From Lasiosphaeria ovina (lineage: Eukaryota > Ascomycota > Sordariomycetes > Sordariales > Lasiosphaeriaceae), in the NCBI GenBank assembly GCA_033439765.1, contig JAULSN010000002.1, positions 124,001 to 188,000 on the forward strand: DNA of 64,000 bases, written 5' to 3'. The notes beneath the pieces were generated by a model. The model did no database searches. It saw nothing but the letters and a program-made list of their open reading frames with translations, and was not told the DNA's origin. Below, in pieces: positions 1-64,000 of this stretch. Position 1 is the stretch's first letter, and each line of letters begins with the position of its first letter. Made by a program: the position numbers and the translations under genes.

Positions 1-2059
1 CCGCTACCGTCTTCTTTCGGCCACTGCTACGGGCCGTCACATAAGACTTGTCGTGCCAAAAGATCTTCCGCTTCGGATCCTTCTCAAGTCCGCCCCAGTC
101 GTAAATCCGACCGACTAGTGTCGACCAAACTAGGGAGGGATCCAGCAGGCGGGCGTTGGGATCGTCCGGTTCCGAGATGGTGTCTCCTTCCTCGAGGGTT
201 TTCCCGGCAATGGCGCCCGTTTTAAACGCCTCATATCTTCTGACGAGTTCGTTCACCACTACCGTGAAGACGGGAGTCCAATCGTCATCTGGCCACATAT
301 CGGCGTATACACCCTCATCTGCCGTCATGGTTTTGATCTGGTCGATCAGGAGCCTGCATCCTTCCCATGCCTTGGATCTCTCGACCTGGAGGGCGGGAGC
401 GTCAGCCGCGTCGTCATCGCTGCTCTGCCCATCGTCCGGGTTGTCGTTGTCGCCGTTGTCGTTGTCGTTGTCACCGTCATCCTCGGCGCCGCTGCCGGCG
501 CCGTCCTCGTCGCTACCATCTTCTTGCTCGATGCCGCCGCCGGGATTTCCGTTGCCGCCTGCATTCGCGTTGCCTGCATTACCCTGGCCTTGCTCGTCAT
601 CGTCTTCCATGTCATCGTCGCTGAAGCCCTTGACAGCCTTGCCTGCAAGCAAGGCGATGGCTCTGCTGCCGAGCAACTCTCTTCTCTTCTCCTTGGATAC
701 GCCGCCTACACCCACCCTGGCCGCCAACAAAGTCATCAGCAGGACGATTTCACCCATGACTCCCTCGTTGACCTTGTCTTTCGCAGATTGGGTTGCGGTA
801 TAATACTGCGCATCGTGATGGCTCCCGTGATGCTGGAGCTTGTAGATGCTGAAGTGGCGAGGCAGGTTGCCGTTGTTTTGTTCGTTCCTCATGAATTGAT
901 GGATGACGTTGCCCGTGTTGTCGCCAGTCAGGTATATGCCCCCGTTGACGCTCCCTGCAACAGCCGGCACGTGGACCAGGAGAGAGGTCAGATTGGGGTC
1001 CTTACTGTCCTTGGTGCCCACGTAGCTACCGAGAGCCGCGAGATAGTCCTTGGTCTGTTGGATTTGACGAACCAAGTCGGCCTCGGGCAGGGCTACAGCA
1101 TTGTTCCCGATGTCTTGTGGCCGTCTGAGGCAGATGAGGGGAGGTTTGTCGCGAGGGTCGGGCACCTCTTTAACCTTGTCACTTAACGAGGTATTCTTTG
1201 CGAGCACGACGTCGGGATTGTCGGTGTTGACCTTGACCCAGGGCCTTGCTTTAGGCGGGTACTCGATGGTGCCGCCACCAAACAATGAACGCTCCCATGT
1301 CGTGATGGAGGCGCCTAGGGTTTGGGGCGCCGGCGGAAGCGTAAGGCCTGGAGTTCTGGCACAGATGGAATTCCACAACCTCTTAATGTTGAAGGCTTGG
1401 GCCTTGTCGAGAGCAGGCACGATAAAGCCCGTATCGAGGCCCAGGAAGTCGGCCGGGACCATGGTGATCATGTCGATCAGGCCTTCGACGTGATCTTCGT
1501 GCAGATGCGTGTTCAACATGGCATCGAGCCGGAACTTGGAGGCAGCAGGGCGGCCCATGTCATCGTACCAGATCTGCTTGCCGGCTGAGAAAAACATGCG
1601 CCAGTAGGGGCGGGCTCGGGTCGTCTTGCCGACGCTGAGGAAATTGCCGGGTCCTTTCTTCTTCTTCTTCCCCTCGGCGGCTTTTGTGGCAGCGCCTCCA
1701 TAGCCCCTGGGTCCGCCATCGACGACAAAGAGCTTGCTCTCGGCTCCTCCAGTGGGCTGGTACTCGACATAGAACGAGTCGCCGCGGCCGGCGTAGACGA
1801 CATGGAGGATGGGAAGATTGCGGGCTGGTGCTGGCGCTGGGTCTTGGATATCCATCGTGGGCAGTGCTGGGGCGGGATTCTCTTGCCCGTCTCTATTGGT
1901 ATTAGTATTATTCTGGCCTGGCCGAGGCTCGTGGGACGTGGTGGGCGTGGGCGTGGGCGTGGGCTCTTGGACGGGCACGCTGCCAGTGTCGCCGCCGTGC
2001 GTCGTGGCTGTCTCTCCAACTTGACTCCTCGGACGAACACAACAGAGAAACAAGCGCAT
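1..2059 (-). CDS. Metallo-beta-lactamase-fold protein with acidic low-complexity insert (3' end off window)
   Basis: Reading down from an ATG at 2059, one minus-strand frame stays open to base 1, giving at least 686 residues; the C-terminus lies outside the window. After a Pro/Thr-rich start comes HVVYAGRGDSFYVEY and KLFVVDGG, the first strands of a metallo-beta-lactamase fold. At about residue 180 is NTHLHEDHVEGL, the metal-binding HxHxDH motif, and at about residue 410 KLQHHGSHHD, the HHGS loop seen in ComEC/Rec2-type members. A long Asp/Glu/Gly/Asn-rich insert (plus 370-620) then separates this from a further globular part. The family hydrolyses varied phosphoesters or thioesters; the substrate here is not predictable. 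In-frame TGA at 2087 just upstream supports the chosen start. The fold is seen clearly; the function is not. Confidence 0.75.
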   Translation of the reverse strand, partial: MRLFLCCVRPRSQVGETATTHGGDTGSVPVQEPTPTPTPTTSHEPRPGQNNTNTNRDGQENPAPALPTMDIQDPAPAPARNLPILHVVYAGRGDSFYVEYQPTGGAESKLFVVDGGPRGYGGAATKAAEGKKKKKGPGNFLSVGKTTRARPYWRMFFSAGKQIWYDDMGRPAASKFRLDAMLNTHLHEDHVEGLIDMITMVPADFLGLDTGFIVPALDKAQAFNIKRLWNSICARTPGLTLPPAPQTLGASITTWERSLFGGGTIEYPPKARPWVKVNTDNPDVVLAKNTSLSDKVKEVPDPRDKPPLICLRRPQDIGNNAVALPEADLVRQIQQTKDYLAALGSYVGTKDSKDPNLTSLLVHVPAVAGSVNGGIYLTGDNTGNVIHQFMRNEQNNGNLPRHFSIYKLQHHGSHHDAQYYTATQSAKDKVNEGVMGEIVLLMTLLAARVGVGGVSKEKRRELLGSRAIALLAGKAVKGFSDDDMEDDDEQGQGNAGNANAGGNGNPGGGIEQEDGSDEDGAGSGAEDDGDNDNDNGDNDNPDDGQSSDDDAADAPALQVERSKAWEGCRLLIDQIKTMTADEGVYADMWPDDDWTPVFTVVVNELVRRYEAFKTGAIAGKTLEEGDTISEPDDPNARLLDPSLVWSTLVGRIYDWGGLEKDPKRKIFWHDKSYVTARSSGRKKTVA

Positions 2060-2086
2060 CAAAGGGCGTCCATGAGGATGAAGAGG

Positions 2087-3060
2087 TCAGGTCAGAGAAG
2101 GTCTCCAGCGGCCCCGGGTGATCGGGGACAAGCAGAATCTGGGCCCGACATAGCGTGTCGCGTCCAACAATGTCTCCATATAAAGCAGCGCTTGAATCAT
2201 CTCGGCCGCGTCTAGACCCAAAGACTGCATCGTACTATTGGTCGATCTTTGCCCTGTTCGGCTGCACCCCAGGTTTCTCAAACCAAACGGGGCCAATATT
2301 TGCACGCCCTCGAGGCCGAGGAAAGCGCAGTCTAGGCCAAGTTTGTATGCGCTAGGTGCTTGGCATATACCCTCCTAGTTAGCCACGAAATGGCACCCCT
2401 GAAAACCCACAAATATTGCCCAAACCAGGGTCTTTTCCCAATATAGGAAAAGGCTGTATTCAGGGCGCGACATTATATTGACACCCGCTTTTTGAGGGCA
2501 CCGGCTGCTGTAGCAGCCTATATTTACAGGGACTTTAGCGCCCTGAGCGTGCGCATACACCTCAACACCAAAGCCAAGTCCATTGTTTACTTCGTGATCT
2601 TCCGCACAGGGCACCCAGGACCCAGCCCCCTCTTCCCCCACAAGCCCAGTATTTCTAGGGGCTTGAGCGGCCTTATGCCCTATAAGCTCAGCGCCTTCGG
2701 TCCCTATAAGGCTCTCCACCGGAGCGCAACACCAAGGCGACCGTCCTTTGTTTACATCGTGATCGTTTACCCACACCAAAATGCACCCTCAAAATGCACC
2801 CTTAAAATGCACTCTCAAAATACACCCTCAAATGCACTTTGAATGCTCGGGCACCGTCAAATGCGCTTGGAATGCCCTCAGTTGCACTCTAGGCAGCGCA
2901 CTCCGGGCGAGCAAATGGCCTAGGCGGGGTAAGAGGCATGAAGCGGCGCCGTGCTCCCAGAAAAAGGACCCGGCTTGGTTTATCTCAGTAGGGAGGCTCG
3001 GGCCAAAAGGAAATGGACTCCCCACCTATATATGCTTATTATTACCAGCACATTACTTCG
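2087..3060. repeat. Gene-free stretch with diverged direct repeats and a short tandem array
   Basis: No convincing gene. Two diverged direct repeats sit about 167 bp apart: around 2560-2600 and 2727-2767 both carry 'CAACACCAA...' followed by 'TTGTTTAC(T/A)TCGTGATC'. At about 2779-2840 a 12-14 bp unit of the type AAAATGCACCCTC is repeated four to five times with small changes. The 134-codon minus ORF here (2375-2779) reflects the repeats (DHDVNKG / DHEVNNG) and is not treated as a gene. Confidence 0.5.
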
Positions 3061-3064
3061 TGCT

Positions 3065-3310
3065 CGTAGGACTTCCCTCGGCCACGACGCCGGCGTTGCT
3101 GCACACAATGTCGAGGCGGCGGAAGTGCGCCACGGCGTCCTCGAACAGCTTGACCGTCTGCTTCGAGCAGCCAGATGACGTTGCGCGTGATGGTCTCAAC
3201 CACGATGGCCTTCATGAGCTCCTCGGTCGGGTCGATGTCGCTGATGAGCAGGGCGATGAGCAGGTAGCCCAGGTTCGGGTGGTCGGCCTTGCCCGTCTTG
3301 CCTGAAGAGA
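3065..3310 (-). pseudogene. Short-chain dehydrogenase/reductase fragment (degenerate)
   Basis: The minus strand at about 3068-3165 reads QTVKLFEDAVAHFRRLDI followed by VCSNAGVVAEGSP. This is the alpha-helix plus N-N/S-A-G segment of classical SDR enzymes (the NNAG motif that follows the cofactor-binding Asp). The glycine-rich TGxxxGIG motif, the YxxxK active site and the rest of the Rossmann fold are absent, and the upstream reading frame (HPNLGYLLIALLISDIDPTEE) does not join in phase. It is a broken piece of an SDR gene. Confidence 0.55.
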
Positions 3311-4187
3311 ATAATAGACAAAGAAAAATAAGTAATGTGAGTCAATAGAGTAACAGGTAAAATGAATAAAAATAGTGAGGGACCGAGCTTAAAAGTGTGC
3401 AGGCGCAGGTGAGCGCAATACTGGTGAAGGATTCCTTGAAGCCGATGAGGGTGGAAAGGTCGTGCCGGACAGCTCAGAAGGCTGCCGAGGAGGAGTTTGA
3501 CCGCGAAAAATTGTCTCTGGGAGAGCGGACGGGAAGGTATGTTTGGTTCGTGCATGAGACCACACGCAAACCAACCAGCTCGAGAGCCATCCTCGGCCAT
3601 GTCCAATTGAGCCCAACAGGACTTTCTCTTCGGTCTGTGAGGGAATCTCCACGCTAGCCTCGCTTGTGTTGTTGACTGGTTTGCCAGGCCTCCATTCGTG
3701 GCTTTTGGGGTGGTGTCTGCCCGCAGCGACGTTGAGCAACTAACTTACGGCGGACACTTTCCCTGGGAGGCTGGATTTGGGGCGTCTCAGATTCTAGCCG
3801 TCCTCTTTCCTAGGATTACTATGTAGCGTTACCTAGTTAGACCCCAATTCACTAGAAAGAATCATAGATACTAACAACGTAAGCCAGAAGAGAGAAACGG
3901 CTGACAATATTGCGCAGGCTGAACTTGGAATTGCTTCAAGAGGTCGGCACACACAGACTGTGGATCTTGCGCGAGACGGCGAGAAAGTCATTATACGTCT
4001 CGTCGCCGCCACCGTCTCCGGGCAGACTGTCGCCGGCAAGACTGTGCTCGGTGCCCGGGCCGGGCCAGAAGTGGTACACGGTTAAGAACGAGAGAAAGAC
4101 CGGGAATCCACGATATTCTCCACATCTGCCACCTTCTGGGCCGCCGTGCGAGTTGGATCCTCCTGATCGCTCCCAGGGACGGGCGCA

Positions 4188-4480
4188 CAGCGTTGGACTC
4201 GTTGTCGATTCGGAAGAAAATCGGGTTAAAGTTGATGTCGATGATGCGAGAGTCAGCTGGCGCAAGAGTAGCAGCAGGAGGAGTAGCACAGCGTTGGACT
4301 CGTTGTCGATTCGGAAGAAGATCGGGTCGAAGTTGATGTCGATGATGCGAGAGTCAGCTGGCGCAAGAGTAGCACGAGTATCTCAGTTGCATGCCTTGCA
4401 ATCGGGCCATTGGCAAGATCCTGCAGCTCTTCAAGGTCCTGGGCAAATTTGTCGCGCGCTCCATGATTGCGGTGGTGAAT
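4188..4480. pseudogene. Rearranged HECT E3 ubiquitin-ligase fragment (Ufd4/TRIP12-like)
   Basis: The plus strand at about 4400-4470 encodes AIGKILQLFKVLGKFVARSM, a conserved helix of the HECT N-lobe in Ufd4/TRIP12-type ligases. The residues that normally follow directly, DSRIIDINFNPIFFRI, are found on the minus strand, twice (about 4190-4270 and 4288-4370), as a tandem duplication of about 99 bp with a few substitutions (NFNP versus NFDP). The two halves therefore point toward each other across an inversion breakpoint. No start, no catalytic Cys region and no long ORF accompany them, so this is a dead fragment. Confidence 0.65.
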
Positions 4481-4639
4481 GGTAACGGTGACGGCGAGCT
4501 GCCGGTTGTTTCGGCCGAGGCGTCGGCTGCTGATGGTGGGGGTGATCCTTCCCAAGGAACCCCGACGGTGATACGGAGGAAAAGATGCTTCCCAAGGAAC
4601 AAGCGCTCCAATAGCTTGAGCAGCTAAAACCGAAGAAAA

Positions 4640-6100
4640 GGGAAATGCGGAACATCCGGTTCAGATCTGATGTCCTGTTCAAGGGTGCCAAACGTCGAAA
4701 TAATTTAGCTCGCCAGATCCCGAGTCTTGGATCACTTCCCCAGGCACCTGTAATCCACCACAGACAACCCTAACCCCGGCCGCCACGCCATCTTGTACAT
4801 CCAAGATTCTGCCGCGTAGAAATTTACCACTTTTTCAGCTGAACGGAGCCACCGTAGGCGAGCTTGCGAGCCGGAGGTGGCGTAGAGAGGCTGTCTCTTC
4901 TACTTTACCGTGAAGGTGCCGAAAGTTTCTCGCACAGGGATTGGCCAGTTTTCGTCCGTGTTGAAATGGACTCCAGGGACTGGTCGACCGGACAATCCTC
5001 GGATTCCTTAAGCCGCGGAATACCGAGCGCAGCGAGCAGCCCGCCGCAGGGGCCCCCGGAGGGCTGCCGGAGGCACCGTTCAGCGACCCCTTCCTGACTT
5101 GCCAGGTAGCTTATTTTTACCATAACGTACTTCGTAAACCTTAACCTTCCTTCCTATTACAACTGACCTTCCACAACTAAAAGAAACATCGTCGGCGCCG
5201 TTGACTAAGCGGTTCATGCGGCAGGCAGGGCAGTCAACGGACTTATTGACTGACTGACTAACTAGCAGGAAGATAGGGGGGCTAGCAGGGCGGGCAGGGC
5301 GGGCAGGGCAGTCAGTCAGGATAGGGTAGTCGAAGGCTGGCGAGAAAATGCGCAATTACCGTATTTGTAAGTATGTTGACGTTCGCGACTTCGGCGATGG
5401 AGCGATGCAGCCAGCGAATGTTGTAATTTTGGCTGTAAAATGTGGAATTTTCATAGGCGGTGGGCTGCAACGCTTGTGCCTATGCACCTTACCTTCAGTG
5501 TACCGAGACTATTTGACAGTGCTCCGTCTCTCTTGATGAAACCAGGAATTCCGTTTATCAGGGCGTCGAACAATAGTCCACGGACTCAAAACGGCGCGCA
5601 ACCATTCTATCACTCGCTTCGAACAAACGAGACCCAGGAGACTGACCAAACCTCATCTTGGTTCACGGTAACGATGAATGAGGGTGAAATCAGTGTTGAG
5701 GAGCCCTAGAGCGAGGTGCATATCGATGAGACCTCCACGGCAGCCACTCCAGATCTACATCCCGCACGACGAAGGATCGCAATGCGTCTGCATCCAGCAC
5801 ACGTTGCCCCGGAAGTGGTCGACAGGGTCTTGACCAAACCCGGCGCGGAAACCGCACGTGGTTGGACAGATTTGCTGTGGGAGTGGTCAAGGGACCGTGG
5901 ACGTTCCATTACTATGTAGCCATGGAGACCTTGGCGGTGGGACGTCAGTGGAGGCCGCCGCACCGTGCACGGCACCACCCAGAACACAAACCCCCCCCGG
6001 ATCATCCATCATTCTCCAGCCCTATCCATTCCAAGCGGCGACCAACCTCCAACAGCCTTGGTTAGGGGCCTTGCGGGCCCATGCATGTGGAATTTGCTGA
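4640..6100. other. Gene-free region with simple-sequence patches
   Basis: No gene can be supported. It contains a GC palindrome near 5040-5075 and a GGCAGG/GACTGACT-type low-complexity tract at 5218-5320. Short open frames at 5700-6100 lack recognisable domains. Confidence 0.5.
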
Positions 6101-7900
6101 CCATGCAGTGGATTTAGCTAGGTCGGTATAAAGAGTTGCGACAATTCCGTCCCAACAATTTGGTGGCTAATATTCCGTAGGTGCTGGACAAATTGCCCTA
6201 CTGTGTACATACTCCGTGCGGATTCCTAAATGATCGGCTGGGCGCGCGGGCGGCTGGGCGCGCGGGCGGCTGTGACCGTCATCCTGTTGGCCCAGCGGCA
6301 CCTGCCGAGTAAGGCGAGGGGGTGGTGGGGTGCCTACAACTTGCAAGGTTAGCCAAATCTTGGTCCTTTTTGGGGATACGGTGGATTACCGGAAGTCGTT
6401 GAAAAACAATGTGAATAGCCGCATTCGAATGCGCCGAATCTCTTGATTATAGCGCGATTCAATTCATGCATGTACGGCTTGATTTGCGGTATGCAGGTCG
6501 GTTCAAATTGTAGATGAAATGCGTAGTGTTGAGGAAGGTAAGTTAACTACCGGGCCCTGTAGGGCGTTGACTAGCCTACGTATGTGGTTTTTTTTGATAC
6601 TGTGGGTTCCCTTGCTTATGTAAGGCAGGGTGTTACTTTCTTTTGGCCCCATGCTCCGTGGCCCCTAACGTTACTTACCGTGGTTGCGAGCCAAAATAAG
6701 ATACCCCCTGTCATGTACCTGTGGGGTGGCCCGCTTCCCCCCCCCCAGGTCTGTTTTTTACTCTGTAGTATAGGGTGTGACTTTCCAATATCAAGTAGTT
6801 AGTGCGTGCCAGGCCTGTCACTACCTAACCAGGCCCATTTTACTTACCCATCATACCATAGTAGATCGTTATCTTTCTACTGTGGTGTGTACACTGTAGG
6901 CAGCTAGCGTAGGAAGCTTAGCCAATTCTGGAACGTGAGGTTCTGAACCTTGCACGGGGAAGGTACTAGGGACAGTGTTGCGAGGCTTAGCCCCAGCTGG
7001 TGGGCGCATGGGCCATACGCCCGTGCACGGGTTCTCGCCCACACATTTAGTACGGGGATTTTCCCTTCCTAGAGTTAGCTAGCTATTGCACATCACACAT
7101 TGTCAACCCAATAGAAGGTGACCCTTTCTTTTTGCCCGAGCCCCCGTACAGGGGGTTAAAAGTCACTTTTCTAGCAAGTTCTCACCATAAAGTGACCAAA
7201 AGTCACGTGGTGGCTTAAAAGTACTGCACTAACCTTTCAAACCCTGGGGAGGTGTACACGTTAGTTGTTACTCGTCAGGGCTCAAAACGCCGGATGACTA
7301 AGGTGGCGAGCGGTTTCCAAAACAAAAGGGACTCCAAAAAGTGGCACGTGCCAGTGGTACTAACAACCCCTCTAACAGTTCCATTATTTTAACATGCCTG
7401 GACCTTTCGATTTATCGTCAATTGAGAATTGCTTCGTGCAGTAAAACAATATTTACGGGAAATCTACCGCCTTCTGTCTGACTCGAAGTAGTTGATTTTA
7501 GAGGGTTGGAGGCGGAGTGATCAAAAGACGATTGATGAGATGGTTTGTTTCATGGTAGTGTGGATGGCAGATGTGTTAGCAACTAGGGGTAAATGACTGG
7601 TAGGGCTGATTGTAGGCGTTTTGAGCCCTGCAGATCGGTAGATCGATAGGCCCACGCACGCCGAGGACAGCAACCCGGCGTTCCGCACGCAGGCGCAGGC
7701 AGAACCCGCCGCTGCAGTACACCTGCCTAAGACCGTGGGACCTGCTTCAATGACGTACAATACGACAGGGTTGAGAGATTCGCAAGCATCCTGTGTGGCT
7801 TCGGGCTTCCATACACTGGCTGCGGACAGTCGAGGCTTTGGGCGCCATAGCTTGGCTGGAGCTCACCGAGCCTGGCTTCTATATATTTGTCTTGCGTAGA
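6100..7900. repeat. Repeat-rich, gene-free DNA with a copy of a dispersed element
   Basis: The tract is AT-enriched with many short direct repeats (a GGCTGGGCGCGCGGGC unit doubled at 6236-6270). The segment at about 7149-7330 is a diverged copy of the element at 10408-10560, and its end ACTCGTCAGGGCTCAAA matches the terminus of the foldback at 45701-45787. I infer an old DNA transposon or MITE family. No transposase frame was seen. Confidence 0.5.
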
Positions 7901-7925
7901 TATCGTGGACAATAAGGACCCGACG

Positions 7926-8157
7926 CTCTTTCTCGCCCAGTCCTTACCTAGTACTTTCATGCCCTCGTTCTCCCCCATCCTGTCGCTCTCTCGTCTCTTC
8001 CGTCCTGTCGCTATCTCGCTCGATCATTATTGCCATAGGTACTCTTTCTCGCCCAGTCCTTACCTAGTACTTTCTTGCCCTCGTTCTCCCCCATCCTGTC
8101 GCTCTCTCGTCTCTTCCGTCCTGTCGCTATCTCGCTCGATCATTATTGCCATAGGTA
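7926..8157. repeat. 116-bp tandem duplication in the 5' region of the surface-protein gene
   Basis: Bases 7926-8041 and 8042-8157 are two adjacent copies of a pyrimidine-rich 116-bp unit that differ at a single position (TTTCATGCCC versus TTTCTTGCCC). The near identity shows a recent duplication. It lies about 100 bp upstream of the ATG at 8260, so it is probably within the promoter or 5' UTR of that gene. Confidence 0.95.
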
Positions 8158-8259
8158 TCTCGACGGTTGCCTGAACAATCTCGACCATTATTTTTATCGT
8201 TTTGCTCGTGCACCAAAGTACTACAATCTCTCATTCCGTCCGACAATAATTACCTCAAC

Positions 8260-9434
8260 ATGTTTCTACTGCTGCTCGTCGCGGCTGTAGCTCTCAGTCT
8301 CGCCTCGGCCTTGACCACAGCCGTCCATGGTGGCGGCGGGGACCCCACCTGGTCTCCCCAGGCCCGCGATGCTGTCGTGCCGCGCGGCGACTCGGAGCAC
8401 GTCGTCCTCGCCGACTGCAAGGCGCCCAAGAATCATTACTTCGAGTCGTCACAAATGGCCTACTTCGCCGGCCCCCCCGACAGCAGCCCCAACGCCATCA
8501 CCAACGTCACCTATGGCAAGCAGCAGGCCTGGGCGGGCGCGGGCAAGATAACCGGCGTGTTTCCCGACAAGGCCGCATTCAGCGTCGAAATTCCTGCAGC
8601 CGTTGAAGAAGGCCAGTTTGCCGGCAACGCATACAACGGCTACTGGGCCTTTGCCTGCTACGCAAGGTTCATGGAGGCTCTTTACACGACCAAGGACGGA
8701 ACCGTCTGTAACGGCGTGTACGACTGCGATCACGTGAACCCGCCAGGTAAGCCACTGAACTGGGGCCACCAAAAAAAAAATTGTTTTCACTGACGTCCGT
8801 ATGTACAGCCACGACCTCTGTTTCGACCCCCTCCCCAACTATGTCGACGCTCCCTCCTATCCTCCCAATTGCCTCGACTACCCCCTCGCCGACGCCGACG
8901 CCGACGCCGACCACGCTCCTTACTTCGATCCTCTTCTCAGCCCCACCGCCAGCTCTTAAGACGGACGGCAAGGCGCAGGGTGACGATGCACATACCAGCT
9001 CTGGAGGGTTGTCGGGCTCGCGTACCACGGGCCCGTCGAGCTCGTCTTCCACGGGCCCGTCGAGCTCGTCTTCCACGGGCCCGTCGAGCTCGTCTTCCAC
9101 GGGCCCGTCGAGCTCGTCTTCCACGGGCCCGTCGAGCTCGTCTTCCACAGGCCCGTCGAGCTCGTCTTCCACGACAGCCTCGTCTCCCACCGCCACCTCG
9201 ACGAATACGGATAGTCGCGACGCCCCGGATACAAGCAACTCTAGGTCTCTTAATTTGGACCAGAAAATCGCCCTCGGCGTTGGCATCGCCTCCGGCGCTT
9301 CCACCCTCATCGCCGCCGTCTTGGCCCTATTATTCCCTAAGAATAAGGCACCGGGCAGCGGACAAGGGAGACGCCACTTTAGATACTCGTCGACGGAGAC
9401 CAAGAAGAAGCGCGTTTCTATCTCGTGGGTCTAA
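8260..9434 (+). CDS. Secreted Ser/Thr-stalked, single-pass surface protein
   Basis: Two exons, 8260-8746 and 8809-9434 (62-bp intron, GTAAGC...TACAG, phase 1), give 370 residues. Residues 1-24 are a strong signal peptide (LLLLVAAVALSLASA). An ectodomain of about 140 residues follows with five Cys (ADCKAP, FACYA, VCNGVYDCDH). Next comes a Ser/Thr/Pro-rich stalk with six copies of the 8-residue unit TGPSSSSS/SSTGPSSS, one transmembrane helix (about 315-337), and a basic tail rich in Lys/Arg (RRHFRYSSTETKKKR). This is the layout of fungal cell-wall sensor or adhesin-like type I membrane proteins. I do not recognise the ectodomain. A heavily O-mannosylated stalk is inferred. Confidence 0.8.
9026..9172 (+). 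repeat. 24-bp coding minisatellite (six units) in the stalk
   Basis: The unit ACGGGCCCGTCGAGCTCGTC plus TTCC is repeated six times in frame, nearly identical down to the wobble base. It adds TGPSSSSS blocks to the surface-protein stalk, and copy number is likely to vary between strains. Confidence 0.95.
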
Positions 9435-10800
9435 TCGTACATACGAGCCGCCGGGACAGACTCCATATGTTTAAACACGTCGTCCCCTTCTCCGGCATGG
9501 TTGCACCAAAATGACCCGCTGCGGTGGATCTGGGCCAGGGTCGCATCTGCTCTAGACTTCCCGCACGCGGGTTCCACCGTCCCACCCCTACTACGTACCG
9601 TCCCACCGTCCCATCATGGTTACCCTACCCCCTGGTTTCCAAGGGTACTCTCGTCCCCCACTCAACCCGTTTTCCTTCTTGCTTTCCTCTTGATTTTGGC
9701 TTATAATCAGGCTGTATCCTCGCATTTACTGGCTGGCTGTAATAGAGATGGAATGCTCGCGCAGCGCGCGATTTCTAGGATACCCTTTACGCGGTTATGA
9801 CTAGCACCTTAATAAATAGACGGTCGAAATGAAATGAAATGGCTTGCGTACATAACTGTAATTGCCTACCTAGCCTCGGTGACCCAGGTCACATCACTGA
9901 CCAGACGTGGGCGCTTCTCGAGTCCTGACAACAAAGCAACGTGGAAGGCGGAAACCCCTGTACCTAATATATGCAGTGCAGGGTGAACATCCTGGACCTT
10001 GACACAGATCGTCCATTAAGTACCTACTTACACCAAGCAGCCCACTCCTAAGGCCAGCCAGCGGTGACTCGGATCGCCAATTGAGCATGGCCGGCCGAGC
10101 CCCCCGTCCACGGCAGCCGATGCGGCTCTGAGGAAAGGGAAACAAACAGCTGGGTCGGGGTCGTGGATCAACCAGGGCAACCCCGCACCACCTACCGCCT
10201 TCGTTGTGGACGTGAGGATGGGATGCTCGCTACAGTTAGTTGGCTACAGGCGCTGGATGCAGTCTGCTGATACCTAAATTAAGAACCCTTGGGGTCCCAA
10301 GAATATGTCCCCGCCGAGATCCCGACCTATACACCTCTCCCAGAATTTGAAACCACACTGCGTAGTGCGGTGGCCTTTTTGACAAGACAAGGGATATAAG
10401 CCTGAAATACAGGGGGGTTGAAGTCACTTTTCTAGTAGCAGGTTCTTCCCAAAAGGTCACCAAAGGTCACGCGGTGGCTTGATTGTATCGCGCTATGAAT
10501 GCTTTTAAATCCCGGGAGAGGTGTAGTCTGGCGGTCAGGGGCTTGTCGATGGGAGGCGGACGGGATCCGGAATTTTTCAATACCTATAGCCGTATATGCC
10601 ATTCACTGTTGTTGTTTCCGTATACGAACACACTACGGACACCCACTACCCACCTTGAAACAGGAAAAGGGGGACACGATTGTCATAAACTCAAAGTCGC
10701 GAAGCTACGCCTATTCTAATTCCCATGCTTGTATGTATGTACGATATCAAACGACTGGGTAGTCAACAGCCGAGGAATTCCTTTTTGTAACAACAACAAC
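9435..10800. repeat. Gene-free spacer with second copy of the dispersed element
   Basis: Nothing coding is supported. Bases 10408-10560 match 7149-7330: both contain AGTCACTTTTCTAG, then GGTCACCAAAGGTCAC or GTGACCAAAAGTCAC, then G(T/C)GGTGGCTT and GAGGTGTA. The copies are diverged with small indels. Confidence 0.55.
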
Positions 10801-10814
10801 TCTAATTACCATGG

Positions 10815-13317
10815 CTAGTGCATGAGCCTTGCATCCTCCCCGCCGTCATCTTCATCAGATTCCTCCTCTTCTTCATCTTCATCGTCATCGTCTTCTTCCT
10901 CCTCCTCCTCCTCCTCTTCGTCGTCCTGGTCATCCTCCTCCTCGTCCTCGCTCTCCTCTTCGTCGTCTCCGCCATCATCCTCAGCAAGCCAGTCATCCAG
11001 CGTCTTTGCCCCAATAGCCTCCTTCATGCCGTTCGGTCTCTTCGTAGGCGCAGAGCCGGCTGCTGCGTCCAGGCTTTCAGCCGCAGGAACAACCCTCTTC
11101 TCACGGGAGTACACGGTAGAGCCCACTCCAGCATCGGTCTCTCTCAGCCTCGGATCTGGCTCCTTGCCATCCTCGACCCAGTCAGGCAGGTCCTCGTAAC
11201 CGCGGACGCCGTGGATGCCGCCGCCGCCGGCAAGGACAAGCGCCGAGGACCCCAGGGTGTACCCGCGCCTCGTCTCCGAGGGGCTGGGTGCCTGTGGGGC
11301 CGGCTTCGGAGCGAGGAGCATCAGGGTTGCCAGCTGCGGTACCTCCAGGAGTGCCTTGTAGAGCCTTGTTCGGTCGCGCAGGTCGTATGACGTGTCGTAC
11401 CGGGCTAGAAGCAAGACGTAGCTCCAAAGCTTAGCGGTTGGGTGGTCGTCTTCCTCTAGTGACTTTAGCGGAGCAGCAACGGCTTCCCCGTCGAGAAGCT
11501 TGGACTCCCCGAGCTGCCGGTTCAAGTGATGGAGGTAGACCTTTGCACCGAGCAGGACTATCTGCCTCTTTGCTATCTCTGACTCGGACGCGAAGTCCTT
11601 GAGTAGGATCCTCAGCACATCGGCAGCAATATTGTCTTCGCCATTTAGCCCCGAAAACTCGCCCACCAGCCAGATTATAGTCGCTCGGGCCTGGGGGTCA
11701 GTTGCCGAGTCCAAATTCTTAGCCAGCCGAACCACAGTCGCAACGTGGGCCGCTGGGTCCTGCTGAATCAGGTGTCGAATGACGGTCAAACTCTCAGCTG
11801 CCAGAGTACCTTCCAGGCTTGTGATCTGACCCAGCAAGAGTCGCAAGCATCTGGGTGCCGCTGCTGAGTCGGTCTGGGCACAACGCCCGATGGCTCTTAC
11901 CGCCTCCCTTATGAGTGCTTTGTTCGAGCCTCGGCTGAAGTGTTCCAGCTCGTTGAGGATTAGACTCTTTGTATGAGGCGGGGCATGCGGGAAAATGAGA
12001 GTGAGTAGCTCAAGCTTGAGTTCCCACTCTGATTCCGTATCAGTCGCACGAACCAGGAAATGCGAAGCATACTTGACAAAGCTGGCGGGGTGGTTTAGGC
12101 AAATGGACACAATATTGAAGAGGGCGATTTGCTGGATGTCTTGCCCACCACGGAGCAATGCGACAAGCGGCCCGATTGCCAGCTGGATATACTCAGGGGT
12201 TCCCACGGCAGAGTAGCATCTAGCAACTGCCACAACCACGCCCGAGTTGCGGGATTGGAGAAGCGGCTTGATGCTGTTGAGGAGCAACTCGAGATCCGGA
12301 TCGACGACCAGAACCTGCTCGCCCTCCGAGCTGACATCGGCCGCTTCGCCATAAAAGTCTTGGAGGTTGACCGCCTTCGCTTTGCTCTTGGCTGTCTTGG
12401 TCCGTCGCGGAAAGCACTTTCGGGCGTAGATGGCGAAAAGGCGCAACGTCGATAGCTGGCTCCACTCGTCCATGTCCACGACCATTTTGATCAGGTTTCT
12501 GTACTGCTTGTGTATCATGTCTATTCTTTCGGGGCAGACTTCTAGAAAGGCCGTGACAGCGGCGCCAGCAACGTAGTACTGCTTGTCGCCTAGCAGAGTA
12601 GCCAGGTATTCGAGCAGCTGAGGAAGCTGCGACGGGTCGAGCCTGTAGCACTTGGGAATAGCGAGTGCTGCAGCGCGCCGCACATACGAGCTCATGTCCC
12701 CCGCGCCCTTCTTGATCGCCAGCGAAACAATCTGGCTGATTACCGGCACTCGTATGCCCGACATAGTCCTCAGCGCCAGAGCGCGCACTTGGGGGTTGGT
12801 GTCGGAAAGCGACTTTTGGATCGTGTTGATGGAGAGGAGGGCGAGGTCGGGCTCTTGTTCGGCGTGGTGGATGAGGTAGATGTAGACGAGCTTTTTGATC
12901 TCAAGGCTGGGCGACGCGACATTCTTGACAACGGACGAAAACAGGGGCAGCGTCTTTTGCGACCGATACATCATCTGGAAGCGGGCGGCGAGGTGGGTTA
13001 GCATGGCGCAGGTTGGGGCCCGTTTGACTGCCTTCATTCGGGGAAAAGGGCTGCGCACCGAGATGACGCGCCGTAGACCGTCGAGCACATCGCGCTCGTT
13101 GCGGCTATCGAGCAGCTTCTTGACCTGGGAGCGATCAGGCGGCTTGGACGAGCCCCTCGAGCTCCGGGCAGCCGAGGCGGCATCGAGCGTCAAGTCTCGC
13201 GCTGTGGTGCAGCGAAAACCGGGGGTTAGTTGCAGACCAACGACTGTGCTTGCGCGCTTGAGGGGCATCGGACACACCATTCTCGAGCAGCGTCGATATC
13301 CTGGCGATTGACTCCAT
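10815..13317 (-). CDS. APL6: AP-3 complex subunit beta (adaptin)
   Basis: Exons are complement(13278-13317, 10815-13201). The short first exon starts MESIARISTLLEN and splices in phase 1 over a 76-bp intron (GTGTGT...CCACAG) to ARDLTLDAASAARSS, the usual N-terminus of fungal beta-3 adaptins. The frame runs through the intron with an alternative start, which would give a wrong N-terminus. The 808-residue product is a HEAT/ARM-repeat adaptin trunk (LLDSRNERDVLDGLRRVIS; VKNVASPSLEIKKLVYIYLIHHAEQEPDLALLSINT) and ends in a very acidic tail of Asp/Glu runs. AP-3 sorts cargo from Golgi/endosome to the vacuole in vesicles. It diverges from the gene at 13881 across a 560-bp intergenic region. Confidence 0.93.
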
Positions 13318-13880
13318 GGCTCGTGGTAGGTTGGCGCGCCGAGGAAGAGCTGCAGCGCTGTCTACCCTCGTGGCGGGAGTTTGAATTGTCGGTCTGTTTC
13401 TTGCCTGCCCCAGGTGACGTGACGTCGGGCAATTGAAGGCTCGCCCGACCTCACCCCAAGGCACTGGACGTTAGGTGGGGTGGACTTCATGCAGTTAAAC
13501 CCCTCCAACATTCAAGCGGGGAGGGGCTTGCCCGGGCAGCTTGAAGGAGTGTTACAGGCTTGTCGAGGCCCACTACCGTGGCAGGAGCGGGTCGGTCCGC
13601 CGCCCAGATCATCCACCTGCCGAACGTCAACGTCCTCACTGGAGCTGCAGCAAGAAACATCGACCGGATTCGATCGGACGACTTCTCGCCCGTCGTTGAG
13701 GTGGGATGCATCTGAAACAGACGGAAACCACCCATCTGCCGCATTCGACAGGGTACTAGGTATCATTACACTCCATCCCTCATGGCGCACCTATAACTAC
13801 GGGTAGCGTGACGGTTGCGTTCTCTGCTCAGCAGTGCTGTTACGCAGGCGCGCATTCATAGGGGACCAGGTAATTACGAG

Positions 13881-14681
13881 ATGGCTTCGCAGCCCGTCTT
13901 CATGTCTCCCACCCTCCCGACAGAGCTACTCTCCCATGTCATCCGCAGCTGCGTGTTTCCCACCACGCTCATAATCTGCTCCACTCGGGTCGAGTTTCTC
14001 TCGGCTCTTGCTCGCGACATCAGACAGCAACAGCAGAGCTCCCAGGAACCGGAAGCGCCACCACCGCATGGCACTCCGCAAGATGGTGTTGTCCCAGCTG
14101 GACAGCACGGAGAGGCTGCTGCTGCACAGCTGCTCGCAGCCCCGCTGTACCAGGTGGCCGTCGCACGACACATCCGCATCGTGTTCATGCCTACCGTGTC
14201 GCACCTGCGCGCCTTCCTAGCCGTCTTCTGCGTCGAGGACTCGACGAAGGTGTCTGCCCCGCCACCGCCGCCCCCTGCCTCGCAACGCGACATTGCTGGG
14301 GCCACGGACCCGAAGAAGGCCTCCCCCCCTCTGCTCCTGGTCTATGGCTTCTTGCACATGCACCGCGACACGAGCGAGTGGAGCGTGCAAGGGCTGGGCA
14401 ACACGGCCGCCGTGTTCGTCGAGACGGCGCGGCGCGTGTCGTTCCAGGCTGTCGTCGTGGAACCCAAGACCGCCGCCGCAGACACACGGGGCGGCGGCGG
14501 CGTCTCGGTGTTGGAGGAGATACTGGCCGAGAGCGTCCCTGTCTTGAGCGGCAGCGCAGCGAGGACGCGGCTTGACCTGGGCAGCAGCGGATGGGCGGGG
14601 AGGACGGCCGACGTGCGCCGCGTCTTGGGACGGTGGTTCCGTTTCCGGCCTGGCGGCTGGGAAGGGGGGGATGTGCCGTGA
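13881..14681 (+). CDS. Conserved hypothetical protein, 266 residues
   Basis: A single-exon frame starts at the ATG of MASQPVFMSPTLPTELL and ends at TGA 14681. An early segment, FPTTLIICSTRVEFLSALARDI, looks like a beta strand and helix of an alpha/beta fold. Later blocks (YQVAVARHIRIVFMPTVSHLRAFLAVF and PLLLVYGFLHMHRDTSEWSVQGLGNTAAVF) also alternate strand and helix. The core is reminiscent of degenerate RecA/Elp6-like proteins without a Walker A motif, but I do not recognise it firmly. Pro-rich and Gly-rich loops interrupt it. It is divergent to AP-3 beta and convergent with Nuf2. Confidence 0.65.
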   Translation: MASQPVFMSPTLPTELLSHVIRSCVFPTTLIICSTRVEFLSALARDIRQQQQSSQEPEAPPPHGTPQDGVVPAGQHGEAAAAQLLAAPLYQVAVARHIRIVFMPTVSHLRAFLAVFCVEDSTKVSAPPPPPPASQRDIAGATDPKKASPPLLLVYGFLHMHRDTSEWSVQGLGNTAAVFVETARRVSFQAVVVEPKTAAADTRGGGGVSVLEEILAESVPVLSGSAARTRLDLGSSGWAGRTADVRRVLGRWFRFRPGGWEGGDVP

Positions 14682-14794
14682 CAATGGCAGGCAAGAAGGG
14701 CACACGTCAATCTGGAAGCTTCAGTTGTTCTGTAATATGCGAATCATGTCTCATTTGGAACCGCCGAACCCCCGTCAAAACAGGTACAGGGTAT

Positions 14795-14826
<32 letters not shown>
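14795..14826 (+). repeat. (ACA)n trinucleotide microsatellite
   Basis: About ten uninterrupted ACA/AAC units lie in the convergent 3' region between the genes ending at 14681 and 14955. Confidence 0.95.
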
Positions 14827-14827
<1 letters not shown>

Positions 14828-14954
14828 TCTTATCGCCCAGCCCAGCCAACCGCCCCCAACGCCGTCCCATGGTATCCTTGTTTTCTAAATAGACCCCAGT
14901 GCCAAACCCCAGCAAGCATTACGACATTAAATAGGTGAGGTGCATCAAAACGTC

Positions 14955-16408
14955 TCAGATGGCTTGCTCCATCTCGGTGATGTACAGCTTGATGTGCGAC
15001 TCCATCTTGAGGTACTCGTCGTGAGCCGCGTGGACCTCGTTCTCGATATTCTCCTTAAGGTCCAACATCTACGAAACTTAGTTAGCAGGGCCTTCGTCAC
15101 AGCAGGGAAAAGGGCGTTTAGACATACCTTCTTCTCGATCTGTTCTATCCGGACTCTCCTCCGCTCAACATCTTTGCCCTTCTCGGATCGCTCTTCGGTC
15201 AGCTTCTTGTGCACCGCCCGCAGCTCCTCCATCCTCTCCTTGGCCCGCTGGGCTTTTTCTTGACTCTGGGCACGCAGAGTCTCGGTCCGGTCCGCCCACT
15301 TGGTGAGCTGCCGCCGCAGCATGCCCTCTGTCAGCTGGACCTCGCGCACGTTTGCCCCGCGCTCAACAAGCGCGTCTCGCTGCTTGACGTTTCTGGCGTT
15401 CTCCTCTTCCTCCTTGGCCAGCTCGTTTGCAATTTCGTCTAGAAGCTTGATGCACGACGCCACGTCTGTGGACACGACGGCAAAGGAGTCGTTAGAAGTC
15501 TGGAGGGCCCGCGCCCGTCGGTCCAGCGCGTCAATATGCGCCTTGTCCCCGCTCAGAATGTTGCTCAGTTCCGTAAGGCTCGCCTGCAGGGCTTGTGGGC
15601 TCTGGAGGGTGTAGGGGCGGAGCTTGGCGCTCTCCTGCTTGAGCGCCAGCTTGGCCGCCGTCTTCCCTTCCAGCTCGGCCGCCAGCTCGCCCTTCTTCGT
15701 CTTGGCGTCCTCGAGGCGCGTAGCCACCTTCTCCTGGCTCCGCCGCAGCTCCAGCAGGCGCTTCTTGAGGTCCTCGTTGCGCCGCGTCTTCTCCTGCACC
15801 AGGGCCTCCATAGCCCTCCGGTTGTCGCGCATGTCGTCGAGCTGGGCCTCCATGTTCTGGTTCTCGACGTACAGCTGCTCGATGCGCGACTTTGCGTTCT
15901 CGGCGCGGTTGCAGTTCTCGTCGATGACGCTCGTCTGGCTCTCGCGGAAGCGCACAAAGTTGATGACGTAGCTGAAGATCTTGACGAGGCGGTCGTGCGT
16001 CGGCTTGTACAGGTCCATGAAGTTGAAGTCGTTGACGCCGCAGTCGAGCATCAGCCGCTGCAGCGACGCGTAGAAGCCCATCAGGTTGCGCGTGTCGGGC
16101 GGCATCACCGCGTCGCCTAGGTCGCCGCCGCACACGTCCTCGGCCGCCGCCCGCATCCCCGGGTCCACCGTCTGCCGCGTCTTGTTCATCAGCAGCTCGC
16201 CGAACCACTCGAAGATCATCTGCACCTGGATCGGGCTCGGCTTCTGCAGGTCGGCGATGGTGAATGGGATGCCCAGCTCGTTGATGCACCCGACGATCTC
16301 CCTGTCTGGCAGCCGCATGTTGGCGTAGGCCGCTTCCTCCTCCTTCTTGCGCGTGCGCGACTGCGGCTGCGCGGGCGGCAGAATCGACATTCGCGGATTG
16401 AACGCCAT
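14955..16408 (-). CDS. NUF2: Kinetochore protein Nuf2 (Ndc80 complex)
   Basis: Exons are complement(15128-16408, 14955-15068). The 59-bp intron (GTATGT...TTCGTAG, phase 0) must be removed; reading through it gives an artificial Arg/Ser-rich C-terminus. The product is 464 residues. The N-terminal calponin-homology-like domain (about 25-165: [87 protein letters not shown]) is the Nuf2 signature. The rest is a long heptad coiled coil. Nuf2 pairs with Ndc80 and links kinetochores to spindle microtubules. The start at [12 protein letters not shown] fits the family; the frame extends 64 codons upstream without conserved sequence. Confidence 0.95.
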
Positions 16409-19400
16409 GTTCGCGTGTGTTTGTTGTGTATTGGAGTATGCAATTGCCTGGAAAGTTGTCAATTTTTTTTTCTCGGGGTTGCGTTCGCTCGATTGCGCTG
16501 GCGTCTGCTTGTTGGTGTTTTCGCTCTTGCGACGACAGTGACGGCGACCGTGTGGCGGGCGGGGTCTTTTGCGCTGCAGCACTGTTGACGAAACATGCAC
16601 GGTGGGGTGGTTGCTCCAGAAACTGGATCCACGGGGCTGTCACGTGACCTGATCACACTCACAGGGTTAGGGTTTTTGCCTGCGATGGTTCGTGATGCAA
16701 CGGGATTCATAGACGCAACCCATAATTCACTGGCAATTGATACCAAACTTTCGTCTGAGTTTTAAAATGAGTCTCCCATGTCCATAAAACCTAGTATCGG
16801 ATAGGCAAACTTGACAACGTTATGCTAGGTGGGAAACAGAGACCGCTGTCATCGCCCGCTCAAGTTTTGGGTCCTGACAACCCTCGACCCTCAAACTTGA
16901 GCGTCGACGTTGGATGAGACAAGGGTCGCAGCAAATAAATCTTAGCCCATGCGGAATATCTGAGATGTTTCGGTAAACATGTACTCAAGAGGCGCGTTTG
17001 CGCGGATAGAAGCGAGCGGAGGGGCGGGTGTACGGCACCGAGCCGCTCTTGCGCAGCGACGAGATCCGGGAGTTTGGATAAAGTGTTTGCGTTCGGGGCT
17101 AAACTGCGAGCCTGTCTAGGCACGAATACTTGGCTGGCCAGTTCACTCGCAGACAAATCTGACTCAGGCGGCGCTTGGATCTGAAGTCCTGTTGCCTCGG
17201 TTCATGTGCTACTGCCTTTGTATGTTCCGGTGAGCACGGCGCTAAGAGTTGCTTGCAGACGGGTGAAAAACGTAGACTCACGCCCCTTGAGCGCACGAGA
17301 CTGTTAAAGGGTGGTTCAAAGAGAACAAACTCAATCTCTCGGCGAAAAAGCTGCAAAGGTTAGAGGGAGACGATATTGAACGAAAGCTTATAACCCGACT
17401 CGTGAGCAGACTCAGGTTAACTCGGAAACGAAAACCACACTGCAATTTATTAGGCATGTGCCAAGACCTGTGACCGTTGAAAACCGGGGGTATACCCCTC
17501 TGTGGCTGGTTGGGGGATGCTGTGTGTTGTCGTTGCATGACTTGCTGTGAGCCAAGATCTGCTGGATTCATGGCACTGGAACAGCGCGTGTTCCCTCAGA
17601 ATGGAAGTGGAAAAGGGAACACACGCGTTCCCTCAAAGCATCCCCAATAAGAAATGGGTGGGCTCCCGAGCCTGTCCGACGTTTGTGCTGCATGTTGGTC
17701 ATCTAACTGCCGGCTGACAGCAGATGACCCTTGTAAAAGACCCTGAAGAAAACCGCAACACCGGCTGGAAATTAACACGCGCAGGCTCTTGCGCACCGCA
17801 TCTCGATATTACCGCCATCACATGACAAGATCAAATCTGGGATACTGGGGTCTGCTCGGCCAATGCTCTTTGCCCATCTCGAGATTTGAAGCTGCAACTG
17901 CTTGGCTTGTGCTGGGTTTGTATCGAGTCGTGTCGACACACGCCGTCTGGCGGCGGGTTCCTGTGTCTGTGATGTCGGACATGCAGAGATCGGCGGGCCC
18001 CAGATTTTGGTACTGTATGTGCGTACTGTACAGAAAGCTTCCCGTGTGGCACATTGAGATTTCTGCTGGCTCTGTCGGTTCGCCGTTGAGTTCACGATGG
18101 CTGAAATTGCCCATCATCAGATGACACCCATAGCTCTCATGCTAATGAAGCTTGTGCTGCGCGGAAGGAAGAAACATTTCTTTGGATGCGCAGTCCACCG
18201 CAAATGATTGGCTCTGTATTTTAAGAGGAGGGATGATCGTGAAACGCTTTGGCGTCCAGTCCACGTTCAGCCCGCTTCCAATGGCCCATGTCTTTTCATC
18301 AAACCGTTTTATTCTTCTTTGCCTGCTCCGTACCGTGGGGAAAGATGACTGCAGGGCAACGGTTGGTTCCCGCATTCGAGCGTTTCAATCTTGGCCGACT
18401 GCCATTCACGTTCGTCAAACTATCCAGCAGCTTTGAGAATGGCTGCGGAGCATCGTCTCCATCTCAATCGCCGATCAGGTTAGTTTTGCCATTTAAATCC
18501 CGTACACTTCTACCCTGTGGTTTCCTGTCAGCCAGTGTCTCGGGACGCCTGCGAGATAAGGAGTTAGATTTTCTTGAGGCCAGGTAGATTGTGCTCTGAG
18601 TGTCCCTGCTATATCCCAGCGCATCGGCCACGATGTTCCCGTGTAGTGCTCCATTGGGTTGGGCAGACATGTGCAGACTACACGTGTCAGACTGACAAGC
18701 GACGCGGAGGTTTACTCAGCCTTCTCCTGCAGCACTTCGCGAGCCTGGGGCCAAGCTCCGTGCCAAGAGGTAGTATGAAGGTCCTGCAGCAGACGGACAA
18801 TGGTTCTCAATTCCACTCAGGGAATCGACGCTCGGCGTTTCACGACGGACTCAATATGGCCGCAAAATCGCCAGCTGCAGCACACACTCTGCTCAGGCGA
18901 GTCAGGGTAACTGTACCGTGTGTCTGTTCTCGGGGATCAGCGAGGTTCGTTCCTTGGTCTCCTCAGCATCACCGTGAGGCTTTTGCAAGTTATGACGACG
19001 CCAGTGCGTGGGCGCTATCGCCAATCCAGCCCAAGCGGGAGGTGATCCTGGGCCATGGCGCTACCATCCCACGATTCCATGACATAATTGGCCGGGGTGA
19101 AGCTCCAACTGAGGCCCCTCGCCGCCCCCACCAACGACGTCGGCTGCACGAAGCGACCGGAGGGAAACTGAACGCGACGCTGCGGATGCTCTGGCGAGTT
19201 CAGGTTCACTATGCTCCGCCGCAGTCGCCGTCGTGACGGAACGGAATGACCTTCGGAGATGGATACGAGCGATGAAGCTGACCGAAGGGAGTGTGCCCCA
19301 TCTGCGAAATTCGAAATTCCCGCGCATTACGGGTTTATGGCTGGCGACGGAAGGAATAACTAAGCGTATTAAGATAATGCACGACGCGGGAATACGCAGC

Positions 19401-21187
19401 CATGCGCTGGACAAGCCAACGAGTGCAACCCCGAACAACTATCGAAGTCCATGCTCGCCATCGCTCATTCGGTGGCATCTGGATTGCATTGACTGCAACC
19501 GATTTCTCGTCTTGTGCCTGAATCCTGTCGAATCGTCAGATGGAAGGGGTCGAGTCGAAGGTGGCCTACGGAGAAGCCGTCGGTTTTGTGGCATGACGAA
19601 GCTAAGGCGCCGGGGCTGAAGCCAACAAGACCACGGGCACGGGGACGGATTCGAGTGCAAACACCGAGGACTTGCCTGGTGCTCTGTGATCAAGGACGAA
19701 CGCTTGCACTTGTCACCAGTTGCCGTCCAAATTGCAATTTAGCGATCCACCTGACGGGCGCCGTTGGTGTACTGGAACTTGAAGCAAGCAAATATCCTTT
19801 GAATGTGGTAGTACTAAGTACTGGAAGTGTAAAAGAGACGGGATACGGAGTACAGAGTATTCGTACCTCCCAATGTTAACATTACCCACTGATCCGTACC
19901 TGGAGCCTTCCCAGTTTCATTTGGCTGTCCGACTAAAGTTATTTGTCCGCACCCTACACGTGTCGTGAGATGTCCTATCGACTCGGAGCTCGTCCTTGTC
20001 ATGGTTTGTTCGCTAATTTCGCCTTCATCCTATTCGAAAGCACCGTCTTGCCGCCGGAGCCTACCAAATTGCGGGATTACCCTGCCCGGCCGTTGCCAAT
20101 TTGCAAGGCCGGGCTTCATTCCACACATTGCCCAAAGTATCTGGTCACTAAAAACTAGGCAAGGTCGGTGGCCTCGAACTGGTCGGTTACCGGGATCGAT
20201 TGACGGACCATGGGGCAGGTGGCTTGCGTTTCCAGTGGCGACTAGGTGGTGAATGTGCTCAGCACTGCTCAGGTTCTGGGTGGGAGGTCTGGTCTGATTG
20301 AATGGCTTGGCGAAGCAGCAAAGCCCCACTACAGAGAGCACCTTCGCCCCCCTCCCCTCCCCGTTTTTCCATTTCCCCTCCACTCCTGTCGTTCCCTCCC
20401 CACTCGGCACCTGCGGCCTTAGTGCGTTTTCACTGTCACCTACGTAGCCCCAGCCTTAGCTCGCAGCGTGCCCCAGCAAGAGACAGGCCCGGGTACCTTG
20501 CTTGCTCCTTGCTGACGGGCCTTTCGCTCGATTCTTATTTTTTTCTGGAACCCCGCCGCTCCCTGGCACACACGAGTGTGCATCGTGCCCCCTGCCCAGG
20601 CTGTCCAGGCTCTAAATACGCAGCCATCCCAAAGCCCAGCCCTCGGGGTCTCATCCCTCAGACATCCCCCCCCCCCCCCGCCATTCTGACACAGCGCAGC
20701 AAAGTTGGGCGTCGATCATTTCTCGCGCATTCCCTTGCGACACCAAGCTCGACGATTACCTCGCGTCCTTACTTTTGCCGCCATTCCAACCGAGAGAGCA
20801 GCCGCCTAACCAATCCAGAATTGCCCGCCCTGGCGCCTTGCACCTGGCCCCGTCCGTTTGGTCTCTGTCACGAGCAATCAGCCAGCAGCCCAGTTCTGCG
20901 TGTTCTCAGCGCGCGTCCCTTTGCAACCGACACACCACTGGCTTTGACTCATTCGAAGACGTGAAGTATGTTTTAGAGACATACTCAAAGTCGGCCACTT
21001 TCCCAGGTCGCAGAGCCAAACTCCATCCACACCTCATTCCCTGCGGCCGCGACCATGATTAACCGACGACACTCCCCTCCGACCATAGACAGTATTAGCC
21101 AACAACAGCGCACACCCCTTCGCCGGCATCTCTGAGCCCTGCAGTTTCCAGCTATTGGAAAGGGCGGTCTTCGAGACCCGGGGGGAG
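16409..21187. other. Long gene-free region
   Basis: About 4.8 kb without a supportable gene. Open frames such as 18574-19236 and 20302-20964 have the composition of noncoding DNA. An imperfect inverted repeat (CGCGTGTTCCCT / AGGGAACACACGCG) lies at 17587-17633, and a poly-C run at 20665-20680. The last 900 bp before 21188 are CT-rich and look like the promoter and 5' leader of the downstream gene. Confidence 0.5.
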
Positions 21188-23692
21188 ATGGCGATGTGGC
21201 CGTTTCGGCGCAAGAGCCGGAGGAAACGCTCAAGGGCCAATACGACAGAGTTCGAGGACACTAGAACCAGCCCGACTGATTTCGAAGAATCCAGGGGCCG
21301 TATAACTGAACAAGAACTAGCTGATTCAACATTACCTGCTGTTGCGGCTCTCTTGCAGCAGTCAACAAAGAAGCAGCGTACGTCGCCCAACAAGCTACAA
21401 CGGAGAGCCAGGACATACAGCTTCTCACCAGGCCGTAACGATGCCATCGGAGTGGACCGGCAGGGCAAAGCCAAGCGCGGGGCTCTTTCCTCTGGATATC
21501 GAAATGCCGGAGACGATAGGGAGAAGGAGGGCAGGGGTGTCAGTGTCATGGACGAACATGTGTTCCAACGCGCACCGACACTACACAACAAGCGTGATGG
21601 TGATCATTTGCCCCGGAAGAAATCGAGCAAAAAACGACGAAAGAACGACCCGCAGCGTGAGGCCGAGATCAAGGCCATGAGCAATATCATGCCTGTTCGG
21701 CCCGCGACAGAAGACTGGACGGCCGGGCGCCCGATGAAGAAAGAGACCAGGAGGGTCCGGACGGGCTTCAGCTTTGGCTTCAAGGGCGCTGCTAGACAGG
21801 AGTGGGAGAAGCAAAACCGGTCATCTGACATCTCTTTGCCAGTTCCCGAGTCCATACACTCGAGCATGTCATCGGACTCGGAACATATTTCCTTCAGAGT
21901 CTCGGCACTAGAAGCCCTCGCACCCCGGCCAACGCTGCGATATACTACACATCCAAGGCCAAGTGCCGGTACTGGCAATGGTAGTGGAGGACTTTTCAGA
22001 CGGTCCTCTCAGCAACAGAGAAAACTCTCGGCGCCGATCCCCGAAGCAACTCTCAAGGCGCACAAGCGCATTGATGATTTTGCAGATGATCTCAGCGCCA
22101 GCGAGCTGCGCGAGCTTATGGAACGGGATAAGAGGAGGCGAGAAAGGAGAAGGCAACGGGAGCAGGAAAAGGTCGAGCAGAAGCTGGCCCGGCGGGCAGA
22201 GAAACAACGAGATGCGGCGGCTGAAGCTGTGGCGGAAGGCAGAGAATCCCCGCCCAACTTAGAGCGGGGTGTACTTGGCCGGGAAGCTGTTGGTCTGGGC
22301 ATTGATCCGGCATCCGTTGTCGTCACTTCGTCAAGGAGACGGCAAACACACGAGTCACCCATACAAACAGACAAGCATTCGGGTGACGATGGCGAGGCAA
22401 CGGAGGGCGATCTGCAAGCGACCCCTTTGACATCCTTCCATCGAATGAACAGCATTCCCCTACAGACTCCGCCACCTCAAGTGGGACCGGAAGAGCAACA
22501 GGTGCCACCGTTGAACAGTCCGCGGTCAAGGAGTTCCTTCCTTCGGTACGGACTTTCACGATCAAAGTCACCCCAAGAGTCCGAAGTCAAAACAGAGCAC
22601 TCGGAACCCCCTCAAAAAGGATCGGAAACGAGCAGCTCCAAAGGCCCGCTCTCCTGGACGTCTTTCTTTAGATGGGGCGGGAAGAACAAGCGAGGTTCTG
22701 CAGAGCCATCCTCTTTCTCCAACACATCGCGCGACTCGATGCAGACAATGCCACTGCCAACCCCGCCAGTATCGTTCGTACCACGCCGCCTCAGCTCGGG
22801 GGTGCCAAAGCGCACAATGTCTCGTTTCCGAGAAGATCTCCCAGAATTACCGTTGTCGCCCCCAGACTCTCGTCTTCAATCCCCGGAAGCCGACCCCATC
22901 CCCCCAACAATTACAGAAGCTTCGCCAGACCCCCACGTCGATAAGGAGTCGATGACGTATGATCCGCCGGCCCCTAATGCTCGGTACGACACGCCCGCAT
23001 CGGAGCAAAGGTCCATGGAGGCCATGCGCCAGACTCCCTCTACTTTTGGCCATCCGGATGAGCCAGGGGTGTCGCCCGAGCCCCAGTCAATGTCTCTCGC
23101 ATCGATAGACTCCGAGGCATCTTGGCTCTCGGGCCGACTGTCCAAAAAGCGAAAGTCGTCGGGCATCTTGCAGACGTCCCCTTACATGCAGCTTCCCAGG
23201 CGGACATCGGAATCTGACAACGATCGCCCTGTCGAGCAAGATAACACGAACGAGGACATATCCATCGCTGATGACGATTACTTGTCCCGGTTTACTCTCC
23301 CAAGTGCCGAGCGACGGAATCGCAAGTCCGCTGGCGACGCACGGCCGTCGAGCGATGGGGAAGAGGAAGTTCACTGGGGCTCCGTTGGAGGGCACCCTAT
23401 GGTTGTCCACACCCACGTCGCCGATCGCATGAAGAGCCGCGAGGGCCTGCTAAAATCCTTTGGCGAAGAGGCCGAGGGTGAAGGTTTGCCTGCCTCTCCA
23501 ACCGCCGGTTCCCCTGTGAGCGACATCGGCGATGAAGGTGAGGGCGAAGATCTGCAGCGGGCGACAAGCATCAATCTAAGGAAAGGGCACGTAAGGCACA
23601 TAAGCGCCGGTAGTGCACGACTTCTCTCCATCAGCCCACGGTCGTCGGTCGACGCGCGGCAGGCGAGCTTATCGCCAAAATCCGAGACGTAA
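21188..23692 (+). CDS. Large intrinsically disordered Ser/Pro/Arg-rich protein
   Basis: One exon of 834 residues starts at MAMWPFRRKSRRKRSR (ATG 21188; the next in-frame ATG, MWPFRRK, at 21194 is equally possible). The basic N-terminus is followed by mostly disordered sequence with many S/T-P and R-x-x-S sites. The only likely structured piece is an Arg/Glu-rich helix near residues 290-375 (DDLSASELRELMERDKRRRERRRQREQEKVEQ). The C-terminus is acidic, then Ser-rich (RHISAGSARLLSISPRSS). Proteins beginning MWPFRRK occur widely in Pezizomycotina without an assigned function. A phosphoregulated scaffold at cortex or membrane is only a guess. Confidence 0.8.
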   Translation: MAMWPFRRKSRRKRSRANTTEFEDTRTSPTDFEESRGRITEQELADSTLPAVAALLQQSTKKQRTSPNKLQRRARTYSFSPGRNDAIGVDRQGKAKRGALSSGYRNAGDDREKEGRGVSVMDEHVFQRAPTLHNKRDGDHLPRKKSSKKRRKNDPQREAEIKAMSNIMPVRPATEDWTAGRPMKKETRRVRTGFSFGFKGAARQEWEKQNRSSDISLPVPESIHSSMSSDSEHISFRVSALEALAPRPTLRYTTHPRPSAGTGNGSGGLFRRSSQQQRKLSAPIPEATLKAHKRIDDFADDLSASELRELMERDKRRRERRRQREQEKVEQKLARRAEKQRDAAAEAVAEGRESPPNLERGVLGREAVGLGIDPASVVVTSSRRRQTHESPIQTDKHSGDDGEATEGDLQATPLTSFHRMNSIPLQTPPPQVGPEEQQVPPLNSPRSRSSFLRYGLSRSKSPQESEVKTEHSEPPQKGSETSSSKGPLSWTSFFRWGGKNKRGSAEPSSFSNTSRDSMQTMPLPTPPVSFVPRRLSSGVPKRTMSRFREDLPELPLSPPDSRLQSPEADPIPPTITEASPDPHVDKESMTYDPPAPNARYDTPASEQRSMEAMRQTPSTFGHPDEPGVSPEPQSMSLASIDSEASWLSGRLSKKRKSSGILQTSPYMQLPRRTSESDNDRPVEQDNTNEDISIADDDYLSRFTLPSAERRNRKSAGDARPSSDGEEEVHWGSVGGHPMVVHTHVADRMKSREGLLKSFGEEAEGEGLPASPTAGSPVSDIGDEGEGEDLQRATSINLRKGHVRHISAGSARLLSISPRSSVDARQASLSPKSET

Positions 23693-24440
23693 ATGAGATT
23701 GTGGTTGATGACAAATTGAGAGAACACGCGGCACCCAGACAACCAGCTGACCTTTGAGACATGACATTCGCTTGAAACATTTCCTTACGTCTGCATCTAA
23801 CACGACAGCCCGACGGCATTTTCCTATCATCTTTACCAACCAATATTCGCTCATTACATCAACTTTTCATATGTCTCGAAACCCAAAATTCAAAACAGCA
23901 AAACAACTCGTCTCTGGGTCAGCTATTCTGGGTCTGCTCTAATCTTCTCATGCCATTTTCGCAGTCTCGTGGCAATCTCGGCCTTGAATCTCATGCATGG
24001 CACGCTACATATACGTCGGACAGCAATGTACGATACGATGACGATTTGCGATTGCGTGCGATCTCTTCTCGAATTTCTCTTCTGTTTCTGTCATTTTGTT
24101 TTGTGTGGATTAGGATACCCATCAAGCGCTTGTTCCGATCTCAATATTCGGAGTTTGAGGTCTTGGGATGGACGGAGTCGAGGATACCCTTGGGACTTTT
24201 TATTATTTTTCTTTCGGATCTCGGATTTGGTGGGACATGGCAGTCTAGAAGTATCGTCGAACAAAATCTCATATATTTTGTTGTAATTACAATGGTGGCT
24301 GGGTCTGTGGGTATTTCTTCTGAGGTCAGCTTTCGAGGGCCACGAGCCTCTCGCTCGTCGGCTCGTCGACATGGGGGAATACCTAGTGTTTTGCCCCTCG
24401 GCGATGTTTTCTTTTCGATCAGTCTACTTACATAGTCAAC
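23693..24440. other. 3' flanking region
   Basis: T-rich sequence downstream of the disordered-protein gene. The 161-codon plus frame at 23950-24435 is uneven in composition and is taken as UTR or intergenic DNA. Confidence 0.4.
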
Positions 24441-24449
24441 CGCGAAACC

Positions 24450-25015
24450 TTTTTCGTCTCGTCCAAAGATGTTAGCCCAAAATCAGGCCCGCTTTACCAT
24501 CAGCTCACTCTTAGCTCTCACCCTTAGCTCGCCCTACCTCTAGACTATAAAACCGAATAACTTTACGCGGCTCTCAGGGACGAGTTCTAGGCCTCCCTCC
24601 CTAATGGCCAAAAGAGGTCAAGATTGAGGGACCTACTTACCCCCAGCCCCTAAAACGTTGGTTATTTTGGTTCTTTAGGGCTTAGCAGTATTAAACACCT
24701 GTTTCTTGCTGAAATTTGAACTGTACCCTGAGGTTTCTTTGATCGACTCCACATCAAACTCGATTAGTTATAATCCTTATTACAAGAGTCTCGAAGAACC
24801 AAACTGACAAACGTTCAGGGGCTGGAGTGTATATCTACGTCCTTACCAAAACTTTTAAAAAAACGGCTCTAGTATAGCGCGTAACGCCACCTCGAATTAA
24901 GAGGCTGGCTTATACTCGAGATAATAGCGAGGTCTACAGCGTCGTAATAAGCCGTTGGATTATTGACGTTTGTCACTTGCCAAGGGCTGTGATGTAACCC
25001 GGCGCATGATGGACG
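24450..25015. repeat. Degenerate AT-rich relic, probably transposon-derived
   Basis: AT-rich sequence full of stop codons, with a TAG-broken frame at about 24810-24965 (SGAGVYIYVLTKTFKKTALV, stop, RVTPPRIKRLAYTRDNSEV). It looks like an old mobile-element coding region, but I cannot assign a family. Confidence 0.35.
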
Positions 25016-25173
25016 GGCGGAGGGCTTGGCAGAAGAAGCGATGGATTTACTGAAAGCAGACGGGAGTCCCCCATTGGATGTCCTTGTTCTCATCATCCAT
25101 TCTCATCACTTCCACTGTCAGTCAGCTGTAAATACGTGCTCAGTCTTGCTTGCTGAACGAACCCCCGTGGGCA

Positions 25174-25375
25174 TGGCCATAGACACAAACACGGATCCCG
25201 TTAGGCCCGAAGGCAAGGCGGCTGAGGCTCCGACACGCTTCCTCAAACTCCGTAACGGCCTGCGCATTGCCTCGCTCACTGCGAGTGGCGCTTTGATGGT
25301 CGTGACCGTCATCCAGGCTACCGATTCAGATCGGCTGACTGACAACTGGGTCATCGCCCTTCCTCCGGTTTGTGT
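25174..25375 (+). pseudogene. 5' fragment of a small membrane-protein gene
   Basis: From ATG 25174 the frame reads MAIDTNTDPVRPEGKAAEAP, RFLKLRNGLRIASLTASGAL, MVVTVIQATDSDRLTDNWVI. That is a polar head followed by one hydrophobic segment, as in the first exon of a four-helix (MARVEL-like) fungal membrane protein. A possible splice donor follows at about 25369 (GTTTGTG), but no further membrane segments are found before relic DNA begins at about 25490. I read it as a truncated gene. Confidence 0.4.
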
Positions 25376-25489
25376 TTCCTCATTTCCTTCCTAGAAGCTG
25401 GCATCTGATGTTCGGGCATGGAATGGAGTGCCTTGCCCTGGGCTGGCCGTCGTCTTAACTTCAACTGACAGCGCGTAATTAATCAGGCA

Positions 25490-25730
25490 TTGGTAGCGAT
25501 TACCTAGCCCCGGAGCCTCGATACCGAGATGCTGGGGACGCGCGTCGTCCAGTGGCCAGCCCCTGGAGGTCTAACAGCGACTAATATCCAAGCCGACGCG
25601 ACACCCAGCGCAAAGACTGAGGCTGCTCGGATAGCCGTGCTGGAAGCCCGAATCGCGGAGCTCGAGGCCTAGGCGAAGCTGGAAAATCGCGCCGGACGGG
25701 GCGGCAGAGGAGCTGCCGAGGTATGATGAG
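25490..25730 (+). pseudogene. Coiled-coil relic
   Basis: The plus strand encodes TEAARIAVLEARIAELEA, a TAG, then AKLENRAGRGGRGAAEV. This is a short leucine heptad coiled coil broken by a stop, with no surrounding gene. It is probably a remnant of a retroelement or a lost gene. Confidence 0.35.
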
Positions 25731-25974
25731 TAGGTTCGCAAATAGGCCATAGGGAGTGGGAAAGATGTACGTTATTAAGGCGTGTTAGCATAATCCTTAA
25801 TTACTTCAACCGTTGAACTGTGCCCCCCACAAAACTCATGATCATGAATGCCAGCACATTAACAAGGATTATTCCCCTATTCTCAGAGACAGCCATAATC
25901 AGACAACCGCAACTCCATGCTAATTAAGAAGTAAATCAAACCCCAAGCCCAGCCACCTCCCCCTTTGTCAACGC

Positions 25975-26235
25975 CTAATTAATTACTGAACTATTAATCA
26001 CCATTTCGGTTCTTCCCTCCCCCTCCAGTTCCGCCACCTCTAGAGAGCGCAAGCGCCTCTCACACGCCAGCGCGTCCTGCCGGCCCGCAATGGCCAAGAC
26101 CTTGCCCGAGACGTGCCACACCCAGTACCGCATGCCGTCCGTGTTGCAGAGCCGGTACCGGTTGAGGTATAAGCTCAGCAAACTGCGCGCCAGCGCGTCG
26201 TCCCGGTATGCCTGGTTGTCGGCATATAGATACTC

Positions 26236-26277
<42 letters not shown>

Positions 26278-26937
26278 TTCTGATGATGGAGGCGCGGAAG
26301 ATAGCCACCGGTGGTTGATTAGGAACACGGCTATCGACGAGTGGAACGCCTCGAGCGTCTCCATGTACACGTGCTCGAGGGCGTCTGGTGGTGGGCGGCT
26401 GACGCTATGCGGCAGGAGCTCAGTCCCGAGATGCTCGTTTTGATTCTCACTGGCCGTGCCTGCACCCGGCCTCGGGAGGCGCTGCCGCTCGCCCGCCAGC
26501 GAGATGCTGAGCAGCCCGTGGAAGTTGCAGAAGCGCGCGAGCGCCCGGCACGTCACGGCCAGGTGCGGCCGGTCGAGCACCGACATGAAGTCCTTGAGGA
26601 TGAGGAGCAGCAGCTCGGCTGGGAGCAGTTCCAGCCGCGATGGCGTTGATGGGCTGCTGCTGCTGCTGTCAGGGGCTTGGCCGGCGGGTGCACTGTCAGT
26701 GTCGAGGATCTGTTGCCGCCCGGGGTTCTTGGTCAGCTTGTGGGGTCACAGCTTACCAAAGCGGAAGCTGCTCACCTTGCTTGCGATGTGAAGCAGCGTG
26801 ATTTGATCCGGGGCGATGGTCTGCGGATTCGACATTGGAACGACTTTTGGCTGGCGACCGCCGCCAAGCGCCAATGCGGCCGGAACAGTTTGAGTACGTC
26901 TTTCAAGAATAGCAAGTACCATCTCACACGTCTTCAT
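25975..26937 (-). CDS. F-box domain protein
   Basis: The main exon reads SRLELLPAELLLLILKDFMS followed by VLDRPHLAVTCRALARFCN, a clear F-box (LPxEL...IL..L....L..l..vcr.l). It lies upstream of the ATG of the longest ORF (26586), so an upstream exon is needed. The best join is an exon ending ...ITLLHIASK at 26776, donor GTGAGC, acceptor ..CCACAAG or ..GACCAAG (26737 or 26728), phase 0. The true ATG is 26937, 26922 or the internal MSNPQ. After the F-box come a poly-Ser run of 13 coded by AGC repeats and an unrecognised C-terminal region (YRLCNTDGMRYWVWHVSGK) ending at TAA 25975. F-box proteins recruit substrates to SCF ubiquitin ligases; the target is unknown. Confidence 0.6.
26237..26276. repeat. 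(CTG/CAG)n tract coding for poly-Ser
   Basis: Thirteen near-perfect trinucleotide units are read as AGC/AGT on the minus strand inside the F-box gene. A smaller CTG run at 26657-26668 falls in the same gene. Confidence 0.95.
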
Positions 26938-27757
26938 AATTTGTGTTTTCTTTTTACTTCTTTTGCTCAATTTGTTGGTGACAAGCTGTAAGGGTGAATG
27001 GCTGCTGAGAGAGAGGAGGCAGTTGGCCGCTCAACTTAAGCGACGAATCTCACTTTGGGTGCCGCAATCCGTGCTTCAGTTGGTTGCTGTGAAACTTTAA
27101 TTCACTCGCCCTTTCGGCTAACGTTATGTTACTGAGCTGGGTCCATTTTCACCTGATATGCGTTTCAGGTTTCTCGCCAAAGGTCGGTCAGAATCCTAAC
27201 TGTGCCTCTCGGACTCTCAGACGGCGAATTGCCATCTCTGCTTCCTTCACCGCTCAGGTCGCGCTTAGTGAAAGTCTTATGCAATTCTCACTTGGTTAAT
27301 TTGCAATAGGTCTGGAGGTCGGCAGAGTCGATTCACACCCCTGTTGTGCTTTGTTGGCATCTCACTCACACTAGTTTAATTTAAGGATTATTACCCTATG
27401 AGACGATATTTAACTTGGCTTTGGTGTGGGCTACTGTATTCAAACGGCTAGACGCTCATTTCAATATTTCAAAATTGGATTATTGGAATGTTTACCACAG
27501 GGCACAATTGTAGTTGCATGTTTTAACCGCGATACTATTTGGGTCGGTTGTTGTCTTTCAATTGGTCCCATGTCGAAGATGTGGGGCGGCAAGGTGCCCA
27601 CCAAAGTCTCCCACACCTCAGTTCCCACACATCATTCATCAATTTTACACCCATCCGGGACAATCACATCGCAGCTGCCTTACATCTGCAACAGCCAAGT
27701 AACTTAACTGCAATCGAGACTGATCCGAACTGCGATTCCGCTCGGTGTCAAAGAAAA

Positions 27758-28588
27758 ATGGCAGAAAATGCAGAGGACGCGGGCGACTTTGCTGGTGACG
27801 AGTCGGCTCAGGAAAAACAGACGACGGCCCCACCGCGAAATGCCTTCACCGAGCTCATGGCTCCAAAAACCAAGCCGCCCAAGCCAGATGCAGGCAAATC
27901 ATCACGAAGCGCCACCGGCAAGGGCGGCAAATGGACAGGCGCTTTGGTTGAATATATCGAGCACCCTGAGCGCTTCCCCCGCGAGGTCCTGCGCGTCACC
28001 CCCAACACGGTCCTCATCAAAGACCTGTACCCCAAGGCAACCATCCACCTCCTTCTTCTCCCGCGCGACCCTGCACACTATCTCATGAACCCGCGCGAGG
28101 CTTTTGACGATGTAGCCTTCCTGTCAATGATGCGCAACGAAGCCGCCAGCGCCGCCCGCATCGCCGCGGCCGAGCTCTCGCGCCAGCTGTCCCTTTTCTC
28201 GGCCAGCAGCCATGCGCGGAACGAAGCCGTCGATGCCGGCGTCCCGGCTGCCGAGCTGCCGCCCGGGCGGGACTTCTTGTCCGAGATGCGCATCGGCGTG
28301 CATGCCCACCCGTCCATGGACCATCTCCACGTCCACATTTTCTCCCCGGACATGCACTCGGACAAGGTCAAGCACTACAAGCACTACAACAGCTTCAACA
28401 CGCCCTTCTTCATTCCTCTAGACGACTTCCCTCTCGCCGCCGACGACGAGCGGCGGAGCACGGCCTTTCAGAACGCCAACCTGAAACGAGATTTCGTGTG
28501 CTGGCGCTGTGGAAAGGTGTTTGGCAATAAGTTCGCCGAGCTCAAGAGGCACCTGGAAATCGAGTTTGAGCTGTGGAAGAAGACGTGA
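27758..28588 (+). CDS. HNT3: Aprataxin-like DNA deadenylase (HIT domain plus zinc finger)
   Basis: A single exon of 276 residues; the ATG at 27758 (MAENAEDAG) follows an A-rich leader. A disordered, Lys-rich N-terminus leads to the HIT domain (about 70-215). It contains VLRVTPNTVLIKDLYPKATIHLLLLPR and the catalytic triad motif HPSMDHLHVHIFS (His-x-His-x-His near residue 185). The C-terminus is the C2HE zinc finger CWRCGKVFGNKFAELKRHLE of fungal aprataxins. The enzyme removes AMP from abortive 5'-adenylated DNA ends and RNA-DNA junctions in the nucleus. Both domains and all His residues are intact. Confidence 0.95.
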   Translation: MAENAEDAGDFAGDESAQEKQTTAPPRNAFTELMAPKTKPPKPDAGKSSRSATGKGGKWTGALVEYIEHPERFPREVLRVTPNTVLIKDLYPKATIHLLLLPRDPAHYLMNPREAFDDVAFLSMMRNEAASAARIAAAELSRQLSLFSASSHARNEAVDAGVPAAELPPGRDFLSEMRIGVHAHPSMDHLHVHIFSPDMHSDKVKHYKHYNSFNTPFFIPLDDFPLAADDERRSTAFQNANLKRDFVCWRCGKVFGNKFAELKRHLEIEFELWKKT

Positions 28589-29540
28589 GCAGGAAACGAC
28601 GATGCACTCTGAGTCACCAGCCGTTAGAGTTATGTAATGTTTCATGTTTTTAAGGTTTCTGTTTCCATGGGGTCCTACGATCGGAGTTCCTTCCTATTCC
28701 TTAGTCTCTCGTCATATACAAAGGGAAAGAGCAGGCTTGGACGGTCAGGCGGGCGTGCAAGCAGGGACATCCTTATCCTTAGCCATGCTATGTATGGTGC
28801 ATTGTATCCGGAAAACAGAACCGAAGAGTAGATAAAGGACTAGGAACTGACCAAAGTTTTAACTTTGTCGCCTTGGCCTCGTCCTATTCGCGAAGTGGCT
28901 GCAACATGGCATGGCCCAGGCGTCTGTGGCACCAGGTGCACGAGCTATCGTGATTAGCGTCATCGATCCCTTCCGATCTTGAACCCGTTGCATCCACAGC
29001 CAAGCTTTTCTGTCCCACCATGTGTTCTCGTGTCCTCAGCGCCACGGATGGCCAGATAACCTTGCAATTTCTTGCTCGGATTAACATGGAGGTTGGGCGG
29101 TTAGGGCCTGAAAAAAGCAAGTCAAGAGGGGCAAACACTTTGTTTCACGTGACTTAACAATTGCCCCTCTTTTCATTGGAGGCAACCGGGCTTTGCTCTC
29201 AGACTCTTCGCACACGCCACAAAGCAACCTCTTCCAACCATCTTTGATCCACGATTTAGAAGCCAAGTTTTCCGCAATTGTGTTATGAAATAATTGGATG
29301 TAGGTGCACCATAATACTGCGGCTGCGCCAACCCAGGGAGCATTACGCCGTAACCTCCAATAGACTGCGTATCACAGCAAATTGTAACACCGAGCACGAT
29401 ACGCTGAGCCGTAGCGCAGTTGAAACATTGACTTCACACCAACAAAAATGCCTGGAACTGGTAGTTTCAACCCGTTACACTAACTTTTAAGACAGCGAGC
29501 GCTGGTATTATAAAAGTAACAGCCATTCTCCTGAAATTCT
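28589..29540. other. Gene-free spacer
   Basis: Nothing coding or structured is supported in this stretch. Confidence 0.4.
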
Positions 29541-30068
29541 TTGAACAACGCTTCAGGCCCAAGCCCAACACCATTGAAATTCAGCATGATACCGATGCCC
29601 TTCCGATTTATAATAGTGCGAGCTTTGTGGCGCTCCAGCTTCTCACTTCCCGGGAAACAACAACCATTCTCAAAATCGGTTACCTATGAGCATAGAAGGG
29701 GTTTTCATGTAAGGTCCCTATAGTCGCCGCATCGAAACATCACACACGCTAAGTAGATTTACAGAAGCAATACCTACTCTCGAAGCCTTTGGCGAGCTTA
29801 GTGGGAGTAGATGAAGTAAGATACCCTCGGACCACACACGGCTGCTTTTATGCTTAAGGGACTCTAGTTATCACGGCCCCAAGTCGTCAAGGAGATCTGG
29901 AAGCATATAAAATCCCATGGCCTCCAGGATCCTTCAGATAAACGGTATATCAAGTGCGACCCAACTATGCAAGCGGTGTTTAAGACCGATAGAGTCCACA
30001 TGTTCACGATGAACAAATTGCTGAGCGAGCACTTACAGGAAAAGGGCCATGACATTGATGAGCATTAG
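29541..30068 (+). CDS. Stand-alone SWIB/MDM2-domain protein
   Basis: Three exons fit in phase: the first ends HRRGFH at 29708; 29765-29815 encodes KQYLLSKPLASLVGVDE; 29868-30068 encodes LSRPQVVKEIWKHIKSHGLQ and on to TAG. The introns are 56 bp (GTAAGG...TTACAG) and 52 bp (GTAAGA...CTCTAG). The joined sequence is a full SWIB domain, including KRYIKCDPTMQAVFKTDRVH and MFTMNKLLSEHL. Related fungal Tri1-type proteins have a DEK-C domain before the SWIB domain. Here the first exon (candidate start 29541) carries no such domain, so the gene is 5'-truncated or its true first exon is elsewhere. SWIB proteins act in chromatin remodelling or transcription. Confidence 0.7.
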
Positions 30069-30541
30069 TGTATCTAAGTCCAGGGTGCGTGCGAGCGGGG
30101 AGTACGTACTTATAGTTGATGTCTGGACAGACAGCACGATAGTTGGACAGAAGTCCAAATAGAGTTTGTTAAATATTCCTGTCATATTTCCTAATCGTCG
30201 CCTGACTTTCTCTCACTTTCAACCCTTGTTGGAGATATGCGTCGCTTGCATCACTAGGGGACCCTGGCCCCGGCATTGCTGAAACCCGCCCAAATGCTAG
30301 CGCGGCCATCGCCAACACCCCATCCAGCACATGTAGTCACATACATCTTGTCACCTACCTATTTTTCACAAGTCAGAGATTTACGTATTGAGGAGCCTGG
30401 CTAGAGAGCAATACGATGCAGGTAGAAGAGCTTGTCTTTGTTTTTCCTAAGTGGAAATGTCAATTGAGGAAATATTATATCTAAGTATATAAACGGAGAG
30501 CTATCCAACCACGGCCATAATTTCCACATATATATTCCGCT
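30069..30541. other. AT-rich spacer
   Basis: No gene is seen. TATA-like runs (ATATAAACG, CATATATATTCC) at 30483-30540 precede the next open frame. Confidence 0.4.
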
Positions 30542-31270
30542 GTGGCCCAGGTAGCTAGTCTTCCTCCAAACAATCCAGTCATTACTTTCCTGTCCACAGG
30601 AGTAGACAGGTTGTATAGGAAGTTAGAAGAGTACATTCCGAAGGAGCTTGCTCAGCTCAAGAATATTGCTCGAGCGATGGAGCACATCGTGGACAACCTC
30701 ACGGCCATGCTAGGAAACAGCCCAGATGGCCCGGGCGAAGCTGGTTCGGCCGCAGAGAAGCTCACGTCAGGCCAAAAGGAGGCGAACTACCGCAAGGCGG
30801 TGTAGAGACATCTTAAAGACTTGATCAAGCTGGTGGCCGCGCCGGTGTAGTACCGCGAAGGCGCCCGAGAAGACGCGAGATAGATTAAAAAGCAAGTCGA
30901 ATATGCTGGCGATGCTTTTGAAGAACTCGACTCCAATATCGTGGAGGCCAAATATATGGTCGAAGGAAGCTTCATCGATGTGGGAGGCCATGGGGATAGC
31001 AGCGTGATGAGCCAAGGAAGTAAGCAAAAGCTCATTTCTGACCTTGACGATTTTGGGAAATAGATCTAGCTGCAACACGCCGAGATGAAGGCGAGGGAGT
31101 CCCGAGCTGAGAAGTTCGCCACCGCCTGTCATCTTGAGGTGACGGATTTCAGGTATCTTGAGGAGGATATGGTTCTATTGCGGGAGCGGGTGGCATATGG
31201 CGAGACGGGAGTGGTAAATGCGGCAAACGCAGGTGCTCGACTCGGTCAGGCTCTTGATCAAGGGCATTAA
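30542..31270 (+). pseudogene. Helical protein ORF interrupted by five TAG codons only
   Basis: One frame of 243 codons runs from 30542 (GTG, no ATG) to TAA at 31268. It contains exactly five internal stops, all TAG (30803, 30848, 30881, 31061, 31067), and no internal TAA or TGA. Between them the sequence keeps protein character: NPVITFLSTGVDRLYRKLEE, KNIARAMEHIVDNLTAMLGN, YAGDAFEELDSNIVEAKYMV, YLEEDMVLLRERVAYGETGV. It is mainly helical and coiled-coil-like. Six CAA and three CAG codons survive and no TGG codon is present. The simplest reading is a recently decayed gene with C-to-T changes at CAG and/or G-to-A changes at TGG, as repeat-induced point mutation produces. The family is not recognised. 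Confidence 0.6.
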
Positions 31271-31637
31271 GGAGAAATACCTGTGATCTTGGTGGTATTC
31301 TTTTGAACTGGTAGTCCGAAACTGATATGGCTTTCATTAATGGTGTATTCCTTCCCCCCCCCCCCCCCTCTTACTATAGTCAAGTACAATCGTTAGTCAC
31401 CTAAAAGAAATGCGTAGCAGACAACAGTTGCGCTACTAGGAGAAAACAGGAAACTGTTGCCTGCTACTCTAGGCGACAGCAGCTATATGGCCGCGACCCC
31501 TACCACGAGAAACAAAAAGGAACGATAGACGAAAAGACACTTGGAAGGCAAGGTTTCCTGACTTAGACTAACTTGAACCGGCGAAAGAAAAAAAGAAAAG
31601 AAAGAACATGACCCATCTATACTCTAAATAGTTAACC
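31271..31637. other. Spacer with poly-C run and imperfect hairpin
   Basis: A 15-base C run lies at 31353-31367. An imperfect inverted repeat (AGCAGACAACAGTT / AACTGTTGCCTGCT) lies at 31407-31467. No gene is seen. Confidence 0.5.
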
Positions 31638-32764
31638 TCAGTCACGGCCTGGGGCTATGCCAAAGAGCATTTTGGGCCCCCAATCGCTGCGAAGCCTAGT
31701 AGGAACCCTGGCCCCGATCTCGTCCCGCGTCAGGCACGTCCTGGTTCCGTCCTCGTCGACATGCACATCAATGCAGTCCTCGTCGTCATCTGCCGCTCCT
31801 CCTCCTTCTTCTCCTTCGTGCTCGAGGGCATACTTGCGCCAGGCTAGTCGCGATGCCTCTTCCTGTTCCGCAAGCGTGGCTTCCCGCCGGCGAATCGCGG
31901 ACGCCTTCTTGGCCGACAGCAGCCAGTACGCCTCCTTCATGCTGGAAGAGCGTGTCCGCAGACGGCACAAAGTACGCCACGACAACCGGGGTGGCGGCGG
32001 GAACAACCACTCTGCTGTCGGTGTGAGGCGGCGCGTCCCTGTTGCATCCTCCGGAGTCTGCCCTCCATCCCAGGGTCACCCACGCTGCCGTCGTGTCGGA
32101 CCCCCCACGTCTCGTCTTGGGCTTCTTTTTCTTCTGGGCCGACAAGGAAGCTACTTTCTGCCCCAGCAGACCCAAGGACGACTCGATGGTCTCGGCGCGC
32201 ACTACACTTTCGGCCACACCGGCCCGGGCCGTCTCCAGGACGCGCTGCAGCTGAGCCATGTCGCCGGCGGCGCGTCGCGTCGCCGCTCCACCACCTGTGG
32301 AAATCGAAGCCGCCGGTCCACTGCCTCGCAAGGCGGTCGCGCGATTCGTCCCCGCCACTTGAGGCCGCCTGGGAGCGTGGATCCTGCCGGACGATGCTGG
32401 ATATCAGGGCTATGGATTCCGCTGCGGTGGTCCTGGCATGGGCTTGGATGGTGTGTAGCCGGCGAGTCATGTTGGCAGCAAGGGGCAAGAGTTTGGGAAA
32501 TGATGGGTCAGCAATAGCGAGCAGGCGCAGCGCCGTCTTGTTATTGAAGGTGTGGTTGAAACCGTCCAAGCCAACGCCGCTATTCTCTAGCGGGGTGGAT
32601 TCATACGGCTGGTTCTCGTGCCTGCCAGTCGTCGTCTCCTCCATGTTACCCGGAAAGCGGCTAGCGTTGTATCCAGCCAAATATAGTTCCCAGATCGGTT
32701 GCCTGAGCCATCTTCGGGCGAAGTGGGAGAGGAGACCGGCTTACTCGGAATCAAAGTGATCCAT
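31638..32764 (-). CDS. Hypothetical coiled-coil protein, four exons
   Basis: Exons complement(32745-32764, 32359-32702, 32084-32294, 31638-31941) join in consistent phase to 292 residues starting MDHFDSEQPIWELYLAGYNA. Introns are 42 bp (GTAAGC...CTCAG), 64 bp (weak donor GTGGCG, acceptor TTCCACAG) and 142 bp (GTGGGT...CTTCCAG). The middle is helical (TALRLLAIADPSFPKLLPLA; MAQLQRVLETARAGVAESVV; SSLGLLGQKVASLSAQKKKK). The C-terminus has an Arg/Ala/Glu helix (KKASAIRRREATLAEQEEAS) and an acidic patch. The start lies only 27 bp after the stop of the upstream gene on the same strand. No family is recognised. Confidence 0.5.
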
Positions 32765-32791
32765 GCTGTTGTCGGCGTCATGGCATGCTGC

Positions 32792-33586
32792 TCACAAAGT
32801 CTCCCGAGCAGTAGCGCCGCCGGCGTTTGGCGTGCTCGCCAAGATAAGTAACAGCTGAGCGCACAGCTCTGAAATGGTTATGCGTAGGTTGCGGAACGCG
32901 GCGTAGATATTGTTATGGTCGCTGTGGCTCGTGCTGCTGCTGTGAGGGCTTTCGTCGTCGGGCATTCGGGGTTCTATCACCTCGGACCATAGCCCAAGCA
33001 CTTCCCAGACTCGGTCCCAAAGCTCAAGTGGCCGAGTCTCGACGGCCTGCGGCCAGAGTAACTGGCTGAGGCCGTCGTTGCTGTTGCTGCCAGACTGGTT
33101 CAGATAGCTGCCTCGGAATGCAGAGACGCCATCGCGACTTATATGAAGCGATAGAGCGTCTAGGGTGAACAGCCATGAGGAGTGGAAAACGAGTTCGACT
33201 GGCTGGGTGTGTGGTGGTCGAGAGCTGGGCTTTAGCTTTTTGCTGTGGGTGTGGCCGGAGGGGAGGCAGACGTGGAAGTGCACGAGGCTGAATGGGTCCT
33301 CGTAGTACGACAGAGGCTCGTCTGCAGTGCTAGTCTCATTGCCGATCCAGACGAGCTCGCCGTCCGTTTCGCCCCTTTCTCTTTCTCTTTCCGAGCTAGT
33401 TAAGATATCGGCAGCAGGCGCGTGTGCACGAGACTTGTTGGCACCCTTCTTCGCCTTCGGGGCGGCTCCTACTTGGCTGCCATGGTAAAGTACGAGCCAT
33501 AAAACGAGCGCTACAAGGGCCAGGGCCTGTAGTCCGACGATGATGGGCGATAATTTTGCCGGTCCGGACCCCGAAGATGCTAACAT
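32792..33586 (-). CDS. Hypothetical N-terminally membrane-anchored protein
   Basis: The frame from ATG 33586 gives 264 residues; the extension up to 33640 adds no useful sequence. Residues 10-34 form one strong transmembrane helix (LSPIIVGLQALALVALVLWL) directly followed by a Lys-rich segment, suggesting a signal anchor. The soluble part has VELVFHSSWLFTLDALSLHI and RPLELWDRVWEVLGLWSEVI and a Ser/His-rich linker near the end. No known domain is recognised. It is head-to-tail and almost touching with the next gene, so the two may be co-regulated or one gene. Confidence 0.5.
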   Translation of the reverse strand: MLASSGSGPAKLSPIIVGLQALALVALVLWLVLYHGSQVGAAPKAKKGANKSRAHAPAADILTSSERERERGETDGELVWIGNETSTADEPLSYYEDPFSLVHFHVCLPSGHTHSKKLKPSSRPPHTQPVELVFHSSWLFTLDALSLHISRDGVSAFRGSYLNQSGSNSNDGLSQLLWPQAVETRPLELWDRVWEVLGLWSEVIEPRMPDDESPHSSSTSHSDHNNIYAAFRNLRITISELCAQLLLILASTPNAGGATARETL

Positions 33587-34796
33587 GACGTCCAAGGTAC
33601 CCAAGGTAATGTAGGTAAGGGAATTAATTACCTTAGGCAAGGTAGGTAGTTAACTGCAGTCGTTGTTGAGCTAGGAGTAATTAACCATTTGCCATTCATT
33701 CGTGAGATTGTGTGGGCTCAAAAAGAAAACACACACGCAAACCGTGAAGGACGGGAGAGTTCTGGAAAATAAGGCAGCTCTTCAAGTTGCTTTGTTCTGG
33801 CGACGGGTGCCTTACAAAGAAAGGCAAATCGGGCGCCTGCTTCAGCAAGCAGCTGGCCCGGGTTAGGTAAAGCAACCCGCAGATTTCTGCGGGCCCTTGC
33901 GATCATGCCTATTAGGTGTCCAGGACCCACAGGAGAGGGAGGGAGCTCGCCCTAATCAAAGCTCATTAAATATCTATTGGAATAATGACCCAAGATGTCC
34001 GCTGCGTAATAATAGAGAACTTCAAGTTTGATTTCTGTACTTGGATGATGCATTTCTCGTCTCTTTTCGTGGGCTTCGCACTTTTGTCTCTCATTGTCCC
34101 GACACACTTTCCGAGCCTTTCCGTGGACCACTGAGCTGGGCTAGCGTCATTCATTCTCGCCCCTGCCTGCCTGCCTGCCTGCCTGCCTGGGCGAGAGGTG
34201 CAGTGCAGCTTGCGAGCCTACCTACCTTACCTTACTTTGGGCAACAACTTAACTCTATTCGCCTTGCGGCGTCGCTGAGAGAAGCTGAAGCGGCTTCTAG
34301 ATGCCGGGCAGACGGTCATGAGCCGCATGTTTTGGGTTAAGCACTTTTTCTCGCGGGCGACGTGCAGGAAATAGACGGGGTTTCAGCTAGTCAACCGTTG
34401 CCCGATCCGGCGCCTCTAGACTGATTCAGCCAAATCCAGACTTTGCTTGCATGAGCTCCCTGCAGCACACAGAAAACCGGCCTATACAGCTCGAGCTGTG
34501 CTCGAGCTAGCGTTCAATAGTCCTGAGCTGACCCCGCCATTGAAAACCACGACAACCACCTTCTCATGCATCTTTGTCCAATATCATCGATTCCCTGCTG
34601 CTCCGCGGGCAAGCAAGAGCCGGGAAGCTTCCTTTGCAAGTCACTTGGACAGAAACACCATGGCGGGAGAAATGCCCACAGAATCTATAAGTACTTGACT
34701 TTTGACACTTGCAATTCCTCTTCCCTCTGGCGAACGAATTATCATAACTACCTACTAACCAAGATCGCCAGTGCACCACTTCACCCTTCACATACC
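33587..34796. promoter_or_regulatory. Intergenic region between divergent genes
   Basis: This 1.2 kb separates the minus-strand unknown gene and the plus-strand decarboxylase. It holds (CCTG)n at 34163-34188, a short ACCTACCTTACCTTA run at 34217-34235, and a CT/CA-rich leader before the ATG at 34797. No gene is supported. Confidence 0.4.
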
Positions 34797-37700
34797 ATGG
34801 CCGAGACCAACGCAGACGTGCTTGCCCATGCCAAGGTTAGCTCGTGGTTCTTGGGCCCTCGGGCCGAGAACTTCTCGGTGTTGAAAGAGCTGTTCAACCA
34901 CGTCTTGGATGACCAGGCACGAGCCCGCAAGAAGATCTACACGGACGATCCCGAATTCATCACCAATGACATGAAGAATCTGAGCACGTACAAGGAGGGC
35001 CTCGCAACTCTCGATTTCCACCTCAAGGAACTTTCCGACAACCTGTCGGCCACCTCGGTTCCCTTTTGGTCGCCTCGGTACAATGGCCACATGAACATGG
35101 ATACCGCCATCCCCGGCATCATTGGCTGTGAGTCTTGCCTGTCGCTGCCTGTTTGCCTACGTTGCCTAGAGCTGACTTGCCTCCCCAAAGATATGTCTGC
35201 CATGATGTACAACCCAAACAACGTGGCAACCGAGGCCAGCCCCTACACCACCAAACTGGAGAGAGAGGTGGGCGTGGATCTCTGCAAGATGTTGGGCTAC
35301 AACGTCTACGAAAACCTCGGGCCCCCGATTGCCTGGGGACATATTACCTGCGTATGTTGACAGTTTCCTTCCTTTTTCAAATCACAGGGCTGGCCTCGCT
35401 AATCATTTCGTGCTTTTCCTTGTAGGGCGGATCTGTTGCCAACCTCGAAGCCATCTGGGCGAGTAAGTCCTCCATCTTCTCTTCTATCTGCCGAATGCCT
35501 CTCTTCACTACTCTAACCGTTTGATTCACAGTCCGCAACCTCAAGTTCTACCCCCTGTCTCTCAAGCTTGCAATGGAGGAAGGCGCTCCGCTCCATTTCC
35601 TCGCCCACGCAACCCCTGCATTCGAGGTGCTCACTTGCAGAGGCACGACAGAGAAGTTCCGAGGAGAGAAGAAGAAATTTACCGACCTGTCAACCTGGGA
35701 GCTGCTGAACTTGACGCCAGATACCGTGCTCGACATCCCAACCAGGCTGGACAAGGAATACTCCATTTCTCCCGCGTTCCTGCAGAGCGCCCTCCGTGAC
35801 TATCTCGCTCAAACTGTTGGAAAGGACTATCTGGAGAAGAAGTTCAACATCAAGCCCGGCAAATTCTTTCTCAGTGCCACCAAGCACTACTCGTGGCCCA
35901 AGGGAGGAGGTAAGATTCTCCCCAATTCAGCCGACATGTCCCCATCTTGTGACTAATATCGCATTTAAGCCATCACGGGCATCGGATCGGCCAACTTTGT
36001 CGACGTTGCAGTCGACGAGGACGCTCGCATGAACATAGAGGACTTTGAAGCCCACCTGGACGAGTGCATCGCGGGAGAAGACGAAGGCAGATACACCCCA
36101 GTCTTTGGAGCCGTTGCCATCATTGGTTCCACGGAGCACGGCGCCTGCGATCCACTCGAAGACATGCTCAAAGTCCGCACACGCTTCCAGGAACGGGGCT
36201 TGTCCTTTGCCATCCACAGCGATGCTGCGTGGGGCGGCTACTTTGCTTCCTTCGTGGGCGATATTGACAAGTTCATTCCCAGCAAGCCGCTGTATCTTGT
36301 TCCAGCCATGACGCTTTCTCCTCACACCGACGCCCAGCTGAGCGTGCTCGGTCTGTCCGACAGCATCACCATCGACCCTCACAAGTATGTTACACCCACA
36401 CGATTGCGCCGAGAGACTTGCTCACCATCATTCCTAATTAGATCAGGCTACATCAACTATCCATCCGGCGGCCTCTGCTACCGCGACGGGCGCATGAGGT
36501 ACCTCGTTACCTGGACCAGCCCTATCGTTTTCCACGAAGGCGACGCCCTCGAGAGCATGGGTGTCTACGGCGTCGAGGGAAGCAAGCCTGGCGCCTCTGC
36601 AGCGGCCACCTGGTTGACTCACAAAACCATCGGCTTCCAGGAGAACGGCTATAAGAGACTGCTGGGCGAGGCTGTCTTCACTTGCACCAAGGTTCGTCAA
36701 CCCTCTTCCCGAGATTGTTGGCGTAAAAAAAAAAAAACGACTAAACAGACTACCAGCTCTACTGCTACTGGGCCACCATGACCAGAGACGAGGATGACTT
36801 CCTGGTCGTCCCGCTCATTCAGCTGCCTAGCGAGAGGCGGCCAGCAAAGGGCATTGAACCTGCCGACCCCGAGGACTCAGAGGACCGAAAGAAGCGCATT
36901 GAGGCTGAGAAGGAGCGCATCCGGGAGAAGATTCTCGGCGCGAGCACCGAGGATCTTGTCAAGGACAAAGAGTCGTGGGCCTTTCTGGCAAAGCTCGGCG
37001 GCGATCTGATGATCAACGCCTTTGCTTGCAACTTCAAGGTCGACGGGAAGCCAAACACGGACGTGGTAAGTGCATGCTCGGCTCGGGGCTTTGCTCAGTC
37101 TCAGTCTGGTACTTAAAAAATGAAGTGAAGACGACCGGGATGCTGACAGCCGGACCCAGGGCGAGGCCAACTACCTCAACCAGCGCCTCTTCCAGCGCCT
37201 GTCCATCTCGGCCATGCGAGACCTCAAGGACAAGAACCCCCCGATAATCCTCACCTCATCTGTCTTCGGCGAGAAGGCCTACGGCAAGTGTCTGTCGACA
37301 TACAAGACGCGCCTGCAGCTCGACGACGGCGTCTCGCCCGCGCACGGCGACCTACGCTTCCTCGTCAACGTGACCATGAGCCCGTGGCCGGCTGACTCGG
37401 ACTTCCTTGGCGGGCTCGTGCAATCATTCCGTGACATCGCCGAGGAAGAAGTGCAGCGGTGCGTCAGGCGCAACCGCCTCACGGCCGACGTCCACGGCTT
37501 CATCATGCAGGGCGGATTGACGGATGACGACGAGGACGCGCCCATCTACCTCACGCACATGCCCATGTTCCACAAGGCCAACCATCGCTGGCAGGTGATC
37601 GTCAAGGCCACGTTCCCACCCGAGGTGCGCGCACTGTACCGGGACCTCCGCGCCAAGAACCCAGACAAGTTCTACACGGCAGCCAACACCGCGCCCGAGT

Positions 37701-38337
37701 TCCTCGACAAGCTGCTCTCCGACGCCGCCGGCACCGAGTGGCGCATGGACGAGGGCGTGCCCATGGACGGCGCCGAGCCGCTCGCCAGGTTCATGCTCAG
37801 CAGCGTGCAGGTCATCGTTAAGGAGTCCATGTCGTTCAGCGGCCTCGACCAGACGTACCCGGACAGGATGCCGTTCTACCTGTACGGCAGCCGCGCCGAG
37901 ATACATATTGATCATGTTCTCAAGACGGCGCCCAACGCCTTCATCAACTCCGATAGGGTCGGGCTGGACGTGACGCCCGAGCTGACCGACGAGCAGCTCG
38001 GCAAGGGCGTGATCGCCGTGCTGGACACTGTAGTTGAGAAGAGCCTGCAGCCTTTGTAAGGATTTCCCACCCCCTTCTTCTTCTTCCCGCTGGCGATTTG
38101 GACAGACAGCTAACACAAAACGCGCTCAGAACTCTCAAGGGAAAAGAACAGGAAGTCATCCTCGACTCGCCTGGCCTGTCTCTAGTGAAAGGGAAGGAGC
38201 ACAGGGTCTCGATATACGAGAGCTATGAGGACTTCAAGAGTGGCAATGCGAAGCTTGCCTCGGGAACTATCACATTGCAGGAAAATGTCTTTGCCGACTG
38301 GGCGATGACTAACATGGACGGCGCCGACGCCCATTAG
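34797..38337 (+). CDS. PLP-dependent group II decarboxylase, nine exons
   Basis: Exons: 34797-35127, 35191-35351, 35426-35462, 35532-35909, 35970-36384, 36442-36691, 36757-37065, 37160-38055, 38130-38337; all introns are GT-AG and phases agree, giving 994 residues. The aromatic/glutamate decarboxylase fold is clear: FWSPRYNGHMNMDTAIPGII, the cofactor-Asp motif FAIHSDAAWGGYFASF (about residue 385), and DSITIDPHK, in which K441 forms the Schiff base. A long C-terminal extension of about 400 residues beyond the usual decarboxylase is typical of a fungal subgroup. Substrate cannot be set from motifs; tyrosine- or glutamate-type is possible. A 13-A run lies in intron 6. Confidence 0.88.
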
Positions 38338-38645
38338 GACTCTAGTCGAGAGGTATAGCTTGGTTATTTTGAGAGATGGATAACATAGGTGCTTCAGCTG
38401 AGTGAATCTTGTATGTTTCCCCCTGCGATTCCTCTTTCCTTGTTATTAGACCGATCCAGATACCTGCCCCAGTGTATGGTTAAATGTCTGCATAGTCTCT
38501 ATAAGAGTCTATTCAAATTGCCTAAAGGACTCTAAGTACTAATTACTACTTACTTAATTATGTAAACATCATAATGAATTTAACACTATGGAAGTTTGCT
38601 ACTTCAAAGAGTCAATAGACATGGTGAGCAACAGACCGGCCGTGT

Positions 38646-39880
38646 GTGGCAATTTCCAAGCTTGATATTACAAGCGGCAACAGTGGTCTCCCGACATGGT
38701 TAGACACAGAATCCCCAAATCCCGACGGCCGGTCATTGCCTTATATTGTGCAGCAGTGCGTCGAAGCGTTGCCTACCTTCCGTGCAGTCCAGCTGCTCAG
38801 GAAGATCGACGAGAAATACCGACAGAACTACACCGGCGACAAGCCTTTCACATGGGGGTTGGCCCAGACGAATTCGACAACGGGGCAATTGGAGACAAGA
38901 ACCGTCCGCTTCATACCCTTGCGGTCTCTAATGGCACCCCGGATTGTTTTGCGGTTCTCGTCAGATACGGAGCGCAGATACATCATCGTAACTCTCATGG
39001 ATTCTTCCCACTCCAGCTCGCCATTCACTACGGAAATACAGGCCTTGTCAACGCAATGCTGGAGCCTCTCGAAGACATTGCCAACACTCCGGGGCACATG
39101 ACGGTCGCTCAGTTGCAACAGGCGTGCGGCACCACATCCGACTTTACTTGGGACAAAGAACTTGAGCCGCTCAGACACTTCAACTTCCTCGCCAGCCTGA
39201 TTATAAATCGATCGCTTTCCCAGGGCTCCATTGGTCCATTCAAGCAATGGGCAGAGGCAAGTGATGGCATCACTCAGTCCTTCATCAACGAAGCCTCGGT
39301 ATGGGGTAATACCGAGACACCCCTCCTTTTGGCAGTCGATGGGCTGTGCATTTCTGCCGGCGCTATGCGACCATTCAGTCGGCAGCCTATCCTCATGCAT
39401 CTGCTGTCCACCAGTGATGTTGCCCTTGACGCCCAAGACAACCGCGGTAGGACTCCTCTTCACGTGGCGGTCTGGCTCGGCAAGTTCTGGGAGGCTCAGC
39501 GGCTGGTAGAGCGGGGCGCCAGGCTTGACATCGACTGTCCAGAGCTCGGAGCCCCTCTGAACTGTGCGTTTAGTGAACCTCCCTACTATTTTAAATTCAT
39601 GGGTAATGGCCCGACCAAGGCTATGGTGACATCCTTCATCGAAGGCCGCAACACCTGCACCCGGTACCTGAGGACGTCAAAGAGAGCCTGATCGCGTTGC
39701 GAGCTGAATATGGGGGCAAACACGAACTTGTACCTACCGTATCCGTCTTTCCGCAACGGGGGAGGTGGCGCTAAAGAGAGACACGATGCTACCTGTAAAT
39801 GCGGAATGTATGGGTGCAACGTTGATCTTCCGATTGCGAGAGAAATTCAGGAAAAGCTCAAGCGACTCGGGTTAGTTTAA
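38646..39880 (+). pseudogene. Ankyrin-repeat gene broken by frameshifts
   Basis: Coding character moves between frames. LPYIVQQCVEALPTFRAVQL and KIDEKYRQNYTGDKPFTWGL are in one frame (38646-38900). DKNRPLHTLAVSNGTPDCFA then VLVRYGAQIHHRNSHGFFPL and later NRGRTPLHVAVWLGKFWEAQ are in the next (to 39690), both clear ankyrin repeats. After the stop at 39691 a third frame reads PEDVKESLIALRAEYGGKHE. At least two frameshifts are needed, near 38900 and 39650, and neither fits an intron. It is a decayed ankyrin protein. Confidence 0.6.
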
Positions 39881-40269
39881 GGTAATTATTATAACAGTAG
39901 TCTGTTGACCGTTGAACACGTGTAGGCTCACAATTATTGCCTTGATTGCTTGCTGGCTGGCTTAATCTTAGGGGCTCCTGTCGGAAAGAAAGGGGCTCTG
40001 GGAAGTGCTAGAACTGTGGATTTGTGAGAAGTGGCCACAGCCGCGTAAACTACGCGCAATGGTTTGCCACTATTTAAAACGATAAATAGGGGCTCGCTGG
40101 CGCACACACAAAAGCGATACAATCAAGCGATTGCAACCCCTTCAAATCAATCACATCTAAGAGTGCAGTGTTTCTGACAGCTATTCCTAGAGATGGTGTT
40201 TTGTGAGACGAATCACTTTGTAGGACAGCATTCGGTACCAGTACAGCTTCTAAGATAGTCTATCATACA

Positions 40270-40395
40270 CTTTAAGCTAGGATATTATATACCGGTATAT
40301 TCGATGCTAGTAGATGTAGATTACATACTAGACCTAGTATGCTCTGGGCTAGTATATTATGTACTATGCTATATCATGTACTGGCATACTATATA
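40270..40395. repeat. AT-rich palindromic tract
   Basis: Dense overlapping TATATAC, CTAGTAT and ATACCGGTAT motifs give a TA-rich, self-complementary stretch, unlike the GC-rich flanks. It resembles a decayed repeat. Confidence 0.5.
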
Positions 40396-40819
40396 CGGCG
40401 TCGTCGACGACAGCGCCCCCGCGCCCATTCGGAGCAGGAACGCGAGGAGTCCCCCCCTCGCCCGGCCAGGAGCCGCTTGCCTGCCAATTCTCCCATGTCC
40501 CCAATCGCATGGAGGGCTCGGCTCGTTTTCTCCGCAACGGCACGGATGCCCTGGATGGCATGCCGTATCCCCGGCAGCTGCGTAACCGCCTCGCCTCCCG
40601 CGACCAAGCCGCGACGACACCGCTGTTGGCGACGTGCTTTCCAATGCGCCCGGCGGTCCCGACCACCGCAGCGCCGACCCGCGTCCGCGCTGCTGCAGCA
40701 AAAACGGGAACCGCGGCCCCCGCCGTGAGAAGCGTAACGGCGCCACCAATGGCTCCTCCGACCACAGCCCCGCTCTTGGCTTCGTTCGCGATCCGGCTGA
40801 TCGTCCAGCCCCTCGCCAT
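40364..40819 (-). CDS. Possible small glycine-zipper membrane protein
   Basis: From ATG 40819 the frame reads MARGWTISRIANEAKSGAVV, GGAIGGAVTLLTAGAAVPVF, then AAAARTRVGAAVVGTAGRIG, a Gly/Ala-rich hydrophobic stretch like ISG12/6-16 or glycine-zipper proteins. The last 70 residues lose this character while another minus frame gains it (TQLPGIRHAIQGIRAVAEKT), suggesting an intron or frameshift near 40590. Low confidence. Confidence 0.3.
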   Translation of the reverse strand: MARGWTISRIANEAKSGAVVGGAIGGAVTLLTAGAAVPVFAAAARTRVGAAVVGTAGRIGKHVANSGVVAAWSREARRLRSCRGYGMPSRASVPLRRKRAEPSMRLGTWENWQASGSWPGEGGTPRVPAPNGRGGAVVDDAVYSMPVHDIA

Positions 40820-40957
40820 GCGCAACCTGTCGGGTGACCTCCCCCGCCGCTCCGCCCGCCGCGCCGCCAACACCTTTGACCTCCCGTGGCAGACGGCTAA
40901 CGAGGCCAAGCACGCGCTCGAGCGAGAGCGGCGCGGCCTGCGTGGCCTGTCACCACG

Positions 40958-41164
40958 ATGGCTGAGGACTCGAGCTTTTACTTTGGCCAGTCTGGCAATG
41001 CTTCGGAGCCCGTCGAGCTCACATTTGAGTATTACCTTGGCTATCGCGCGAGAATCGAGGCCGAGGTAAGGACAAATCAGCCACAGCTCACCCTAGCTCA
41101 GGACTATGAACGAAAGTGGAAATTTTGTGAGCCGAGATTCGTCTCATACAACCAGGCTGTTTAG
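40958..41164 (+). CDS. Very small hypothetical ORF
   Basis: The 68 codons start MAEDSSFYFGQSGNASEPVE and continue LTFEYYLGYRARIEAE, where a good splice donor (GTAAGG, 41066) occurs. No downstream exon could be assigned with confidence. It may be a first exon or a relic. Confidence 0.25.
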   Translation: MAEDSSFYFGQSGNASEPVELTFEYYLGYRARIEAEVRTNQPQLTLAQDYERKWKFCEPRFVSYNQAV

Positions 41165-41433
41165 GCAATCACGGTGAGCGTACATGTGGCTGTTTGTCGC
41201 AGAAGATGACTCTTCTTCGCATGTCGTCACGCGGAGAGAGAGCCAAACACATGATATTGTCCGTTCTCTATAAAAGACGATGCGCGCTTCAGAAGTTTGG
41301 ACTAATCTCAGCAGCCTTCTAAGCGTGATCATCATCCCATAAAACCAGAGTTTCCCTTTCCACTTTCCACTTTCCACTTTCATCTTTCATCTTTCCTCTT
41401 TCCCCACATCACACTCACTCGATTATCTCCACC

Positions 41434-42208
41434 ATGTGTGGAAAAGGCAAGTGCACCACGGCCAGGTGCGGACATGAGTGGGTTGACTGGCTCTGCTGCA
41501 TCAACGGCCGCGTAGAAGGAGACAGAAATTACAAATATGCCATGTTATGCAGGAGTCCAGACAGCCTCCTTCCGCTCCTGGGCTCGCGAGACCTGCCCTG
41601 CCCCAAATGCCGCCTACGCAGCAATGACTGCTTGTGGGAGTGTTGCGTGTGCCGGCACAAAAACATATGCACTCTTGCGGCCGGCGGCGGCATCGAGGGC
41701 CAGGGCCAGGGCCAGGGGGGGCCGGGCGGATCATCGGCAGATAATATGTTGCAGTTGAACAAAGGCATCGCCTGCGAGGGACCGGGATGCAAGGCCCAGA
41801 TGGCTGCGTTTGTCAGGGAGATGGTGGGGCGTGCTGACTTGCGCGCGGAGAGCCAGAGACTGGATCAGCGACAGGCGGGAGAACTATCGATATCGGGCCA
41901 AACTCCAGGATCTGGTGGTCTCGTCTTGATCAATACGATCGAGCCGCACATCTTGTGTCAAGACTGTGATTTGGAGTGTGATTTGAATTTTCCACGTAAG
42001 TGAGATTTTCCTATTCCCGCTCCCAACCTTCTCCGATTATCCATTTCCCTCGTTTCTTAGTTACTGATGTGTATGCTTGTCCGCAAAACCTCCAGCGAAT
42101 ATTTCAAGTTCAAGCTCGAAGAAAAAGGCAGCAAAACGAGAGAAACGAGAGAAACAAGGTGTCGTGGGCGACGAGCTCTTTCGGTCACCCACACGTAATG
42201 AGAAGTAA
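41434..42208 (+). CDS. Small Cys-rich protein with paired CxxC knuckles
   Basis: Two exons, 41434-41995 and 42096-42208 (100-bp intron, GTAAGT...CTCCAG, phase 1), give 224 residues. The N-terminal half carries MCGKGKCTTARCGHEWVDWL, CC, LPCPKCRLRSNDCLWECCVC and RHKN, consistent with one or two zinc-binding sites. A Gly/Gln-rich linker follows, then a second Cys group (ACEGPGC; LCQDCDLECDL). The second exon is a basic Lys/Arg/Glu tail (SSSSSKKKAAKREKREKQGV). There is no signal peptide, so it is likely intracellular. A TATA-like TATAAAAGACG lies at 41270. No family is recognised. Confidence 0.6.
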
Positions 42209-42851
42209 CAAAGGAAATTTATTTGAGGAAGAGAGTACATGAAACCGACTTTACCAGTGGTTGCTGCTGTGAGGTTGGGAGGATTATCTGGGTTGGTTTC
42301 TATGATGAAACGTGGATGCGTAAGGTCGTGACGATGTCAAAATCGTTCCGGTCGATGGGCATTGGAGCTCCAGGCATTCAAGCAGGATTGGAGTCAAGTT
42401 GGCACACGTTGTTTTTGGCCCCCCTTGGCGTTCTGCGTCAATTTGATCTCAGTTAATTACCGTCAAGGGTCCTTGTTCAGTTCGGGTACCTAGGTAGGTA
42501 GTCAAATCTACATTCGGCTTCGGCCAATTGTCCTTTACAAAAGAAATATCGACGGTTGACTTCCATTAGGTTGGAAAACCTGCCATGCTGAACAAATCCG
42601 CCAGACTCCAGTTAATGACGTGTTGGCTTGTGTTACAAAAGGCTCTCATTTGGTAACTCCACCTGTCTTTCCTGATAGATGGTTGATGTAGGCCGAGTTC
42701 CCTATGTAAGGAAGGTGGTTCCAAAAAAAGGAAAGAAAAAGAGAAAAACCCGGGCTAATTAGTGTCCGAATGAGCGGGGTTCTCTTGTTTTCCTTAAAAA
42801 ATACACCCCCTTGTTCCTAGGGGCCCACGGGTCCCCTCTTGTCATATAGCA
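42209..42851. other. Gene-free spacer
   Basis: Convergent intergenic DNA between the Cys-rich gene and the NACHT gene; no feature is supported. Confidence 0.4.
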
Positions 42852-45800
42852 TCATAGGATAGATACCTTATACCCCAGATGCTCCACGTCGATCATCTCC
42901 CCATCAACCACCATGTGCGTGAGGTCAATATCCGCGTCATACAGACGTTCCATGTCCTCGAGGGGACGGTACTCGCCCGGTTGAAAAGCGTGCTTCCCCG
43001 GCTTTGGTTTGCCGTGTACTGACGTCCACCCGTCTTCCAGAAACATGGACAGTCCCTGCGACGTAGAACTGGAATATCCCCAAGCGGCAGCCCGCGGAGC
43101 CACCGCCGCCTCCAGCGGGCGGCAGTGCCGCCAGGCGGCGCGCGCATTCTCCAGGGTTGCCTGTCCTGCGTAGTAGCCAGCGGCTTCCCGCAAGCTGGTG
43201 AGGACTCCCTTTCTGCCGGAGCAGAATAGACGGTCCCAGTCGTGTTTGCCGTCTGCGATGTTGGCCGAGAGCAGCAGCGCTTTCAGCGGAACCATGTAGG
43301 GCGGCGGCGGCGGGTTAGGCTCATGCTCATCGTCGTCACTATCGTCGCTGCTGAACAAGAGGAGGACGTTGGGGTCGTCGACAGCGTTAGTCGCAAGAAA
43401 CGCAGCGACCGTGTCGGCGCAGTCTGCTAGTATCTCATCCGCCGTCGACCTCCGGGTCAGGTACTGGGCCACCATGTAGGCGAGCACCGTCCACACGGAA
43501 ATCATGCGTATGTTGGACCGTCCTAGGACAAGACGGACCTGCTGGTTGGGCGACAGCCCCATTGCCAGCAGGCCTCTGACCACGCTGGGCTGCACGCCCG
43601 CCGCGGCCGAAAGGAGAAGCGACATGCGCCCCGTCCCGCGCACCAGCTCTTGCCTGGCCGCCAGCTTGCCCTGCAGATACTCCCAGTCTCCGACCTTGCG
43701 CGCCACCCAGTGCACGAACGAGTAGTTCTCGTCGAGGACGAGGTTGTCAAAGTTGTAGACCCGCATGACTGCAAAGCCCTCCATGTTCTCGCGGGCCGCG
43801 GCGATGCGCTCAAAGGCGTCCAGCCACGCGCGTCTCGCAACTGCGTGGCCCTCCCAGGCGCCGGCGTCCTCGAAGCCAGCCTTCAGCTTCTTGGTGCTGG
43901 CTTTGACGTTGAGATTTGTCAAAAACCAGAGCTCGGCCAGGTCGACGCGCGCCTTGAGGACCGGTCTGGGGCACAATGCGGTGGGAATGTCCAGCCTGCT
44001 GCTCTCCTCCTCCGCCGAGATTATGTAGTCGTGCAGGGTCCTGTGGAAGAAGTCGATGAACACAAGCGGCCGCGCGCGCGACATCATCTCCCAGCTCGTG
44101 ATCTCGGGGTCGCAGACTATTGTCTCGAGGATCCCCTTGCTGTGTCTGACCAAAACCTCGGCAGCGGCGACGCGGTCCTGGACTTCCTTGCGCGAGTAGG
44201 TGCGGATCGCTGCCGACGTGGGGAACTCGGCGTCGTCGAACAGCTCGTCGGCCCAGCTTGCCGCCACTGCGGGGAACGGCGTGCCGTAGCGGCTCATGAG
44301 GGACAGCACGCGGCGCAGTTTCTTCCTGTGCGCCGGCTCGATCGACTCGAGCAGCTCCGTGTAGAGGTCGCCGAGCTCGGTGGGGACCTCGTCGAGCGAG
44401 GCCTCCAGAGACTTGACGTCGTCGGTGAGGGCGACTTCGCCTTGCAGTTTTAGAAAGACTAGGTGCGCCCAGAGAAAGACTCCGCTAGAGAGGTCGGCGA
44501 CTCGAGATGCCAGCGGGTAGTAGTCGCGGAGACTGGCAGTCTCGGGCAGGCACCGCCTGAAAACGTCGTGGCCGTAATCTAAGATGTCACAGTAGTTGAG
44601 CTTGTGGAGGGTGAGTTGCTTGTTCTCGGAAAATATAGAGGTAAACTCGGCGTGTGGACGAGAGCTGACGAGCAACTTGACGTTGGGGTTCTCTCCCCAT
44701 TGGTTGAGAAGAGCTGCGAGCGTTGCGTGGTCTTGGCCCGAGGTCCTATTGTTCTGGAACTCGTCGAGGCCGTCAATGAAGATGCAGAATCGGTATCCTT
44801 GCTTCGGCATGTCGTTGATGAGCCTCTCAAGGGCTTGATGAAGGAGGGCGGGTCTGAAAAAGGGTTTGTCGTGGTATGTCGATGTCGGAGTCGTCTGGAA
44901 ACTGCTAATTGCGTCTGGGAAGACCGATGGAATCAGCCGCGGGCAGGCTCGTAGAACCCCGAAAAGGATCGACCGGTAGAGGCCCTCGAGCGAGTTCTGC
45001 AGTCCGCTCTGGCCGCCCTTCCAGGCAAAGAAACGGGCAAACACGAGCTTCTTGTCTCCGGCCCACTCGTTCAGCTTCTCTTGTGTGCGTTTGTGGGTCG
45101 AAACCAGCTTCATCAGCGTTGATTTGCCGGAGCCGGCTTTGCCGGAAACGTGTAGAACTCCAGCTCCCTGTGCAAGCCAAGTCTGAAAGTATTGCCTTGT
45201 TTTCGTGTGGATTGGCGGTTCCCTTTCGGGTACGTAGCCTTGGTCGTTTTCGCTCTCCATGCCGTCTAAATCTTCGATTATCCAGCGAAAGGTGCGAGCC
45301 TGGGAGTCCCGGATCTGGTCCTCGCGGAAGTATATCGAGTCAAAATATAGCTGCGCCAACACTCTTGCCTCGGGCGTTCGCTGCTCGCAAGCAATCAGCA
45401 AAGCCCTCCGATGGGCCTCGAGCTGGCGAGTTTCGCCGGCTTGCCCGTTGGTATCCGTTGACATTTTTGCCACTTCATGCTGCAGGTTCTTCAGGTCCCC
45501 GGTTAGCTTGGTTTCCATTTTATTGAGCTGGGCGTGGACAAGCAGTTGTCGGTCGCTAAAGCTGCAGTCAGCTTTCTAGACGCTGTGATTGTGATGTGTG
45601 CACATGCAAGGAAAATGCGTGGTGGATTGCTTGAGGAATCTAAGGAAGCTATCCGCCCACAGGCGGAATATTTATAGTAGAGGGATAGGGGTTACTTGTT
45701 ACTTGTCAGGGCTCAAACCGCCGTCTGAATAGGCGGGTCATAACGGGCTCACCCCTTAGTCACACGGCGGTTTGAGCCCTGACAAGTACGCCTGTGCCCA

Positions 45801-46277
45801 TGATGACGTTGTTTTGGGGCAGGGTCGTCCGAACCTCAGCAAAAGGCTTAAACGGAGAACGATTTGTGAGCGTTGGCTGTCAAGTGATGTTGCGAGGCTG
45901 GCTATTTCGTCCTTCCTTGCTCTGGCCTTCAAGGCTAGTCTGAGAGCTTGCAACGTGCTGGCTTTTTCCGCGGTCAAACTGTCGAGGATGTCCTGAAGCC
46001 TGATCGACGTGTTGCTGCAGTCCGCAGCCAGATTCCGGATGGCGTCCTCGTGTTCATTGAGGGTGGCATCATGCGGCCCTTTTTCTTTGGAACTAATACC
46101 TCTCTCTCTCAACTTAGCTGTAAGGTTGCGGAGGTCGCTGGTGTCACTTGCCAACCGTCTGATATCTGCCGTATGACCTTCTTTGGATATTTCTTGGACA
46201 GCGCCGATGATTCTAATAGAGAAATCAACACATGCAATAATGCTGGATGCGAGACTGACAGCCGAGAATGGATCCAT
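42852..46277 (-). CDS. NACHT-domain NLR-like protein
   Basis: Exons are complement(45835-46277, 42852-45561), 1050 residues. The first exon encodes a fungal STAND N-terminal domain (MDPFSAVSLASSIIACVDFS; EISKEGHTADIRRLASDTSD). Donor GTTCGG and acceptor GACTGCAG join it in phase 2 to SFSDRQLLVHAQLNKMETKL. The NACHT has Walker A GKAGSGKST (about 288-296) and Walker B RFCIFIDGLDEF (about 405-415), plus KLLVSSRPHAEF and the winged-helix-like LSSGVFLWAHLVFLKLQ. The C-terminal 450 residues resemble the DUF7791-type region of such proteins, with no clear ankyrin, WD or TPR repeats. Fungal NLRs act in non-self recognition and regulated cell death. The start at 46277 is preferred over 46289. Confidence 0.85.
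45664..45680 (-). promoter_or_regulatory. TATA box inside the NACHT gene intron
   Basis: On the minus strand the intron reads CTACTATAAATATTCCG. It is a good TATA element about 150 bp upstream of the in-frame ATG of METKLTGDL (45518), which could give a shorter transcript lacking the N-terminal domain. Motif only; no transcript evidence. Confidence 0.35.
45701..45787. mobile_element. 87-bp foldback (MITE-like) element in NACHT intron
   Basis: A perfect 24-bp inverted repeat (45701-45724 and 45764-45787, beginning ACTTGTCAGGGCTCAAAC) flanks a 39-bp loop. The arm also occurs, with changes, at about 7266-7288. It encodes nothing. It is best explained as a miniature DNA-transposon derivative sitting in the intron of the NLR-like gene. 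Confidence 0.7.
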
Positions 46278-46289
46278 GGTGATCATCAC

Positions 46290-47041
46290 GCAAGTGTCGT
46301 AGTAAACAGAATTGATTCGAAGCAGGGGCTTAGGGGGGGTTGGAGATCAATATGGGGCAGTAGGAGAGCGAGGGACGTGGTCGAAGAAAGTGGAAGGTTA
46401 GGAGCCCACAGAATCCTGCCTATCGAGTCTAAGGAACTCACGAGGCCGAGTGCGTTGTGCACCATCAGGTGCATTCGGTACGACATGACAATATATTCGA
46501 GTATATGATGCAGCACCGATTTCGGGGCCGAAGCTCGAGCCAAGGCCGAATATGAAGCAGATACAAAATAAAGAGGGAGCCGTGGCATGTGGATTCAAGA
46601 AGTATCAAGTAGAACATTACGATTCACCGCCCAACAGGATATCCGGTATTCCATGGCAACAGTCTTTGAGCCAGGGTGCCCCAGGTAAGTTCCCCTGTTT
46701 AGATAATGTGCCTTACTGACGACTTTTGTCTTCGTATGGCTCGCCTTTGGGATGTTTTGGTGGGTTTAGTGGAAGTCGGAGCTTCCACATCTTCACTGGA
46801 GCTGTACCAAATAACCCGACTAGAGAAGCCTTTGTACGTGTTTCCAAGATAGAGGCGGGCCTATAGGATTGTACAATAGATTCTAATAGCTATTACCTGC
46901 CTCGGCGAAAAGTCTATCGGGCGAACCGTGAGGTGTTGTGGCATAAAATGTTTCCCGTTAACAGACATTCAGGTTTGGGACTGTATTCCGTAGACGGGCA
47001 ACTGATGCCGGTACACTTCTCATATATCCCCATCCTCAATA
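46290..47041. promoter_or_regulatory. Upstream region of the NACHT gene
   Basis: Intergenic DNA between the divergent-tail gene at 47042 and the NACHT start. It contains a short palindromic GAATATATTCGAG-like stretch near 46488-46505. No gene is supported. Confidence 0.35.
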
Positions 47042-47860
47042 TCAACGGCGCGAGTCACTTCTTAGTACAGGTATCGAAGGCAGCCTATACTCCGGCACAA
47101 TGTCGAGAAAGGCGTCCTGGAGGCTAGCCTCTTTCGCAGCGTCCCCTGCACGCTCCTGAGGACTGTTGTTGACTTCCGGGCGCTCGTTTCCCTCCCGCGC
47201 CGACCTTGAAACCTCGTAGATCCGTATCTGTACCAAAGACTTGACGGAGTCCCTGAAGCTCTTTCTGGCCCGGTCGGGATGATAACGAGCCTCGAACGCG
47301 AAGCTCTCGTCCGCCAGCAGCGACGCCACGTGCTCGCCGAACCACGACGCCGAGCCCGGGCGGATCACGTCGACGAGGTCCGAGATCAGCGTCTGCGCGA
47401 CCTTGATGCCGGCCAGCTCGGCGTCGCGGTCCCTCACCGACGGCCCGAAGTCGTGCGCCAGGCTGGCCAGGTCGCCCTTGACGAGCTGCCGGATCCGCAT
47501 ACCCGCCAGCTCCATGGCCAGCGCGTCCGAGAGGTCTCTGGAGCTGAAGATGGCGGGCTGAATCTGGTTCGGCTTGGGGAGGTCTAGCGCGGCTTGTTGG
47601 CTTCTGCCCGCGGCGACGCCCTGCTGCTGCTGCTGTTGCTGCTGCTGCTCCTCCTTGGCCTGCGGCACGCTGTCCACCTTTGGCTCTTTGAGGACGAGAA
47701 CTGCCACCGAGTCCGCAGCCGAGTCACCTCGCAGCTGGTATTTCCCGACACACTCCACTTCGGCCCAGCCCTCGCTGGACTTCTCTTCGTCGAGCTGTGA
47801 CCAGGGGGTGAGCCCCGTGGCTTCCCTTGTCCCTGCCCAGTCGCTGCACTCGGACTTGAT

Positions 47861-47906
<46 letters not shown>

Positions 47907-48100
47907 GAATCGACTCTCGCTTCGGACCCTCGGGCAATGTGCACGGGCAGGTCGATGAGCTCGGGGTCTTCCTCGCTCGCTTCGTCGACAACCAGTATCC
48001 ATGGCTCTGGGAAACATGTGAGCGGCTGTTTTTGACGGGGAACGTGTATACAAGGAGGCTCACCTTTCTCAGGGGCCCCTGGCCCGGTGTTGTCTTCCAT
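47042..48100 (-). CDS. Hypothetical acidic protein with poly-Asp and poly-Gln
   Basis: Exons are complement(48064-48100, 47042-48006), 333 residues. The 57-bp intron (GTGAGC...TTCCCAG, phase 1) joins MEDNTGPGAPEK to EPWILVVDEASEEDPELIDL. The protein has a run of 15-16 Asp encoded by GAC repeats, a run of nine Gln, and a folded-looking C-terminal half (SDALAMELAGMRIRQLVKGD; RDAELAGIKVAQTLISDLVD; DSVKSLVQIRIYEVSRSARE). No known domain is recognised. Confidence 0.65.
47862..47906. repeat. (GTC)n trinucleotide repeat coding poly-Asp
   Basis: About 15 uninterrupted GTC units are read as GAC on the minus strand; a CTG run at about 47622-47650 codes poly-Gln in the same gene. Both are likely to be length-variable. 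Confidence 0.95.
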
Positions 48101-49882
48101 GACGAAGGGCGCTCTTCAGTCCTTGCCTAGGGGTTTGGGAGTGCTAAGTGCTGCAAGAGGGAGAAGTGCGAGATTGGCGGGCGCGCTGGGTATATGGGAG
48201 GGCTGTTCCCGGGTGTGGGAACCGACTACCGGCTTGGTTGACGTATTGCCGGCCTGGAATGCAATGCGGAAAGCTTAAATACCCTCCTTGTGTTCTCCTT
48301 GTGATCCACGGTACCGGTCCCGGGTCCATTCTTGCGCACCAATAGCCGAGCCGAAAGCCAGGTTAGAATATGCTCCAACCGTTTGCGTAAGGGTTGTCTG
48401 AACTCGTCAAATAGCTGGAACATATTAATTATTTATTGGGTAACTATCGTGTCGACTCAGATGCAGACAGGTTCTAACAGGCTAGCAGATACTAGGTTGT
48501 TAAGCACTCCTATTTTGTTTCTGTTTCTTTGCCAGCATGTGGCTGCGAAGTAAGGTTGGAGTGGCGTATCAGTTAGTCCCTTTCCAAGCACGCTGGAAAG
48601 AGTGGCAGAGATGGCACGCAAGTGAGTTTACATATCTCTGGTTGGAAAAGCGACACGGGGAGATCTAGAGACTCTCCACCGAGCCCAGAGACCTCTCTTC
48701 CCGGTCGCCATCGGCTCGCACATACAATGTCGCGATTGTCCAATTGACAGGCAAGCCACTTCGCGGCAGCTAGTTTTGCGTGTTGTTTCGCAAATTAACA
48801 TTTCCTTGGCGACATCCTCAAGGTCCAGGTCAACTAGAAGCCGGGGAAGTGGCATCTGCCAAGCAGTAGCATTTACGGCGTTGGGAATCCGCGTCACCAC
48901 CGTACATACCGTACCCATCCCAGGCACGCTGGGTTTGCGGGAGTGGTAAGTCCAAGGCTCTCTCTCTGAACCAGTAACACTGCGCAGCGCAGACAAATCC
49001 CGCGCCAATACGGGAACAAAAGCGAAAGAAGATGTACTCGGCTATTTCCTCTTTTTTTCTCTAAAATCCGAAATGGTGATATTTGGAAAGAGTCTGGGGC
49101 GAGATGGAAAGCGAAGCCATGTCTACGCCCCGTTGACAAAGAGCTACCGAGGAGAACAGAACGATGCTGTTGGTCCTCGCAAGCGAATCTTACAGTACAT
49201 ACATGCCTACTACAAGGCGTAGCATTACAGTACATACAATGGAGTTAAACCCCCTGTCCCTCACCCAACAGAACGGTGGGGGAGGAGGAAGAGGCTGGGG
49301 TATCCATGCATGGATTCTCTCGCTGGGGCATCCTGGAAGCCGAGCGATCGCCACTGCGCGCCCTTTGCGCTCGCTGGGAAGGAAGGAAGGAAGGAAGGGT
49401 ACCGCACGCTGGCTGCGCACAAACATTCCCCACGTGTGGTGCTGGGGTTTTGGCCGATTCACCACCACCATGCCACGCCATGGGCGCAACGCAATTGGGA
49501 CAATCCCCCGCCCGCCCCATCCCCTTCCCAAGAAAACCCGCCGTGCCGGCCAGGCCCTAGCCCCCTCCCCCTCCCAAGGGTGCGGTTTATTATTAGTTTA
49601 GCGGTGCAGTGCTAAGCTAGCATCATGATAAGACAACTGAATGGGAACAAGAACACGCCGTAATTATTTTGTAGTGCTGCACAGTGCTGGCGCCTGAAGT
49701 CGCACCACTCACCCACTCACCACTTCACTCACTCTCACACCTTCCATACCCATACCATACCATAGTAGCTTCAGACGATTGCCATTACATCCATGCCATA
49801 GCCAAACAAACCTCAACACCACTGTACATACATACACACCTCCCGCCACGCCTGTCTCCCGAGTGTCTGAATAATAGGTGCA
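48101..49882. other. Gene-free flank of the RiPP cluster
   Basis: 1.8 kb with no supportable gene. It contains (GGAA)n at 49377-49397 and a CCATACCCATACC run at 49744-49765 close to the start of the first UstYa gene. Confidence 0.45.
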
Positions 49883-50736
49883 ATGCCGTCGATCAAGCGC
49901 TCGGCGTACGCGCTGCTAGACGGCGGGTCCGGGCCGCGGACACAGCCATCACCGCTGTGGACCAAAGCGCTGGCGGTGCTCGCCGGGCTGGTCGTCGCGG
50001 GCCTGAGCTTTGCGCTGGGGCGGCACTTAGCAGCAGCTTCAGCTTCCGCTTCAGCTTCCGCCGAGCGCGGTTTCGCCCACGTTCCGCCGGGCCTGTCGTG
50101 TAAGCCAGCCATTCACCCAACCTTTAATTCCTCCCGTCTAAAGCATCTGGTTATTTGCTGATATTCCGGGATATAGTGGAAACGGCGCCGCACGTGTTCG
50201 TGTACAACCGCACGTTTGCAGAAAAGTCGGCCGCGGCCGACGCCGCGTGGAGCGAGCTGTTCCCGCGGCAGGCGGGCTACTTCTCGCACCCGTCGCTGGC
50301 GCCGCAGCGGTCGACGTTTTCCGTGTTCCACTACCTGCACTGTCTCGTACGTCTGTCCATCCACCCCCACACCCTTGACCCAAAAGAAGAACTGACAGCA
50401 GTGTAGAACGGCATCCGGCAGGGCTACTGGGCGGTGCACGCCGCAGCGGTGGCGGGCGAGAAGTTGAACGCCAGCAGCCTGCCGATGATGATCTCGGCGC
50501 CGCACGTGCGGCACTGCATCGACCTGCTGCGGCAGAGCCTGATGTGCAACGCCGACCTGACGGTCGAGGTCAAGGACGAGGCGGCCGGCGGCGTGCACGG
50601 CTTCGGCGAGGAGCACCGCTGCGTCGACTGGTCGGGGCTCGTCGGCTGGACCAGCGCGTGGGAGACGCGGACTAAAGAGCAGAAGGAGCAAGCCCAAAAG
50701 CACGGGGGCGAGCAGATGCATCACCACCACGATTGA
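49883..50736 (+). CDS. UstYa/DUF3328-family oxidase 1
   Basis: Three exons (49883-50099, 50177-50346, 50407-50736) give 238 residues. A cytosolic head is followed by one membrane helix (about 25-48, WTKALAVLAGLVVAGLSFAL) and a lumenal domain. Both copies of the family motif HxxHC are present: FHYLHCLN (about residue 124, split by the second intron) and HVRHCIDLLRQSLMCNADLT (about residue 163), and then HRCVDW near the end. The tail is His/Gln-rich (QMHHHHD). UstYa proteins are membrane-bound, probably copper-dependent enzymes that carry out oxidative steps, mostly cyclisation, on fungal ribosomal peptides. The O-methyltransferase gene is convergent with it, its stop 164 bp away. Confidence 0.9.
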
Positions 50737-50899
50737 TGGGACAAATGGGCACGGGGGGTGGTTTGAATTTTTCTTCGACATGGTTTTTGTTTTACTTTAT
50801 TCTACTCTGCATCAAAGCCACGGACGAGGTATCAGCGTTGCAGATTCTATGCCAGTCTTTTTTCACATCCCCGACGTATCTATGGCGTATCAGGACTAT

Positions 50900-52538
50900 T
50901 TACTCTGCTGCTTCCGCTACCGCTGGCGCAGGCTCAGGCTCCCAGGTGAACTCGATCAGCCCGATGGGCGACGCGGGCAGCTGCACGACCGACCTAAGGC
51001 GGAACCGCGGGTCGGCCTCGGCCACCAGCCCCGTCCACTCGTCCATGGTGCGCTCCTTGCTGTTGAACATGGCCATCATGGCAATGTCCTTGCACCTGCA
51101 CCCGTGACAAACCAGGTAAGGTAGTCAGCAAAACATGTCACAGCAAACGATGGCTCGCGGTGATCAAACGTACCTGACTTGCCGCTCCTCGTACAGCGTG
51201 GTGGCGCCGGGCGGCGGGATGCTCAGGTCGTTGATGACGACGCGGGCTCCGGGCTTGAGCGCCGATATCAGCTGCCGCAGGATGCGCAGGCAGTAGTCGT
51301 CGGACCAGTCGTGCAGGATCATGCGGAAGAAGTAGGCGTCGGCGCTGGTGACGGGCTGGGGCGTGAAGAAGTCGTGGCTCTGCAGCGCGACCCTGTCGGC
51401 GCTGCGGGCGGGCAGCTCGGCGCGGGCCTTGTCGATGACGTCGGGCAGGTCCTGCACGATGACGTGGAGGTCGGGGTGCTTGTCGGTGAGAGCCACGGCG
51501 AAGGTGCCGGCCGAGCCGCCGACGTCGACGACGGTGGCGCCGTGGCCCAGCGCGCCCCAGTCGTAGGCCTCGAGCGCCGCCGTCGGCTCGAAGCCCGGCA
51601 TCGTCTGCAGCATGCTCATGGCGCTGGCGAAGCGCCGCGCCCGCTCCTGGTCGCCCTTGAGCGTCTCGAAGAAGGGCACGTCGGTGCCCTCGGCGAGGTT
51701 GTGCGCCGTCTGGTTCGGCGGCCGCCCGCTCTTGGCCGCCGTGGCGCCGTCGGCGGCAGCCCCGGGCCAGGCCGTGTGCGCCAGCGCCGGCACGACCTTG
51801 TGAGCCGAGGGCCACATATCCTCGCACACATTCCCGATGAAGTCGTGCAGCACCGGCACGTTGGCCAGCATGGCCGACGTGGCCGAGTGCGCGACGTGGC
51901 CTGGCCGCGGCCGCACCAGCAGGTAGTTGGTCACGGCGTGCTGCACCAGTCGTGCCATGGCGTCCTCGTCGGCATCGCACCGCCGCGCTATCTCGGCCAC
52001 TGACACCTCCTCGCCCACGGCCAGCTGCGCCGGGATCTTGTACCGGTACAGGGCATGCAGGCTGCAGAGGTCGTACTATATTATGCGCGCCCGCGTGCGC
52101 GTGATATCAGAATCAGGCTGCAAAAGACTGGTATCCACTCGTGGGCAGGCAGGCAGGCAGGCAGGGAGGGAGGGAGGGAGAGGACATGCGGAAGCAAGGG
52201 AGTATAGCCGCGGACGGAGATTCACGTTGCCCTTGCCCAAGACCGAACCAAGGCAAACTCCAGATAATACCAAGACATACCGCGTGGCCAACTTGGTTCA
52301 GCAGCCACCCCATTGGCCCCAGGAGCAGGGCGTTCAGCTCGTCCAAGGCTCCGAGGGCGGCGGCCAGCTGCTGCTCGACATTGGGCGGCAGCGGGAGCTT
52401 TGGCGGAGCGCCCGGGGCGAACGACGGGCTCGGCAGGCCATTCTGCTGCAAGTACGACTCGATCGAGGTTGTGTGCTGCAGGATCGCAGCTGCCAACTGC
52501 ACCGTCCGCGGCTGATCCGGATCCGGAGGGGCGGCCAT
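50900..52538 (-). CDS. Class I SAM-dependent O-methyltransferase
   Basis: Exons complement(52281-52538, 51174-52075, 50900-51095) give 451 residues. Introns are 205 bp (GTATGT...TATAG, phase 0, with CTGC/CCTC simple repeats) and 78 bp (GTACGT...GTGCAG, phase 2). The N-terminal dimerisation part leads into YDLCSLHALYRYKIPAQL and a winged helix. The SAM site is VVDVGGSAGTFAVAL and the catalytic His motif ILHDWSDDYCLRILRQL; ERTMDEWTGLVAEADPRFRL closes the COMT/AflP-like family-2 fold. It lies inside the proposed RiPP cluster, where it could methylate a hydroxyl, phenol or carboxylate of the product. Confidence 0.92.
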
Positions 52539-55500
52539 GGTTGTAGGCTAAGGTGCCTATGCGGGCTGCTTGTGAAGAGCTTGGTAAGAGTGTCCGGTTG
52601 TAGTCACAGGACCGGAGGCACGTTACGTTTGCTCTTCTGCTAGTATCTCCGGCTGCAACCGAGTACGTGTGTGCGAGCGTGTTTGTACTGTCCTGTATGC
52701 GGCAACTGCTGGCAATACTTTGGCAAAGCTACAACTACCAACGCAGTTAGCCAGAGCCAACGGATGTGCAGCAGGTAATAAGTTGCAACCAAGTAGACGG
52801 GGTAAAGTCTGCAATAGGAGCCAGAGTGAAAGTGAAAAAAAGGGGACGGTGCTTGCTAGCGGTGGTGTGAGTGAGGGCGGCGCCGCGTGACGGACTTTGC
52901 GTATGTTCCGGATTTCCTTACCTAGGTCAGGTAGGTCGTATTTTGTCCCTTAGTGCGAGCTGCCGGATGATAGGGCCTTTTGGACGACTGGGGTACAGGA
53001 CGATGCATTTAATAGCCGACTGAGGAGGGCTGCTGGATGGTGGACGCCGGATGCCCAGCTGGAGCTATCTCACCACCATCCAAACCCGCCCTGATGCCAA
53101 TTGGGGAGTATTCTTGCACCGGCAACATCCGCTGCGGCCGGGCTACGACTCTCCACAGCTAGAGAGCAGAGCTGTTCAAGGGGCCGTCCAGGCTTGGAAC
53201 GAAGTAACCAAAGAATCGGACTGTGCCGGATGTAGGGACTCGATCCATCGCAGCGGCATCGCAGCGCAGTGGATTCATTGGCACCGTATATGCCCCAATG
53301 CGGTGAGAGATATCCTTTGGATTTCTCACTCGACAGTTGGACATCCCAAGGTAGGCAGGGCACTTGTAGCTGCCTTAGCTTCCTTCGTGCTCAACTCGAA
53401 GCCCACTGAGTATCGCCGTAGGTGGTATTCACCATAACTCCGGAACCCGCGTAAACGGGCGTGTTCGCCTATTGGTGGGTGGCTGTCCGGACTGCGTACT
53501 CAGTATTGGTTACATGCTTGTCGGGTGGTTAAGGTGAGGTGTTGGCGGACGGAGCGGCGGACGTGACGAGGACGGCAAACCCGCCAGCCGTGCTTCCCGC
53601 ACAGTTAGTTTCGTTTGTTGCAGTGAACTGGGTTGAAGGCGGGTGTTTGTGCGGCCATGCAATATCTGCAGTTACCAGTAAACACCGCTAGACCAGATGT
53701 CTCTGCTACCTACCTCGATAACACTGGCAGCCGGGTTTTACCTCTGTCCAACTCTGGTTACTCAACAATGTAGATAGGTAAAGCGCCTGGAGGCAGTTAT
53801 CTACAGCACAACCTAGAGGAAAGAGTCGAAAACGGAAGGGCCCTAAAACTGATCTGCCGACTTACGTGAGCCTCGAGAGCCACATATGGAGCCTGGAACG
53901 GCGAGTCGCAAGTCATCCATCCACTCCATTCCCGCGGTTGTGTCGTTGGAACTTGGGGCCGCAGGGTAGGGTGGGCATTGTTAGGGCTGGTTTAAGCTCG
54001 TTCGGGGCTAGTAGCAGTGGACCGTTCGGCCACCTCGGTGTCTGCACTGTGAGGTGAACATCCATTGGCGGGTCCCGTAACCCCATCTCGTTTCTGATTG
54101 GCTCTCGTCTCCGGCCCGTCCTAGAAGAACGTCTCTTGCAGGTCTGTTGATGGGGTTCCATTCTGTACCAAAAAGTCCCAGCACAGGACGCCCACGCAAC
54201 AAAAAGCTGGGCGGAAGCGCCACCATATGCGGTCGGACCACCGCGCCGCCGCGTGCGCGTGCTGGGCTACCCAAGAGGCCACGGGGGGTGCGACTGGGGG
54301 TTGGTCGGGCAGGCCAGGGACAGGTGTGTAAGCGAATCCAAGACTAGGCGATTAACCACTGCATGCTCCCGATCCCATCCAGACTTTCCCTCTCTGGAGC
54401 GCGGCGACCACGGCTGCAAGGTGGTAGGTCTAGCGACAGCCCGCATATCCAATCTTCAGTCGAGCCGATGGACACCTGGTTCATCAAGGTTGCCAAAGGC
54501 GGGGTTTTGCTCCCTCGGCGAGCCATGGATGCTTGGGTGAAGATTTGAGTGGGTGTGTGAGCGGATGCTTTGGGATGTGGCTGCCGGATGCAACTGCTGT
54601 GTGGACAGGAACTCTACAACTCGAGTGCAGTGAGTGGATGGGCAGTAGCCACCAAGGCGCTCTCAGTCTCTCCCTCTCCCAATTGAAACGATCTGGCGAT
54701 GCTCAAGTTTCTCTAACTCAGACAATGCAGCCCCAATCAGCCCGGCACTCCATCGACCTTGTGAGCTCAGTCTTGGCTTGGGGGATTTGGTTCTGTGCCT
54801 CTTCCAATTGATGTCAGACCTCTTCCCCAGCCGGGACGGTTCAATTGCCGTGCCGTGCTCGACTACCTACCTTGGGGTTGTCTAGGTAGGTAGGTAGTCT
54901 CCTGTGCTGGCTGCTTGTGCAGATACCATGTATGCGTTAGCTTGCAATGCAATGATATTGGATGATATGGTGGGCCGGTTGCGGATGTGCGTACATAGGT
55001 ACTGCGCATATATTATTCGACTTTTTTGGCGGTCAATCGGCCGAGAAGAAGTCCGGTCGATTCCCTGCTTCCAATTGCCGCGGGCGGGTGCCCCGACGCA
55101 GTGGTAATGCCTGCCCGTGGCCGGGTACATGTATTTATGTACTATGGGACATACTTCGTGCATACGTTAATATGCAAGCGTTGAAAGAACGGAGCCCACC
55201 TTCTTGGTCGCTCGGGTTTCCACCCGCTTGGCCACCTCTGACATGTTCGCCGCCCATTGGTGTCCATTGATTGTGTGCCGCGTGCGCACTATAACATAAC
55301 CAAGGTCGGTTGTTCGAACGAGAGTCGCAGTGTGGGGGAATTGTTGCGCTGGGTATTTCGCGTACATGCAATGTCGATGTCGACGCCCACACTCACTGCG
55401 TTCACTGTCGAAGGTGCACCGCGCCCGCAGCTCATCATTGCGCCGTGTGGCTGCTTTGAGATCTTGCTGGGATCCGCAGGTAGAAAGGGTGCGGTTGCGA

Positions 55501-56609
55501 GTACTACTGTACAGTACGACGAATTGTATGCAGGAACTGTACTGTACTCCGTACTGTAAAATACAGCGCATCACGGTACGAAGTATATACATACCCTCCT
55601 TACGCGTATCTGCGCGGAAAATTCCGTAAGGAATGTGCGCATCTCCCAATCACTCCACCAATTTCGTGACATTGACAATAGAAAACAAGTCTATCCAAGA
55701 GCAAGATAGTTCCTGTCGGCGTTCCTGTCGCTGACGTCGTCACGCGGCGTGGCTGTATAGTACCAATGTTGCTGTGTCACGACATGACGGGTTCGGCAAC
55801 AAGCAAGTTGCTTCGAAGGAAGAGGACTTTTCCCACAACCTTGGTCGAGGTATTGCAGGGCCCTGGGCCTCTGCAAATTGCGCGCGCACGCACCCAAAGC
55901 TTCGAACGGGCGTGGCCTGGGAGGGAGTGGGGGAGGGGCAGTGTCTTCATCTGTCCATGTGCGCGGAAATTTGGCTAAATGCTACCCCGCGGCCGCTAGC
56001 CTTTGAGCTTTGGGCTTGCGTAAGAGAGATAACGATAACGTCAGAAAGAAACTTCCGCCGAGGCTCAGGAACTTCCGACCGGCCTTTTCCCAAAATTCCA
56101 TCAATCCCAGGCTCCCAGCTCCCAGCTCCCAGCTCCCAGCTCCCAGCCCCCCTGGACCTCCCTCTCGGAAGCTCCCCTCCCCCTACCTTCCTTGCCCCGA
56201 GCTGCAGCATCGCAATCCGCTCGCATTGAGCTGATGGACCTCGGAAAACATGCCATTTCCGAAGAAACCGAACCGAGGGGGGGCCGTCGAATATTGATAC
56301 ACATCACAATTCACAAAACAAAACGTAATTAGAACACGAGAGGTACAGTTCAAGGTAGGTATGTGGTTCGAGAGCAGAATGTCGTCATGAAAATAGCAAA
56401 ACCATCATTCAATCCATCCCAAAGAAAAATAAGTTGTAAACCCCGCACCCCGCACCTCACATCCCATCCGCACACCCTTTCCATGGAAGTTCCCGCAGCG
56501 CGAGCCCCCCCCTCCCACTTCCTTAGGTTCCCTCCCTCCCTAATCAGATTGGTGATCCGGCCAACCAGCCGGTTAACCCACCCGCACACACACACACTGT
56601 GACCCGTCT
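52539..56609. other. Gene-poor core of the RiPP cluster
   Basis: Four kilobases with no gene I can support. A 128-codon plus ORF at 53051-53437 (MPSWSYLTTIQTRPDANWGV) is Trp/Arg-rich without motifs. The segment has GGTAGGTAGG at 54886-54896, a GTACTGTAC-rich self-complementary patch at 55500-55562, and CTCCCAG repeated five times at 56107-56148. A lost cluster gene is possible but not visible. Confidence 0.4.
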
Positions 56610-56869
56610 TTAGTCATCAGTGTAGAGATCTGGGTAGATGATCTCGGAGTCAGCGTCCGGCTCGGGGTAGACGATGGTGTCGTCCACGTCTGGCTCCGGG
56701 TAGACAATGAGGTCGTCCACATCCGTGGCTGTTCGACATGTTAGATAATCGCAAACAACCCTCCGAAAACAGAGTTTGGTGTATAAGTCGACTTACACTT
56801 GGGCGTGAGCACCGGAGCGGCGAGCACGCTCATGGCGGCGGCCACGATGAGGAAGAAGGCAGTCTTCAT
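56610..56869 (-). CDS. Putative UstYa-type RiPP precursor peptide with three core repeats
   Basis: Two exons, complement(56797-56869, 56610-56728), with a 68-bp intron (GTAAGT...GAACAG, phase 1) give 63 residues. Residues 1-18 are a signal peptide (MKTAFFLIVAAAMSVLAA), then PVLTPK. The mature part is three consecutive 11-residue repeats: DVDDLIVYPEP, DVDDTIVYPEP and DADSEIIYPDL, ending YTDD. Each has an acidic spacer and an I-V/I-Y-P core, as in fungal peptides whose Tyr cores are crosslinked by UstYa enzymes. Unlike known precursors there is no Lys-Arg site between repeats. Frame, splice sites and repeat periodicity are seen directly; the RiPP role is inferred from two UstYa genes within 7 kb. 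A small secreted acidic protein is the alternative. Confidence 0.8.
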
Positions 56870-57877
56870 CTTAGCTGCAAGTGTGGATGTGGATGTGGAT
56901 GTTTGGTTTGGATGTGATGAAAGGGGTGGGAAAGATGGCCGAGGTGCTGTGGGAGACGGACACGCAACACAGAGGAAGGCGCCAAGTAACTGACCGGCGA
57001 GGTGAGATGATGCTGGCGGTGATCGGGCCATCTTATATGTAAGTCGGCTCCATACCTACCTACCTACCTACCTACCTTGCGTCTAGGACCTTGGGTTACG
57101 TATCAACGGACGGAAGCCGACCCTGCAGAAGGGTAGAGGCCAGCAGACGAGAGAAAGTGTCAAATTATTGCATCTGCATCTGCACTGTGGCCCCGGCACC
57201 TCTCGGCGGCTTTAGCGCCTGTTCTGTGTCTCTACTGCCACGACCCACGCAGGGAGAACTGGATGTTCGTCAGTCCAAGTCAGTCGCAACAGGAATCAGG
57301 GCCCGACTTGACGCCCTGATTGGTGGCACCTGCAGACGAGGAGACGAACTTGTCGAGAAGTGCGGGAAGGGGAGTGGAGCGAGTGGATAAATTACATGGG
57401 GCAACGGATCCATTGTCCATGGATAGGATGGGATGGAACATGGAACGGAGGCGCGGGTGTGTTAGTCTCGTCGGTGGGTTGTCGTTCCATTCCCAAGCTA
57501 CCTTCCCTAGCTTACCTTACCTGCCTTGCCTTGCCTCACGCGCGCTAGAATAATCTATTATCAGCTATCAGTCCAGACCCTCCCCGATCGCTCGCCGACC
57601 CCAGCAGCCGGCAGGTTGGACCGTGCTAGTTCTTGAGGGAGCACGTATCCTTGCCCAATCCCACCGCACCGGGTCATGCTGTGCGTGAAGCCCTTTTCTA
57701 CCTTCGTCCTCCTCAGGCATCTCCCCGCTTCTCACACCGAGCCGAGAAAGTCACCAGCCAAGTCTCCCCGCCCACTCGTCCTTGTCCTCTTGTCGTCCTT
57801 GTGTAGTTTGAGGAGAGCTTCACTCCGGCCTCTCACTCGACCCGCCTTGACACATCCCCAATACTGTCACCACCAGC
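56870..57877. promoter_or_regulatory. Divergent promoter region of precursor and UstYa 2
   Basis: About 1 kb separates the start of the minus-strand precursor and the plus-strand UstYa gene, so the two may be co-regulated. It includes TGGATGTGGATG repeats just upstream of the precursor (56884-56900), a (CCTA)n array at 57053-57076 and a second CCTTACCTGCCTTGCC tract at 57513-57535. A short TTATATG is at 57032. Confidence 0.5.
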
Positions 57878-58800
57878 ATGGCTACCGTGGAGAAGGAGCC
57901 GCTCCTCGAGAGCCTGTACCATGATGTCGAGGACACCAGCAGCGAGAAGAGCTCCAGCGAGCTCGGCCCACCACAGCAGCAGACCAAGTCTCCACGCCGG
58001 TGGTGGCTCTATGCCGGACTGGTCCAGCTTCTCCTGATCGCCTGCTACACGGCCGTGTCGCTCACCGTGATACGTGCCACAATCGACCTCGACTCGGTCC
58101 CAGACATCCACGGTTTGTCCCTGAGCATCTCTATAAATATCGAAGAAACATGTCACTAACACACGGCGCAGCTTTCGCCGGGCTGGCCGTCAAGTACAAG
58201 TTCCGGCTGTACGACAACTTCGTCAACAGTCCGTACGGGGGGGAGCCGACGGCGGCGAGCGACGCGGCGTGGCACGATCTGCTCAACAACATGAGCGTGC
58301 GAGTGACCGCAGAAGAGCTGGCGGCGCACGGGCAGACATCAGTAGCGCTGCCCGAGGGCGGCGGCTACCTGGCGTGGCTGGGCGTGTTCCACGAGCTGCA
58401 CTGCGTCAAGATGCTGCGGCAGTGGTCGTGGCGCGAGCACTACTTCCCCAACATGACGGCCCACGACCACATGCACCAGATGGTGCACATCGACCACTGC
58501 CTCGACTGGCTGCGCAACGCCGCCATCTGCCGCGCCGACACCAGCGCCCTCGCCGTCTTCAAGTGGGACCCCCGCATGCCGCACCCCATGCTCAACACCC
58601 ACCGCGTCCCCCACCGCTGCGTCGACTGGGACGCCCTCATGACCTCGCACGCCGACCGCCTCGTGCCCCACCAGGAGGTCGTCAATCTCAAGAACCCCCT
58701 GATGGCGGACGCCAAGGCCGCCGGGGCCGCGGGAGCCGGGGCCGCCGGCGACAAGAAGCCCGCGCCGCCGGACTCGGGCGTCGGCGTCGAGGTGGACTAG
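57878..58800 (+). CDS. UstYa/DUF3328-family oxidase 2
   Basis: Two exons, 57878-58112 and 58172-58800 (59-bp intron, GTTTGT...GCGCAG, phase 1), give 287 residues. A 45-residue cytosolic head leads to one transmembrane helix (WLYAGLVQLLLIACYTAVSL). The lumenal domain has FHELHCVKMLRQ (about residue 151) and HIDHCLDWLRNAAICRADTS (about residue 185), both HxxHC motifs, then LAVFKWDPRMPHP and HRCVDWDAL. The Ala/Gly/Pro-rich tail is longer than in the first UstYa, and the two are clearly diverged paralogues, as is common when each makes a different bond. It diverges from the precursor gene, which fits joint expression. Confidence 0.92.
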
Positions 58801-61800
58801 GAGGTGTTGCGCCACAACACAAATACTTGTAAACAACAAAAAATATCACACATAGCTGTAGTTAGCGAGCGGCCATTTCTGTAACTTGTCGATAATTACC
58901 ACTTGTTGAGTTTTTCTTCTTTTGGACGCAGCAGAACCTGCATATACCCATTAACCGTCTCTCCTTCATAACACAATACCACGTATACTGTACTCCTTTG
59001 CATGGCATGAGAGTGCTATGTACCAATGATCAGGCGTGTCCCCGTCGTTGTTGCCAGGGATACTTGAAGGTTCTCGGCTCCACAGGCCTAGCTTGAACAC
59101 TCAATGATACACATCATCCTCACATACGAGACGGTTGATCCCTCAAGAGACACTGGCTCGCTTTAAGAAAGGGGATGCAGTTCATACAACAAGCAATTGC
59201 AACGTGTATGTGTATGTGTACGTTATTCAACTGTGTTCATATTCTGGTGTGGCATATGGTGAAGACATACACCACATCTCTCCTGGTGCCTTATATCGTG
59301 AGTGTTGACTCTTCAAATGAGCAGCAAACACTTGAACATATACCAAACAATATCTCTTCAGGTCAGACTGTTCGACACCTCGAGGTTCGCCTCACCAACG
59401 AACCCGGGCCATTTTCTTCACCCCTTGCGTCATTTGGGAACTTCTTGGGCAATGGAGTTGCGACAAGGCGGCAGCGTACCGATGCGCAATGTCTTGAGAC
59501 CGGCCATATCCGGCAGAGCTTTCCACTGAGAGACCGCGTTCACCAGATCCGGGTCAAGTCACCATAGTGGAGATTGAAGTGGCCTACGAGGGCACGCCGT
59601 TGTGGGCGAAGACCATCTCATCTACGAGGATTCCCGAACCAGCATCCAGGTACCCCAGGCACCAGCGGGGAACAACAAGGTAGCAGCCCACTTGCCGTCG
59701 GGCTAGCTGTGGAGGATATTGCGGCCGCAGGAAGAATCAGGCGCTTCGAACAGGCTTGCGCCTCGAAGAAGTTGTCGGCTGCATCTCGATGCCGTGGGGC
59801 TCTCACAACGGCGGCAGATTCCAGAGAACGAGGGAGGAAGAGCAAATCGAGGCCGAGCATACCGGTATCGACACGGCCGGGTGACCCAGGTAGACGAGCC
59901 TAGAGCGAATCAACAAAGAAACGCTCGAAGACGGTACCTGCCTCCTTGACAGACTGTGCCATTGTCGCGGCGAGCGTCTGCAGCAAGTCCTGCAATACCA
60001 GCTTCCCGCGAAACAACCGGGAATTGTTGGCCAGCGCAGCCAGAACATGGCTGAATCAGCCGCTTTGGCGCCGACGACGGCCGTAGTCCCCCGAGAAGTC
60101 GTCAATCTCCTTCTCGAACGGGAACTCGGCGAACCGGGGCTTGGCCGCGGCGCCTGCAGCGTCATGACCTGTTTGACGGCCGCGAGCCGCTCCGGCTCCG
60201 ACTCTGGCCGCCACACGAAGGCCGGTAAGTCCGTCTGGTACGCTTTTAGGAAAACCCTCTTGGCGAGAATCGGTGGTATCCCGGTACCTTGCTTGGGGCT
60301 TCGGCTAGAAAGTACCGGAGAGGCCCTGAAAACAGTCCGTCTGTCAAATAAATGGCAAATACCGCCGGCTGGTCCAGCGCCTTGGTCACATCACATCGGT
60401 AGTTGACAACCCCATCTCACTTCGCCAGATCTAGCCCACAAACGCGAGGTAGCCCGGGATTCGACTCAGCCGGAAGGTAAAATCCACCCACCAGCTAAAA
60501 AAAGGCACTGAGCGGAGATGACCAGGGGTTTGGACCAACAGATGGCGTCCTTGGCCGAAGGAGCTAGCTGTCGAAAACACGGGGTAAGGAAGGGGAGGTC
60601 CTGGCTGTTGCGGCCGCCAATGTCAAGGGCCCTTGGCTCTCCGCTAGGATCTGGCATATCCCGATGTCCTCCCTGGCTGCAGTGATCTCGAGGTGCCTGC
60701 ATGGATGGTGCTGCCAGGGCGTGTTAGTCGAGTCGAAAATGCCTAGGGCATTTCATGAGCCATGGGTGCTGTTCTCCGGTGGCGAGCCCGGAATAGCCTT
60801 TAAGCACTGGAGAGAAACAAGAAATGGGGTTTTCGCGTCTCCAGGTCGCTCACGCGTTGGAGCGAATCGTCGGGTGTTTTGGGACTTTGGGGCAGCCAGC
60901 GTACACAACGAGCCGGGTGGCTTGCCGCGCCCCACGGAATTCGTTTCGGTAGGGAGCGTACTTTATGCAGTTGGTCGATATGAGCATCCATGCCTGCCTT
61001 TTTTGAGCTTGTTGATGGCTTGTTGTTTGGGCTTTAGGTTGTTGGCTTGTTGGCTCATTGGTCTTGGCGGATAGCTGGGCCGCACAAGAGGATCTCGATT
61101 CTGGGCCCTTTGGTGTTACCCATGCATCTCACATCATCCATGTATGCGAAGGGTCGGCGCCGCCAGACCTAGACTTGGGATTATTCTACCCTTCCAGTGA
61201 CGGTTCCGTGTTGTGGAGAGGGGGGGTAATCCAACCCAACTCAGCCTCCAGCTCTGGCTTGAAGGTGCTTCCATCAGCTTATCGGTCGGGTGCGGTCCGT
61301 CCGTCCTTCCGTCCGTCTCACGGTATGGGTATGTGATTCAGAGCGGGGTTGAGTAACTGGCTCGGGCGAGTGAAGCGCAAATACCTACTAAGTACCGTGC
61401 TTCTAAAGGATGCCAGCTCGGCGATATGTGCAGTGACACCGTTGGGGGGCGAGTTGGCCGTATTATCCAATGCCACCTTGTTTAGGTAATTGCTCAATGT
61501 CGTGATAGCGTCGTAGTCGGGTCCAGCTCTTCTCGGTACCCCGCAATGCTGCGTTATTGTTCTGATGAAAGATGCGAGGATGCTCGTTGGTTGGTGCGCT
61601 CGCTCGCCGATCGCCGCTCCACCTAGGATACCCTAGTCGTTTCTCTCCCGTGCCCCGCCCTCACCTTCAGCCCTGGATCGCGGACATGGTCATGGATGGG
61701 CTCAACAGCACTTGCCCTGTGCACTGTGTTGAGTCCTTCGGAACCGTAATTATGTGCGTATTCCGTACATGCAGTGAAACCCGGTAGGTACGGAGAATCA

Positions 61801-62998
61801 GGTGGGAATTCTTGTCAAGGGTCATCCGCTTCCCCGGTGCTCTTACTTTGTGAAGCTGAAGAATGGTATAGTTGAAATGGGAGATGTAGAGCATACAGTA
61901 GGTAACGTTAATTGGATGCCAGATGCCGATCCACAACTGCACCGCTGTCAGCCGGAGGATTAAACTTCCCAGCTCCCGTCACCTTCTCCGCTCATCAACT
62001 CCGCATTAGCAACTCCGACCGGGAATATTGTACTCTTTCCTATTGGGAATTGGCACCGCCAGGTTTTACTGTAGCTTGTCGTCGTTGAAGGCAGACGGCA
62101 TGCATGTGCATGCTCAGAGGCTGAATTCGAACACGAACAAGCCGTCGTCACAGGTCGTCGTGCCACACACGGTCATGCTGACGACCCCTGGATTCTTCCC
62201 GTGGCTTGTCTTTCCCAGAAGTTTCATCCGGTAGTGCTCGAGCCCTACGGGTATTAGTGTATAGTATGTACGCACTGTAGTACCCCGCCATTGCTCTACA
62301 ACCTTGGCGGAAACCAACTTCTAGGTTACCGGAGCAAAACACCCTCAAGCCTGGGGATCCAACTCCCCAGGGCCTAAAACCGGGAGCCAGTTCACCATCC
62401 ATCCGCTAAGGCATCAATATCTCGGCTCTTTATTAGAGCCGCGGTGGCGTCTGGCGGAGCGTCTAGGGCGGCCTCGAAATCGAATCCTTACTCCGCAAGC
62501 AGGTACTGTAGCCATTTGCCGCTCGCTTCCAATAGACGCCGATCGCAGGCGATGTTGTGGATGGAGGACCTCACAAGGTCCAGACTCATGCATCCAACGC
62601 TGAGTTTGTATTGTACACACTGAATGTCGCCCTTCATTGAACCCAGCGCAATTGTGAGAAAGCGACAGGAAAACAGATGCCGTGCTTTCACCGCTTGGAT
62701 CGTCTTTTAGGGTGCGCCCGGTGTCGGTGTAAATCTCCTCATCTCGAAGTGTGGAAGCCGAAAGATTGGTGCCTAAGGAAGGTTCGCCGTCACACATCGG
62801 CGGGTTTTGTTCGGATCTCCGCCAGGCAGGAACCAAAGTCACAAAAATCCCGAATGCCACGGCCGACCGACACACCCCACGTGCAGAGCGGCGCAGCTAG
62901 CGAGCTTCTGCCCTCTCTCACACAACCAACCGCTCGCAACCGCGCCTTACGCTAACAACATTTTGTTTCTATTCTGGGCCGCACAACGGCACGCTGAG
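58801..62998. other. Gene-poor flank with a decayed gene
   Basis: No intact gene is seen other than the separately listed relic at 59900-60395. Open frames at 60664-61074 and 62414-62875 have no domain or splice support. Confidence 0.4.
59900..60395 (-). pseudogene. Decayed gene, C-terminal part, family unknown
   Basis: Several minus-strand pieces have coding character but lie in different frames: VTKALDQPAVFAIYLTDGLF; YQTDLPAFVWRPESEPERLA then AVKQVMTLQ; GAAAKPRFAEFPFEKEIDDF; NNSRLFRGKLVLQDLLQTLA then ATMAQSVKEAGTVFERFF and a TAG at 59900. At least one frameshift (near 60150, CTGCAGGCG) cannot be an intron. It borders the RiPP cluster but shows no link to it. Confidence 0.45.
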
Positions 62999-63211
62999 AT
63001 GGCCACGCCGCCGACTTTGGGGGAAATCCAACCAACGCCTCCCGACTCCGACTCGGTCGATGGAACGGGTTCTGGCTCGCCCCAAAAAATCAAACACTCC
63101 GCGCCGCCGGCTAGGATGATTACGAAACTTGGCGAGCAGAAGATGGATTTCATTCACACTACTAGTAGCCGCCTCTTTGCTCCTCCGCGGGGAGTTCGTA
63201 AGCCTGACTGA
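62999..63211 (+). CDS. Small hypothetical protein or truncated first exon
   Basis: The ATG at 62999 begins a 70-codon frame: MATPPTLGEIQPTPPDSDSV, GSGSPQKIKHSAPPARMITK, MDFIHTTSSRLFAPPRGVRK. It is polar and disordered with a conserved-looking ITKLGEQKMDFI segment. It stops just before the CT microsatellite and the PTH11-like gene. Confidence 0.35.
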   Translation: MATPPTLGEIQPTPPDSDSVDGTGSGSPQKIKHSAPPARMITKLGEQKMDFIHTTSSRLFAPPRGVRKPD

Positions 63212-63300
63212 CGTGTTGTCGTGTTCTGCATCGCCCCTTTCTGAGTTCTCTTGTGACTGACTGACTGCCTGAGGCGATCAGACTTGACGAGTCCAAGTTT

Positions 63301-63301
63301 A

Positions 63302-63364
<63 letters not shown>
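63301..63364 (+). repeat. (CT)n microsatellite
   Basis: About 30 CT units with one CC interruption lie 80 bp upstream of the PTH11-like gene ATG, probably in its 5' leader. Confidence 0.97.
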
Positions 63365-63367
<3 letters not shown>

Positions 63368-63444
63368 GGTCCGTTGAGTCCAGAGTCAGACACAGGCCGT
63401 AGACCCACCACAGCAACCACACAAGCACACTCACAGCATCAGCC

Positions 63445-64000
63445 ATGGCTGCTCCTCCTCCAGGTTCCGCAATGGGCATGTTGCCGCCCGACGAGGACCG
63501 AGGCCCGCAGCTGGTCGCCATGTTCTGGACATACACGTCCATCGCCGCGGCCATGACCGGCCTGCGCTTCTATGCCCGCATGCAGATCCGCGCCGTCGGC
63601 TGGGACGACTGGATGATGCTGGCCACTGTGGTACGTCGTCTTTCACTCTTCCACTCAAAAAGTAAGCCGAGGCTGACACCCAGCACAGGTCCTGTTTGGC
63701 ATCGCCACGTCCTTTGTCACGTACATGGCCAGCATCGGCGGCTCCCGCCATGTCTACTACCTCACCATGGAGCAGACCCTCAAGGCGGTCAAGTTCAGCT
63801 GGATATCGCAGCCGTGGGCCATCTTCTGCTTCGCCACCGGCAAGGCCTCGGTCGCCTTCCTGACCCTCCGCTTCATCGGCCGCAACACCTTCTGGCGCAA
63901 GTGGATCCTGTACTACATCATCGTCACCATCTTCATCGCCAACGGCCTGGGCTGCATCATCACATTTGTGCAGTGCGACCCCCCTCGCGCCCTCTGGACG
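63445..64000 (+). CDS. PTH11-like / rhodopsin-domain integral membrane protein (5' part)
   Basis: Exons 63445-63630 and 63689 to beyond the window (58-bp intron, GTACGT...GCACAG, phase 0). The 166 residues visible show the fungal rhodopsin-domain layout. A first helix (FWTYTSIAAAMTGLRFYARM) precedes the signature VGWDDWMMLATVVLFGIATS. Next come SWISQPWAIFCFATGKASVA then FLTLRFIGRNTFWRKWILYY, and WILYYIIVTIFIANGLGCII with FVQCDPPRALW, a hallmark of the family. These are seven-helix membrane proteins related to the PTH11 surface sensor. The C-terminal half is missing, so a regulatory tail cannot be judged. Confidence 0.88.
   Translation, partial: MAAPPPGSAMGMLPPDEDRGPQLVAMFWTYTSIAAAMTGLRFYARMQIRAVGWDDWMMLATVVRRLSLFHSKSKPRLTPSTGPVWHRHVLCHVHGQHRRLPPCLLPHHGADPQGGQVQLDIAAVGHLLLRHRQGLGRLPDPPLHRPQHLLAQVDPVLHHRHHLHRQRPGLHHHICAVRPPSRPLD

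Follow-up and report, generated by a model that had tools for sequence, protein, structure and literature searches.

A candidate UstYa-type RiPP locus with a Kex2-free repeat precursor in Lasiosphaeria ovina

A 64,000-nucleotide stretch of Lasiosphaeria ovina DNA (the window) carries, within 49883-58800, four intact spliced genes encoding two UstYa proteins (UstYa-1 and UstYa-2), an O-methyltransferase and a 63-residue repeat peptide (Table 1). We propose that this locus is a Kex2-free UstYa RiPP in which the UstYa proteins would crosslink the tyrosines of I-V/I-Y-P repeats, a reading to which we give an even chance of being right; ring formation is the part that we infer. The available text of two surveys of fungal UstYa peptides describes searches by Kex2 sites (PMC7329392, PMC12048977), and a conserved Kex2-free precursor beside a UstYa pair is the kind that such surveys would miss. 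On the more tentative reading of the locus as a fungal counterpart of plant cyclopeptide alkaloids, it would stand as the first example of a class of UstYa substrates invisible to Kex2-based mining, and would offer one answer to UstYa clusters apparently without a precursor, two clans of which are reported in the available text of PMC12048977. No earlier description of the cluster was found among titles and abstract openings of the open-licence literature.

Results

Four genes and their surroundings

Splice models and PF11807 matches agree with the original prediction of two UstYa/DUF3328 genes, each with two HxxHC motifs, within 9 kb. UstYa-1 (238 amino acids; exons 49883-50099, 50177-50346 and 50407-50736) carries HYLHC and HVRHC and scores 89.7 bits, while UstYa-2 (287 amino acids; exons 57878-58112 and 58172-58800) carries HELHC and HIDHC and scores 137.4 bits, against a curated cut-off of 25; the start of UstYa-2 is here corrected to 57878. 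The predicted O-methyltransferase is likewise present, as a three-exon gene (52538-52281, 52075-51174 and 51095-50900) of 451 amino acids whose main exon matches PF00891 with 98 bits. It resembles small-molecule methyltransferases of the PDB, and a hydrophobic-N-terminus scan found no strong hydrophobic N terminus in it. Its gene converges on that of UstYa-1 at a distance of 164 bases and is separated by a gap of 4.1 kb from the peptide gene, which lies 1.0 kb from UstYa-2 and 5.9 kb from UstYa-1.

Table 1. Features of the candidate locus, in window coordinates
Feature	Position	Strand	Basis
UstYa-1	49883-50736	+	splice model; PF11807 match; relatives; motif columns
O-methyltransferase (Methyltransf_2 family)	52538-50900	-	splice model; PF00891 match; PDB relatives
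Precursor peptide	56869-56610	-	splice model; identity to deposited protein; alignment
Candidate shared promoter region, 1,008 bases	56870-57877	.	between divergent start codons of precursor and UstYa-2
UstYa-2	57878-58800	+	splice model; PF11807 match; relatives; motif columns; model of P0005

The claim that no other intact gene lies between these four stands for what was covered: eight of the longer open frames at 53.0-57.4 kb, none of which scored above the Pfam cut-off, and a hydrophobic-N-terminus scan of 47-64 kb, in which all other matches within 49.9-58.8 kb overlap the four genes. A small unannotated gene is possible among the shorter frames. Outside 49.9-58.8 kb, the same scan returned three matches (59256 +, 63446 - and 63153 -). 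Apart from the cluster's own genes, 40 ORFs or proteins from the window and 30 kb past its right end were scanned against Pfam, and none held a PKS or NRPS domain. No peptidase was seen at the locus and no tyrosinase near it, the only tyrosinase match listed on the contig lying at 1,456,002, 1.27 Mb away.

The region between precursor and UstYa-2 is a possible promoter common to both genes. The promoters of UstYa-1, the methyltransferase and this divergent region have 12 seven-mers in common, where 7.0 were expected and 60 shuffles gave at most 14, together with two eight-mers (0.6 expected; maximum 4) and one nine-mer (0.0 expected; maximum 1); we regard a common promoter word linking the cluster genes as unconvincing.

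A conserved precursor devoid of Kex2 sites

The small repeat peptide with a signal-type N terminus and tyrosine repeats, also predicted originally, is borne out by a spliced model (exons 56869-56797 and 56728-56610, stop included, around a 68-nt GT-AG intron) and by its full-length identity to a deposited Lasiosphaeria miniovina protein (P0001). The signal peptide, called from hydropathy, is followed by Lys24 and then by DVDDLIVYPEP / DVDDTIVYPEP / DADSEIIYPDL-YTDD, three similar cores that span 39 residues, each holding I-V/I-Y-P with Ile two residues ahead of Tyr. Repeats 1 and 2 differ by four synonymous codon changes and one amino-acid change. The peptide is acidic, with 14 acidic residues among the 45 after residue 18 and a computed pI of 4.05, and it is single-copy, no paralogue being found in the assembly beyond its own two exons.

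Relatives of the peptide occur in Podospora didyma, Echria macrotheca and Rhypophila sp., so that, with the Lasiosphaeria protein, it is conserved in four of four matches. Mean pairwise identity reaches 90% across the repeats, the best-kept part, as against 72% for the signal sequence and 49% for the stretch separating the two, and every repeat of each of the four precursors keeps its tyrosine. The dibasic sites KR, RR, KK and RK are absent from every one of the four. This is the oddest point of the locus, and one that the original prediction overlooked: no Kex2 site flanks the tyrosine repeats, and the usual release of three separate cores therefore does not follow.

Linkage in other species was judged from contigs of equal length, which point to a common contig rather than to a distance. 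At this level the proposed co-location held for UstYa-1, whose relatives lie on contigs as long as the peptide gene's in all three other species (the Rhypophila contig measures 312,476 bases), and in two of the three for UstYa-2. Relatives of the two UstYa proteins share equally long contigs in five species and lie on unequally long ones in Hymenoscyphus fraxineus, Periconia macrospinosa and Diaporthe amygdali. The UstYa-2 relative of Rhypophila decipiens (64%) is more distant than those of Neoarthrinium moseri (73%) and Diaporthe (69 and 68%), and yet no annotated peptide was found in either of the latter two genera, which counts against strict pairing.

UstYa proteins of the locus and of the genome

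The histidines and cysteines of both motifs were invariant or at least 90% kept among the 29 of 35 aligned UstYa-1 relatives that were used, and equally among the 31 of 42 for UstYa-2, P0015 being among the rows left out of the 31, with a deposited model that omits the second motif stretch. In the models of P0005, which is 97% identical to UstYa-2 and served as its structure model, and of P0049, the two motifs sit on separate helices behind one long N-terminal helix; the model of UstYa-1 is weak (pLDDT 66.6). Against the PDB, a fold search with the UstYa-2 model gave 49 matches at E <= 10 and none at E <= 0.001, and a sequence search gave none at E <= 1.

Merging 22 exon matches, we counted 17 UstYa-like loci in the assembly, 16 of them above the cut-off. 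Of random placements of 17 loci, 4.0% brought at least one pair to within 8.1 kb of each other; the genome has two further close pairs, C7 (2.4 kb) and C27 (about 9 kb), which makes a UstYa pair by itself nothing unusual in this fungus. A repeat scan near the other UstYa genes returned 16 stretches in seven regions, covering nine of the 15 other loci, mostly low-complexity or out-of-frame repeats. The scan misses the window's own precursor, because that gene is split and its third repeat divergent, and is thus unsuited to counting Kex2-free precursors. A Kex2-type repeat precursor was found elsewhere in the same genome, in contrast to the window's peptide.

Discussion

The locus resembles the dikaritins (ustiloxin, phomopsin, asperipin-2a) and the Kex2-processed repeat proteins (KEPs), as the available text of two surveys describes them, in that a signal-type precursor with tyrosine repeats adjoins DUF3328 genes with two HxxHC motifs; ustiloxin likewise has two UstYa genes, and asperipin-2a needs no tyrosinase (PMC7329392, PMC12048977). 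It differs in having no Kex2 sites between the repeats in any of the four precursors, no tyrosinase (part of the older dikaritin definition) and no peptidase seen, and in the presence of an O-methyltransferase (PF00891) between its genes, a comparison made at this locus. The original prediction stressed how minimal the set was. Neither tyrosinase nor peptidase was indeed seen, but this weighs less than was implied, because their absence is reported as not uncommon, asperipin-2a having a single ustY gene and showing the tyrosinase to be dispensable (PMC12048977, available text). A conventional dikaritin cluster whose precursor is processed by Kex2 would account for the signal-type N terminus, the tyrosine repeats, the two UstYa genes and the methyltransferase; the four precursors without KR, RR, KK or RK, the tyrosinase match more than a megabase distant and the contrasting Kex2 repeat precursor of the same genome leave it next to no probability, and we take a canonical dikaritin or KEP to be ruled out by the missing dibasic sites and nearby tyrosinase.

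Alternatively, the peptide might be an unmodified, acidic, secreted product with a metal-binding, wall or signalling role, incidentally close to UstYa proteins and a methyltransferase that serve a small molecule. Its acidity and low pI, its lack of Kex2 sites, the UstYa-2 relatives of Neoarthrinium and Diaporthe with no annotated peptide, and the likeness of the methyltransferase to small-molecule enzymes would all fit. We consider this unlikely, since peptide and UstYa-1 relatives share equally long contigs in all three other species and the ORFs scanned around the locus hold no PKS or NRPS domain. Another possibility is a division into two units, precursor and UstYa-2 forming a RiPP unit and the methyltransferase, perhaps with UstYa-1, belonging to another pathway. 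This is consistent with the divergent arrangement of precursor and UstYa-2 1 kb apart, the wide methyltransferase-peptide gap, the tight convergence of UstYa-1 and methyltransferase, and promoter words not above chance. It appears improbable, as it is UstYa-1, not UstYa-2, that shares the peptide's contig in each of the three other species, relatives of the two UstYa proteins share equally long contigs in five species, and an O-methyltransferase flanked by two UstY genes is reported from lichens (PMC12048977, available text).

The chemistry itself also admits another outcome. CctR, a DUF3328 dicopper enzyme in which paired copper was measured, is O2-dependent and dimeric and hydroxylates unactivated carbon, and the family is also reported to halogenate and isomerise (PMC12435403); UstYa-1 and UstYa-2 might accordingly hydroxylate or oxidise Ile, Pro or Tyr side chains and close no ring. 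We think this rather unlikely, given that those ribosomal peptides with DUF3328 neighbours whose products are known are Tyr-crosslinked, DUF3328 proteins being reported as required for the crosslinks of ustiloxin, asperipin-2a and phomopsin (PMC7329392, available text), and that the tyrosine is invariant in every repeat of the four precursors. Against the crosslink reading stand the hydroxylating and halogenating members of the family, and the dibasic sites that known UstYa precursors have and the window's peptide lacks.

For the proposed crosslinking pathway, the signal sequence would carry the peptide into the secretory pathway, where it would encounter UstYa-1 and UstYa-2 through their domains on the lumen side. 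Both proteins belong to the Pfam family of CctR and, as modelled, share its HxxHC(x)nHxxHC arrangement, carried by a pair of helices that a single N-terminal helix precedes (PMC12435403); by analogy they are predicted to hold paired copper ions, here on a proposed ribosomal peptide rather than the nonribosomal one of CctR. The acidic D-x-D-D/S segment ahead of each core would serve for recognition. By Cu(I)/O2 chemistry the enzymes would then take hydrogen from the Ile beta carbon and join that carbon to the phenol oxygen of the Tyr two residues downstream, at a cost of 2 H per ring and with up to three rings per chain. Calculated monoisotopic masses for residues 25-63 are 4430.974 for the linear form and 4424.927 for one bearing three rings, and for repeat 2 on its own 1261.571 (linear) and 1259.556 (one ring). 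Because dibasic sites are absent, we propose that the chain is released whole after a cut at the one conserved Lys preceding the repeats or, alternatively, cut at the YPEP/D joints by a Pro-directed protease. The methyltransferase may tailor the product, which is the weakest step. The peptide is a short, directly testable substrate.

The placing of Ile two before Tyr is the reverse of the ustiloxin spacing. It recalls the plant cyclopeptide-alkaloid burpitides (SkrBURP, ArbB2), whose short cores recur and place an aliphatic residue two positions ahead of Tyr, with a Pro after Tyr in the SkrBURP core VLFYPSY (PMC11253845, PMC12186524, available text). Plant BURP cyclases have a four-His dicopper site, a likeness to the metal site predicted for the UstYa proteins (PMC11253845, PMC12186524, available text; PMC12435403). 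Neither UstYa protein nor the precursor matched a BURP domain at E <= 0.1; the likeness is confined to the spacing of the cores and the metal site, and would have arisen by convergence. That the locus is a fungal counterpart of the plant cyclopeptide alkaloids, an undivided Kex2-free peptide bearing up to three Tyr-O/Ile-Cbeta rings made by UstYa proteins, with a single ring in each acidic-spaced repeat, is a tentative idea, and we hold it to be somewhat doubtful. Crosslinks in the I-x-Y-P cores, if they exist, would mean that unrelated dicopper enzymes arrived at one and the same ring in fungi and in plants.

Position is the basis on which the methyltransferase may belong to the cluster. As an O-methyltransferase it is of a type called unreported in dikaritin clusters in the available text of PMC12048977, which also describes a lichen group, RiPP Clan R1 of the Parmeliaceae, where two UstY genes flank an O-methyltransferase; Clan R1 has a tyrosinase and a sulfatase and no precursor found, whereas the present locus has a precursor and no tyrosinase.

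Organization of the UstYa locus

The locus is real and conserved, with four intact genes, modeled with GT-AG introns, lying within 9 kb on a contig of 7,339,101 bases (assembly total, 51,739,115 bases). The original prediction placed here two UstYa/DUF3328 genes, each with two HxxHC motifs: both proved intact once spliced, and both score above the PF11807 cut-off of 25 bits. The methyltransferase and small repeat peptide assigned to the same 9 kb are likewise intact spliced genes. Pfam returned nothing over cut-off for eight of the longer frames lying at 53.0-57.4 kb, and the sole tyrosinase match listed on this contig is 1.27 Mb away, an arrangement that fits asperipin-2a and not ustiloxin.

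Features of the UstYa locus, its surroundings and other UstYa loci of the host assembly
Feature	Position	Strand	Description
UstYa-1	window 49883-50736	+	238 aa; PF11807, 89.7 bits; two HxxHC
O-methyltransferase	window 52538-50900	-	451 aa; Methyltransf_2, PF00891
Precursor peptide	window 56869-56610	-	63 aa; three repeats
UstYa-2	window 57878-58800	+	287 aa; PF11807, 137.4 bits; two HxxHC
NLR-like gene	window 42855-45575	-	NPHP3_N/NACHT domains
Ankyrin repeats	window 38666-39688	+	
Tandem duplications	window 4185-4374; 7926-8157		near-perfect; units of 101 and 116 bases
Frames with hydrophobic N terminus	window 59256; 63446; 63153	+; -; -	beyond the cluster
L024 precursor	L024:1234-1884 (contig C27, about 1,089,233-1,089,883)	+	signal-type N terminus
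UstYa matches near L024 precursor	C27:1092678; 1102354		first ~3 kb from precursor
L021 repeat protein	L021:3636-4658 (contig C12, about 5,824,635-5,825,657)	+	nine repeats
UstYa match near L021 repeat protein	C12:5820194-5820920		~3.7 kb from repeat protein
UstYa match and tyrosinase exons	contig C5, 70925-72046 and 93584-94183		~21 kb apart

A precursor without Kex2 sites

The N terminus of the precursor is hydrophobic. A brief stretch reaching to Lys24 separates it from the three repeats (DVDDLIVYPEP, DVDDTIVYPEP and DADSEIIYPDL), the third followed by YTDD. Its gene is present once in the assembly, and its product is identical to a deposited Lasiosphaeria miniovina protein. All four scored candidates from the peptide search match, representing Lasiosphaeria, Podospora didyma (90% identity), Echria macrotheca (84%) and Rhypophila sp. 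PSN 637 (75%). Mean pairwise identity among the four precursors is 90% in the repeats, 72% in the signal part and 49% in the segment between; in the window's copy, one amino-acid and four synonymous codon differences separate repeat 1 from repeat 2. These are indications, from four sequences, that the gene is under selection.

No dibasic site occurs in any of the four precursors. The window's peptide therefore falls outside the definition of Kex2-processed repeat proteins (KEPs) and would escape pipelines requiring Kex2 sites, as the fungal UstYa peptide pipelines described in passages of PMC7329392 and PMC12048977 do. By contrast, a textbook Kex2 repeat precursor stands beside another UstYa gene of the same genome (L024): SEDSSEGVVTWADVG occurs in it ten times with slight variation, KR following each copy, and the core contains Trp and no Tyr. 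The window's locus is best read as a variant of the UstYa RiPP clusters, one whose precursor is Kex2-free. A repeat protein near a further UstYa match (L021), with nine EARHHKGQKPK copies, Asn runs and di-His motifs, has no KR between its repeats and is a candidate second precursor without dibasic spacers.

Linkage in relatives

Relatives on contigs of equal length were taken to share a contig, so that linkage is at contig level only. By this measure the predicted co-location of precursor and UstYa genes was borne out: peptide and UstYa-1 relatives pair in all three other species (6,970,587, 3,990,345 and 312,476 bases), and peptide and UstYa-2 relatives in two of the three. The two UstYa relatives pair in L. 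miniovina (1,907,573 bases; UstYa-1 98% identical over 70% of its length, UstYa-2 97%), P. didyma, E. macrotheca, Rhypophila decipiens (201,368 bases) and Cytospora chrysosperma (1,141,646 bases; VSDG_02065 and VSDG_02060). A gene positioned randomly in 50 Mb has a 0.6% chance of landing on the 312-kb contig and a 0.4% chance of landing on the 201-kb one. Against linkage, the two UstYa relatives have contigs of unequal length in Hymenoscyphus fraxineus, Periconia macrospinosa and Diaporthe amygdali, the last possibly compared across different assemblies. Gene-model numbers of this kind commonly run in order along a scaffold, and those of P. didyma (UstYa-1, 519590; peptide, 519592) suggest near neighbors. 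In the deposited VSDG_02060 model a short-chain dehydrogenase (PF00106) is fused with the UstYa-2 relative; two adjoining genes were probably merged in annotation.

Neoarthrinium moseri has a UstYa-2 relative at 73% identity and Diaporthe has relatives at 69 and 68%, all of them closer than the one in R. decipiens (64%), whose congener Rhypophila sp. PSN 637 carries the peptide. Yet a search of deposited proteins returned no peptide match in Neoarthrinium or Diaporthe: either the precursor is unannotated there, or their UstYa-2 relatives act on other substrates.

UstYa enzymes and predicted chemistry

In the relatives aligned for the two UstYa proteins (31 of 42 for UstYa-2, 29 of 35 for UstYa-1), each motif His and Cys is either invariant or retained in 90% or more of the sequences; for one UstYa-2 relative outside the alignment, P0015, the deposited model is missing the second motif stretch. 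A structure model of P0005, a protein with 97% identity to UstYa-2, has a mean pLDDT of 82.7 and shows a single long N-terminal helix (39-68) and motif helices at 149-164 and 175-198; the stand-in for UstYa-1, from its relative P0049, is weaker (pLDDT 66.6) with similar motif placement (helices 116-141 and 157-172). A PDB fold search with the UstYa-2 model gave no solved fold at E <= 0.001. The DUF3328 enzyme CctR acts as a dimer with two coppers per monomer, depends on O2 and electrons, and is less active or inactive with a mutated motif; its proposed location is an organelle membrane, the catalytic part facing the lumen (PMC12435403). According to studies cited there, AprY (a cyclase) and ApnU (a halogenase) are likewise copper- and O2-dependent.

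The core order, Ile, one residue, Tyr, Pro, is unusual. In ustiloxin Tyr comes first and Ile third, with the ring between them (according to a section of PMC7329392), whereas here Ile precedes Tyr. Traditional closure in plant cyclopeptide alkaloids joins the Tyr phenol to the carbon two positions N-terminal, and a clubmoss precursor carries the cores VLFYPSY, ILLYPSY and FLLYPY (both from portions of PMC11253845). The coffee cyclase ArbB2 tolerates Ile for Leu at lower efficiency, as excerpted from PMC12186524, although its native Leu lies three residues before Tyr and the Ile here two. Because the core spacing is that of the plant alkaloids and the four-His sites of DUF3328 and BURP proteins are alike (PMC12435403), we propose that each repeat would receive one Tyr-O to Ile-Cbeta ring, with its acidic segment perhaps serving as the recognition sequence. 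Crosslinking of the peptide, predicted and unproven, is the best single reading.

The methyltransferase

The nearest solved chains to the methyltransferase among PDB sequences are 7bqj and 7bqo (HpiI), which we take to be methyltransferase-like pericyclases. HDW, a motif associated with methyltransferase function, stands where the aligned 7bqj chain has HKE, and the protein therefore looks, from its sequence, like an ordinary methyltransferase. A scan for hydrophobic N termini found no strong one on it, so action on a secreted peptide requires explaining. O-methyltransferases are described in a passage of PMC12048977 as never before reported from dikaritin clusters; the same passages offer a precedent in lichen Clan R1, where one is flanked by two UstY genes. 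By its position among these genes, the methyltransferase is a candidate member of the cluster.

Elsewhere in the assembly, contig C5 carries the genome's top UstYa match along with tyrosinase exons; a cluster of more classical type may lie there.
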